A DNA stretch of 41,263 nucleotides. It comes from Holophagaceae bacterium (GTDB lineage: Bacteria; Acidobacteriota; Holophagae; Holophagales; Holophagaceae). The stretch spans positions 1-41,263 of the forward strand of contig JANYIU010000046.1 in assembly GCA_025361955.1 (NCBI GenBank), in the 5' to 3' direction. Below are positions 1 through 41,263 of this stretch, piece by piece (position 1 is the first letter of the stretch; every line of letters begins with the position of its first letter). A model generated the notes under the pieces. The model was not told the origin of the DNA and did not search any database. It saw nothing but the letters and a program-made list of their open reading frames with translations. The position numbers and the translations under genes were made by a program.

Positions 1-825
1 GATCTGAACCAGCGCGACACCATCGCCGTGAAGCACACGGTGTCCGGCCTGCTGAAGCTGCTCTACCCCGCCGAGGACTACCCCAAGGAAGCGGTTCGAA
101 AATGCCTGGAATACGCCCTGGAAGCCCGTCGCCGCGTGAAGGAACAGCTCAAGAAGATCGGCGGCATGGAGTTCTTCGATGTCCACTTCAGCTACCTGGA
201 CCTGGAAGCCGGGGAAGAGCGCTACATCAGCGTTCCCGAGCAGGGCGGCGGCACGCTGATCCCCGACGGCCCCATGAATCCAGGGGTGCTCCATACCGTA
301 GCCACCGGCACCAGCGGGCATTTGGGCCTGTATCGCTTGGAGACCCAGGTGACCCGAGGCTCCGGTTCCCTGAAAACCTCAGGCCTCGGCTCGAACGCCG
401 CCGGCAAGGAAGCCGTGAAGGTCGGCTTCGACTACTTCAAAGCCCACGCCAGCCATGTCAGCGCCTCCGCCAAACCCGGAGACCACGACTACCACCTGCA
501 CTTCGTGGAGCTGCACAACACCGGCCCCTCTGACGCCACTACCCTGGCATCGTTCGTAGCCCTCTGCTCCGCCATCCTCGCCAAGCCCATCCAGGCCCAG
601 ATGGTCATCCTCGGCAGCATGAGCCTGGGCGGCAGCATCATTCCCGTCGAGAACCTCGCTGAATCCCTTCAAGTCGCCTTCGATGCCGGGGCCAAGCGAA
701 TTCTTCTACCCATGTCGAGCGTCAGGGACATCCCGACCATCCCAGGGGAGCTGTTCGCCAAGTTCCAGACCGCCTTCTATGCCGATCCCCAGGACGCGGT
801 GTTCAAGGCGTTGGGGGTGCAGTGA
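1..825 (+). CDS. brxL: BREX-system Lon-like protease BrxL, C-terminal part (5' truncated by the window edge; frame open from base 1)
   Basis: The frame is open to base 1 (DLNQRDTIAVKHTVSGLLKLLYP...). The C-terminal Lon-like protease signature GSMSLGGSIIPVENLAESLQVAFDAGAKRILLPMSS is recognised as BrxL-type. Confidence 0.85.
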   Translation, partial: DLNQRDTIAVKHTVSGLLKLLYPAEDYPKEAVRKCLEYALEARRRVKEQLKKIGGMEFFDVHFSYLDLEAGEERYISVPEQGGGTLIPDGPMNPGVLHTVATGTSGHLGLYRLETQVTRGSGSLKTSGLGSNAAGKEAVKVGFDYFKAHASHVSASAKPGDHDYHLHFVELHNTGPSDATTLASFVALCSAILAKPIQAQMVILGSMSLGGSIIPVENLAESLQVAFDAGAKRILLPMSSVRDIPTIPGELFAKFQTAFYADPQDAVFKALGVQ

Positions 826-913
826 CCTTAAGCAACCGTAAGCGCTCACCTACCAGCGCTTGAGTATGAATGGTTAGGTTGTACTTTTCATTCAGGCCAG
901 TCACGCTGGATGA

Positions 914-2353
914 ATGGTGGACTTGGCGAAGCGAGTGGAGGAATTGGAAGCGCAGGTAGCGGCTCTTTTGGAGATCGTGGCGACGCTGACGACTGAGAAC
1001 CAGGAGTTGAAGCTGCGGCTGTCCCAAAATTCTCAGAACAGCTCGAAGCCACCCAGCACTGACCTGAGTAAACCGAAACGGAAGCCCCCGGTGGAACGCA
1101 GGGGCCGCAAGCCCGGTGGGCAACCAGGGCACGAGGGCAAGGCTCGCGCACTGGCGCCAACCGAGCAGGTGGACGAGGTGGTGGATCGCGATCCCGAGAC
1201 CTGTGCCATCTGCGGGGCGACGCTTCAGGAGGCACCGCGCATGGACGCGATGATCCGCCAGGTCGTTGAGACTCCGGGGTTCAAGGCTTTTGTGAAGCAG
1301 GTTCAGCTTTGGCGAAAACGGTGCCCGAAGTGCGGAGGCTTCACGCGGGGGCAGATGCCACCAGGCTCGCCGAAGGGGGCGTTCGGCCCTCGCATCCAGG
1401 CGCGTGTGGCGCTGCTCAGCGGGCGTTACCGTCTCACTCGGCGCGAGGTGCGGGCAATCACCAAGGACCTGTTCAACATCGAGATCTCGTTGGGATCCGT
1501 GCAGACCTGCTGCGAGAGCGCGAGCCAAGCCATCGAACCCGCCTGCAATGGCATCCATGCGCAGGTCAGGGCCGCGCACTCAGTGCATGCCGATGAGACG
1601 GGTTTCGGGCGCTGCGGCAAGGATCGGATGTGGCTGTGGGCGGCCTCCTCGGAAGACGCCGAAGTGTTCCGCCTCCTGCCCGGCCGAGGCGGAGATCAGG
1701 CCAGGGACCTTCTGGGGGAGGGTTTTTCCGGCAAGCTGCACCATGACCGCTGGAAACCCTACGAGCAGTTGAAGAAGGCCATCCATCAGATCTGCTGGTC
1801 CCACCTACGGCGCGATATCCAAGCCATGCTTCCCTTAGATCTCCAATAACGCATGCGTTATTGGAGGGAAACACTAGGCGAGACGGGCGTGCAAGGCGCG
1901 ATGCTGAAACTAGCCAGTGATGCGGCGTTCCATCACTGGTACGCCTTCGATGATGGCGTGATTGAGCGACCCGAACTGATCCTGAAAATGAAGCCAATCC
2001 GGGAAGAGATTGAACGGCGACTGGCAAGAATACGGGATGGCGGCGAAAAGGACTTCACGAAAAAGGCCAGAGGCACTGCAGGGGACATCCTGCGCTTGAA
2101 ACACGCCCTTTGGGTCTGCGTCGATCACGAAGGCGCCGTCCCCACAAACAACCAAGCCGAGCGGAGCATCCGAAAGGCCGTGCTGTGGAGAAAGGGTTCT
2201 TTCGGAGCCAACAGCGATGCTGGTTGTCGATTTGTCGAACGCTTCCTCACTGTCACCGGAACCGCAAGAAGACGAGGTATCACCATTCTTGAATGGCTCA
2301 CGGCAGCCCTTCAAGCCGAATTGGATGGAAAACCACTCCAATCTTTGATCTAG
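914..2353 (+). pseudogene. IS66-family transposase, interrupted in frame by TAA at 1847-1849 (ORFs 914..1849 and 1853..2353 share one frame)
   Basis: N-terminal part has SQNSQNSSKPPSTD, GRKPGGQPGHEGK, a zinc-finger-like CAICG...CPKCGG and HADETGF. The C-terminal part has VCVDHEGAVPTNNQAERSIRKAVLWRKGSFGANSDAGCRFVERFLTV. Both are typical of IS66 TnpC. Confidence 0.85.
1841..1866. repeat. Perfect 26-bp palindrome CTCCAATAACGCATGCGTTATTGGAG inside the transposase ORF, containing the premature TAA
   Basis: Direct reading: the sequence equals its own reverse complement over 26 nt. Confidence 0.97.
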
Positions 2354-2445
2354 CCAGATTTCGATTTCTTACCGGCTCGCGCTCTCCAACCACAGAGTCA
2401 GCTTGGTAGGTGAACGATTACGATTTTTGTTATCGTCCAGGGCGG

Positions 2446-3072
2446 TCAGTCGAAGTCAGTAGGTAGTTCCCTTTGCCTTTGGTGGGCAAAACAGCGCCGG
2501 ATAAGGGCCGCGCTGACTCGAGAGACGGAGAGATTGGGCAGGCTGTCCTCGGGAAAGAACTCGATCTGGCTCGTCTCCACGCTTTCCCGGGGAGACCCTC
2601 CTACGATTTCGCACAGGAAGAAGTGCTTGTAGATGTGGAACGGGTAGGGAGGCACGAGGCCCTGCTTATCACGGTCATAGACCCCCACGAGCTTGAGCGC
2701 CCGGGCACGGTAGCCGGATTCTTCGTAGATCTCCCGCACCACCGCCTCGCTGGGAGTCTCGTTGGGGTCCGCCCACCCGCCCGGCAGGGTCCACAGGCCG
2801 AAGTCGGAGATCTCCCTGACCATCAGGATCCCGCCATCCCGGATAATCGCCCCGCGCACGTCCACCTTGGGCGTGGCATAACCTAGGTCCGAGGCGTCCA
2901 GGGTAACGATCTCCTCCCGAGACAGGTTTGAATGCCGCTGCAGTATCTGGCTGGCCACTTCCCGCACCTCTTCGTACCGCTCGGTATCGAACGGGTCCCG
3001 GGAGAAATGCAATCCCGTCTGACTGATGGCCCTAAGCGATCGAACCCATTCCGGCCAGAGATCCCCCGTCAT
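2446..3072 (-). CDS. NUDIX hydrolase
   Basis: Nudix box GGWADPNETPSEAVVREIYEESGY, with an N-terminal helical extension typical of Nudix_N-type proteins. Confidence 0.9.
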   Translation of the reverse strand: MTGDLWPEWVRSLRAISQTGLHFSRDPFDTERYEEVREVASQILQRHSNLSREEIVTLDASDLGYATPKVDVRGAIIRDGGILMVREISDFGLWTLPGGWADPNETPSEAVVREIYEESGYRARALKLVGVYDRDKQGLVPPYPFHIYKHFFLCEIVGGSPRESVETSQIEFFPEDSLPNLSVSRVSAALIRRCFAHQRQRELPTDFD

Positions 3073-3231
3073 GCCTACCTCCCGCCCTCAATCCTAGAAC
3101 CCATTGCCCGGTTTTGGGGCGGGCAGGTGAGGCGCTGCCAAGCTATGGCACTCATTCGGGCATGGAAATACAACACCGTTAGGATCGAAACAGGACCTAA
3201 GATTGCCATGTCATTGATCACACACCAGAAA

Positions 3232-3280
3232 CCGTGTCACAGTTTTGCCCTTGACAGCAATCAATCCGTGTTACAGTTTC
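3232..3280 (+). promoter_or_regulatory. Candidate promoter/operator: TTGACA (3251-3256) between two direct repeats CCGTGTCACAGTTTT (3232-3246) and CCGTGTTACAGTTTC (3266-3280)
   Basis: The repeats are 13/15 identical, 34 bp apart, and lie 20-70 bp upstream of the first ORF of the SecB-like cassette. Confidence 0.45.
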
Positions 3281-3299
3281 TAACCTCGACGGGAATGCA

Positions 3300-3683
3300 G
3301 TGACCCCTCCAAAGCCGAGGCATATTCCCCGTGCAATTCCTCATCAGCATTGTCTCGATGACGCAATCGGTAGAAGAGGGTTCAAATGGGAAGTGATCAA
3401 ACAACTCTTTGAAGATTACTGGGACCTGGCTGACCCCATGAATGAGGTCAAAGGTTCTCGGTCCGAGGTGTTTCCAGACACCCGAATGGTTCTTCAATTC
3501 TCGCAAGGTTCACATTTTTACCGCATGGCCTTCGACTTGTTTCCTAATGATGTCTTTCCCGATAAGCCACCTTATCATGCAGAGATCATAACGATATTCC
3601 ATGATGGTCCAGCGCCAGCACTAAAATGCGATGTAAATGAACTGGACGGATCCTACGAACTCCCTACGGAGAACATCTCATGA
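3300..3683 (+). CDS. Hypothetical protein, first gene of a three-gene cassette (toxin candidate by position only)
   Basis: 127-aa ORF with a GTG start. Its TGA overlaps the ATG of the next ORF. No family recognised. Confidence 0.6.
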   Translation: MTPPKPRHIPRAIPHQHCLDDAIGRRGFKWEVIKQLFEDYWDLADPMNEVKGSRSEVFPDTRMVLQFSQGSHFYRMAFDLFPNDVFPDKPPYHAEIITIFHDGPAPALKCDVNELDGSYELPTENIS

Positions 3684-4126
3684 GCCCAAGGAAAATAAGC
3701 CTTCACGAACGCTTAGCTTCGGGCGAGATCAAGTTGCCAACTGAAGCTGAGGTGAAAGCTAACCCCAATTATAGTGATGGAATTGAAGCCACCCTTCGAT
3801 TCATGGAGGAAACCAGGACGGACGCCCTCTCCGCTCCGCGCAAGCCTGGCCGACCATCTAAAACTGCTGCGCGCCGTCAAACAGAAGTACGCAGTCTTCG
3901 CCTTGAAATATCGCTTTGGGGCGAGTTGGAAATTCGAGCCGACCATAAAGGTTATAGTGTGAACCGATTGATCGAAGAAGCCATTCTAGAAAAGCTTGGT
4001 TACATGGGGGCGCAGAACGACCTCTTCGATGAAATATCTTTGGATGATTACACAGCTGAGGAAACTTATAAGCAACCAAAGCAGCATTACAGCACTATTC
4101 TCACATTCCAACCGGCAGCAGCCTAA
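3680..4126 (+). CDS. Hypothetical protein with a ribbon-helix-helix-like segment (antitoxin candidate)
   Basis: The central segment EVRSLRLEISLWGELEIRADHKGYSVNRLIEEAILEKLG resembles an RHH/Arc-type DNA-binding domain. ATGA overlap with the upstream ORF. Extended C-terminal tail. Confidence 0.6.
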   Translation: MSPRKISLHERLASGEIKLPTEAEVKANPNYSDGIEATLRFMEETRTDALSAPRKPGRPSKTAARRQTEVRSLRLEISLWGELEIRADHKGYSVNRLIEEAILEKLGYMGAQNDLFDEISLDDYTAEETYKQPKQHYSTILTFQPAAA

Positions 4127-4138
4127 ATTGATCCTCAA

Positions 4139-4681
4139 ATGAAGAAATCTGAACCGAAGAACAACCCAGTTGAGAAAGCTTTGACTCCCGTCGAAGAGCC
4201 TAAACATAGCTCTGACGCCAGGGCCTTAGCCTTGCCCATCCTTCGTCACATGCACTTGGTTGACATCCACCAAGTCAAGTCAGAGGCCATTCGCCACCCA
4301 GCATTTGATAAAAAGACCAAGGGTGATAGAGGTTTGGCTATCAACCCAATGCAAAAGCTGGATGTGATCTATCATCCCGATGAACGTGGAGTAATTGCAC
4401 TTGTTTCAGTTGGAATCAAAGCAGAGCTTGGGGATGAGCCCATGTTTGAAGTTTCTGCTGTCTATCGGGCCATCTACAAAGTCAAAGGGACTTACAAGGG
4501 TGATCAGATAGAAGATCGAGCTAAGGCATTCTGCCGATCAACATCTCTGGCCCATGTTTGGTCATATTGGCGGGAATCCTTGATCTCAACCTGCATGAGA
4601 ATGGGGCTTCCACCAATCCTGGCGCCACTACTCATCGTGGGGGCCAAGCGCTCAGAAGAGATCACCCCAATCGAGGAATAA
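4139..4681 (+). CDS. SecB-like chaperone family protein
   Basis: The C-terminal half AVYRAIYKVKGT...AKAFCRSTSLAHVWSYWRESLISTCMRMGLPPILAPLLIV parallels the SecB pattern [35 protein letters not shown]. Confidence 0.65.
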   Translation: MKKSEPKNNPVEKALTPVEEPKHSSDARALALPILRHMHLVDIHQVKSEAIRHPAFDKKTKGDRGLAINPMQKLDVIYHPDERGVIALVSVGIKAELGDEPMFEVSAVYRAIYKVKGTYKGDQIEDRAKAFCRSTSLAHVWSYWRESLISTCMRMGLPPILAPLLIVGAKRSEEITPIEE

Positions 4682-4699
4682 CATTCATCAATAGGATCC

Positions 4700-4909
4700 T
4701 CAGCACTCGGAGCCTGGCCACACTTGCGGGGGATTCGACGGGTGGAGCTGAATTCTGGGCATCGAACGGAATGGCCTGCAACAAGAAGAAAGGACAGACC
4801 AATCCATTGATTTGCCAGCGAGGAAACAAACCCTCACGACCGAAAGGCAAACATGCGCCTCGTCCGAGATGACGGTACCGCAGTGTTGGCAAAACATGTG
4901 AACCTCCAT
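4700..4909 (-). pseudogene. Possible remnant of a zinc-ribbon protein
   Basis: N-terminus MFCQHCGTVISDEAHVCLS resembles zinc-ribbon openings (MFCxxCGxxIxDxAxxCxxCG). The second CxxC is disrupted and the remainder is unrecognisable. Confidence 0.3.
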
Positions 4910-4987
4910 GGAAGGATTGCTTTACTAATCGGAGGCCACATGAGCGACAATAAGTGTCGCCACTAAACGCCATCCGAGATTTGCGCC

Positions 4988-6835
4988 ATGCCGATCCTAC
5001 ACCCCGATCCCGCCCGCATCCCGCCCCACCTCTTCAGTGAGCAGGAGGTGCTGAACGCCCTGCGCACCCTGCCGCCGGAGGCCCATGTCTTTGTGCGCCT
5101 TCGACTGCTGGACGCTGAGACGAACCGGGACCGGGAGTTGGACTTCCTGGTCGTCCATCCGGAGTTGGGGCTGGTAATCGTGGAAGTAAAGGGGCGCGGT
5201 GTGGAACCCCGAGGTGATCACTGGGTCCGTCGGAATCCTGAAGGGCGTGAGGAACGACTGGAAGAAACGCCTGGAGAACAGCTCCTGGCCCAGCAGTATG
5301 CCCTGCTGCGCTGCTTGAAGGATGCGGGCCTAGGTTTCATCCCCCAAATTACGCGAGTGCTGGCCCTCCCGGCCCTTCCGCTGCGTGAGGATCAAGGGCT
5401 TGGGTCTGATCTTCCCGCATGCCGGATCCTAAGCCGCGAGAAACTACGGCATGCTTTCCTGGCTCTGCGCGAGGCCGTGACGGGTGGAACGCCTTGGGAG
5501 AGCTGGCGACGGACACCCGATTCGAAGCACTATGAGGTCCGGCCGGAGGGTCTCCGCCAGCTTCTGGGAGCAATGATTCCACAGCTCCTTCCACCCCCCG
5601 CCTTGGCTGAACTGCTGCAAACCGAGGGGCGGCTCCAGGACTTCACCTCCGCCACCCTGTTGGCTCATCTGGCCCAGAACTTCAGCCAGGGACGCTACCA
5701 CCTCCACGGGGGACCGGGTTCGGGCAAGTCGCTCTTGGGTCGGCAGGTCACGCGCCTGTGGACGGCGGAAGGCCGTCGGGTGCTGGTGCTGGCCTTCAAC
5801 CGCGCCCTCACCTACGCCACTCAGTGCGCCCTGGACGACCTCATTCGGGAGGATCGGGTGCTGGTGAGCACCTATCACGATCTGGCTGTGAACCTCCTGG
5901 GTGAAGCGGGGCGGTTGCCTCTGCGCGAGAATCTCTCACACTTCTTCAACCAGGAGGTTCCTGAAGCCCTGCGTGCCCTGCTTACTGATTCCGAACATCG
6001 CCCCCCACCGTGTTGGGACGCCCTGGTGGTGGATGAGGCTCAGGATCTGGATCCGTCCTGGGTGAAGCCCCTGTTGGCGCTACTGCGCCACCCAGAACGA
6101 GATCCCGTGCTGCTGCTGGAGGATCCTGCCCAGAGCCTCTACCGCGAAGCCCGCCACGAACTGGGACAACCTTGGCGCTTGGACTTGAGCCTGCGCATGC
6201 ATCCCGCCATTCGGCGCATGGCATGTCTCGCCTTCCCCGCGTGCGGTTGGGAGACGCCGGGTGAGGTTCCGGAGGACGATGTCGTCCGTCAGCAGCGCAG
6301 CAGCCCGGAAACCTGGAAGCAGGATTTAGTGGCCCGCCTGGAAGCTCTGGCCAAGGACGGCCTGCAGCCAAGCCAGGTGCTTATCCTCGCGCCCCACCGC
6401 CCCGAGACCCTGGGATTGAAGGATGGCCAGCTTCTCGGCCCCTGGCGCTTGAACACGGTTGCTGACTGGTGGGAAGACGAGAAGGCCAACCACGTCCGCG
6501 TCGGGACAGTGTATGCCTTCAAGGGATTGGAAGCAGACGCCGTGATCTATCTCGCGCCCGCCTACCGGCACACTGATGCTGCACGCCTAGCCTACACCGC
6601 CTATTCCCGAGCCAGACATCGGCTGATCGTGCTGGAGAAAGCCATCCCGCAACCCAAACGACCCATGGTTCTTGGAATCACGACCCCGAAACAACCCATC
6701 CCAATTCCAGTGCCTCAAGTAAAAACCTTCAGCGAAGGCCAACGTCAGGCGCTGATGAGCGCTCTCACCGCCGCGAATGACTGGAAGGTCTGCCCGAAGA
6801 AATCGATACCTTGTCTTGTGAAGGAGACACCATGA
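4988..6835 (+). CDS. NERD-domain protein with UvrD/Rep-like helicase domain
   Basis: N-terminal NERD-like nuclease segment RELDFLVVHPELGLVIVEVKGRGVE. Walker A GGPGSGKSLLGRQ, Walker B VVDEAQDLDPSW, and C-terminal VGTVYAFKGLEADAVIYLAP...AYTAYSRARHRLIVL. Confidence 0.88.
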   Translation: MPILHPDPARIPPHLFSEQEVLNALRTLPPEAHVFVRLRLLDAETNRDRELDFLVVHPELGLVIVEVKGRGVEPRGDHWVRRNPEGREERLEETPGEQLLAQQYALLRCLKDAGLGFIPQITRVLALPALPLREDQGLGSDLPACRILSREKLRHAFLALREAVTGGTPWESWRRTPDSKHYEVRPEGLRQLLGAMIPQLLPPPALAELLQTEGRLQDFTSATLLAHLAQNFSQGRYHLHGGPGSGKSLLGRQVTRLWTAEGRRVLVLAFNRALTYATQCALDDLIREDRVLVSTYHDLAVNLLGEAGRLPLRENLSHFFNQEVPEALRALLTDSEHRPPPCWDALVVDEAQDLDPSWVKPLLALLRHPERDPVLLLEDPAQSLYREARHELGQPWRLDLSLRMHPAIRRMACLAFPACGWETPGEVPEDDVVRQQRSSPETWKQDLVARLEALAKDGLQPSQVLILAPHRPETLGLKDGQLLGPWRLNTVADWWEDEKANHVRVGTVYAFKGLEADAVIYLAPAYRHTDAARLAYTAYSRARHRLIVLEKAIPQPKRPMVLGITTPKQPIPIPVPQVKTFSEGQRQALMSALTAANDWKVCPKKSIPCLVKETP

Positions 6836-7869
6836 GTCCACGCTCCATCGCGGTCATTCAGACCAAAGGGCTTGTTGACCAAGATCGAATACGCGAGGCG
6901 TTGCGAATAATCCGAGAGTCCGGTCCGCAAGGCACCACCCGGGAAGATCTCCGTGAAGGTCTCGGGGATGTCAGCCTCCGGACCGTGGACCGGGCCTTGG
7001 CCTTGCTGGAAGAGCAGGGCGCGCAGATCGAGCGCAACCGCAAAGGCTGGCCCTCGATCCTCCACTTCGTCCTAAAAAAAGGGCCAACGTGGGATGAGCA
7101 TATCTCCAGTGAGGCCCGTCTCGCTCTTCAATTGGCGGGGCTTTCCCTCGCCCAGAGCGGCACCCTGCTCTGGCAGGACAAGCTGACAGTCATCGAGTCC
7201 ATGGCTACGGGGAAGATGTCCACCAAGGATCGCAAGCTCTTCGACCAGCTCAAGAATGCGGTACATATCCAAGGCGGAGTGGACGATCCCGTGGACCCTG
7301 TGCAGGGAAATGACGTCCTGGAACCCATCCTCCGCGGCCTGGATGGCCCCAAGGAACTCGAGATCAACTACCAGTCCGCCGAGTCTGACAAGGCCGTGAT
7401 CTACACGGTCGTCCCCTATGCGCTGTCCCACGATCTTTTCTCGGGCGGGAGCTTCCTTCTTGTCTGGGAGCCCTCTCGCCAGATCCCGCTCCACCTTCGC
7501 TTGAACCGCATCAACTCCGTCAAGGTGAGGCGTAATTCAGCCATCCCACAGAAGGATGTGATGGATAGCGCCGCTCGCTACCAGATCGGCGGTTGGATGA
7601 GCGCGAAGCCTCCCTTTCAGGTGGAAGCCCGCATCAAGGGCGCCCACTGGATCCGGGCCTTCCAAGAAGCCCCTCCTGCCCTCCCAGACTTCGAATCCGA
7701 CCCCACCAAGGGCGGGCAGGCAGCCCGTGTCCGCTTCAAGGCTAATCATGAATTGGGAGCCCTTCGATGGCTCCTGCAATTCGGAAAGAGTGCCGAAGTA
7801 ATGGAGCCCGACTGGCTGAGAGAGAAGATCCATCAACAATTGAAGGAGGCGGCTGAACAATACGCTTGA
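6832..7869 (+). CDS. WYL-domain transcriptional regulator
   Basis: N-terminal HTH (REDLREGLGDVSLRTVDRALALLEEQG), WYL-type middle, and C-terminal WCX-like ELGALRWLLQFGKSAEVMEPDWLREKIHQQLKEAAEQYA. The AAGGAG ribosome-binding site supports ATG 6832 over the upstream TTG. ATGA overlap with the helicase. Confidence 0.82.
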   Translation: MSPRSIAVIQTKGLVDQDRIREALRIIRESGPQGTTREDLREGLGDVSLRTVDRALALLEEQGAQIERNRKGWPSILHFVLKKGPTWDEHISSEARLALQLAGLSLAQSGTLLWQDKLTVIESMATGKMSTKDRKLFDQLKNAVHIQGGVDDPVDPVQGNDVLEPILRGLDGPKELEINYQSAESDKAVIYTVVPYALSHDLFSGGSFLLVWEPSRQIPLHLRLNRINSVKVRRNSAIPQKDVMDSAARYQIGGWMSAKPPFQVEARIKGAHWIRAFQEAPPALPDFESDPTKGGQAARVRFKANHELGALRWLLQFGKSAEVMEPDWLREKIHQQLKEAAEQYA

Positions 7870-8440
7870 TAGCCCTCTTGAAGGGAACTGTCGCTACCTG
7901 GCCAGAGCTCAAACCAAGGGCTCAACACCCGCGCAATCATAGAAAACGTCATGGGATGCCGCACATTGTGCCCCATGCCGTAAAGACTTTCGAATCATTT
8001 CAAGAACCCATCATCCAACAACCAGGCCAAGACGCTTCTCCACTTTGCCCATGGGGTCTTCTTATCTCACCTACTTGGATTCTTCTCCATCGCCAGGATC
8101 GATCCCAGCAAGGACGCTAGGGGCCATGGCTAGGGAAGGGAAAAGATCCGTCCCCTCCTGTTTCATAAGTGGTCAGTCATTGTCCAGTTGGGTGTCTGAA
8201 ACGTGATGCACTCACATGGAGGCATCAATGGGTTCACGAAACTTAGCATTCCTTCCGCTCTTGGCTCTTGGCATGGCCTGCGTGAGGCCAACCATCACCG
8301 CCGTGAATGCCCCAGTCCCAGAATGACCGGATGAAGGACAGTGCGGCCTGAACGATCCATACCCCACAACACGCATCACGAACGGTCTGGCTCAACCTTT
8401 TCATGAAAACGGACAAACACTTCAATCGAAGGTTAGGCTT

Positions 8441-9004
8441 ATGTGCATGACGTTTTCTCGTGTGAGGACAATTAGCATTGCATTATTGCTGGTCGCGTCG
8501 GCTCCCATGATCGCAGCGGGTAGAGCCTTGTATCCGCATAGAACGGCCTTTCAGGGAGCCCCTTTACCGTCCACTCTTCTTGAGGGCAAAGTTGTAGGAA
8601 TCCAGGACGGGGACACCATCACTCTCTTGGATCCACTCAACCATCCCTATCGCATCCGCCTTCTGGGCATCGACGCTCCAGAGAAGAATCAGCCCTTTGG
8701 AAAGGTGGCCAAGCAGGTGCTCTCGGATCGGATCTTCGGGAAGCAGGTCCAGGTCATGACCAAGGGGCGGGACCGCTATGGACGGACCCTGGGCAAGGTC
8801 CTTCTGGATGGGAGGGACATCAACATGGAGATGGTTCGCCATGGACTTGCCTGGTTCTACAAGCACTATGCAGAGACCCAGTTCCGAGGGGACGCTGCCC
8901 GTTACGCCGATGCGGAAACTGCGGCCCGGAAAGAACGGGACGGGTTGTGGGCCTATCCGGACCCTGTTGAGCCCTGGGTGTGGAGGAAGTCCCGTCAAAG
9001 ATGA
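8441..9004 (+). CDS. Thermonuclease (SNase-like) family protein with signal peptide
   Basis: Hydrophobic N-terminus SIALLLVASAPMIAAG. SNase motifs VVGIQDGDTITLLD, YRIRLLGIDAPEK, DRYGRTLGKVLLDGRDINMEMVRHGLAWFY. Confidence 0.9.
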   Translation: MCMTFSRVRTISIALLLVASAPMIAAGRALYPHRTAFQGAPLPSTLLEGKVVGIQDGDTITLLDPLNHPYRIRLLGIDAPEKNQPFGKVAKQVLSDRIFGKQVQVMTKGRDRYGRTLGKVLLDGRDINMEMVRHGLAWFYKHYAETQFRGDAARYADAETAARKERDGLWAYPDPVEPWVWRKSRQR

Positions 9005-9290
9005 AACCGCTGCTTGCACCTGCAAGCCATTCCCCCCTTCATAGGCCAGAAGAGCCATCTGGTTCAAAGCCACGATGGCCAGCTCATGTCATGACCCATC
9101 CTAAGTTAATGGAGCGAACCATGATTTCGTGTCTGTTCCGACTGATGGCACTCACGAACCGCCCTACGAACGCAGGAAGGACGGAAATAATAGGTAGTGT
9201 TATCAACTTTTCAGTGCACTTCGCATTGAGAAGTCAGCAAACGTCTGAACGCGTCAATAAATGTCCATGAGAATCCCCTAGAGTGGAGGC

Positions 9291-12200
9291 ATGCCCACTC
9301 ATCCCGGTCTTCATGTCTTCTACACGAACCGCGTCGAGAGACTCGCGGCACAGCTGACTCTCGACATTTCCAGGTTTCGCGGTGACGACCATGGCTGGAC
9401 GCCTACGACCATCGTTGTGCCAAACCCGAACGTGAAGGACTACCTAAAGCGTGGCTTGGCGGATGCGCTTGGTGTGGCGGCGAACCTCCGATTCCACTTC
9501 CTGGAGGGATTCTGGCGAACCTATCTGGGACAAGATCCGAAGGCACAGTTGCTGGATCGCACCGCGCTGCGTGGGGTGATCCTTTCTCTTCTTCAGGATG
9601 AGGATCTGCTTTCCAGACCGGAGCTGACACCCATCCGGGCCTACCTCACCGGCGCACCGCAAGACCTCAAGCGAGTGCAGCTGGCCGAAAGGCTAGCTGG
9701 CTGCTATGAGCGCTATCTCCTGCACCGTCCCGATTGGCTGCAGGCCTGGGAGCGCGGGAAAGCTACGCCAGGGGCTCGCCCAGAGGAACTTGCGGCTTGG
9801 CAAAGGGCACTCTGGCGGGAGATCCGAAAGGCGCTATCTGGGTCGCCTTGGCTCACGCTACCGGAGTGGCTGGAGAACCGCAGCTTCGACCGGGCCACCT
9901 TCCCGGACACTGTGTTCATCTTCGGCATGAGCCACATGGCCCCTCTTTACCACCACGCTTTGGCTCGCCTCGGCGAACGCACGGCCGTCCGACTTTACCT
10001 CATGAATCCATGCAAAGAACCCTGGGATTCCGAGGAGCGGAATGCCTCTGGCCTGAGACGGGTGGCCAGAGCAGCCAATTCCAATCGGGATGACTTGGAT
10101 GACTCTCCCGAAGACCCCTTCAATCTTCTTGTGAATGAGAGCAGCCCCTTTCTGCATCGCTGGGCAAGGCCGGGTCGGGAGCAGCTCCGCCTGCTCATCG
10201 AGGTGACCCAGGGAGATTTCGTCGGAAGCTTCGATCCCGTCGATCCCAGCGACGCCCCAGGAACCCTGGCGGTACTCCAATCCCGGATCATCGAACCCTC
10301 TGCTCCCAGCGAAACCTCGGATCAGAACGACAGTCTGAGGGTGATCCCCTGCCCTACACCGGCCAGAGAAGCAGAGGTGGTGGCAAGCCTCATCTGGGAA
10401 ATGGTCCGCAAACCCGGTAGCACTCTTCACTTCGATGACATCTGCGTATTGGTGCCACCAGCGCAGCAGGATCGCTATGCACTCCACCTCCGGGACGCGT
10501 TCGCGGGGGCGGAAGGGATTCCCTGGGCGCACGCCATGGGCGCCTCCCGTCGGTTGCGAGATTTCGCGGAGGCTGGAAGCCTGCTCCTACGCACGGCCAC
10601 CGGAGACCTGAGCCGGGCGGAACTTCTCCGCATGGCGTCCCATCCCGTGTTGGCCGCGCGCTGGCAGGGTCTGGATCCCGATGCATGGCCAGGACTCTGC
10701 GAGCGGGCCGGCATCGTCGCCCGCCTGGACGCGGCCGAAACGGAAGGCACCTATTTGGCAGGCGGCGTTTGGACCTGGGACCAGGGCCTGACCCGCATGG
10801 CCCTCGGGTGCTTCATGAAGGAGGAAGCAGTATCCAGTTTCCTCCCGGTGGCAGGAGCCGAGGCTCCCGGATTGGTGGCGAGCCTCGGCGCTCTGGCCGC
10901 TGACCTGCGCGCGCTTTCCGCAGGACGCCTCACCATTTCCTCCTGGCTGGGACGACTGGAGCGCATTCTCCAGGCCTATCTCCTGCCCGACCCAGCCTCC
11001 GCCGAAGAGGGTGAGGCCGATGCCTTTATCCGCCTCCTGAAAGGTCTGGAACGGTTGCGAGGTTTGGAATCCGCCTACCTTCCGGCACCAGTCATGGACT
11101 TCCAAGCCTTCCGGTCCCTGGCGGCGGGAGCATTGGAATCCCTCCTGGCCGATCAGGCACTCCCACCAGGGCGTGGCGTCCAGGTGGGCTGCTACACCCC
11201 CCTGAGGGCCATCCCATTCAAGGCGCTCTTCCTGCTCGGCCTCGGGGAGGGGTTGTTTCCGGCTGCGGACCGATCCGATCCCATGGATCTTCTCGCGGAG
11301 AGCCCCCGGCGGGCCGGGGATGTAAGTGTGAGCGAGAAGGACCGCTACCTCTTCCTGGAGGCCCTGCTCTCGGCCCGGGAGAGTCTGGTGATCACCTACC
11401 CCAGCCGGGACGCCCTGACCGGCGAGGAACTCCAGCCTTCGCCTCTCTTGCTCGACCTTGCCGAGGCTCTGGGACCCGAGGTTTGGTCGCAGGTGCTTCT
11501 CAAGGAACAGCCCCGACACCGGCACGATCCCCGCGCTTTCGCCCACTTGAACGATGGCGCCTGCGCGGATGTCCTGCCCAGCCACCTACGGGAGGCCCGG
11601 GCGGAGGCGGAACTGCACTACTTGGGCCTGCGCCTGCGCGAGCAGATCGGCAACCGGGACCTCCCCCTTGCGCTCCTCGAACGGCAGGCCTCGGAAGGGA
11701 CCTTCCGAGAACTTAGGCCTCGCCTTCGGTCGGTGACACCGCTTACCCAGCAACCCCCAACCCTGCCTGAGCGCATACGCGTCTCGCTCGCACAGCTCCA
11801 GCGCTGGCTGGAGTGCCCCGTCCAGGGCGGAGAATCCCTCAGGCTGGGTATCCGGAATGCAGACGAAGAGGATCCCGCCGACCTCAGCCAGGAGCCACTC
11901 GATACGACTGGGCTGGAGCGCTACGGATTACTGCATGAGACCTTCTGGAGCTGGATCGTGGATCCGGCAGAAGCCCTCGAAGGCGCCTACCAAAGCGCTC
12001 GGTCCGCCCGGGAAGCGACCGCCCGTGTGCCCAGGGGTCCCATGGCCGAGGGAGAACAGGGAGCGCATCTCTCTATCCTCGCGACATGGAAGCAGCAATT
12101 GCCGGAGCATACCTCGGCCATTGTCCACCGTTTCGGCTCAGGACTGCCAACCACCACTAGCCCGCTACCTGTGGAAGATCACCCGCCGCTGGATCTCGAT

Positions 12201-12767
12201 TTGGAGATCAGTGGGAAATCTCATACGGTGCGATTGGAAGGCGTCTCAGACCCTGTATCCGGCGTTGAGTTTCTACTCCTTACAAATGGAAAAATGACCG
12301 GTCTTACCAGGAAAGGACAGAGCCCGTCGCCCGCGCTTACGGATCAGCGAAGGGCGCTCGGAGCTTGGATCGCCCATCTCGCCCTCTGCGCTCAGGGAGA
12401 TGGGAGCGAGCGGCAAGCCCGACTGATGAGTGCCAACGTAGGCACCCCTGCCGTCCTCGTCTCCATCCTGCCGGCCCTGACCCCACAGGAAGCCCGGGAC
12501 CAACTCACGGCGTGGCTCGGGGAGATTTTCTCGGAACAGCCGTCCCGCCGCCTCATGCCCATCGAGGCGCTGCTTAAGAAACCGGAGGTCGTGGATCTGC
12601 GTGAATTCATCGACGGCAGCGACGACTCCGACGACCGGCCAAGCCTGGTTTGTTTCCGCGGCCCTATCCCGCGAGTAAAGGATCTGGAAGTTGAACCGGA
12701 CCTCGAAGTGGGCCGACGCAGACTCGCCAAGTTCCTGGATATCGCATCGAACTGGAGGGCGCTGTGA
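9291..12767 (+). CDS. recC: Exodeoxyribonuclease V gamma subunit RecC-like
   Basis: N-terminus GLHVFYTNRVERLAAQL, TTIVVPNPNVKDYLKRGLAD. Conserved FKALFLLGLGEGLFPAADRSDPMDLL. Located directly before recB. Confidence 0.88.
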   Translation: MPTHPGLHVFYTNRVERLAAQLTLDISRFRGDDHGWTPTTIVVPNPNVKDYLKRGLADALGVAANLRFHFLEGFWRTYLGQDPKAQLLDRTALRGVILSLLQDEDLLSRPELTPIRAYLTGAPQDLKRVQLAERLAGCYERYLLHRPDWLQAWERGKATPGARPEELAAWQRALWREIRKALSGSPWLTLPEWLENRSFDRATFPDTVFIFGMSHMAPLYHHALARLGERTAVRLYLMNPCKEPWDSEERNASGLRRVARAANSNRDDLDDSPEDPFNLLVNESSPFLHRWARPGREQLRLLIEVTQGDFVGSFDPVDPSDAPGTLAVLQSRIIEPSAPSETSDQNDSLRVIPCPTPAREAEVVASLIWEMVRKPGSTLHFDDICVLVPPAQQDRYALHLRDAFAGAEGIPWAHAMGASRRLRDFAEAGSLLLRTATGDLSRAELLRMASHPVLAARWQGLDPDAWPGLCERAGIVARLDAAETEGTYLAGGVWTWDQGLTRMALGCFMKEEAVSSFLPVAGAEAPGLVASLGALAADLRALSAGRLTISSWLGRLERILQAYLLPDPASAEEGEADAFIRLLKGLERLRGLESAYLPAPVMDFQAFRSLAAGALESLLADQALPPGRGVQVGCYTPLRAIPFKALFLLGLGEGLFPAADRSDPMDLLAESPRRAGDVSVSEKDRYLFLEALLSARESLVITYPSRDALTGEELQPSPLLLDLAEALGPEVWSQVLLKEQPRHRHDPRAFAHLNDGACADVLPSHLREARAEAELHYLGLRLREQIGNRDLPLALLERQASEGTFRELRPRLRSVTPLTQQPPTLPERIRVSLAQLQRWLECPVQGGESLRLGIRNADEEDPADLSQEPLDTTGLERYGLLHETFWSWIVDPAEALEGAYQSARSAREATARVPRGPMAEGEQGAHLSILATWKQQLPEHTSAIVHRFGSGLPTTTSPLPVEDHPPLDLDLEISGKSHTVRLEGVSDPVSGVEFLLLTNGKMTGLTRKGQSPSPALTDQRRALGAWIAHLALCAQGDGSERQARLMSANVGTPAVLVSILPALTPQEARDQLTAWLGEIFSEQPSRRLMPIEALLKKPEVVDLREFIDGSDDSDDRPSLVCFRGPIPRVKDLEVEPDLEVGRRRLAKFLDIASNWRAL

Positions 12768-15700
12768 TCCGCCTTGAAAAGCCCGCCATTCTCGCTACGT
12801 TGAAACCCGGCCATGACGTCATCGAGGCCAGCGCGGGAACAGGAAAGACCTATACCCTGGAGCGCCTGGTGGCCGATCAAGTAATCCAGGGAAAGGCTCT
12901 GGAACGCCTTCTGGTAGTGACCTTCACGGAGAAGGCCGCCCTGGAACTCAAGACCCGGATTCGCTCCTACCTGCAGGAATTGCTGGCCGGAAAAGGTCAG
13001 ACCACTGATGCCGCCGACGCCTGGGAACTCAGCCCCGAGGTCCAGGAGCGGCTCGGAGCGGCGCTGCGCGCCTTCGACCGCGCCACCATCTCCACCATCC
13101 ATGGATTCTGCCGCCAGGTGCTCCAGGAAAGTGCGCTGGAAGGCGGGACCCTCTTCGATCAGGAACTGGTCGATGAGCGGAGGCTCTTCGGGGAGGCCTT
13201 CCGCCTATGCCTCACAACCCGCTTTGCCGTGGAAGAGGATCTCAAGAGTCTCATCCGACAGGCAGTCGAGGGTGGCTCCTCCATGAGCGCTGTAGAGGAC
13301 CTGCTCTGGAGCGCACACAACGACGGCGGGGAGCTCCACCCCCGACCAGAGGACTGGCAACAGTCGCTTCGAACCTTGGATCCGGCCTGGAACGCTCAAA
13401 TCGAGGAGATCAAGACGAATTGGAAGCAGGCTGGTGTCAACGCCAACACCATTCGCGCCGCCGCCGATCAGATGGGGAAGCTCCTGACCAGTCTCGCTGC
13501 TCATGGCGGCGACAGCATTGCGTTGTCGCTGTCTCTGCCTGACTGCCAAACAGACTCCCTGATTAAAGCCTGCGTGGCGCCAGGGCTGGCCGGTGTAGCC
13601 AGGGTCTTCTCGGACTGGTTCCTGGCTTGCAACAGCTGCGCGCCTACGATCGAAGTGGTTCTGACCCATGCTTTTCTCCCCTCGATCCGCGAGGAAATGG
13701 CGCGTCGCTGCCGGGAGGATGGGCTCTTCACCTTCAGCCGGATGATCCAGGGCGTGGTAGAAGCCCTCCACAGCGAAACCCTGGTCCAACGTCTGGCCAA
13801 GCGCTTTGACCTCGTCCTGGTAGACGAGTTCCAGGATACGGATCCCCGGCAATGGGAGATCTTCCACCGGGTGTTTTCCGCGTCGGGCCGAATGCTCCTG
13901 ATCGGGGACCCCAAGCAGGCCATCTATGGTTTCCGTGGCGGCGACCTCCCCACCTACCAGCAAGCCTGCGCCTCCCTCCTGCAAGGGCAAGCCCCCGCTC
14001 GCCTGAATTGGAACTTCCGCTCCACCCAGGACATGATCGATGCCCACCACCAGCTCCTGCTCGGGCCGGATCGCAACGACTCAGCGGCTTTCTTCACCGA
14101 TCCCGGACTCTATCCCATGGCGGTCCAGTGCGGTAATCCAACCCTGGCAGCTCTGGTCGACGGCAAACATATCCCTCCGGTGGACTTGTTCTGGGTGGAT
14201 CGGGTGGAAGGAGGCCAGCGTCTCTGGCGCCGGGTGGCGCTCGCCCTGGCGCGTCATCTAAAGCAGTTGAAGAATTCCCACATCCAGTTCGGTTCAGGCC
14301 TCGGCACCGAGAGCCACGTCCTCGGCTACGGCGACATGCAGATCCTGGTCGGCAAGGCCACTGAAGGGGAACTGGTCGCCCAAGCCCTTCGCGCCGAAGG
14401 AATCCCGTGCGCCTTTTATAAGCAGAAGGGGCTCTTCAAGACCCGCGAGGCGGAGGAGTGGCTCGATGTGCTGAGGGCCGTGGCCGCTCCCCGGGATCGT
14501 TCGCTTCAGGCCCCAGCCTTCATGAGTTCCTTTTTCGGTTGCTCGCTGGAGGACCTCCAAGGGTTGCCGGAACTCCCTGAGGATCACCCGGCCGCCACGC
14601 GACTCCTGGAATGGAACGCCCTTGCCCGCAAGCACCGCTACCCCGAGCTCATCTCGGCCTTGCTCGAAGAGAGTGGGCTGGCCCGGCGCCTCCTGCTCTG
14701 CGAACAGGGACTGCGGTCCCTAGTCAATTTCAGGCACCTGGGAGAGACCCTGCTCGAGCAGGCCACCCAGGAAGCAGCCAGCCTGGAGGACCTCATTCGA
14801 CAGCTGGTGCGATGGCGCTCAGGCGAGGCGACTCCGGCCTCGGAGGATGGCGACCTCCAGCGCCTGGAGGGGGAGGAGGGTGCCGTGCAGATCCTCACCC
14901 TGCACATGGCGAAAGGGCTCGAAGCCCCCATCGTGGCCATCTTCGCTTTTGGGTCGGGCAGGCCTGCAACCGTGCACCGCTACCACGCCAATGGAAGGCG
15001 ATGCCTCTACGTGGGACCCCTGCCGGGCGGGAGCCTCAAAGAGCAGGTCGATCGGGAGGATGACGAGGAGCGCCAACGCCTGCTCTACGTGGCCCTCACC
15101 CGGGCTCAGGCCAAGCTGGTGCTCTTCGCCTTCGAACAGATCGATTCCAAAGGCAACTATCGAAAAGTTCGTGGTGCCTACGAGGTGCTGAATCGTCGAC
15201 TGTTAGCCAGGAAGCAGCAAGGGTTCCCGCCGCTCTTCCGCCTGGAGGAGATGCCCTACACTCGCCTTGAGGCCATGCAGGAAACGGATGCGCCAGATCT
15301 CTCGACGCTTGTCCTCCCGGCCCTCGCAAAACCGGACCTCCCGGACTATGCGGCTCTTCGCTTTCAGGCGCGTCCCTTCATCACAACGTCCTACACCGCC
15401 CTCCAGCACCAGCTGGAGGACGCGGAGGATACCTCCCGTGGCGATCGCGACCAGCCGGGTGCCCGTCCTGCCTCGGAGGACCTTCCGGGCGGCACGCACG
15501 TGGGGCAAACCCTGCACGAACTTCTGGAATGGGCCGACCTGGACCTCGTCCGTGAGACCCCGTTCGACGCCTGGAAGCAGCGCCAGGAAGTGCGGGACTG
15601 CATCCAGGAAACGCTGCGACTCCACGGAGTTCCCATGCGTTGTGAAACACGCGTCGGACAGTTGGTCCACGCGGCTCTGAGCACATCCCTGCCTCTGGGT

Positions 15701-16144
15701 CCTGACGGGGGAACCCTCCAGATCTGCCGCACGGACCGGTGCCTCCGGGAAACCGATTTCCTCATGCGCTGGATCGACTCGGACTGCTTGTCCGAGGCCA
15801 AGGATCTCCTGAAGGGCTCCATTGATCTGCTCTGTGAGCAGGATGGGCGCACCTACTTCCTGGACTGGAAGAGCAACCTGCTTGCCGGCTACGACTTCGA
15901 GTCCCTGGCAACGTGTGTGGAACATGGCTACCGGCTCCAGGCGAAGATTTACCTGCAGGCGAGCCTTGCGTTCCTGGACATCCGGGACGAGACGGACTAC
16001 GAAAACCGGTTCGGAGGAATCCTCTATGTCTTCCTTCGCGGTCTTCCTGATGAAGGCACGTGGTTCCACCGGCCGAACTGGGCAGAAGCCAAGCGCTGGA
16101 AGCAGGAGCTGCAGAAGCTGCACAAAGAGGTGATCCATGCCTGA
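12764..16144 (+). CDS. recB: Exodeoxyribonuclease V beta subunit RecB
   Basis: VIEASAGTGKTYTLERLVADQVI, FDLVLVDEFQDTDPRQWEIF, GDPKQAIYGFRGGDLPTYQQA, and nuclease motif YFLDWKSNLLAGYDF with downstream YRLQAKIYLQA. Confidence 0.93.
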   Translation: MIRLEKPAILATLKPGHDVIEASAGTGKTYTLERLVADQVIQGKALERLLVVTFTEKAALELKTRIRSYLQELLAGKGQTTDAADAWELSPEVQERLGAALRAFDRATISTIHGFCRQVLQESALEGGTLFDQELVDERRLFGEAFRLCLTTRFAVEEDLKSLIRQAVEGGSSMSAVEDLLWSAHNDGGELHPRPEDWQQSLRTLDPAWNAQIEEIKTNWKQAGVNANTIRAAADQMGKLLTSLAAHGGDSIALSLSLPDCQTDSLIKACVAPGLAGVARVFSDWFLACNSCAPTIEVVLTHAFLPSIREEMARRCREDGLFTFSRMIQGVVEALHSETLVQRLAKRFDLVLVDEFQDTDPRQWEIFHRVFSASGRMLLIGDPKQAIYGFRGGDLPTYQQACASLLQGQAPARLNWNFRSTQDMIDAHHQLLLGPDRNDSAAFFTDPGLYPMAVQCGNPTLAALVDGKHIPPVDLFWVDRVEGGQRLWRRVALALARHLKQLKNSHIQFGSGLGTESHVLGYGDMQILVGKATEGELVAQALRAEGIPCAFYKQKGLFKTREAEEWLDVLRAVAAPRDRSLQAPAFMSSFFGCSLEDLQGLPELPEDHPAATRLLEWNALARKHRYPELISALLEESGLARRLLLCEQGLRSLVNFRHLGETLLEQATQEAASLEDLIRQLVRWRSGEATPASEDGDLQRLEGEEGAVQILTLHMAKGLEAPIVAIFAFGSGRPATVHRYHANGRRCLYVGPLPGGSLKEQVDREDDEERQRLLYVALTRAQAKLVLFAFEQIDSKGNYRKVRGAYEVLNRRLLARKQQGFPPLFRLEEMPYTRLEAMQETDAPDLSTLVLPALAKPDLPDYAALRFQARPFITTSYTALQHQLEDAEDTSRGDRDQPGARPASEDLPGGTHVGQTLHELLEWADLDLVRETPFDAWKQRQEVRDCIQETLRLHGVPMRCETRVGQLVHAALSTSLPLGPDGGTLQICRTDRCLRETDFLMRWIDSDCLSEAKDLLKGSIDLLCEQDGRTYFLDWKSNLLAGYDFESLATCVEHGYRLQAKIYLQASLAFLDIRDETDYENRFGGILYVFLRGLPDEGTWFHRPNWAEAKRWKQELQKLHKEVIHA

Positions 16145-18080
16145 GGTTGTCCCGCTGCTGCCGATCGGATGCCTCGCCGAGGGCATCTGGCCCGAGACTC
16201 TTCTGCAAGCCGACACGATGCTCGCCACCCTGGGGCAGGACACGGCCCTATCGGCAGTGGCCTACCGCGTCGCCAGGCTCGCTGCAACGGAGCCTGAGAA
16301 ATTGAAACTGGATCTCTTCTGGTTCAGCCTCGGCATGCTGCTGAACCAAGCCCAAGGTCACACCCGCCTCGATCTGGACGCTCCAGGCTGGCCCGAGCCG
16401 CTCCAGGCAAAGCTCAGTCACTACCCGCATCTTTCGGATCTCCTGATCCGGCCCGGACTGTCGGGACTCGTCACGTGCGCTTCCGACGACCGTCCTTTCG
16501 TTCAGGAAGGCCATTGGATCACCACTCAACGCCTGCGGGCATCCGAGCGCATTCTGGCGAAGGTGGTTCAACTTCTGGCCGCTGCACCCGTAATTCCCTG
16601 CAAAGTTCCTGAGGAGATCCTGACGCATCCGACGGTTCTGAATCCCGAGCAACGGCAAGCAGTGGAACTTGGCCTGGGAGCATCCCTGGCATTGGTCACC
16701 GGGGGACCCGGCACTGGGAAGACCTCCATCGTGGTAGCCCTCCTCCGGGCCGCCCTGCGCCTGGATCCGAACCTGTCCATGGATCGCATTCTCCTGGCCG
16801 CGCCGACCGGCAAGGCGGCGCAGCGCCTGGGCGAAGCCGTCCGAAATGGGCTCCGGCAGCTTTCGCTAGATGGCAGCCATGCCATGGACCCCATCGATGC
16901 AGGCCTGCTGCAGCGAGGACCAGAACCGCAGACGCTGCACCGAGCGCTGGGCTACCACCCCGGCTTGAATCAATTCCGCTATCGCGAGGGCAACCCCCTG
17001 CCCGCTGAGCTGGTGATCGTGGACGAAGGTTCCATGATCGGCCTGGAACTCATGGAAGGATTGGTGCGGGCACTCCGACCTGGGACACGTCTCGTTCTAT
17101 TGGGTGACGCGGATCAACTGCCTTCCGTGGACCCGGGTGCGGTCTTCCGGGAGTTCATCGCAGGCTGCCCGGAGCGGGTGGCGAGGCTTCGCCATAGCTA
17201 TCGGATGGATCCGCAAGACGAACACGGTCGCCACATTTTCCTCCAGGCGATGCGCGTCAATGATCCCGTGCGCCATGGAGAACTTTGGGGCGAGGACGGC
17301 CTCATCAGCCATCCGGGTCTCGAAGGACTCCTGCAGCAGCAGGGCGTGGTCCATGTGGTTCCGGAATCCCCCCGCAACCACTGGATGACCCGGTTCCTGA
17401 ACCAGTGGCTCGAGGAACGCATCTGGTCAGGTCTGGGCCCCAAAGCCTGGCTCGGCAAGGTGCTTCCTCCTTTCATCCATGGCCCAGAGGGCCTATCTCC
17501 AACCGAGGAAAGGCGGGCTGCGGAGCTGCTCGCTCATTTCGACCGGTTCCGGATCCTGTGCCCGTTGAATGACGCCCCGGAACTTGGCGGCGTGGACTCC
17601 ATCAACCGTTATTTCCATGCGCGGGCCTTGGCGGCGGCGCGCAGCGCCCTGGAAGGGCAGCCCCGGTTCCTGGCTGGCGAGCCCGTCATGGTCCTCGCCA
17701 ACAACGCGAGTCGCGGACTCTTCAATGGCGACCAAGGCGTGATACTGCCCGTTCGACGAGGGGACGGAGCCGTCCACCTGGAAGTCTTCTTCCCTCGAGC
17801 AGCACATGCAGTCAGTTTCCCCCTCGCCGCCATCCAGGATGACCTGAGCCACTGCTACGCCATGACCATCCACAAGTCCCAGGGCTCCGAGTTCGAGAGC
17901 CTTGCCGTGGTCCTACCCCCGCGTGAACATCCGGCCTTGACTCGGGAGATCCTTTACACAGCGCTCACTCGCGCCAAGAAACAGGTGCTTCTGATTGGAA
18001 CCCGAGAGGCCCTGGAGGCTGGCTACACTCGTTCAGTGCCGCGGTTGTCAGGTCTATTGGAACGGCTGCAGAAACCCTGA
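16137..18080 (+). CDS. recD: Exodeoxyribonuclease V alpha subunit RecD
   Basis: Walker A VTGGPGTGKTSIVVALLRAAL, AAPTGKAAQRLGEAV, ELVIVDEGSMIGLELMEGLV, and C-terminal YAMTIHKSQGSEFESLAVVLP. Overlaps the recB stop. Confidence 0.93.
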   Translation: MPEVVPLLPIGCLAEGIWPETLLQADTMLATLGQDTALSAVAYRVARLAATEPEKLKLDLFWFSLGMLLNQAQGHTRLDLDAPGWPEPLQAKLSHYPHLSDLLIRPGLSGLVTCASDDRPFVQEGHWITTQRLRASERILAKVVQLLAAAPVIPCKVPEEILTHPTVLNPEQRQAVELGLGASLALVTGGPGTGKTSIVVALLRAALRLDPNLSMDRILLAAPTGKAAQRLGEAVRNGLRQLSLDGSHAMDPIDAGLLQRGPEPQTLHRALGYHPGLNQFRYREGNPLPAELVIVDEGSMIGLELMEGLVRALRPGTRLVLLGDADQLPSVDPGAVFREFIAGCPERVARLRHSYRMDPQDEHGRHIFLQAMRVNDPVRHGELWGEDGLISHPGLEGLLQQQGVVHVVPESPRNHWMTRFLNQWLEERIWSGLGPKAWLGKVLPPFIHGPEGLSPTEERRAAELLAHFDRFRILCPLNDAPELGGVDSINRYFHARALAAARSALEGQPRFLAGEPVMVLANNASRGLFNGDQGVILPVRRGDGAVHLEVFFPRAAHAVSFPLAAIQDDLSHCYAMTIHKSQGSEFESLAVVLPPREHPALTREILYTALTRAKKQVLLIGTREALEAGYTRSVPRLSGLLERLQKP

Positions 18081-18128
18081 GGTGAGAAACGGACGGCACC
18101 ATGTCCGTGTCCCCCCTCGAAGGCCACC

Positions 18129-18653
18129 GTGGCTTGGCTGAGGGGATGGATGCCCATTCCCGATTCCAAGACTGGCGCGAAGGTCGTCTTCCTCAATCCT
18201 CCCGCCATCGCCGTACTGATGAGCCTTCCCGAAATCATGGAAAATCCCCATGTATTCCCAGGAGAAGCGGAGGGACAGCCAATCACCAATCTCTCGAAGG
18301 CCTGGGACCGGATAAAGGGAAAAGCGAAGCTCCCAGGAGTGTCGATTCATGACTTGCGCCACACCTTCGCCAGCATGGCAGCCCGCTCAGGCCTTAGTTT
18401 GCAGATCGTGGGCGCACTCTTGGGGCATGCCCACCCCAGCACGACGAAACGCTATACCCATTTCGCATCCCGCCCCCTCTTAGAGGGAAGCGAACAGGTT
18501 GGAAAAGTATTGGGCGGCTTCCTGGGAATCGAGAACCCCCAAGGAAAGAATCCACAATCGGAATGGCCCATGGCTTATTTCGATAGTGAGCCCGTGGGAG
18601 ATGACTTCATGGCTCCCAAGCGTGACCAGGCTGTAGACGATAAAGATCTCTAG
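18129..18653 (+). pseudogene. Tyrosine recombinase/integrase, C-terminal fragment
   Basis: PDSKTGAKVVFLNPPAIAVL ... VSIHDLRHTFASMAARSGLSLQIVGALLGHAHPSTTKRYTHFA retains HxLRH..H..Y. The N-terminal SAM-like domain and box I are missing because recD ends about 50 bp upstream. Confidence 0.82.
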
Positions 18654-18897
18654 GGACCTCTTCCGCCCACGGATGGGGGATGTGTGAAAGACCCGTGGGG
18701 AATGACCTGTTCCAACAGCTCCCTGGCGCTCATCCTGGGCCCATACCTTCCACAAAGGAACGGCTTTGGTTTGGTTTCTATACCAGACCGCCTAGATTCT
18801 TCCGGGCCTTACATAGGCCACAGCAGAGGAACCCTTCCACCGGGCAGAATGGTGACAAGAACAGCACAGATGATTTTGAATGGGAGGACTTGCTTCA

Positions 18898-19263
18898 ATG
18901 TCGAATCTGACATACTTTGTTAGTGCCAGACCGGAAGACAAGGTTCTTGTCTGGCTCCGAGGGGAGATAAGTACACCTCCATTTTCTGCGGAGGCTCGTC
19001 GGGAAACAGGAGCTTTGCTGCGGCAGCTTCAACAGGGGATTTCGCTTAGCCTTCCTCAATCCAGGCCGATGCCAAACATTGGGGTTCGGTGCCATGAGCT
19101 TCGAATCACAAATAAGGACAGCATTTGGCGGATCATCTATCGGATCGAGCCGGATGCCATTGTCATCCTGGATGTCTTCACCAAGAAAACGCAAACGACA
19201 CCAAACCCAGTCATCGAACATTGCAAGACGAGGCTGGCCCAGTATCTCAAAGCCATTAAGTAG
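18898..19263 (+). CDS. RelE/HigB-like (phage Gp49-like) toxin
   Basis: RCHELRITNKDSIWRIIYRIEPDAIVILDVFTKKTQTTP is a RelE/HigB-type core. GGGAGG ribosome-binding site upstream of ATG 18898. Followed by an XRE antitoxin. Confidence 0.8.
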   Translation: MSNLTYFVSARPEDKVLVWLRGEISTPPFSAEARRETGALLRQLQQGISLSLPQSRPMPNIGVRCHELRITNKDSIWRIIYRIEPDAIVILDVFTKKTQTTPNPVIEHCKTRLAQYLKAIK

Positions 19264-19272
19264 GAGGACGAC

Positions 19273-19590
19273 ATGGACAAGACCAAGCGAGCAAAGCTGG
19301 AAGCCGCGGGTTGGGCCGTCGCAACTCCTAAGGAATTCTTAAACCTTTCGGAAGAGGACGCGGCCTTCATTGAGGTCAAGGTGGCTTTGGCGGGTGCTTT
19401 GAGAGCGCGAAGGGTTGAGCAACACTTATCGCAGATAGAGGCCGCCAAGCGCCTCCATTCGAGTCAATCCCGAGTTGCAAAAATGGAAGCTGCGGACAAA
19501 TCCGTTTCAGTGGACCTGCTTCTGCGGTCATTCCTGAAATTGGGCGGAACTCGCGAAAAAATGGCGGCTGTCTTCTGCCTGAACAACTAG
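19273..19590 (+). CDS. XRE-family antitoxin
   Basis: HTH segment LRARRVEQHLSQIEAAKRLHSSQSRVAKMEAADKSVSVDLLLRSFLKLG directly downstream of a HigB-like toxin. Confidence 0.82.
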   Translation: MDKTKRAKLEAAGWAVATPKEFLNLSEEDAAFIEVKVALAGALRARRVEQHLSQIEAAKRLHSSQSRVAKMEAADKSVSVDLLLRSFLKLGGTREKMAAVFCLNN

Positions 19591-19632
19591 ATTGCGAATT
19601 ATCAGCCCGTCTGAATTATTGAAGAGCCTAGG

Positions 19633-20937
19633 GCGCCGTCCATAAATAACATGGTCAAAATTCTTGAATGGCCTATCCTTGAGATATGAGCCAAGATGCG
19701 ATCGCCTGGAAATTCAAAACACTGAAGCAGGACATGGATGAACGCCTCCAGCGACTATGGGTTGCCGCTGAAGCGGAGGCTCTCGGTTGGGGCGGGGTTT
19801 CCATTGCCGCGAAGGCCACGGGGATGTCGCGAACAACGATCGCCGCTGGGCAGAGCGAACTCTCGGCGCGACGAAGCAGCATCCCCAATGTCGATGCTGG
19901 ACCCAGCCGAGTGCGGCGACTGGGCGGGGGTCGGAAATTGTTGACGGAGAACGACCCTGGGTTGTTGGCGGCACTGGATGCTTTAGTGGAACCAACGACA
20001 CGGGGCGACCCGATGACACCGCTTCGGTGGACCTGTCTGAGCGTAAGGACGCTGGCTAGGGAACTCGGGAAACTGGGGAAAAAGCTCAGTCCCCAAAAGG
20101 TTGCGGATCTCCTGCATGAGCTGGGGTACAGCCTGCAATCCAATAGAAAGGTGATTGAGGGGACTTCACATCCAGATCGGGACGCTCAATTCCTCCACAT
20201 CAGCCGCACCGTCAAAGAGTTCCAGAAGCGGCGCCAGCCTGTGATCTCCGTGGATACGAAGAAGAAGGAGATACTCGGCAACTTCAAGAACGCCGGCCGG
20301 GAGTGGCAACCCAAGGGGAACCCGATCGAAGTAGAAGACCACGATTTCATCAAGGATGAACTCGGCAAGGCAATTCCCTATGGCGTATATGATTTGGCCA
20401 ACAATAACGCATGGGTCAACGTTGGCATTGATCACGACACCCCCGAATTTGCTGTCGCTTCCATCCAGAGATGGTGGACCGAAATGGGGCTGGCCTGCTA
20501 CCCAGAGGCCACAGAACTCCTCATCACGGCTGACGGCGGTGGCAGCAACGGGTATCGATCTCGGATGTGGAAGGTGGCCCTTCAAGGCCTGTCAGATGAA
20601 ACCGGGTTAAAGATCTCTGCCTGCCATTTCCCGCCAGGGACAAGCAAATGGAACCGCATTGAGCATAGCCTGTTCTGTCACATCACCCAGAACTGGCGCG
20701 GACGCCCCCTGGTGAGCCGCGAGGTCGTCGTGAGCCTGATTGCTGCCACCACGACGACCAAGGGGCTGACCGTGAATGCCGCTTTGGACCTCAGGGCCTT
20801 CCCCACTGGAGCAAAGGTGTCTGACGAGGACTTGGCCAGGGTGAACCTCGAAAAGGGTGAATTCCATGGCGAGTGGAACTACTCCATCACGCCAGGTTCA
20901 AGCGGGTAGTTTTGACTATGTTCATTTTGGACGATGC
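19633..20937 (+). mobile_element. ISAzo13-family insertion sequence
   Basis: Imperfect terminal inverted repeats: GCGCCGTCCATAAATAACATGGTCAAAA (19633-19660) versus the reverse complement of 20910-20937, GCATCGTCCAAAATGAACATAGTCAAAA, 22/28 identical. Encloses the transposase. Confidence 0.75.
19686..20909 (+). CDS. ISAzo13-family transposase
   Basis: GGGRKLLTENDPGLLAALDALVEPTTRGDPMTPLRWTCLSVRTLARELG, VISVDTKKKEILGNFKNAGREW, LLITADGGGSNGYRSRMWK, CHFPPGTSKWNRIEHSLFCHIT. Ends are intact. Confidence 0.92.
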   Translation: MSQDAIAWKFKTLKQDMDERLQRLWVAAEAEALGWGGVSIAAKATGMSRTTIAAGQSELSARRSSIPNVDAGPSRVRRLGGGRKLLTENDPGLLAALDALVEPTTRGDPMTPLRWTCLSVRTLARELGKLGKKLSPQKVADLLHELGYSLQSNRKVIEGTSHPDRDAQFLHISRTVKEFQKRRQPVISVDTKKKEILGNFKNAGREWQPKGNPIEVEDHDFIKDELGKAIPYGVYDLANNNAWVNVGIDHDTPEFAVASIQRWWTEMGLACYPEATELLITADGGGSNGYRSRMWKVALQGLSDETGLKISACHFPPGTSKWNRIEHSLFCHITQNWRGRPLVSREVVVSLIAATTTTKGLTVNAALDLRAFPTGAKVSDEDLARVNLEKGEFHGEWNYSITPGSSG

Positions 20938-21047
20938 ATAATCACGAAATGGGCTAACGTTTTTCGAGGTTTTCTTTTGCCTCAGGGAGGACGGCGGACA
21001 GGATTCGGGTTGAACGCGCCATACTGAGAATCCAATCGGAGCATTCC

Positions 21048-21584
21048 ATGCGTTCTTCATGCTGGCTCGTGATTCCGTTCATCGCCTGCGGTGCTCTTGG
21101 TGCCCAGTCGCTTTCCAAGTCCGCCATCCGCGAGGCGACCACGGCCGTGGCGGCGGTGCTCGACGACTGGCACCTCGCCGCAGCGCAGGCCGAGGAAGAG
21201 CGCTACTTCAGCCACCTGGCTCCAGAGGCCGTGTTCGTGGGCATCGACGAGCAGGAACGCTGGTCCAAGGCCGCGTTCAAGAAATCGATGCATTCCAGTT
21301 TCGAAGCCCATCAGGTATGGAAATTCAAATCTTCTCAGAAGAACATCACGCTGTCCCCCAATGGGGAGGTCGCTTGGTTCGACGAACTTTTGGTTACCGA
21401 GAGCGTAAGTAAGGCCCGCGGGGTAGGGGTCCTGGTGAAGGATGGCAAGACTTGGCTGATCGCCCAGTACACGCTGTCACTCCCCATCCCCCGGGCCTCC
21501 TTCGCGGAGGTGAAGCAGATGATCGAAGCCCAGAAGACAATCGCTGCAAGCCCGGAAACGAAGAAGATCCAACCCGAGAAATGA
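21048..21584 (+). CDS. Exported nuclear-transport-factor-2-like (SnoaL-type) protein
   Basis: Signal peptide MRSSCWLVIPFIACGALGAQS. SnoaL-like fold pattern AVLDDWHLAAAQAEEERYFSHLAPEAVFVGIDEQERWSKAAFKKSM. Confidence 0.7.
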   Translation: MRSSCWLVIPFIACGALGAQSLSKSAIREATTAVAAVLDDWHLAAAQAEEERYFSHLAPEAVFVGIDEQERWSKAAFKKSMHSSFEAHQVWKFKSSQKNITLSPNGEVAWFDELLVTESVSKARGVGVLVKDGKTWLIAQYTLSLPIPRASFAEVKQMIEAQKTIAASPETKKIQPEK

Positions 21585-21594
21585 ACAAAGCTGT

Positions 21595-22365
21595 TCAGTC
21601 ATGCCGAAAGAGCCAGTACATTCCTTCCCGGTCATTGCCCCAGGTTTCTCCGAAGAGCCGGAGCGCTGAGGCGGCTTCCTCGGGACTTCCAGGAGCGCTG
21701 ATGTCGGGGATCTGCTTAGGCAGCTTGCGTCGCCCAGTGAGATATTCCTCGAAGTAGGGATTAATCCTGCGGGCGCGGGCCAAGGCCTTTTCCGCCCCTA
21801 TTTCGGTCTTGGAGCGGATCCGCTCCAGCACGGCCGCCCAGGCCATGAACGCGGAGGCCTCGCCCTCCCACCGCTTGAGAAGCGCAGCAAGGGCTTTCAG
21901 GTCGTTGACGGCCAGAAGACAGCACACCAGCCGGTAGCGCGCGCCCTGGTGGTCCTGGGTATCGATTGCGAGGAGTTCCTTCAGATGGAGGATCGCAAGG
22001 GCTGGCTTGCCGGACTTTTCATTGGCCGCTGCCAGAGCCATGCGAGCGCGAAGATAGGGCCTTGCCTCGGGCATAGCCCAGAGTTGCCCACGATGTTCGC
22101 GGAGGACCGTGACTCCCAGTTTGGCCTCAGCCCGATCGACGATGATTCTGAGCCGGGACGCCATTTCCTTGGGCGAACTGGCCTCTTCCCGGGCGAACAC
22201 GACTTGGGCATCGGTGCATTCACCATCCAGTTCCAGAGCTCTCCCTGCCAACTCCAGGGCGTCGGCTTTCTTGCGGGAACCCAGAGCCTGCTCAGCCAGT
22301 TCCTGAGCCTCCTGCTTCTGGTTGCCGGAAGGAAAACCGGGTTCGGTTCTGCTCAGGGGTGCCAT
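21595..22365 (-). CDS. TPR-like (ST7-homology type) hypothetical protein
   Basis: Repeated helical pairs such as RARMALAAANEKSGKPALAILHLKELLAIDTQDHQGARYRLVCCLLAVNDLKALAALL. Confidence 0.6.
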   Translation of the reverse strand: MAPLSRTEPGFPSGNQKQEAQELAEQALGSRKKADALELAGRALELDGECTDAQVVFAREEASSPKEMASRLRIIVDRAEAKLGVTVLREHRGQLWAMPEARPYLRARMALAAANEKSGKPALAILHLKELLAIDTQDHQGARYRLVCCLLAVNDLKALAALLKRWEGEASAFMAWAAVLERIRSKTEIGAEKALARARRINPYFEEYLTGRRKLPKQIPDISAPGSPEEAASALRLFGETWGNDREGMYWLFRHD

Positions 22366-22392
22366 GCCATCACCCTCCTGGAAGCCCTGGAA

Positions 22393-22842
22393 TCATGAAG
22401 TGGGGCCAGCGGAGACCTCCGCGGGGGGACGCACCTTGTGCCCAAAAGCGTCCTTGTTTACCACGACGAAGGTGGCGAGCAGAAACATCAGCAGGGCGAT
22501 GAGGGGAGCGCCTCGTTTGGCCAAGGCCAAGGCTTTAGGGGACAGTTCCGACATGACCAGCAGCAGCAAAACGAAAAACAATTTCAGATGCAGGTAATAG
22601 TCATCGAAGGGGTGCTCTCTCCGGACCAGTTTCATGGCCAGCAGGGTGCCTCCCGTGACCACAGCCACGCGAAATCCCCAGACCACGACCTGCTTCCACA
22701 GGGTCGCGGACAACCCCCTCATGTCTTCCTGGTCCTCCTCGAGGCCCGAGATCAGGAGCGCTACGACGGCAGCGCCGCCGGCGATCGTGAAGCAGATGAA
22801 ATGAAGCCATTTCACTAAATCAAACAACTCGAAATGGGGCAT
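22393..22842 (-). CDS. Small integral membrane protein, hypothetical
   Basis: 149 aa with about four hydrophobic segments. Same strand and close to arcA. Confidence 0.6.
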   Translation of the reverse strand: MPHFELFDLVKWLHFICFTIAGGAAVVALLISGLEEDQEDMRGLSATLWKQVVVWGFRVAVVTGGTLLAMKLVRREHPFDDYYLHLKLFFVLLLLVMSELSPKALALAKRGAPLIALLMFLLATFVVVNKDAFGHKVRPPAEVSAGPTS

Positions 22843-22854
22843 AGGAACCTCAGG

Positions 22855-24162
22855 TTAGGATCGATATTGGGTTCGCGCCAGGGGCATGGTCATGCAGCGG
22901 GGACCGCCTCGTGCCCGAGTCAGTTCGGCACTCTCCAGCATGATGGCATGCTTCCGTCCATCCAGGAGATCGACGCTGGGACCAGCGATGAGTTCGGTTG
23001 CCGTGATGACGTGATAGCCCACCCGGTCCAGTTCGGCGGCAGTCACGCGATTCCTGCTGTACATTACGATGACGCCAGGGGCCAGGCAAAAGGCATTGGC
23101 GCCGTCCGTCCATTGCTCCCGTTGCTGCATGATGAAATCGTTACCGCCACAGTGGATGGGTTGCAGGTCGATGCCAACTTCCCTCAGCACCCGCAGCAGG
23201 TTTGGCGTCGAGTGGACCCTCAGTTCCCGGTGTCTCAGATCCATCACCACCACGTTGAGGAGTTCACGACTCCCATCCGTGAAGTAAGGAGGATACACCA
23301 GGCACTCCTCCTGGCTGGTGCGGGTGAAAATGGTATCCAGATGCATGGCGCTGCGAATCTTGGGCATCAGCACCATGAGCACGTGTTCAAAGGATGATTC
23401 GCCGCGACTGAAGGCCATCCTCAAGCTCTCCGCCAAGAGATTGATGGCGTCGGCGCTGGTCCGCTCGCTGCAGCCCACGGCGATGACCTTTTCTGAAAGG
23501 ACCAGGGTATCGCCGCCCTCCAGGCTCTGGGGCATCTGGATTTCGCCGCGGACGAGAGGCGTCACCTGGTCGTAGAAACGATCCCGTTCCTGCAGATGAT
23601 GGAGCCGAGGATGGTGGCGAAAAACGTAGCTGAGAATCAGGGGTTCCCGTTCGCGGGCCCAGGTGGCCATGAAATTGATGTTGTAGCCATGGCCCAGGAC
23701 GGCCGCGGGATCGCGCATGAACAGAAGGTTCGGGCTGGGCTTCAACCGGTACTCGAAGGTCTTCTGCCAATGAGTATCCATGCGAGCGTCGTCCCACGGG
23801 ATGCCGGTGATGATGCTCCTCGCCGCCTCCCGCGGAGCCATGTCTCGGAGGAGGTTGCAGGTCTTATCCGGCAGATCCACGAGGCGGCGCAAATCCTCGA
23901 TGAAGGCCAGTTTCACACCGTCCTGAGCCATGGCCTCCAGGAAGAGATCCTGGACGTCCAGGACCTCGTCCGCCACGCGCTCGAGCACCTGCCTGAATTG
24001 GCGATGCTCCTTCCGGGCCAGGTCTCCGAAAAGCAGATCGTCGAAGAGGAGTTCCTCCATCATTTCAGGAACCATGAGATCCACCTCAGGACCGGGGTCA
24101 TGGACCACCACCTGTTTGAGTCGGTCAATCTCAGAGAAAACCGAAAGTTGGATGGGTTCCAT
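22855..24162 (-). CDS. arcA: Arginine deiminase-like protein
   Basis: FMRDPAAVLGHGYNINFMATWARERE, EGGDTLVLSEKVIAVGCSERTS, AMHLDTIFT, HCGGND, AFCLAPGVIVMYSRNRVTAAEL, RGGPRCMTMPLAR. Start chosen at MEPIQLSVFSEI; the ORF extends to 24189. Confidence 0.9.
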   Translation of the reverse strand: MEPIQLSVFSEIDRLKQVVVHDPGPEVDLMVPEMMEELLFDDLLFGDLARKEHRQFRQVLERVADEVLDVQDLFLEAMAQDGVKLAFIEDLRRLVDLPDKTCNLLRDMAPREAARSIITGIPWDDARMDTHWQKTFEYRLKPSPNLLFMRDPAAVLGHGYNINFMATWAREREPLILSYVFRHHPRLHHLQERDRFYDQVTPLVRGEIQMPQSLEGGDTLVLSEKVIAVGCSERTSADAINLLAESLRMAFSRGESSFEHVLMVLMPKIRSAMHLDTIFTRTSQEECLVYPPYFTDGSRELLNVVVMDLRHRELRVHSTPNLLRVLREVGIDLQPIHCGGNDFIMQQREQWTDGANAFCLAPGVIVMYSRNRVTAAELDRVGYHVITATELIAGPSVDLLDGRKHAIMLESAELTRARGGPRCMTMPLARTQYRS

Positions 24163-24570
24163 GACTCGCCCCGCGGAAGACCTCGTCAATCTAACTCAGA
24201 CATCGCTATTCAGCCTTCTTTTCGTGACCTGTCACCGCAAGGAGAAATAGACCTTGGCTCCCCCGGCTTTGGCAGGGTCGGGGAAACCACCTCCCAGGTA
24301 AGAGGTCATCTGTGGTTCCTTCAGAAACAAGAAATCCGATAATTCCGAGCGGGAAAAATTGGTCGGAGAAGGTGTCGGATTGCATTCACTTAAGTATCAA
24401 TATAACAATGTATATGATTACTCTTGTGGGTCAGAAATAGTTCCATGCCTGCCCCCTGGATCCGTTCTCATTTCTGCGCTAGGATTCGATTCTCACTTGG
24501 TCCCGAGGCCATGACTACCCATTTTCGGGTGTGTCGGTTTTATCGGTTGACCCCAACCTAGGGAGTTCAA

Positions 24571-25911
24571 ATGTCCGAGCCTCGTCGTGTAGTCATCCTG
24601 GGAGCCGCTGGTCGCGACTTCCATAACTTCAACACGTACTACCGTGATAACGCGGCGTACAACGTGGTCGCCTTCACCGCCACGCAGATTCCCGACATCG
24701 CCGGCCGCAAGTACCCCGCCGTCCTTGCCGGCAAGCTCTATCCCGCCGGGATTCCCATCGTGGACGAGAGCGAGCTGACCGCTCTCATCAAGCGCGAGAA
24801 GATCGACCTCGCCGTCTTTGCCTATTCCGACGTCACCCATCAGCACGTCATGCACCTCGCCTCTGAGTGCATCGCCGCTGGTGCCGACTTCACGATGCTC
24901 AGCGCCGAACACACCATGGTCAAGTCCACCAAGCCCGTGATCGCCATCACTGCTGTCCGCACCGGCGCCGGCAAGAGCCAGACCACCCGCTACATCTCCA
25001 GCATCCTGAAGTCTCTTGGCAAGAAGGTCGTGGCCATTCGCCATCCCATGCCGTACGGCGATCTGGCCATCCAGGCTTGCCAGCGCTTCGAAACCTACGC
25101 TGATCTCGACAAGCACAAGTGCACCGTCGAAGAGCGCGAGGAGTACGAGCCCCATATCGACAACGGCTTCATCATCTACTCTGGGGTCGACTACGAGCAG
25201 ATCGTCCGCCAAGCCGAGAAGGAAGCCGATGTCATCCTCTGGGACGGTGGCAACAATGATCTGCCCTTCTATGTTTCTGATCTCCACATCGTCATCGCCG
25301 ACCCCCTCCGTCCTGGTCACGAGAGCATGTACCATCCCGGTGAGGCCAACTTCCGCCGCGCCGACGTCATCCTCATCAACAAGTGCGATTCCGCGAAGGA
25401 AGAGGACATCAAGGGCATCGAGGCAGCGGCCAAGAAGCTCAACCCCAAGGCTGTCGTCATTCGCGCCAACAGCCCTGTGACCTGCGAGAAGCCCGAGCTG
25501 GTCAAGGGCAAGAACGTTCTCGTCATAGAAGACGGCCCGACCCTCACCCATGGCGGCATGACCTTTGGTGCCGGTGTCGTCGCCGCCAAAGCTGCTGGCG
25601 TGGCCAAGATCGTCGATCCCACTCCCTATGCCGTGGCCTCCATCGCCGCTACCTATAAGAAGTATCCCAACGCCCAGGGCATCCTGCCCGCCATGGGTTA
25701 TGGCGATCAGCAGATCCGGGATCTCCAGGCGACCATCGAGAAAACCCCTTGTGATGTCGTCATTTCCGCCACTCCCATCGACATCACCCGCGTGCTGAAG
25801 GTTTCCAAGCCCATGGTTCGGGTTGCCTACGTCCTCGCGGAGGTCAAGAAGGGCCAGCTGGAAGAGGCCGTCAAGAAGGTGCTCACAGCCACCGCTGTCG
25901 CTGCGAAATAA
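24571..25911 (+). CDS. Cyclic 2,3-diphosphoglycerate synthetase-like GTPase/ATPase
   Basis: RRVVILGAAGRDFHNFNTYYRDN, AITAVRTGAGKSQTTRYISSILKSLGKKVVAIRHPMPYGDL, VILWDGGNNDLPFYVSDLHIVIADPLRPGHE. Confidence 0.85.
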   Translation: MSEPRRVVILGAAGRDFHNFNTYYRDNAAYNVVAFTATQIPDIAGRKYPAVLAGKLYPAGIPIVDESELTALIKREKIDLAVFAYSDVTHQHVMHLASECIAAGADFTMLSAEHTMVKSTKPVIAITAVRTGAGKSQTTRYISSILKSLGKKVVAIRHPMPYGDLAIQACQRFETYADLDKHKCTVEEREEYEPHIDNGFIIYSGVDYEQIVRQAEKEADVILWDGGNNDLPFYVSDLHIVIADPLRPGHESMYHPGEANFRRADVILINKCDSAKEEDIKGIEAAAKKLNPKAVVIRANSPVTCEKPELVKGKNVLVIEDGPTLTHGGMTFGAGVVAAKAAGVAKIVDPTPYAVASIAATYKKYPNAQGILPAMGYGDQQIRDLQATIEKTPCDVVISATPIDITRVLKVSKPMVRVAYVLAEVKKGQLEEAVKKVLTATAVAAK

Positions 25912-25934
25912 CCCTACCTTCCCTTGTGTTTGGC

Positions 25935-25970
25935 ATGAGCAGCGGGCGCCGAAGGGTGCCCGTTGCTCAT
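25935..25970. terminator. Strong stem-loop between convergent genes (terminator-like, no clear U-tract)
   Basis: ATGAGCAGCGGGCGCC-gaag-GGTGCCCGTTGCTCAT: 16-bp stem, 14 Watson-Crick pairs plus 2 G:U-type positions. Overlaps the comF stop. Confidence 0.5.
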
Positions 25971-26719
25971 ATGGCTCTGAATAAGGTCAGAACCCGCACT
26001 TCGGAGGCGCCACCCTCCTGCAGGGCTTGGGCGCATCGGAGTAGGGTCGTTCCGGTCGTCCAGACATCGTCCACCAGGAGGACGATCCGGTTCCTGATGG
26101 CCGTATCCTGGCGCAAAAAGATGGCTTTCCGCGGCGATCTGCGACGGGCGCTCTCGGTCTGTCCAACCTGACGTCGGACTTTCCAGTCCTTGCGAAGGGT
26201 CCGCAGGAATGGCAGAGAGAGACGCTTGGCGACGTGGTTGGCCACATCCTCGGCTAGATCGAAACCGCGCAACCAGCGGCGGTGTAAGGCCGTTGGCACC
26301 GCCGTCACCAGTTCCGATTCTGCAGCGAAAGAGGGTAGAGACGCTCGTGCGACCCTTACCAGGAGCGCGCTTCTCCAGCCCAATTCTCCGGCCTTGATCC
26401 CAGGCAAGAGCAAGGTCCCAAGCGGAGGTCGGCCCCCGCGATAGTTCCAGAGGGCATCTCCGAAGGTCCAAGCCACAGGGTCCGGACAGCCCGAATCCGC
26501 ATCATGGAGCAAGGCGCAGCGGGGGCATCGCGGTTCCTGGAGGGGCAGCAGGCCCGACCAGCAGGTCTTGCAAAGACCCGCCTCGGCTCCCGCACCCAGG
26601 GGTCCCAGGCACCCGCGACAGAGCAGGTAGCGCCCAGAAAAACGAAACAGGCTCGAAAAGATGTCCGCCCTCCGGAAAGAAGGGACATCATCGCGGATCG
26701 ACTTGGGGAATAGGTGCAT
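25967..26719 (-). CDS. comF: ComF-family phosphoribosyltransferase-like protein
   Basis: N-terminal zinc-finger-like CRGCLGPLG...CKTCW...CPRCAL. PRT motif IVLLVDDVWTTGTTLLRCAQALQEGGASEVRVLTLFRA. Confidence 0.9.
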   Translation of the reverse strand: MHLFPKSIRDDVPSFRRADIFSSLFRFSGRYLLCRGCLGPLGAGAEAGLCKTCWSGLLPLQEPRCPRCALLHDADSGCPDPVAWTFGDALWNYRGGRPPLGTLLLPGIKAGELGWRSALLVRVARASLPSFAAESELVTAVPTALHRRWLRGFDLAEDVANHVAKRLSLPFLRTLRKDWKVRRQVGQTESARRRSPRKAIFLRQDTAIRNRIVLLVDDVWTTGTTLLRCAQALQEGGASEVRVLTLFRAI

Positions 26720-26956
26720 ATCGGAATTTCGAGTTTCGCTATCATCCCACGCGTCGACCCCCCCAGCCAGTCCGCTTCCAGTTCGTTCTTCCAGTTCGTT
26801 CCACTGTCTTCAGACATGTTCGGAGGCCGTCGCAGAATGACCTGTACCGTTCTGGTTACCTGATTGTCGGCGACTCTGAGTCTAGAAGAGCCGGGACTCC
26901 TGCTCGATTGACCTCACCGTTGCTCGAATTCTGCAGGGGCTTGGGGAAAAACCCAA

Positions 26957-27038
26957 CGCGGAGGAACGGAGAAAAGCGGAGGGTCGCGGAGGAAGATTAT
27001 TTGCTCCGCGATCCCGTTTTGTTCTCTGGGTTTCCGCG
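26957..27038. repeat. Imperfect inverted repeat, MITE/REP-like (CGCGGA...TCGCGGAG / CTCCGCGA...TCCGCG)
   Basis: 35-nt arms 26957-26991 and 27004-27038, about 23/35 complementary, with perfect ends CGCGGA and TCGCGGAG. Non-coding, upstream of psuK. Confidence 0.7.
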
Positions 27039-27158
27039 TCGAGCTTTTTCCCTCAAGACCAAACGCCCAACATATAGGAAAGATTCAGCGTAACTGGATG
27101 GTGCTTGCAGAGTGGTAGACAAAAGTCTAAGCTAATCACAATTGTTTAGGGTGGTGCT

Positions 27159-28286
27159 GTGGCCCCTGTCGTATCCAGCAAGGAGAAGATCCTGGAACTG
27201 ATCCGGGACAATCCCTTCGTCTCCCAACAGGTCTTGGCCGAGCGGCTGGGGATTACCCGCTCAGCAGTGGCGAGTCACATCGTGCAGCTGATCCGGGATC
27301 AGCGATTGCTGGGTCGCGCCTATGTGCTACCTGGGGCCGAGCCGATCCTGGTGGTGGGCGGGGCCAATCTGGATCGCATCGCCAAGGGCTTTGGGCCGGT
27401 TGCGATGGGAACCAGCAATCCCGTCTCGGTGACGGAGAGTTTCGGTGGGGTGGCCCGGAATGTGGCTGAAAACTTGGCCCGCCTGGGGCTGCCGGTACGC
27501 CTGATGACTGCGGTTGGGGATGATCTGGCCGGGGCAGAGCTGCTCAAGCAGGCCAAGAACCTGGGCATCGATACCAGCGCGACCCTGACGGTGGCGAACT
27601 GCCCCACGGGCACCTACACCGCTCTGCTGCAGCCGGATGGCGAGCTGGTGCTCGCCCTGGCGGATATGGCGGTGATCGATCGCTTCACCCTGGCGGCCCT
27701 GCACGAGTGCCGCAGCCGGTGGGCTTCGACACGCTTCCGGGTGCTGGACTGCAACCTCCAGTCGGAGCTGCTGTCCGCATTGATCGAGGACAGCCTCAGG
27801 CAGGGCGCGAAGCTGGTGCTCGTGGGCGTCTCGGAAGCCAAGATGAACCGGCTGCCCGAGTCCCTGGCCGGGGTCTCCACTCTGATCCTCAATGCCGGTG
27901 AGCTGGCCGCACGGGTGGGGCGGGCCTTGCCTGATTGCGAGGCCCAAGTCGGCGCTTGCCGCCAAGTACAGGCACAGGGCGCGCAGGGAGTGGTGGTCAC
28001 TCTGGGTGGCGCGGGCGTTCTCTGCGCCTGTGGCGTGGCTGCGCCCAGGCATTTTCCCGCCCCCCAGGTCGAGATCGTGGATGTCACCGGGGCCGGGGAT
28101 GCCTTCTCCGCTGGGGTCGTGGCCAGCCTGGCTGGTCTGGCTAGCCTGAGCCTGGCGCCAGAGGACCTCTTCAGCGCCTGCCTGGTCGGGCTGCGGCTTG
28201 CCGCGCTGACCCTGGGAAGCAGCTCCAGCGTGGCTTCTGCGCTCACCCCTGGCTTCCTTCAAGAAGACCCCACCGCCACCCGCTGA
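27159..28286 (+). CDS. psuK: Pseudouridine kinase (PfkB family with N-terminal winged HTH)
   Basis: N-terminal HTH EKILELIRDNPFVSQQVLAERLGITRSAVASHIVQLIRD. PfkB motifs VGGANLDRIAKG, GGVARNVAENLARLG, VEIVDVTGAGDAFSAGVVASL. Adjacent to psuG. GTG start; exact start uncertain. Confidence 0.9.
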   Translation: MAPVVSSKEKILELIRDNPFVSQQVLAERLGITRSAVASHIVQLIRDQRLLGRAYVLPGAEPILVVGGANLDRIAKGFGPVAMGTSNPVSVTESFGGVARNVAENLARLGLPVRLMTAVGDDLAGAELLKQAKNLGIDTSATLTVANCPTGTYTALLQPDGELVLALADMAVIDRFTLAALHECRSRWASTRFRVLDCNLQSELLSALIEDSLRQGAKLVLVGVSEAKMNRLPESLAGVSTLILNAGELAARVGRALPDCEAQVGACRQVQAQGAQGVVVTLGGAGVLCACGVAAPRHFPAPQVEIVDVTGAGDAFSAGVVASLAGLASLSLAPEDLFSACLVGLRLAALTLGSSSSVASALTPGFLQEDPTATR

Positions 28287-28297
28287 AGAGGTATCCC

Positions 28298-29224
28298 ATG
28301 CATCCTGCCCTGCAACTCTCCCCCGAAATTACCGCGGCCATGGCCCAAGGAAGCCCCATCGTGGCCTTGGAATCCACCATCATTGCCCACGGCATGCCCT
28401 ATCCGCAAAATGTCGAGACTGCGCGCGAAGTCGAGGCCTTGATCCGCCGGGAGGGTGCCGTCCCAGCCACCATCGCCGTCTTTGCCGGCCGCATCCACGT
28501 GGGCCTGACGGGCGATGAATTGGAACAACTGGGCCATGCCAAGCAGGTGGCAAAGGTGAGCCGCCGGGATCTGCCTCAGGTGCTGGCCACGGGGGCCATC
28601 GGTGCCACCACCGTGGCGGCGACCATGATCGCGGCCCATCTCGCGGGCATCCAGGTGTTCGTCACCGGGGGCATCGGCGGGGTGCATCGGGGCGCCGAGA
28701 CCAGTTTCGATATCTCCGCCGACCTGCTTGAATTGGCGCAGACGCCGGTGGCCGTGGTTTGCGCAGGGGCCAAGGCGATCCTCGATCTCGGCTTGACCTT
28801 GGAATTCCTGGAAACCCACGGTGTGCCGGTGATCGGCTATCAGACCGACCGCTTCCCGGCCTTCTTCACCCGCGACAGCGGCTTCCCTGTGGACTTCCGG
28901 ATCGATACGCCGGAGGGCGTGGCGAAGCTGCTGGCCGTGCAGAGATCCTTGGGCTATGCGGGCGGCGCCGTGGTGGCCAATCCAATTCCCGAAGCTGACG
29001 CCATGGCCAAGGATGCGATCGACGCCATCATCGAGCGCGCTCTGGGCGAAGCCACCCAGCAGGGCGTCACCGGCAAGCGCGTGACGCCCTTCCTCCTGGA
29101 GCGGATCCAGCAGCTCACCGGAGGGCGCAGCCTAGTGGCGAACATCGCCCTGGTCAAACACAACGCCGTGGTGGGTGCCCAGGTAGCCGCCGCTCTTCAT
29201 GCCCAGTTGCGATCAACAAAATAG
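28298..29224 (+). CDS. psuG: Pseudouridine-5'-phosphate glycosidase
   Basis: PIVALESTIIAHGMPYPQNVETA, GAIGATTVAATMIAAHLAGIQVFVTGGIGGVHRGAETSFDISADL, GYQTDRFPAFFTRDSGF. Confidence 0.95.
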   Translation: MHPALQLSPEITAAMAQGSPIVALESTIIAHGMPYPQNVETAREVEALIRREGAVPATIAVFAGRIHVGLTGDELEQLGHAKQVAKVSRRDLPQVLATGAIGATTVAATMIAAHLAGIQVFVTGGIGGVHRGAETSFDISADLLELAQTPVAVVCAGAKAILDLGLTLEFLETHGVPVIGYQTDRFPAFFTRDSGFPVDFRIDTPEGVAKLLAVQRSLGYAGGAVVANPIPEADAMAKDAIDAIIERALGEATQQGVTGKRVTPFLLERIQQLTGGRSLVANIALVKHNAVVGAQVAAALHAQLRSTK

Positions 29225-29225
29225 A

Positions 29226-29396
29226 ACCACAAAGACACAAGGACAAATAAAAGTAGGAATAGCACAAAGTTGCACAGAAAGGCTCAAAGCGCGCGCTGCT
29301 TCCAGGGATCGAGTGCTGGCCCAGCGCCGTATTAGCATCTTTCGTTGAAACGTTGTGCCTGCAGTTTCTCTGGTTTATTTATTGTGTCTTTGTGGT
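29226..29396. repeat. Inverted-repeat element (MITE/REP-like) with perfect 15-bp ends ACCACAAAGACACAA / TTGTGTCTTTGTGGT
   Basis: 29226-29240 is the exact reverse complement of 29382-29396. The inner flanks also pair in part (AAATAAA / TTTATTT). Confidence 0.85.
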
Positions 29397-29426
29397 GATT
29401 TTTTTATTTTAGCAAGCGCAAGGAGA

Positions 29427-30581
29427 TCAGAAGACCAGTGCGTAGGCCAGAGCGAAGACGATGGAGGCGTGGATGAACGAGCCGATGGCCTCCGAACGGT
29501 TCCGGGTCCAATCCCAGATCAGGATGGCCGCGAAGGTGATTCCGCCCACCACGAGCACGAACAGCGCGCCAGCTCCGATCGATAGCGCGTGGAACCTTCC
29601 GGTGACCAGACCCAGGGTCCAGGGGGTACCGTAAATCAGGGCAATGTGGCCGACGTAGACGTACAGGGATTTCCGCCCCATGGGCGCGCAGGCGGCGGCC
29701 AAGCGGGGGTAGAGCTCCGCGATCCAGGCCAGCAGGCCAAAGATCAGCAGCGTGAAACCCACCCTCAACAGCGTGTAGGCATACCCCGCTTTGTAGGCGT
29801 CGTGGAGGGGGAGCCACTGGGCGGGGATGTGCTCCGCGGCCATGGACAGCAGCATCAACACGGCGCTACCCGTCAGACAGGCCAGGCGGAAGACGCGCAC
29901 CCGCCGCTCTTCTGGCGTTTCCAGGAGCAGCGCCCCGAGGCCCACCCCTAGGAACATGTAGGCACTTGCCGGGAACAGGGGGAACAAGGAGCCGTGATTG
30001 AAGGACAGATAGGCCGCCAAGCCTTCCGGCAACCAACGGAACCAGTCGATGGCGAAGGCGATGGGAGCCAGTACCAGGATCAGAAAACCCAGTCCGAGAC
30101 TCCATGCTGCATAACGGCGAATGGTCGGGGTGAAGGGGAGCAGGGCCGTCAACACCAGCAGCGTGACCCCATTGAGCTGGAGAATGTTTACCTGCAGGCA
30201 AACCCTCCAGACGTCCGTCGAGACCCAGCGCAGATCTGCCAGCCGGTTGGCCGGGAACACCATCAAGTAGCCGATGGCGATCACGGTCAGGCCCATGATG
30301 CTCCTGCGCCGCAACAGGGCTCGGGAGATCCGGCCGTCCTGCTCGTAGCGGATCCCAAGCACCGACGCGGCGCCCGAAACCATCAGGAACAAAGGCGCCG
30401 TGAGTCCCCGCAGATGCATCCAGAGCTGCCAGGGGAGGGTATTGAAATCCATGTGCGCCGGGTTCACGAACGCATCCAGCGTATGCCCCTGGATCATCAG
30501 AAGCATGGCCACCAGCCGGATGAAATCCAGCACCTGGATGCGCGGCCGGGAGGAACTCAGCCCTTGGGCAGAGAGAGACAT
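29427..30581 (-). CDS. Multi-TM acyltransferase-like membrane protein (HGSNAT/DUF1624-type)
   Basis: RIQVLDFIRLVAMLLMIQGHTLDAFV ... LRGLTAPLFLMVSGAASVLG, about 10 hydrophobic segments, GRKSLYVYVGHIALIYG. Confidence 0.75.
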   Translation of the reverse strand: MSLSAQGLSSSRPRIQVLDFIRLVAMLLMIQGHTLDAFVNPAHMDFNTLPWQLWMHLRGLTAPLFLMVSGAASVLGIRYEQDGRISRALLRRRSIMGLTVIAIGYLMVFPANRLADLRWVSTDVWRVCLQVNILQLNGVTLLVLTALLPFTPTIRRYAAWSLGLGFLILVLAPIAFAIDWFRWLPEGLAAYLSFNHGSLFPLFPASAYMFLGVGLGALLLETPEERRVRVFRLACLTGSAVLMLLSMAAEHIPAQWLPLHDAYKAGYAYTLLRVGFTLLIFGLLAWIAELYPRLAAACAPMGRKSLYVYVGHIALIYGTPWTLGLVTGRFHALSIGAGALFVLVVGGITFAAILIWDWTRNRSEAIGSFIHASIVFALAYALVF

Positions 30582-30858
30582 GGACGACTCGATAGGGCCC
30601 AGGGAGGGCGAAGATCGACTAACCTCAACCTGCCCAAGGCGTCAAATAGTGTAACAAATCAAGTATTCCTAGAGCAATGTGTCGCAACAAATTGGTGATG
30701 ATCGCCACAGGGAAGGATGGTGGGTTGGACAGCGCACAGCGCGGTCTCTATTTCTAATTCATTTGTTTCAGGTCGAGACAAGCGAGGGGTACTGGCCACC
30801 AGCGCCCGACAACGTTCGATGTGTTGGTGCCCCATTGGGAAGGAGATGTGATTACCGC

Positions 30859-30886
30859 TTGCACGGAATCCGTGTAATAGTACCCT
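30859..30886 (+). promoter_or_regulatory. Candidate higBA promoter TTGCAC-N16-TACCCT with dyad operator CACGG-aat-CCGTG (30862-30874)
   Basis: Perfect 13-bp dyad overlapping the -35/spacer, 20 bp upstream of the higB start. Confidence 0.5.
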
Positions 30887-30905
30887 ATAGAAGGAGACTG
30901 CCGAG

Positions 30906-31196
30906 GTGATCGTTTCTTTTGGTGATAAGTCAACGGAGGCGCTTTTCGATGGTGGTCCCAGAAAGGATTACAAGACCTTCCCGCCCAACTTGCTTGCGGT
31001 CGCTTTGCGAAAGCTCGATATGCTCAATGCTGCAGCCACTCTGGGAGATCTTCGTGCCCCTCCAGGCAATAGACTGGAACCCCTTGAAGGGAACTTGGCT
31101 GGGCTTTACAGCATTCGGGTGAACGACCAGTGGCGCGTCGTCTTTCGATGGGAAGGGTCAGACGCCTTTGACGTACGCATTAAGGATTACCACTGA
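30906..31196 (+). CDS. higB: HigB-like (RelE superfamily) toxin
   Basis: MIVSFGDKSTEALFDGG...LRKLDMLNAAATLGDLRAPPGNRLEPLEGNLAGLYSIRVNDQWRVVFRWEGSDAFDVRIKDYH is the canonical HigB pattern. Confidence 0.95.
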   Translation: MIVSFGDKSTEALFDGGPRKDYKTFPPNLLAVALRKLDMLNAAATLGDLRAPPGNRLEPLEGNLAGLYSIRVNDQWRVVFRWEGSDAFDVRIKDYH

Positions 31197-31210
31197 AAGT
31201 CAGGTGCCCC

Positions 31211-31498
31211 ATGATTCCAAGCCACCGCAACCCCACCCATCCTGGCGAGATCCTTCTTGAGGAGTTTCTGGTTCCTCTAGGGATCACCCAGGTTCTGCTT
31301 GCTTCTCACATCGGTGTTCCGGTCCAGCGAGTCAATGAGCTTGTTCGGGGTAAGCGTGGCGTCACCCCTGAAACGGCATGGCTGTTGAGCAAGGCCTTCA
31401 GCACCACACCCGAATTCTGGCTGAACCTTCAAGCCACCTGCGACCTCTACCAGAGTCGCCCCCAGCGCACGATCCATCCCTTGCGGAAGGTCGGGTAG
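31211..31498 (+). CDS. higA: HigA-like antitoxin (XRE)
   Basis: NPTHPGEILLEEFLVPLGITQVLLASHIGVPVQRVNELVRGKRGVTPETAWLLSKAFSTTPEFWLNLQATCDLY. Confidence 0.95.
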   Translation: MIPSHRNPTHPGEILLEEFLVPLGITQVLLASHIGVPVQRVNELVRGKRGVTPETAWLLSKAFSTTPEFWLNLQATCDLYQSRPQRTIHPLRKVG

Positions 31499-31721
31499 CG
31501 CTCGAATCGGGGGTCAAAAAGATCTTGTAGATGACTCGACTCATCTACTGAATTGTGATGGTAATGGTAGGTGCAAAACACCCTCGAATGGGGCGATCAG
31601 GACGGCGATCTGGTGGTCCAAAAGGCAGCCCGGCTTACCCTGGAGGATGCCCGGAAGGCACCTAGGCTCCCGGCTGGTGTCCACAAGACAGACGAAGAGA
31701 TTCGCTCCCAAGAGCAAGGTC

Positions 31722-31826
31722 ACTTTCGAAGTTTGCCTGATCCTTGAAGTTGCCCGGAAAGCGGGTCAGCTCCCCATTGCCACCTTCGACAAAGCCCTCG
31801 ATAAATTCAAAGGGACCGAGACGCTA
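31722..31826 (+). pseudogene. VapC-type PIN-domain toxin, C-terminal remnant
   Basis: VCLILEVARKAGQLPIATFDKALDKFKGTETL matches the usual PIN-domain ending (D)xLILEVARKAGHLPLGTFDxALxKLxGAExL. The rest of the domain is absent. Confidence 0.6.
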
Positions 31827-32224
31827 TTATTAATCACCACTCGGCACCAGTGGAAGGTCATCAGTAAGGGCGTTTGTCCAGCAACCAGAAGCCGACATGA
31901 AGGAGGCACTGAGGGAACACAGGGCTTGAGATGTGCTCGATCTTCCAGGCACCAGCGGTACGCAATACGCCTGAGGACGAGGCCTATTTATGAGTTGCCA
32001 AAACCATATCCAAGACCTACGCTGGGCCATTTTCGAAGATGGATCGACTGAGGGGGTCCACCCTGAATTTGCGTTGGGTCATGCCGGAACGGTTCAACCT
32101 GATTTTAGTTCTTGATCCGCCTCGATTTCAAATAAAAAACGGTGCAAGTGTAACAAGGTAAGTGTACGCGAAATGGACACATACTGACGATCCATCGGCA
32201 CCACCCTTACATCGAGTTCCATTT

Positions 32225-32279
32225 CCAAGGACATTCCTTGGTCTGCTGTTTTTGACGATCAATCGATATATAGTAATAT
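32225..32279 (+). promoter_or_regulatory. Candidate cas3 promoter TTGACG (32252-32257)-N16-TAATAT (32274-32279) with upstream dyad CCAAGG-acatt-CCTTGG (32225-32241)
   Basis: AT-rich region 14 bp upstream of the cas3 ATG. The dyad is perfect in its 6-bp arms. Confidence 0.45.
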
Positions 32280-32292
32280 TTTTAAATCATGT

Positions 32293-34971
32293 ATGACATA
32301 CTTGCCTCAAGGTACTCGAATGTGCGGCGCTACTTCTGTCCTATGGGCAAAGACAAGCCAGAATGCTGTGGAATGCTTCCATCCACTGCTGCTCCATCTC
32401 TTGGATGTAGCGTGTTGTGCAGAGGCGATCCTTGAGAGAGAACCCAGCACAACTCGGGTGAAACTGGCAGATATTCTTGGCCTATCCTGGTGCGATGCCA
32501 AGCCCTGGCTGTTGCTCATCATCGCCTGCCATGATTTGGGGAAGGCCTGTGCAGGGTTCCAGATCAAGTGGCCAGCCTCCAAGCCTAGATTGGTGGCTGC
32601 AGGGCTGTGCTTCCCCCCGGGCCTTGATCGACCCATCAACCATGCTTTTGTCAGTCAAGTTGTGTTGGTGGATCTTCTGGGTGAACAAGGCTGGCCTGAG
32701 GACTTGGCAAGAATGGTGGCCGACGCGGTGGGCTGCCATCACGGAGAGAGAGCAACACCAACAACTCTGAATGAATTGACACATGATCGGAGGGTTCAAG
32801 AACGTTCCTGGATCCAAGCCCGGCGGACCCTTTTTATCGCTTTGCTCGACTTCTTCCGGCCCATAAACGTCCCCGTCAAGCTTGCCCTCTCCGGCCCTGA
32901 TTTCATGCTGCTCTCTGGCCTTACAAGCTTTGCGGACTGGATTGGTTCCGACGAGACCCATTTCACCTTTGGCCAAGTTGATGAATGCGCGGATATCCCG
33001 GCTTGGTGGGCATCCCGACAACCCATTGCTGAAGCGTCCCTGGATGCCATCGGTTGGCTGCAGCGCGCCCCTTTGCTTCAGACTGAACGCACCTTTCAGG
33101 AAGTGTTTGGGTTCAGCCCCAGGCCACTCCAACAGAAAGTCGCGGAGGCTTTGGCTGCTGTGGACGGGCCGTGTGTTTTGCTGTTGGAAGCACCTATGGG
33201 CGAAGGCAAGACTGAAGCTGCTTTTTATGCTCATCTCGAACTCCAGCGCCGCTTTGGTCACCGTGGCCTTTACATTGCGCTGCCCACCAAGGCGACGGGC
33301 AATGCCATGTTTGGTCGCACCCTGGAATTCCTTAAGACGTTTTCACCCGATCGGAACCTGGACTTTCAGCTCCTCCATGGCGGCACTGCTCTCAACGACT
33401 CCTATCAAGAGTTGAAGCGCGCCACGATCCATGATCCTGAAGGCGAGGGGCGCGTGCGGGTGGGTGAATGGTTCACTCACCGCAAGCGGGCCCTACTTTC
33501 CGAATATGGCGTGGGCACTGTGGATCAGGCCCTCCTGCCGATCCTTCCAGTGCGGCACCAGTTTGTGCGCCTGTGGGGTCTGGCCAACCGCGTGGTGGTG
33601 TTTGACGAGATCCATGCCTATGACGCCTACACCGGCACCCTGCTCATTCACCTCATCCAATGGTTGGTGGCTCTTGGGGCTTCCGTTGTGCTCCTCTCAG
33701 CGACCCTGCCTCCCCGCATTCGGGCAAAGATCGTGGGTTCCCTGGGCAAGGCCATGCCAGATGAGCAGGCGCCTTATCCGCGTCTTACGGTGATCCAGCC
33801 AAGCGGCATTCAGCAGATGGGCTTTGAGGCTGATCCTTTGCGGCGCCAGCAGGTTGAAGTGGAACCGCTGTCATCCGATCTCTCTGCCATCCGATCCGCC
33901 CTCGATAGCCAGCTTCCAGAGGCCGGGTGCGCTCTGGCGCTGGTGAATACAGTGCAGCGAGCCCAGGATCTCTATAGCCTCTATTCCGAAGGTATTCCTT
34001 TGATGCGTGGCCGCCATCAGGTGGGAAAGCAACTGGAGGACGGCACAGAGATCCTGCTTTTCCACGCCCGATTTCCGGCTGACATTCGGCAAGCGAGAGA
34101 GGACAACGCTCTGGCTTCTTTTGGCAAGAAAAGTTTCAGAGAAGGCAGACGCATCCTCATCGCCACTCAGGTGGCCGAGCAGAGCTTGGATCTGGATTTC
34201 GACTTCATGGTGACAGACCTTGCCCCCATCGATCTGCTGCTGCAGCGCGCTGGGCGACTATGGAGGCATGATCGGGGTGGTCGTCCTTTGCCCCGTCCCC
34301 GCCTATTGGTTGCGGGCTTGGACGGTATAGAACCCAGTTCCTTCGGCGCACCCCTTTGGTGGGGGGCTGTGTACCGGGAGGATCTGCTACTGCGAACCTG
34401 GCTCTTGCTCAAAGAACATCCCCAAATGACCTTGCCAGATGACATAGACGGGTTTGTGCAGGCTGTTTATGAAGAAGAAGTGACTGTGCCGGAAGCCTTG
34501 CAGGAGCGGCTGGCGAAGGCCATCGAGAAGGAAGATGGCGCTTCTTATGCACACACAGGGAAAGCTCACGGGGCCATCATCGGCGACCCTGACAATGATT
34601 CCTGGAACGATCCTGCTCGATTCACCCAGGCCGACGAAGATGAGCCCGGTTTGCACCCAAGCCTTCGCGCCTTGACCCGATTGGGCGATCCATCAGTAAT
34701 GGTAGTGCCCATTCTCGCGGATGAAATCTTTGATCCCGCCCAGGCACCCAGCAGCGCCCAGGCCAAAGCGTGGTCCCTACGGGCACTGAGTATCAGCCAG
34801 AAGGCAGCCGTGGCCGAATGCCAAACCCAGGGAGTGCCCGATGGTTGGTCGCGTTCTCCTTTGCTGCGACATAGCTACGCTTTGCGTCTGGATAACGAGG
34901 GACGATGGCAGGAAAGCAAGAAGGTCCGCTTGGATCCAGCTCTAGGATTGGTTTTTGAAAGAAAGGAGTAG
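32293..34971 (+). CDS. cas3: CRISPR-associated helicase/nuclease Cas3 (type I-E)
   Basis: N-terminal HD domain (HPLLLHLLDVACCAEAIL, IACHDLGKACAGFQ). Helicase motifs LEAPMGEGKTEAAFYAHLE, VVFDEIHAYDAYTG, LLSATLPPRIR, LIATQVAEQSLDLDFDFMVTDLAPIDLLLQRAGRLWRH. Confidence 0.97.
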   Translation: MTYLPQGTRMCGATSVLWAKTSQNAVECFHPLLLHLLDVACCAEAILEREPSTTRVKLADILGLSWCDAKPWLLLIIACHDLGKACAGFQIKWPASKPRLVAAGLCFPPGLDRPINHAFVSQVVLVDLLGEQGWPEDLARMVADAVGCHHGERATPTTLNELTHDRRVQERSWIQARRTLFIALLDFFRPINVPVKLALSGPDFMLLSGLTSFADWIGSDETHFTFGQVDECADIPAWWASRQPIAEASLDAIGWLQRAPLLQTERTFQEVFGFSPRPLQQKVAEALAAVDGPCVLLLEAPMGEGKTEAAFYAHLELQRRFGHRGLYIALPTKATGNAMFGRTLEFLKTFSPDRNLDFQLLHGGTALNDSYQELKRATIHDPEGEGRVRVGEWFTHRKRALLSEYGVGTVDQALLPILPVRHQFVRLWGLANRVVVFDEIHAYDAYTGTLLIHLIQWLVALGASVVLLSATLPPRIRAKIVGSLGKAMPDEQAPYPRLTVIQPSGIQQMGFEADPLRRQQVEVEPLSSDLSAIRSALDSQLPEAGCALALVNTVQRAQDLYSLYSEGIPLMRGRHQVGKQLEDGTEILLFHARFPADIRQAREDNALASFGKKSFREGRRILIATQVAEQSLDLDFDFMVTDLAPIDLLLQRAGRLWRHDRGGRPLPRPRLLVAGLDGIEPSSFGAPLWWGAVYREDLLLRTWLLLKEHPQMTLPDDIDGFVQAVYEEEVTVPEALQERLAKAIEKEDGASYAHTGKAHGAIIGDPDNDSWNDPARFTQADEDEPGLHPSLRALTRLGDPSVMVVPILADEIFDPAQAPSSAQAKAWSLRALSISQKAAVAECQTQGVPDGWSRSPLLRHSYALRLDNEGRWQESKKVRLDPALGLVFERKE

Positions 34972-35087
34972 TGGACACGGCGGTGAATAAAAGCAGAGTC
35001 GAAGTTCACTGTTGATGGTGGTAGCCACCTACCGCGAGGTCGCCACTACCAAGCCTACAGTGAGGGGGTCTCCGGCACTAAGACACT

Positions 35088-35178
35088 CACAACATCCCCG
35101 GTGACCCGGGGAATATTTCGAAAACCGCTGACCTGAGTCCTCCAGTAATCGGACCATCCCCAGTATTTTGAGGAAAAC
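35088..35178 (-). ncRNA. Putative crRNA-like regulatory RNA (CreR/CreA-type): psi-repeat 1 (35150-35178), pseudo-spacer (35117-35149), psi-repeat 2 (35088-35116)
   Basis: Minus strand: GTTTTCCTCAAAATACTGGGGATGGTCCG / ATTACTGGAGGACTCAGGTCAGCGGTTTTCGAA / ATATTCCCCGGGTCACCGGGGATGTTGTG. Compared with the array repeat CCGTTCCCCGCACACGCGGGGATGATCCG, both psi-repeats match 17/29. The 3' 12 nt of psi-repeat 1 match 11/12. Period is 62 nt versus 61 nt in the array. Hairpins are preserved. Confidence 0.75.
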
Positions 35179-35203
35179 CCAGGATAGGACGACTGCGAAA
35201 AAA

Positions 35204-35238
35204 AAACTAGCCCATGCCCTGAGACCTCCTATAATCTT
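35204..35238 (-). promoter_or_regulatory. Predicted target of the crRNA-like RNA over the cas8e -10 element: PAM AAG (35236-35238) followed by protospacer ATTATAGGAGGTCTCAGGGCATGGG...
   Basis: The pseudo-spacer matches 17 of the first 21 target positions (mismatches at 5, 6, 12, 19). The target includes TATAAT (35230-35235 on the plus strand). Confidence 0.72.
35230..35235 (+). promoter_or_regulatory. Predicted -10 box (TATAAT) of the cas8e promoter
   Basis: Exact consensus TATAAT 50 bp upstream of the cas8e ATG. No good -35 is evident. Confidence 0.55.
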
Positions 35239-35284
35239 AGGTTGTAGATAGGACGACTTGAAATCAAAAACATAAGGATTCCTG

Positions 35285-36808
35285 ATGAGCCGATTCAATC
35301 TAATTGATGAGCCGTGGATCCCTCTGCGCCTCCCTGATGGGGGCCGCATTGAATTGGGCATCCGGGACACCCTTCTGCGCGCCTGGGAAATTGCAGCCAT
35401 TGAGGATCCCTCCCCGTTGGTGGTGTCGGCCCTTCATCGCTTTCTTCTGGCCGTGCTATATAGGGCTCTGGAGGGGCCCTGTGATATCACAGAGGCCAAA
35501 ATCCTCTTCGAGGAAAGGCTGCCAGCAGAGAAGATCAGCGCCTACCTAGGAAAGTGGCGGGATCGATTCTGGCTCTTCGACGAGGTGTTCCCCTTCAGTC
35601 AGATTCCATCATTTGAACCCAAAATTTGGCGTTCGTGGACGGTACTGGCGGCAGAGCACAATGCTGACAACGCGAAGGTTCTCTTCGACCACATTGATGT
35701 GCAGGAACCCGGTGTAATTGATGAAGCAGTCGCAACCCGCTGGCTGCTGGCGACACAAACCTTTGCTGTGAGTTGTGGGAAAAGTGAACTCTCTCATACC
35801 GGTACAGCGCCGTCGGCCACTGCCGCTCTGGTCATCCCGCTTGGGAAGAATCTTCAGGACACTCTTCTGATGTCACTGATCCCCCAAAATCGCCAGATTC
35901 TGGATGGAGATAGGCCACTGTGGGAACGTCCGCCAGAGGGAGTTGCGTCCCTGAAAGAAGGGAGAGAGCGCAGTGCAATAGGGCTCGCTGACCGGTATAC
36001 TTGGCGAACCCGATCCATTCGATTTAGAGATGACTGCACCGGTATCACCCAACTCGCTTTTGCATCTGGAGTCAATTGCTCCGCAATGGATCAGGTGGAT
36101 CCAATGCAGGCCTACCGCATTGACGAAAAGCGCGGACGACTCCCCTTACAATTTCGGGACAGAGGTATTTGGCGAGACTTCGATTCATTGCTGCCAGACA
36201 AGGAGAAGCTGTCTCCGCGCTCACTTGAACACGCGCTTTCGTTGGCCCAAGATCACCAAGATCGATTTCCCACCTCGGTTTTGGTGCTTGGGCAGAGCAA
36301 CGACAAGGCCAAGATCGAGTTCTGGCGCATGGAGCGGTTCACTTTGCCGACTGCACTTGCTGGAGACCGCTGCATCCGGGAGGACATTCATCGGTTCCTT
36401 GATCGGGCGGAAACCAGCCAGAAGGCGTTATGGTCTGCTTGCAACACCTTTGCTCGCTTTGTGATTGCACGGGGGGAACGAACACCAGACGGAAAGGATA
36501 CCAAAGCCTTCTTGGCTCAGATGCCCTGCATCCCGGTCTACTGGACCGCCCTTGAAGCCGCATTCCACGTCATCCTCCAGGCTTACACCTTGGACCAGGA
36601 TCCCTATGCAATTGAGCAGGATTGGGTCATCGCCGTGCGTGATGCCCTTCGCAATGCCTGGGACCTGCACCGGAGGACTGCCATATCGGGTGACGCCTGG
36701 ACTATTCGGGCCCTGGTGAAGGCCGATGGGGCTGTGGCGATGGAACTCAAGAAACTCGGAGTAGTCATCAAGGAATTCAACGACTTTCTGGCAAAGGAGG
36801 GGGCATGA
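35285..36808 (+). CDS. casA: Type I-E Cascade large subunit Cas8e/Cse1
   Basis: N-terminus MSRFNLIDEPWIPLRLPDGGRIELGIRDTLLRAWEIAAIEDPSPLVVSALHRFLLAVLYRAL is canonical Cse1. Confidence 0.96.
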   Translation: MSRFNLIDEPWIPLRLPDGGRIELGIRDTLLRAWEIAAIEDPSPLVVSALHRFLLAVLYRALEGPCDITEAKILFEERLPAEKISAYLGKWRDRFWLFDEVFPFSQIPSFEPKIWRSWTVLAAEHNADNAKVLFDHIDVQEPGVIDEAVATRWLLATQTFAVSCGKSELSHTGTAPSATAALVIPLGKNLQDTLLMSLIPQNRQILDGDRPLWERPPEGVASLKEGRERSAIGLADRYTWRTRSIRFRDDCTGITQLAFASGVNCSAMDQVDPMQAYRIDEKRGRLPLQFRDRGIWRDFDSLLPDKEKLSPRSLEHALSLAQDHQDRFPTSVLVLGQSNDKAKIEFWRMERFTLPTALAGDRCIREDIHRFLDRAETSQKALWSACNTFARFVIARGERTPDGKDTKAFLAQMPCIPVYWTALEAAFHVILQAYTLDQDPYAIEQDWVIAVRDALRNAWDLHRRTAISGDAWTIRALVKADGAVAMELKKLGVVIKEFNDFLAKEGA

Positions 36809-37326
36809 GTGCGTTCATCGAGTGGCTGGAAAGCCTGAATAAAAAGGACACCAAGGTGCGGGCTGTGCTGAAGCGCAGCCTTGCCTTCGACCCAGGAACC
36901 CATGTTCCCGCCTACCCCTATGTGGAACCATTTCTTCAGGGAGCCGAATGGCCCTGGCGCCGTACGGTGCATTACTTGGTGGCGGGCCTGTGGGCCGCCC
37001 ATTGGCGGGAAGGACGCGAGAGAACTGGCATACCGTTGGGCAGGGCCGCAGCTATCCATCAAGTCAGCAGTGGCTCAATCAGTACGGAAAACCGGTTTAT
37101 CACTCTGCTCGATGCTGATGAAGACCAGCTTCCCCATCGGTTGCGCCAGATAGCTGCTCTCTTGAAAGAGCAGCCGCTAGATTTCGAGCATCTCCTGGTA
37201 GGTCTTCTGCGCTGGAATGACGACAGTAAGCGGACTCAAAACGATTGGGCGCGTGACTTCTACCGCAACATCCGCGCTGAAAATGGCACCGAATCTGAAA
37301 CCCCTACAACCGAGGAAAAACTCTGA
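36805..37326 (+). CDS. casB: Type I-E Cascade small subunit Cse2/CasB
   Basis: Position in the operon, ATGA overlap, and Cse2-like [31 protein letters not shown]...[47 protein letters not shown]. Confidence 0.95.
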
Positions 37327-38486
37327 TGAGAACCCTGATCGAGATCCACGCCCTTCAGAACTTCGCGCCCTCCAACCTGAACCGAGACGATACCGGCGCT
37401 CCCAAGGATGCCTTCTTTGGTGGAACCCGCCGCGCCCGCATCAGCAGCCAATGTCTCAAGCGGGCTGTGCGCCAGTATTTCGGTTCCCTGGTGGAGCAGG
37501 GCGCCCTTGGTAAAGCGGATGTGGCTTCTCGTACCAAGCGGATTCTGGACACTCTCACTGAATTCCTGGTGGGGAAGGGGCGGGCCAAAGAGGATGCCGA
37601 ACAAAAGGCTCGCCTGGCTTTGGCCGCCATGGAACTCAATGTGAAGGAGGATGGCAAGAGCGAATATCTGCTTTTCCTTGGTCAGCGTGAAATCGCAGGA
37701 ATTGCTGAGATCATCCACGAAAAGTGGGACTCCATTTTCGCTTCCGAAGTGGCTCCAGTTGAGGGAAAGAAGTCGGGAAAGGCGAAGAAGCAAGCCGCCA
37801 GTGTCGCGGACCCTGAACTGAAGAAGGCCCTGGATAAGGTCTTCAATGGTGGCAAGGCGCTGGATGTGGCTCTCTTCGGGCGCATGCTGGCCGATATGCC
37901 CCAAAAAAACCAGAATGCCGCATGCCAGGTTGCCCATGCACTTTCCACCCACGCAGTAGACCGGGAATTCGACTTTTACACGGCTGTGGATGACCTCAAA
38001 CCTGAGGACACGGCGGGAGCCGACATGATGGGTACCGTGGAGTTCAATTCCGCTTGCTTCTACCGCTATGCGGTGGTGGATTGGGCCAAGCTGGTGGAGA
38101 ACCTCCAGGGGGACAAGGAGCTGGCTGAGAAGGGGCTGCGCGCCTTCCTGGAAGGATTCGTTGTGAGTGAACCCACGGGCAAACAGAACACTTTCGCCGC
38201 CCACAATCCGCCGGAATTCGTGGCGATCTCTGTTCGCCACAACACGGCTCCACGCAATCTGGCCAATGCTTTCGAGACTGCACTCCGGGCTAAGAAGGGC
38301 GAATCCATCACGCTCCTTTCTGCCGACAGGCTGGTGGATAAGGCCAAGAAACTCCAAACCGCCTATGGCGGCGACGGACAGACCTACGTGTTGAATCTCG
38401 TGGATGCCAAGATCGACAATTTCGGAAAGGCAGAGGAATCCCTGGATGCCCTGCTCAACAAATCTTTGAGTCTCGTGAGGGTCTGA
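37326..38486 (+). CDS. casC: Type I-E Cas7e/Cse4/CasC
   Basis: [70 protein letters not shown]. Confidence 0.97.
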
Positions 38487-39193
38487 TGGCTACGCTGCTT
38501 CTGCGTCTGGTGGGCCCCATGCAGTCCTGGGGTACCACCAGCCGCTTTGATCAACGCGATACCGGGAAGGAACCCAGCAAGTCGGGTGTGAGCGGCCTTC
38601 TGGCCGCTGCCCTTGGCATCGATCGGGGCAACTGGGCTGACTTGGAGCCACTGACGCATCTGGCCATGGCCGTGCGCCATGATCGGCCGGGATTGCCAAA
38701 GCACGACTACCAGACCGTCGGGTGTGCAAGGCAGGACACGATCATCCGGGCTGATGGTTCCCAGGCTAAGGATGGCGGTGTTGTGTCCACCCGCCACTAT
38801 CTGGCTGATGCTGCCTTCCTGGTGGGATTGGAAAGCCCGGATGTAGATCTTCTCGAACGCCTTCATGGCGCCCTCCAGGATCCTGTTTGGCTCCTGGCCT
38901 TGGGGCGCAAATCCTATCTTCCCGCCGAGCCTCTATGGTTACCGGATAGCCAGAATCCCATCCAGGGCGCCCCCTTGCGCCAGGTCATGGAACACCAACC
39001 GTGGCTTGCCACTCGACGAATGCAAGAGCAGGCGCCAGTGAAGCTGCTTATGTCCATGGAATCCTCGGATAGTTCAGGTGCCATGCGCATGGATCAGCCA
39101 ATCTCTTCCTTTGCCGAGCGTCGTTTTGGCGCACGCTTCGTTCATTCTGAATGGATCCCTTTTTCTGGTGGGGTGGCTGATGTTCCTGCATAG
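38486..39193 (+). CDS. casD: Type I-E Cas5e/CasD
   Basis: [47 protein letters not shown]. Confidence 0.97.
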   Translation: MATLLLRLVGPMQSWGTTSRFDQRDTGKEPSKSGVSGLLAAALGIDRGNWADLEPLTHLAMAVRHDRPGLPKHDYQTVGCARQDTIIRADGSQAKDGGVVSTRHYLADAAFLVGLESPDVDLLERLHGALQDPVWLLALGRKSYLPAEPLWLPDSQNPIQGAPLRQVMEHQPWLATRRMQEQAPVKLLMSMESSDSSGAMRMDQPISSFAERRFGARFVHSEWIPFSGGVADVPA

Positions 39194-39856
39194 GCTCCAC
39201 CTCAACCTGCGCTGTCGGGAGGTCCGTCGCGATCTGGCGGACCCCTACCAGCTCCACGCTACGCTTTGTCGGGCCTTTAGCCCTGAGGATAAGAGATGCT
39301 TGCCGGGTGCCTTCCTATGGCGATTGGAGCCGGAAACAGACGCTTCCAGCGCTCCACGCATCCTGATTCAGAGCCGCGAAATCCCAGACTGGCCCAGGAT
39401 CAATCTCTCCAACTGGTTGGAGCGGGACCCCGACCCCGCTGTGAATTTAGTTGAACGATTGAAAATGGATGCAATGAGAGCGGGCCAGCGCTATCGCTTT
39501 CGCCTCCGAGCCAATCCTGCTACGTCCAAAAATGGAAAGCGGCTGGGGCTCCTGAAATTGGAGGACCAGGAAGCATGGCTCCTGCGAAAGGGTCAGAAGC
39601 AGCATGGATTCACTTTGCCGTGTCTGACCGCCTTTGATGCCTACGAAGGCACGGAAGCCCGCGTAGATGTGCGTATCTCCCAGGAGCAGATGCTTCGTGC
39701 GCGCCAGCATGACGGCAACGGCATCCGGGTCTTCTCCGTGCTCTTTGACGGAACCCTGGAAGTCACGGAACCCGATGCCTTTAGGGTGGCCCTGACAAGT
39801 GGCATTGGGCATGGCAAGGCCCTGGGCCTGGGGCTACTCTCCGTGATACCCGTGTC

Positions 39857-39860
<4 letters not shown>
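39180..39860 (+). CDS. casE: Type I-E Cas6e/CasE crRNA endoribonuclease
   Basis: MFLHRLHLNLRCREVRRDLADPYQLHATLCRAF; C-terminal ALTSGIGHGKALGLGLLSVIPVS glycine-rich loop. Start moved from the ORF-track start (39078) to ATG 39180. Confidence 0.95.
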
Positions 39861-41104
<1,244 letters not shown>

Positions 41105-41121
41105 TCGAGATAGATAGAAGT

Positions 41122-41263
41122 CCGTTCCCCGCACACGCGGGGATGATCCGCTGGTCTAATGCTGGGGCTATTGACAATACCACCGTTCCCCGCACACGCG
41201 GGGATGATCCGTTCACCGGCTGGAGCATAAGCGGTTATGGTTGCCGTTCCCCGCACACGCGGG
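41122..41263 (+). CRISPR. Type I-E CRISPR array (start only, runs off the window): 29-bp repeat CCGTTCCCCGCACACGCGGGGATGATCCG, 32-bp spacers
   Basis: Repeats at 41122-41150, 41183-41211 and 41244-41263 (truncated). Spacers at 41151-41182 and 41212-41243. Exact 61-bp period. Confidence 0.98.

Follow-up and report, generated by a model that had tools for sequence, protein, structure and literature searches.

In the genome of a Holophagaceae bacterium, the cas3 and cas8e genes of a type I-E CRISPR-Cas locus are separated by a gap of 313 nt (34972–35284), and an earlier note, made from the sequence alone, proposed that this gap carries a degenerate mini-CRISPR encoding a crRNA-resembling RNA of the CreR or CreA class. 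Does the gap encode such a guide, and which promoter would the guide address? The window analysed here, that is, the whole 41,263-nt stretch of DNA, encompasses the complete type I-E locus and the start of its CRISPR array, with profile matches to every Cascade gene, cas6e and cas3:

32293–34971, plus strand: cas3, HD nuclease-helicase (PF18019, PF22590 and TIGR01587 over cut-off)
35285–36808, plus strand: cas8e (casA/cse1; TIGR02547, PF09481), first gene of the presumed repressed operon
36805–37326, plus strand: cas11 (casB/cse2; TIGR02548)
37326–38486, plus strand: cas7e (TIGR01869)
38486–39193, plus strand: cas5e (TIGR01868)
39078–39860, plus strand: cas6e (PF08798), an open frame whose real start is probably further in
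39857–40768, plus strand: cas1e (TIGR03638)
40749–41099, plus strand: cas2e (PF09707)
41122–41263, plus strand (crRNA sense): CRISPR array, ending at the contig end

The array repeat, CCGTTCCCCGCACACGCGGGGATGATCCG, occurs on the plus strand at 41122–41150 and 41183–41211 and has no further copy in the genome. The contig stops inside the array after these two full repeats, and the remaining array is absent from the assembly. Viral contigs yielded no match to cas7e or to the two complete array spacers, and no Rfam family matched in the window. Upstream of cas3 lies a HigBA-like toxin-antitoxin pair (30906–31498), in which the second gene scores over the cut-off for HigA antitoxins and the first matches a Txe/YoeB-type toxin below the cut-off.

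Anatomy of the degenerate mini-CRISPR

The minus strand of the gap reads, in this order, as psi-repeat 1, a psi-spacer and psi-repeat 2 of the putative creR gene:

35150–35178, minus strand: psi-repeat 1, GTTTTCCTCAAAATACTGGGGATGGTCCG (17/29 identity to the array repeat; 6-pair stem)
35117–35149, minus strand: psi-spacer, ATTACTGGAGGACTCAGGTCAGCGGTTTTCGAA, 33 nt, between the psi-repeats
35088–35116, minus strand: psi-repeat 2, ATATTCCCCGGGTCACCGGGGATGTTGTG (17/29 identity to the array repeat; folds into a hairpin)

The sequences, the coordinates (35088–35178, minus strand), the 62-nt spacing of the units and the lengths of psi-spacer and gap are all as the earlier note described them. With only 17 of 29 positions identical to the array repeat, neither psi-repeat comes close to the near-identity of repeats that defines an ordinary CRISPR array or miniarray capable of growth at a leader. 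Nevertheless, the similarity exceeds chance: the summed identity of the pair, 34/58, was reached by none of 2000 dinucleotide shuffles of the gap and by none of the 221 other tiles of the window, the best value being 32 in both cases, which bears out the presence of a degenerate mini-CRISPR between cas3 and cas8e. A 123-aa open reading frame that runs over it on the minus strand (35029–35400) is without a family match and was taken as a chance occurrence.

The two psi-repeats diverge from the array repeat asymmetrically, such that the handle is retained in psi-repeat 1 (7/8 positions of the 5' handle against 10/21 of the rest) and the stem in psi-repeat 2 (12/21 positions of the stem part against 5/8 of the handle). 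Judging by the sequence, psi-repeat 1 would yield the 8-nt 5' handle AUGGUCCG, and psi-repeat 2 would yield the 3' hairpin handle bound by Cas6e. In creA genes, the psi-repeats decay divergently in the same sense, given that the 5' handle must come from psi-repeat 1 and the 3' handle from psi-repeat 2 (PMC8501985). The hairpin previously recognized in psi-repeat 2 has a predicted folding energy of -15.2 kcal/mol, like that of the array repeat (-14.5 kcal/mol) and well beyond shuffles of psi-repeat 2 (-8.2 +/- 2.5). The 6-pair stem claimed for psi-repeat 1 is likewise predicted to form (-6.8 kcal/mol), but psi-repeat 1 folds barely better than its own shuffles (-4.7 +/- 2.0).

A psi-spacer target in the predicted cas8e promoter

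The decisive feature of the locus, absent from the earlier note, is a target of the psi-spacer. A comparison of the psi-spacer with the entire window placed its best match, apart from itself, at the likely cas8e promoter:

about 35204–35235, minus strand: protospacer-like target of the putative creR (15/18 matches at positions 1–18, 20/32 overall)
35236–35238, minus strand: PAM AAG, directly 5' of the target
35230–35235, plus strand: TATAAT, a perfect -10 hexamer in the presumed promoter of cas8e

The guide ATTACTGGAGGACTCAGG is aligned here with ATTATAGGAGGTCTCAGG of the target (minus strand). Among positions 1–18, mismatches are found only at 5, 6 and 12; further matches follow at positions 20, 21, 24 and 25, and the tail of the psi-spacer (26–33) does not match the target. 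If positions 6 and 12 are disregarded, positions 1–17 show 14 matches out of 15; in 5000 shuffles of that half of the gap which contains the promoter, no more than 12 matches were obtained, with or without the PAM, and the next-best site elsewhere in the window is far lower. The 15-position test pattern ATTANNGGAGGNCTCAG has two exact matches in the 3.06-Mb genome, namely, the psi-spacer and the cas8e promoter site.

Because its -35 element is weak, the cas8e promoter is likely rather than proven, and it is missing from the listing of the consensus scan for the same reason; the TATAAT hexamer is followed by the Shine-Dalgarno-like AAGGA and then, about 50 nt past the hexamer, by the cas8e ATG (35285). 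Sequence scans for a minus-strand promoter or terminator of creR gave no convincing candidate. The minus-strand PAM sits within TAAGAT (35234–35239), a possible -10 element of creR; if this element is real, CreR would silence its own promoter, too.

The distribution of mismatches can be read against CreA. Positions 6 and 12 are not read by Cascade and proved dispensable when CreA was mutagenized; one haloarchaeal CreA lost its function upon each single change at positions 1–5 or 7–11 (PMC8501985). Under this seed rule, 9 of the 10 positions match here, position 5 being the exception, and single exceptions are also found in other type I-E loci. The chief flaw of the match is this mismatch at position 5, which might result in weaker repression or be compensated by the longer pairing.

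Similar elements in other type I-E loci

We searched 86 type I-E loci with a detector in which psi-repeat 1 had to be handle-like and have a stem, the stem of psi-repeat 2 had to follow at crRNA distance, a PAM had to be present, and the match was scored with positions 6, 12 and 18 ignored. Reversed-target decoys served as the control; a looser first detector was swamped by array-derived matches, and the decoy-controlled version was used in its place. Five loci scored 14/15 and none scored 13, and the decoys reached at most 13, once. These five are the present window and the loci of Streptantibioticus silvisoli (L037), Tessaracoccus caeni (L064), Microbacterium suaedae (L041) and a Chloroflexi metagenome-assembled genome (L015); in all of them, the psi-repeat pair lies just upstream of cas3 or cas8e. 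Of the six skip phases that were tested, only 6/12/18 yields five loci at 14; the others yield at most one, L015, which matches in any phase. The L037 layout is the same as that in the window, that is, antisense in a 217-nt cas3-cas8e gap, with a same-strand target close to cas8e.

Ten loci on Streptomyces plasmids, in which a gap separates cas3 from casA, show the same antisense layout and an AAN PAM. In these loci, which were ranked without skipping any position, 9–11 of the 11 seed positions match, and the runner-up sites reach 4–6. Altogether, a psi-spacer with an AAN PAM and a seed match is present in 14 type I-E loci besides the one analysed here, in 11 of them antisense between cas3 and cas8e:

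L037, 9773–9979, antisense in the cas3-casA gap: candidate CreR of Streptantibioticus silvisoli (AAN PAM, seed match near the casA start)
L101, L102, L104–L107 and L112–L115, antisense in the cas3-casA gaps: candidate CreR genes of Streptomyces plasmids (AAN PAM, seed match near the casA start)
L015, 5792–5960, cas sense: candidate CreR upstream of cas3, Chloroflexi metagenome-assembled genome
L064, 6895–7050, cas sense: candidate CreR upstream of cas3, Tessaracoccus caeni
L041, 6796–7041, cas sense: candidate CreR upstream of cas3, Microbacterium suaedae

Position 6 is mismatched in 12 of the 15 loci, including most of the Streptantibioticus and Streptomyces candidates, compared to 6/150 for the other ten seed positions together, although these amount to fewer than 15 independent cases because several of the Streptomyces loci are close kin. 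Position 6 was outside the selection in the detector set and was scored like any other position in the Streptomyces set. Among the related Streptomyces loci, guide and target vary together, with GCTTGGTACTT accompanied by GCTTGTTACTT in L104 and GCTTGATGTTC by GCTTGTTGTTC in L115. Taken together, these loci suggest that guides of this kind recurrently reside in the cas3-cas8e gap of type I-E operons in distant bacteria and, further, that the mismatch spacing, with positions 6 and 12 free, could be used for their computational discovery. The promoter target behind an AAG PAM, together with the recurrence of the layout and of the position-6 signature in other type I-E loci, supports the earlier reading of the element as a gene for a crRNA-resembling RNA.

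In the eight best cas8e relatives (47–63% identity) and in one member of the same family, cas3 adjoins cas8e and there is no gap. With the eight closest relatives lacking the gap, the element was either gained in this lineage or lost in those of the relatives. A comparison of the gap DNA with 93 genomes of the class retrieved nothing past a 39-bp match at E = 1e-3. On a Streptomyces virginiae plasmid (L108, 2390–3200), the 1.1-kb gap between cas3 and casA resembles a CRISPR array in decay, with numerous degenerate units that look like repeats, several of them spaced by 61 nt.

Identity, mechanism and origin of the element

The similarity between the creR side and the promoter side of the gap runs past the psi-spacer, and includes an exact direct repeat:

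35183–35194, plus strand: copy 1 of GATAGGACGACT, beside psi-repeat 1 on its leader side
35247–35258, plus strand: copy 2 of GATAGGACGACT, 64 bp away from the first, within the presumed leader of cas8e

These are the only exact copies of the 12-mer in the genome, and they flank the cas8e -10 region; the 12-mer stands upstream of psi-repeat 1 and of the target and is followed on the plus strand, in both places, by similar A-rich DNA. The extended alignment has a local score of 23, which was reached by 1 of 2000 shuffles, and the alignment of the leader-side flanks is significant by itself (0/1000 shuffles, p < 0.001); the 11 other loci tested showed no such flank similarity. This pattern suggests either a duplication of the promoter region with an inserted repeat or a shared operator.

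A local duplication of the cas8e promoter could produce the match without any guiding by RNA, the 12-bp repeats then being operators of an ordinary transcription factor, and both the similarity that continues into the flank and the confinement of the two 12-mers to this gap speak for such an event. However, duplication leaves unexplained why the match is bracketed by two psi-repeats in register and at the spacing of a crRNA, why an AAG PAM is correctly placed, and why the layout recurs in unrelated loci without flank similarity. We therefore consider it highly improbable as a substitute for guiding; the guide may well have originated in this way instead. The weak stem of psi-repeat 1 and the mismatch at seed position 5, both of which count against creR, together with the lack of a strong creR promoter, would be compatible with a dead remnant, that is, a former self-targeting or regulatory mini-CRISPR that is now merely decaying. 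Neutral decay, however, would not spare precisely the processing and guiding parts (the psi-repeat 1 handle, the psi-repeat 2 stem, the seed and the PAM) and confine the mismatches in the first 18 positions to 5, 6 and 12, so that this scenario appears improbable.

The anatomy of the element is common to CreA and CreR, and in principle the RNA could be a CreA, the antitoxin of a CreTA module, that represses a toxin gene and not the cas operon. This we find hardly credible, given that the target is at the cas8e promoter, that the 46 nt from the PAM to the cas8e ATG contain no ATG-started mini-ORF and end in the AAGGA motif, and that the psi-spacer, compared with every position of the window, does not match the HigBA-like pair. 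Since the psi-spacer addresses the cas8e promoter and the stretch behind its target is too short for a toxin gene, the original alternative of CreR or CreA narrows to CreR, that is, to cas autorepression. A crRNA-like gene with repeat-like ends is present inside a type I-E locus, its psi-spacer partially matches the predicted promoter of the cas operon beside a PAM, and no toxin gene is coupled to that promoter. We conclude that the element is probably the creR gene of the resident type I-E system, with a probability of about 85%.

Because the guide matches the neighbouring cas promoter, the CRISPR machinery most likely lowers its own production, and the regulated unit is likely the cas8e-cas2 operon. 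Autorepression is the best reading of the match, and from it we infer the following course of events. The minus-strand creR transcript would be cut by Cas6e after both psi-repeats, yielding a crRNA-like RNA of 61–62 nt with AUGGUCCG as its 5' handle and with the hairpin of psi-repeat 2. Cascade carrying this CreR would bind the cas8e promoter (35204–35238), where the R-loop over the -10 box would shut out RNA polymerase and thus repress cas8e-cas11-cas7e-cas5e-cas6e-cas1-cas2. Pairing would fail past approximately position 25, such that cleavage by Cas3 would be avoided. Pairing well short of the full spacer fits repression without cleavage: with a spacer of 24 nt, a type I-B system repressed the target, while interference and primed adaptation were lost (PMC10989794). 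By analogy with published CreRs, repression would be lifted when crRNAs or anti-CRISPR proteins draw Cascade off; reviews describe relief by excess crRNA or by anti-CRISPR proteins (PMC12737573, PMC12948488, PMC13131331).

Regulation of this type is already known from other bacteria and archaea, so that the putative creR adds a case rather than a new class; with its target, PAM and predicted mutations specified, the suspected mini-CRISPR has become an autoregulatory circuit that can be put to the test. Liu et al. (2023) reportedly described CreRs as cas-regulating RNAs of type I-B, I-E and V-A systems. CreRs are stated for the same three types in a review (PMC13131331). As described in reviews, these RNAs resemble the present element in the mini-CRISPR within the cas locus, the partial match to the cas-operon promoter, the lack of a toxin gene and the co-option of the resident Cascade. 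Differences in our case are the pairing to position 18 (plus 20, 21, 24 and 25) with one true seed mismatch, at position 5, and the guide-target similarity that extends into the flank with its exact 12-bp direct repeat. The CreA RNAs of Haloarcula hispanica and H. hubeiense share with it the two diverged psi-repeats, with the handle in the first and the stem in the second, the seed of positions 1–5 and 7–11 with 6 and 12 free, and the PAM beside a promoter target, but they address a toxin promoter in a type I-B setting rather than a cas promoter in type I-E (PMC8501985). The Streptomyces and Streptantibioticus mini-CRISPRs are alike in gap and strand, in the same-strand target upstream of casA, in the AAN PAM and, mostly, in the position-6 mismatch, whereas the Streptomyces guides match chiefly over the 11-nt seed and show no flank similarity. 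A natural single guide is also known for Cas9 of Streptococcus pyogenes, namely, tracr-L, the long form of the tracrRNA. There, too, a guide from outside the array takes the effector to a cas promoter, resulting in autorepression, but the effector is of class 2, the guide derives from tracrRNA, and the two are not homologous. Autorepression by tracr-L is named in one of the reviews (PMC13131331).

The flank similarity is a rare hint as to the possible joint origin of a regulatory guide and the promoter that it targets. Tentatively, and with considerable doubt, we envisage that creR was born from its own target: a cas8e promoter segment of ~70 bp would have been copied alongside the original, a CRISPR repeat would have come to lie between the copied -10 element, now the guide, and the copied GATAGGACGACT, and the copies would have diverged mainly where Cascade does not read. 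A perfect 12-mer beside a 76% (19/25) match leans towards some constraint on the 12-mer itself. If creR did arise by duplication of its target, the 12-mer would still be common to both promoters as a second control site.

Follow-up and report, generated by a model that had tools for sequence, protein, structure and literature searches.

The window analysed here, the whole stretch of 41,263 nt, carries a complete type I-E gene set (cas3, cse1, cse2, cas7, cas5, cas6e, cas1 and cas2, together with a 29/32 CRISPR array). Between cas3 and cas8e of this operon, on the minus strand, lies a degenerate mini-CRISPR consisting of two repeats. The region is composed of the following features:

32293..34971, plus strand: cas3, with Cas3_HD, DEAD and Cas3_C matches, upstream of the mini-CRISPR
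34972-35284: intergenic region cas3-cas8e, 313 nt
35088..35116, minus strand: pseudo-repeat 2, ATATTCCCCGGGTCACCGGGGATGTTGTG, with the predicted Cas6e hairpin and 3' handle, 17/29 identical to the array repeat
35117..35149, minus strand: pseudo-spacer or guide (first 32 nt ATTACTGGAGGACTCAGGTCAGCGGTTTTCGA), 33 nt between the aligned repeats, which gives a guide of 32-33 nt
35150..35178, minus strand: pseudo-repeat 1, GTTTTCCTCAAAATACTGGGGATGGTCCG, 17/29 identical to the array repeat, its last 8 nt being the predicted 5' handle ATGGTCCG (7/8 to the array repeat)
35204..35235, minus strand: target protospacer in the cas8e promoter region
35230..35235, plus strand: TATAAT, the putative -10 of cas8e, a perfect hexamer inside the protospacer
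35236..35238, minus strand: AAG, PAM of the target
35285..36808, plus strand: cas8e (cse1), Pfam CRISPR_Cse1 with E 5.8e-89, the first gene behind the target
36805..41099, plus strand: cse2, cas7, cas5, cas6e, cas1 and cas2, each with a Pfam match
41122..41263, plus strand: canonical CRISPR array with repeat CCGTTCCCCGCACACGCGGGGATGATCCG and a 61-nt period, ending at the contig end

Because cas3 is located upstream of the mini-CRISPR, only the Cascade genes and cas1-cas2 lie behind the target. The closest solved relative of the Cas8e protein is CasA/Cse1 of entries 4f3e, 4an8 and 4ej3, and this cas8e is the only Cse1 gene found in the assembly. Upstream of cas3, the genes of a HigB-like toxin and a HigA-like antitoxin occupy positions 30906-31498.

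The initial annotation had recognised a pseudo-spacer in the intergenic region; this designation stands, and the fuller picture is that of a spacer with a degenerate 29-nt repeat on either side, the two repeats being separated by 33 nt, compared with the 32 nt of the array spacers. The handle is better kept in pseudo-repeat 1 (7/8 versus 5/8 over the last 8 nt), in which the first 21 nt agree with the array repeat at 10/21 and the hairpin is weak (-6.8 kcal/mol), whereas the first 21 nt (12/21) and the hairpin are better kept in pseudo-repeat 2. With -15.7 kcal/mol and a z of -3.0, this second hairpin equals the one in the true repeat in stability (-14.5 kcal/mol), the last stem pair having been inverted from C-G to G-C. 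Such a split decay, with the handle preserved in one repeat and the hairpin in the other, corresponds at the sequence level to what has been reported of creA genes (PMC8501985). The pseudo-repeats appear to retain what processing needs, namely an 8-nt handle and a predicted Cas6e-type hairpin, and besides the real array the mini-CRISPR is the only unit in the window that combines a handle end of at least 11/12 with an intact 6-bp stem. Directly 5' of the guide at its own locus stands CCG, the PAM expected to abolish binding, as used in PMC5904413; because this is a non-PAM, the mini-CRISPR should not target itself. A sigma-70 scan gave no clear promoter of its own for the mini-CRISPR, a terminator scan found nothing, and a search of Rfam returned no match except a sub-threshold chance hit to a snoRNA. 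Between the end of cas3 and the convergent mini-CRISPR lies a long, imperfect hairpin (approximately 35005-35065), which was weighed as a bidirectional terminator and not retained; it has no T-run.

The guide matches a site within the same intergenic region. Re-reading of the sequence bore out the positions and the identity counts previously claimed for the pseudo-spacer and the promoter (17/21 and 19/25, to which 20/32 over the whole guide can be added), and the AAG adjoining the promoter match at 35238-35236 of the minus strand was confirmed by direct reading. The mismatches already listed at positions 5, 6, 12 and 19 and at PAM-distal positions are all present, the full list adding 22, 23, 26 and 28-32, and the paired positions comprise 1-4, 7-11 and 13-18. 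Position 5, which is mismatched, belongs to the seed, and none of the mismatches up to position 23 is a wobble. This match between guide and target is beyond chance. In 5000 shuffles of both the guide and the intergenic region, 17/21 beside AAG was never reached, 17/21 without the AAG requirement arose once, and 19/25 never. Likewise, 2000 shuffled guides compared with the whole window gave 17/21 with AAG 0 times, and none of 3000 real 32-mers taken from the window attained 17/21 in the intergenic region 34972-35284. The next best match of the guide in the window is 14/21, and a search of the 3.06-Mb assembly for AAG followed by guide bases 1-15, allowing at most 3 mismatches, returned the guide's own locus and the target only. 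AAG is the optimal type I-E PAM of E. coli (PMC5904413); since the two array spacers have no match elsewhere in the window, the PAM of the present system is not derivable from its spacers.

As the initial annotation held, the protospacer covers the TATAAT at 35230-35235. The best -35 for this hexamer reaches only 3/6 and the promoter scan found no full sigma-70 consensus, so that the putative cas8e promoter is placed by the TATAAT alone; an A-tract (35198-35206) is found just upstream of it.

Natural guides of this kind are known from other systems. Mini-CRISPR RNAs termed CreR repress cas genes of types I-B, I-E and V-A via limited complementarity to cas promoters (Liu et al., 2023, doi 10.1016/j.chom.2023.08.005, as summarised in PMC13131331, PMC12948488 and PMC12737573), and the same summaries describe CreR as a competitor of crRNAs and a proposed sensor of crRNA abundance and of anti-CRISPRs. 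Compared by class description, the unit studied here resembles CreR in its single spacer between two repeats that are degenerate relative to the co-occurring array (17/29 and 17/29, 33 nt apart), in its retained crRNA handles and Cas6 stem, both predicted processing signals, and in its partial complementarity (17/21) to a site that precedes a cas gene and adjoins a valid PAM (AAG). It differs in lying inside the operon, in the 313-nt cas3-cas8e region, from where it would control only the genes after cas3. CreA, the RNA of the type I-B CreTA system (PMC8501985), likewise has two divergently decayed repeats, an 8-nt 5' handle, partial pairing to a promoter with a PAM, and Cascade as the repressor, which here would play the same part; its seed pairs at 1-5 and 7-11, compared with 1-4, 7-11 and 13-18 here. 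However, CreA represses a small RNA toxin, whereas cas8e comes first behind the target here. Another parallel is the autorepression of SpyCas9 (mentioned in PMC13131331), in which a natural non-array RNA guides the effector to its own promoter and anti-CRISPRs relieve the repression, as may by analogy occur at this locus. SpyCas9 differs in being a Class 2 effector with a tracrRNA-derived guide, tracr-L, and no mini-CRISPR.

The nearest relatives of the Cas8e protein share 61-63% identity with it. Proteobacteria account for most of them, and one genome of the same family also contributes; in most of these relatives the gap between cas3 and cas8e is about 5 nt, and in two about 70 nt. Among the family genomes searched, G009 alone has a close Cas8e (61%), which together with the mostly proteobacterial origin of the near relatives suggests that the operon was horizontally transferred. 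A search of plasmids gave only remote Cas8e relatives, less than 60% identical. As far as sampled, the 313-nt region appears to be peculiar to this lineage. Among 77 family genomes, none apart from the window's own showed a homologue of this intergenic region, the only partial match being one of 39 nt, 82% similar, to the hairpin portion (G039:C1:1014319-1014357). Within its own genome, the hairpin at about 35005-35065 is not convincingly repeated. The mini-CRISPR unit was absent from all genomes searched, including viral contigs. There is thus no conservation or covariation to follow for this particular guide-target pair, and the class was compared instead.

A first scan of type I-E loci, which looked for handle-like ends and then for a guide with a nearby match, without position weighting, was swamped by matches to array repeats, which disappeared once arrays were masked and a hairpin was demanded in stricter scans. 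In 156 loci, the window included, the strict scan recovered 37 non-array guides of this shape. The guides of the window, of a Chloroflexi MAG (L018) and of Tessaracoccus (L067) attained 14/15 paired positions to a nearby AAG- or AAC-flanked site, compared with 13/15 for the best of 740 shuffled guides in the control. With Streptantibioticus (L040) and Bifidobacterium (L063), both from the scan without position weighting, there are four further independent guide/promoter pairs in type I-E loci. The PAM is AAC in all three actinobacterial pairs (L040, L063 and L067) and AAG in the window and L018. For the window, L018, L067 and L040, target and CreR handle share a strand, the target being 74-120 nt further upstream. 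When only the 700 nt upstream of cas8e are considered, the window is the sole match among the loci scanned.

The mismatches of these natural pairs gather at the flipped positions 6, 12 and 18, whose bases type I Cascade does not read; for 18 this follows from its 6-nt period. In a test limited to the four pairs chosen without position weighting (window, L040, L063 and L067), 9 of the 14 mismatches in positions 1-18 fall at 6, 12 or 18, where 2.3 would be expected (P 7.5e-6). Without the window the count is 7/11 (P 8.6e-5), and in the window alone the bias is weak (2/3, P 0.056). The mismatched positions 6 and 12 of the guide are thus flipped positions, as had been pointed out before, and both were shown to be irrelevant in CreA (PMC8501985). 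Since such a gathering is expected if Cascade reads the pairing, and not expected of a duplication relic, the comparative mismatch data favour the Cascade-guided pairing at the cas8e promoter that the initial annotation had predicted, its mechanism being that of the known CreR system. Two further loci deserve mention. In L018 (3963-4150) the guide TAGCGCGCTCT is matched on both sides, by AAG-TAGCGCGCTCTTGCGAGT upstream and by ATG-TAGCGCGCT downstream, nearer cas3, and there are possibly two target sites. L061 of Aeromicrobium (2805-2957) carries a near-canonical repeat pair upstream of cas3, the guide of which matches an AAG-flanked site at 1-5 and 7-12; it is probably another CreR, although its match is shorter.

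The minus-strand segment 35178-35088 is, with high probability, a creR gene whose RNA guides type I-E Cascade to repress its own operon. Because the guide matches the region in front of cas8e, Cascade probably turns down its own production. In this model, the mini-CRISPR transcript would be cut by Cas6e into a crRNA-like RNA made up of the handle AUGGUCCG, 33 nt of guide and a 3' hairpin. This RNA would load the cognate type I-E Cascade, which would then bind the AAG-flanked protospacer over the cas8e -10 via about 18 PAM-proximal positions and block transcription of cas8e-cse2-cas7-cas5-cas6e-cas1-cas2. Mismatches beyond position 18 would keep the R-loop short, so that Cas3 would not be licensed to cut the chromosome. 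In E. coli, AAG and a 5-nt seed are enough for Cascade binding, and a protospacer mismatched at 19-32 was bound robustly while no interference or priming was detected (PMC5904413). With pairing at 1-4, 7-11 and 13-18, binding without Cas3 action would thus be expected here, and the earlier proposal that weak PAM-distal pairing avoids Cas3 cleavage agrees by analogy with these data. According to work cited in PMC5904413, 6 PAM-distal mismatches greatly reduce promoter repression by E. coli Cascade; this effect and the mismatch at seed position 5 weaken the case for binding and repression. In the CreR class, CreR and the array crRNAs are known to compete for Cascade, so that here, too, the operon would be derepressed whenever Cascade ran short or was inhibited. 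Repression might include the guide itself, since in the window, as in L018, L067 and L040, the target is placed ahead of the handle at a distance (74-120 nt) at which the CreR promoter could be. A tentative and rather doubtful extension is that the target is a shared divergent promoter with overlapping -10s, at which CreR-Cascade would shut off its guide RNA together with the Cascade genes; cas3, set apart by the 313-nt region and transcribed separately, would stay available.

Similarity between guide and promoter could also be the vestige of a local duplication, in which a promoter segment was tandemly duplicated and the likeness inherited, with no use as a guide. In fact, a second similarity exists in the region, the direct repeat GATAGGACGACT at 35183 and 35247 of the plus strand (12 exact bases; 20/25 over 35183-35207 and 35247-35271), the copies of which are co-linear with guide and target, and when the two segments are aligned with gaps the score is 49.5, compared with 44.8 for the best of 500 shuffles. 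However, a mere duplication leaves unexplained the pseudo-repeats at crRNA spacing, the 11/12 handle end and the intact hairpin. Moreover, one end of the similarity coincides precisely with the repeat junction, the target has AAG where the unit has CCG, and unrelated lineages show the same arrangement with position-specific mismatches, which makes a functionless vestige improbable. As the origin of the guide, duplication may well be compatible with CreR: the second co-linear similarity suggests that the guide was born by duplication of a promoter segment, and GATAGGACGACT may be either the record of the duplication that created it or a shared operator.

That the unit is a decayed, functionless orphan, the RNA of which is not made or not loaded, would agree with the weak hairpin of pseudo-repeat 1, with its absence from all relatives examined and with the lack of a clear promoter of its own. 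The parts preserved are nevertheless those that a crRNA needs, the handle and the 3' hairpin, and chance falls far short of accounting for the fit of the guide, correct PAM included, to the neighbouring promoter region, so that this reading is very improbable. An addiction module of the CreTA type, in which a CreA antitoxin RNA would repress a minimal toxin encoded between the target and cas8e, was considered because such modules are inserted between cas genes and work with an RNA of this type (PMC8501985, PMC9458426), and a five-codon frame (TTG-AAA-TCA-AAA-ACA-TAA) does follow the promoter. But neither ATG nor GTG occurs between the target and cas8e, the TTG frame lacks the doubled rare codons (AGA-AGA, AUA-AUA) of known CreT RNAs, cas8e is the first real gene behind the target, and the HigBA-like pair (30906-31498) has no guide match. 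With no toxin frame found behind the target, this reading was rejected as extremely unlikely.

Self-control of cas genes by CreR is already known, including in type I-E, and the present locus is most probably a further case. What it contributes is an intact, predicted type I-E CreR locus in which guide, target, PAM and processing signals can be read in one short intergenic region. The position of the mini-CRISPR inside the operon raises the question of whether the levels of Cascade and Cas3 are set independently; if the shared divergent promoter were real, Cascade would be held at a set point and the nuclease kept ready. In natural guide-promoter pairs, the gathering of mismatches at 6, 12 and 18 offers a simple sequence test for such guides, a signature by which guides in use can be told from relics of duplication and for which any type I genome can be searched.
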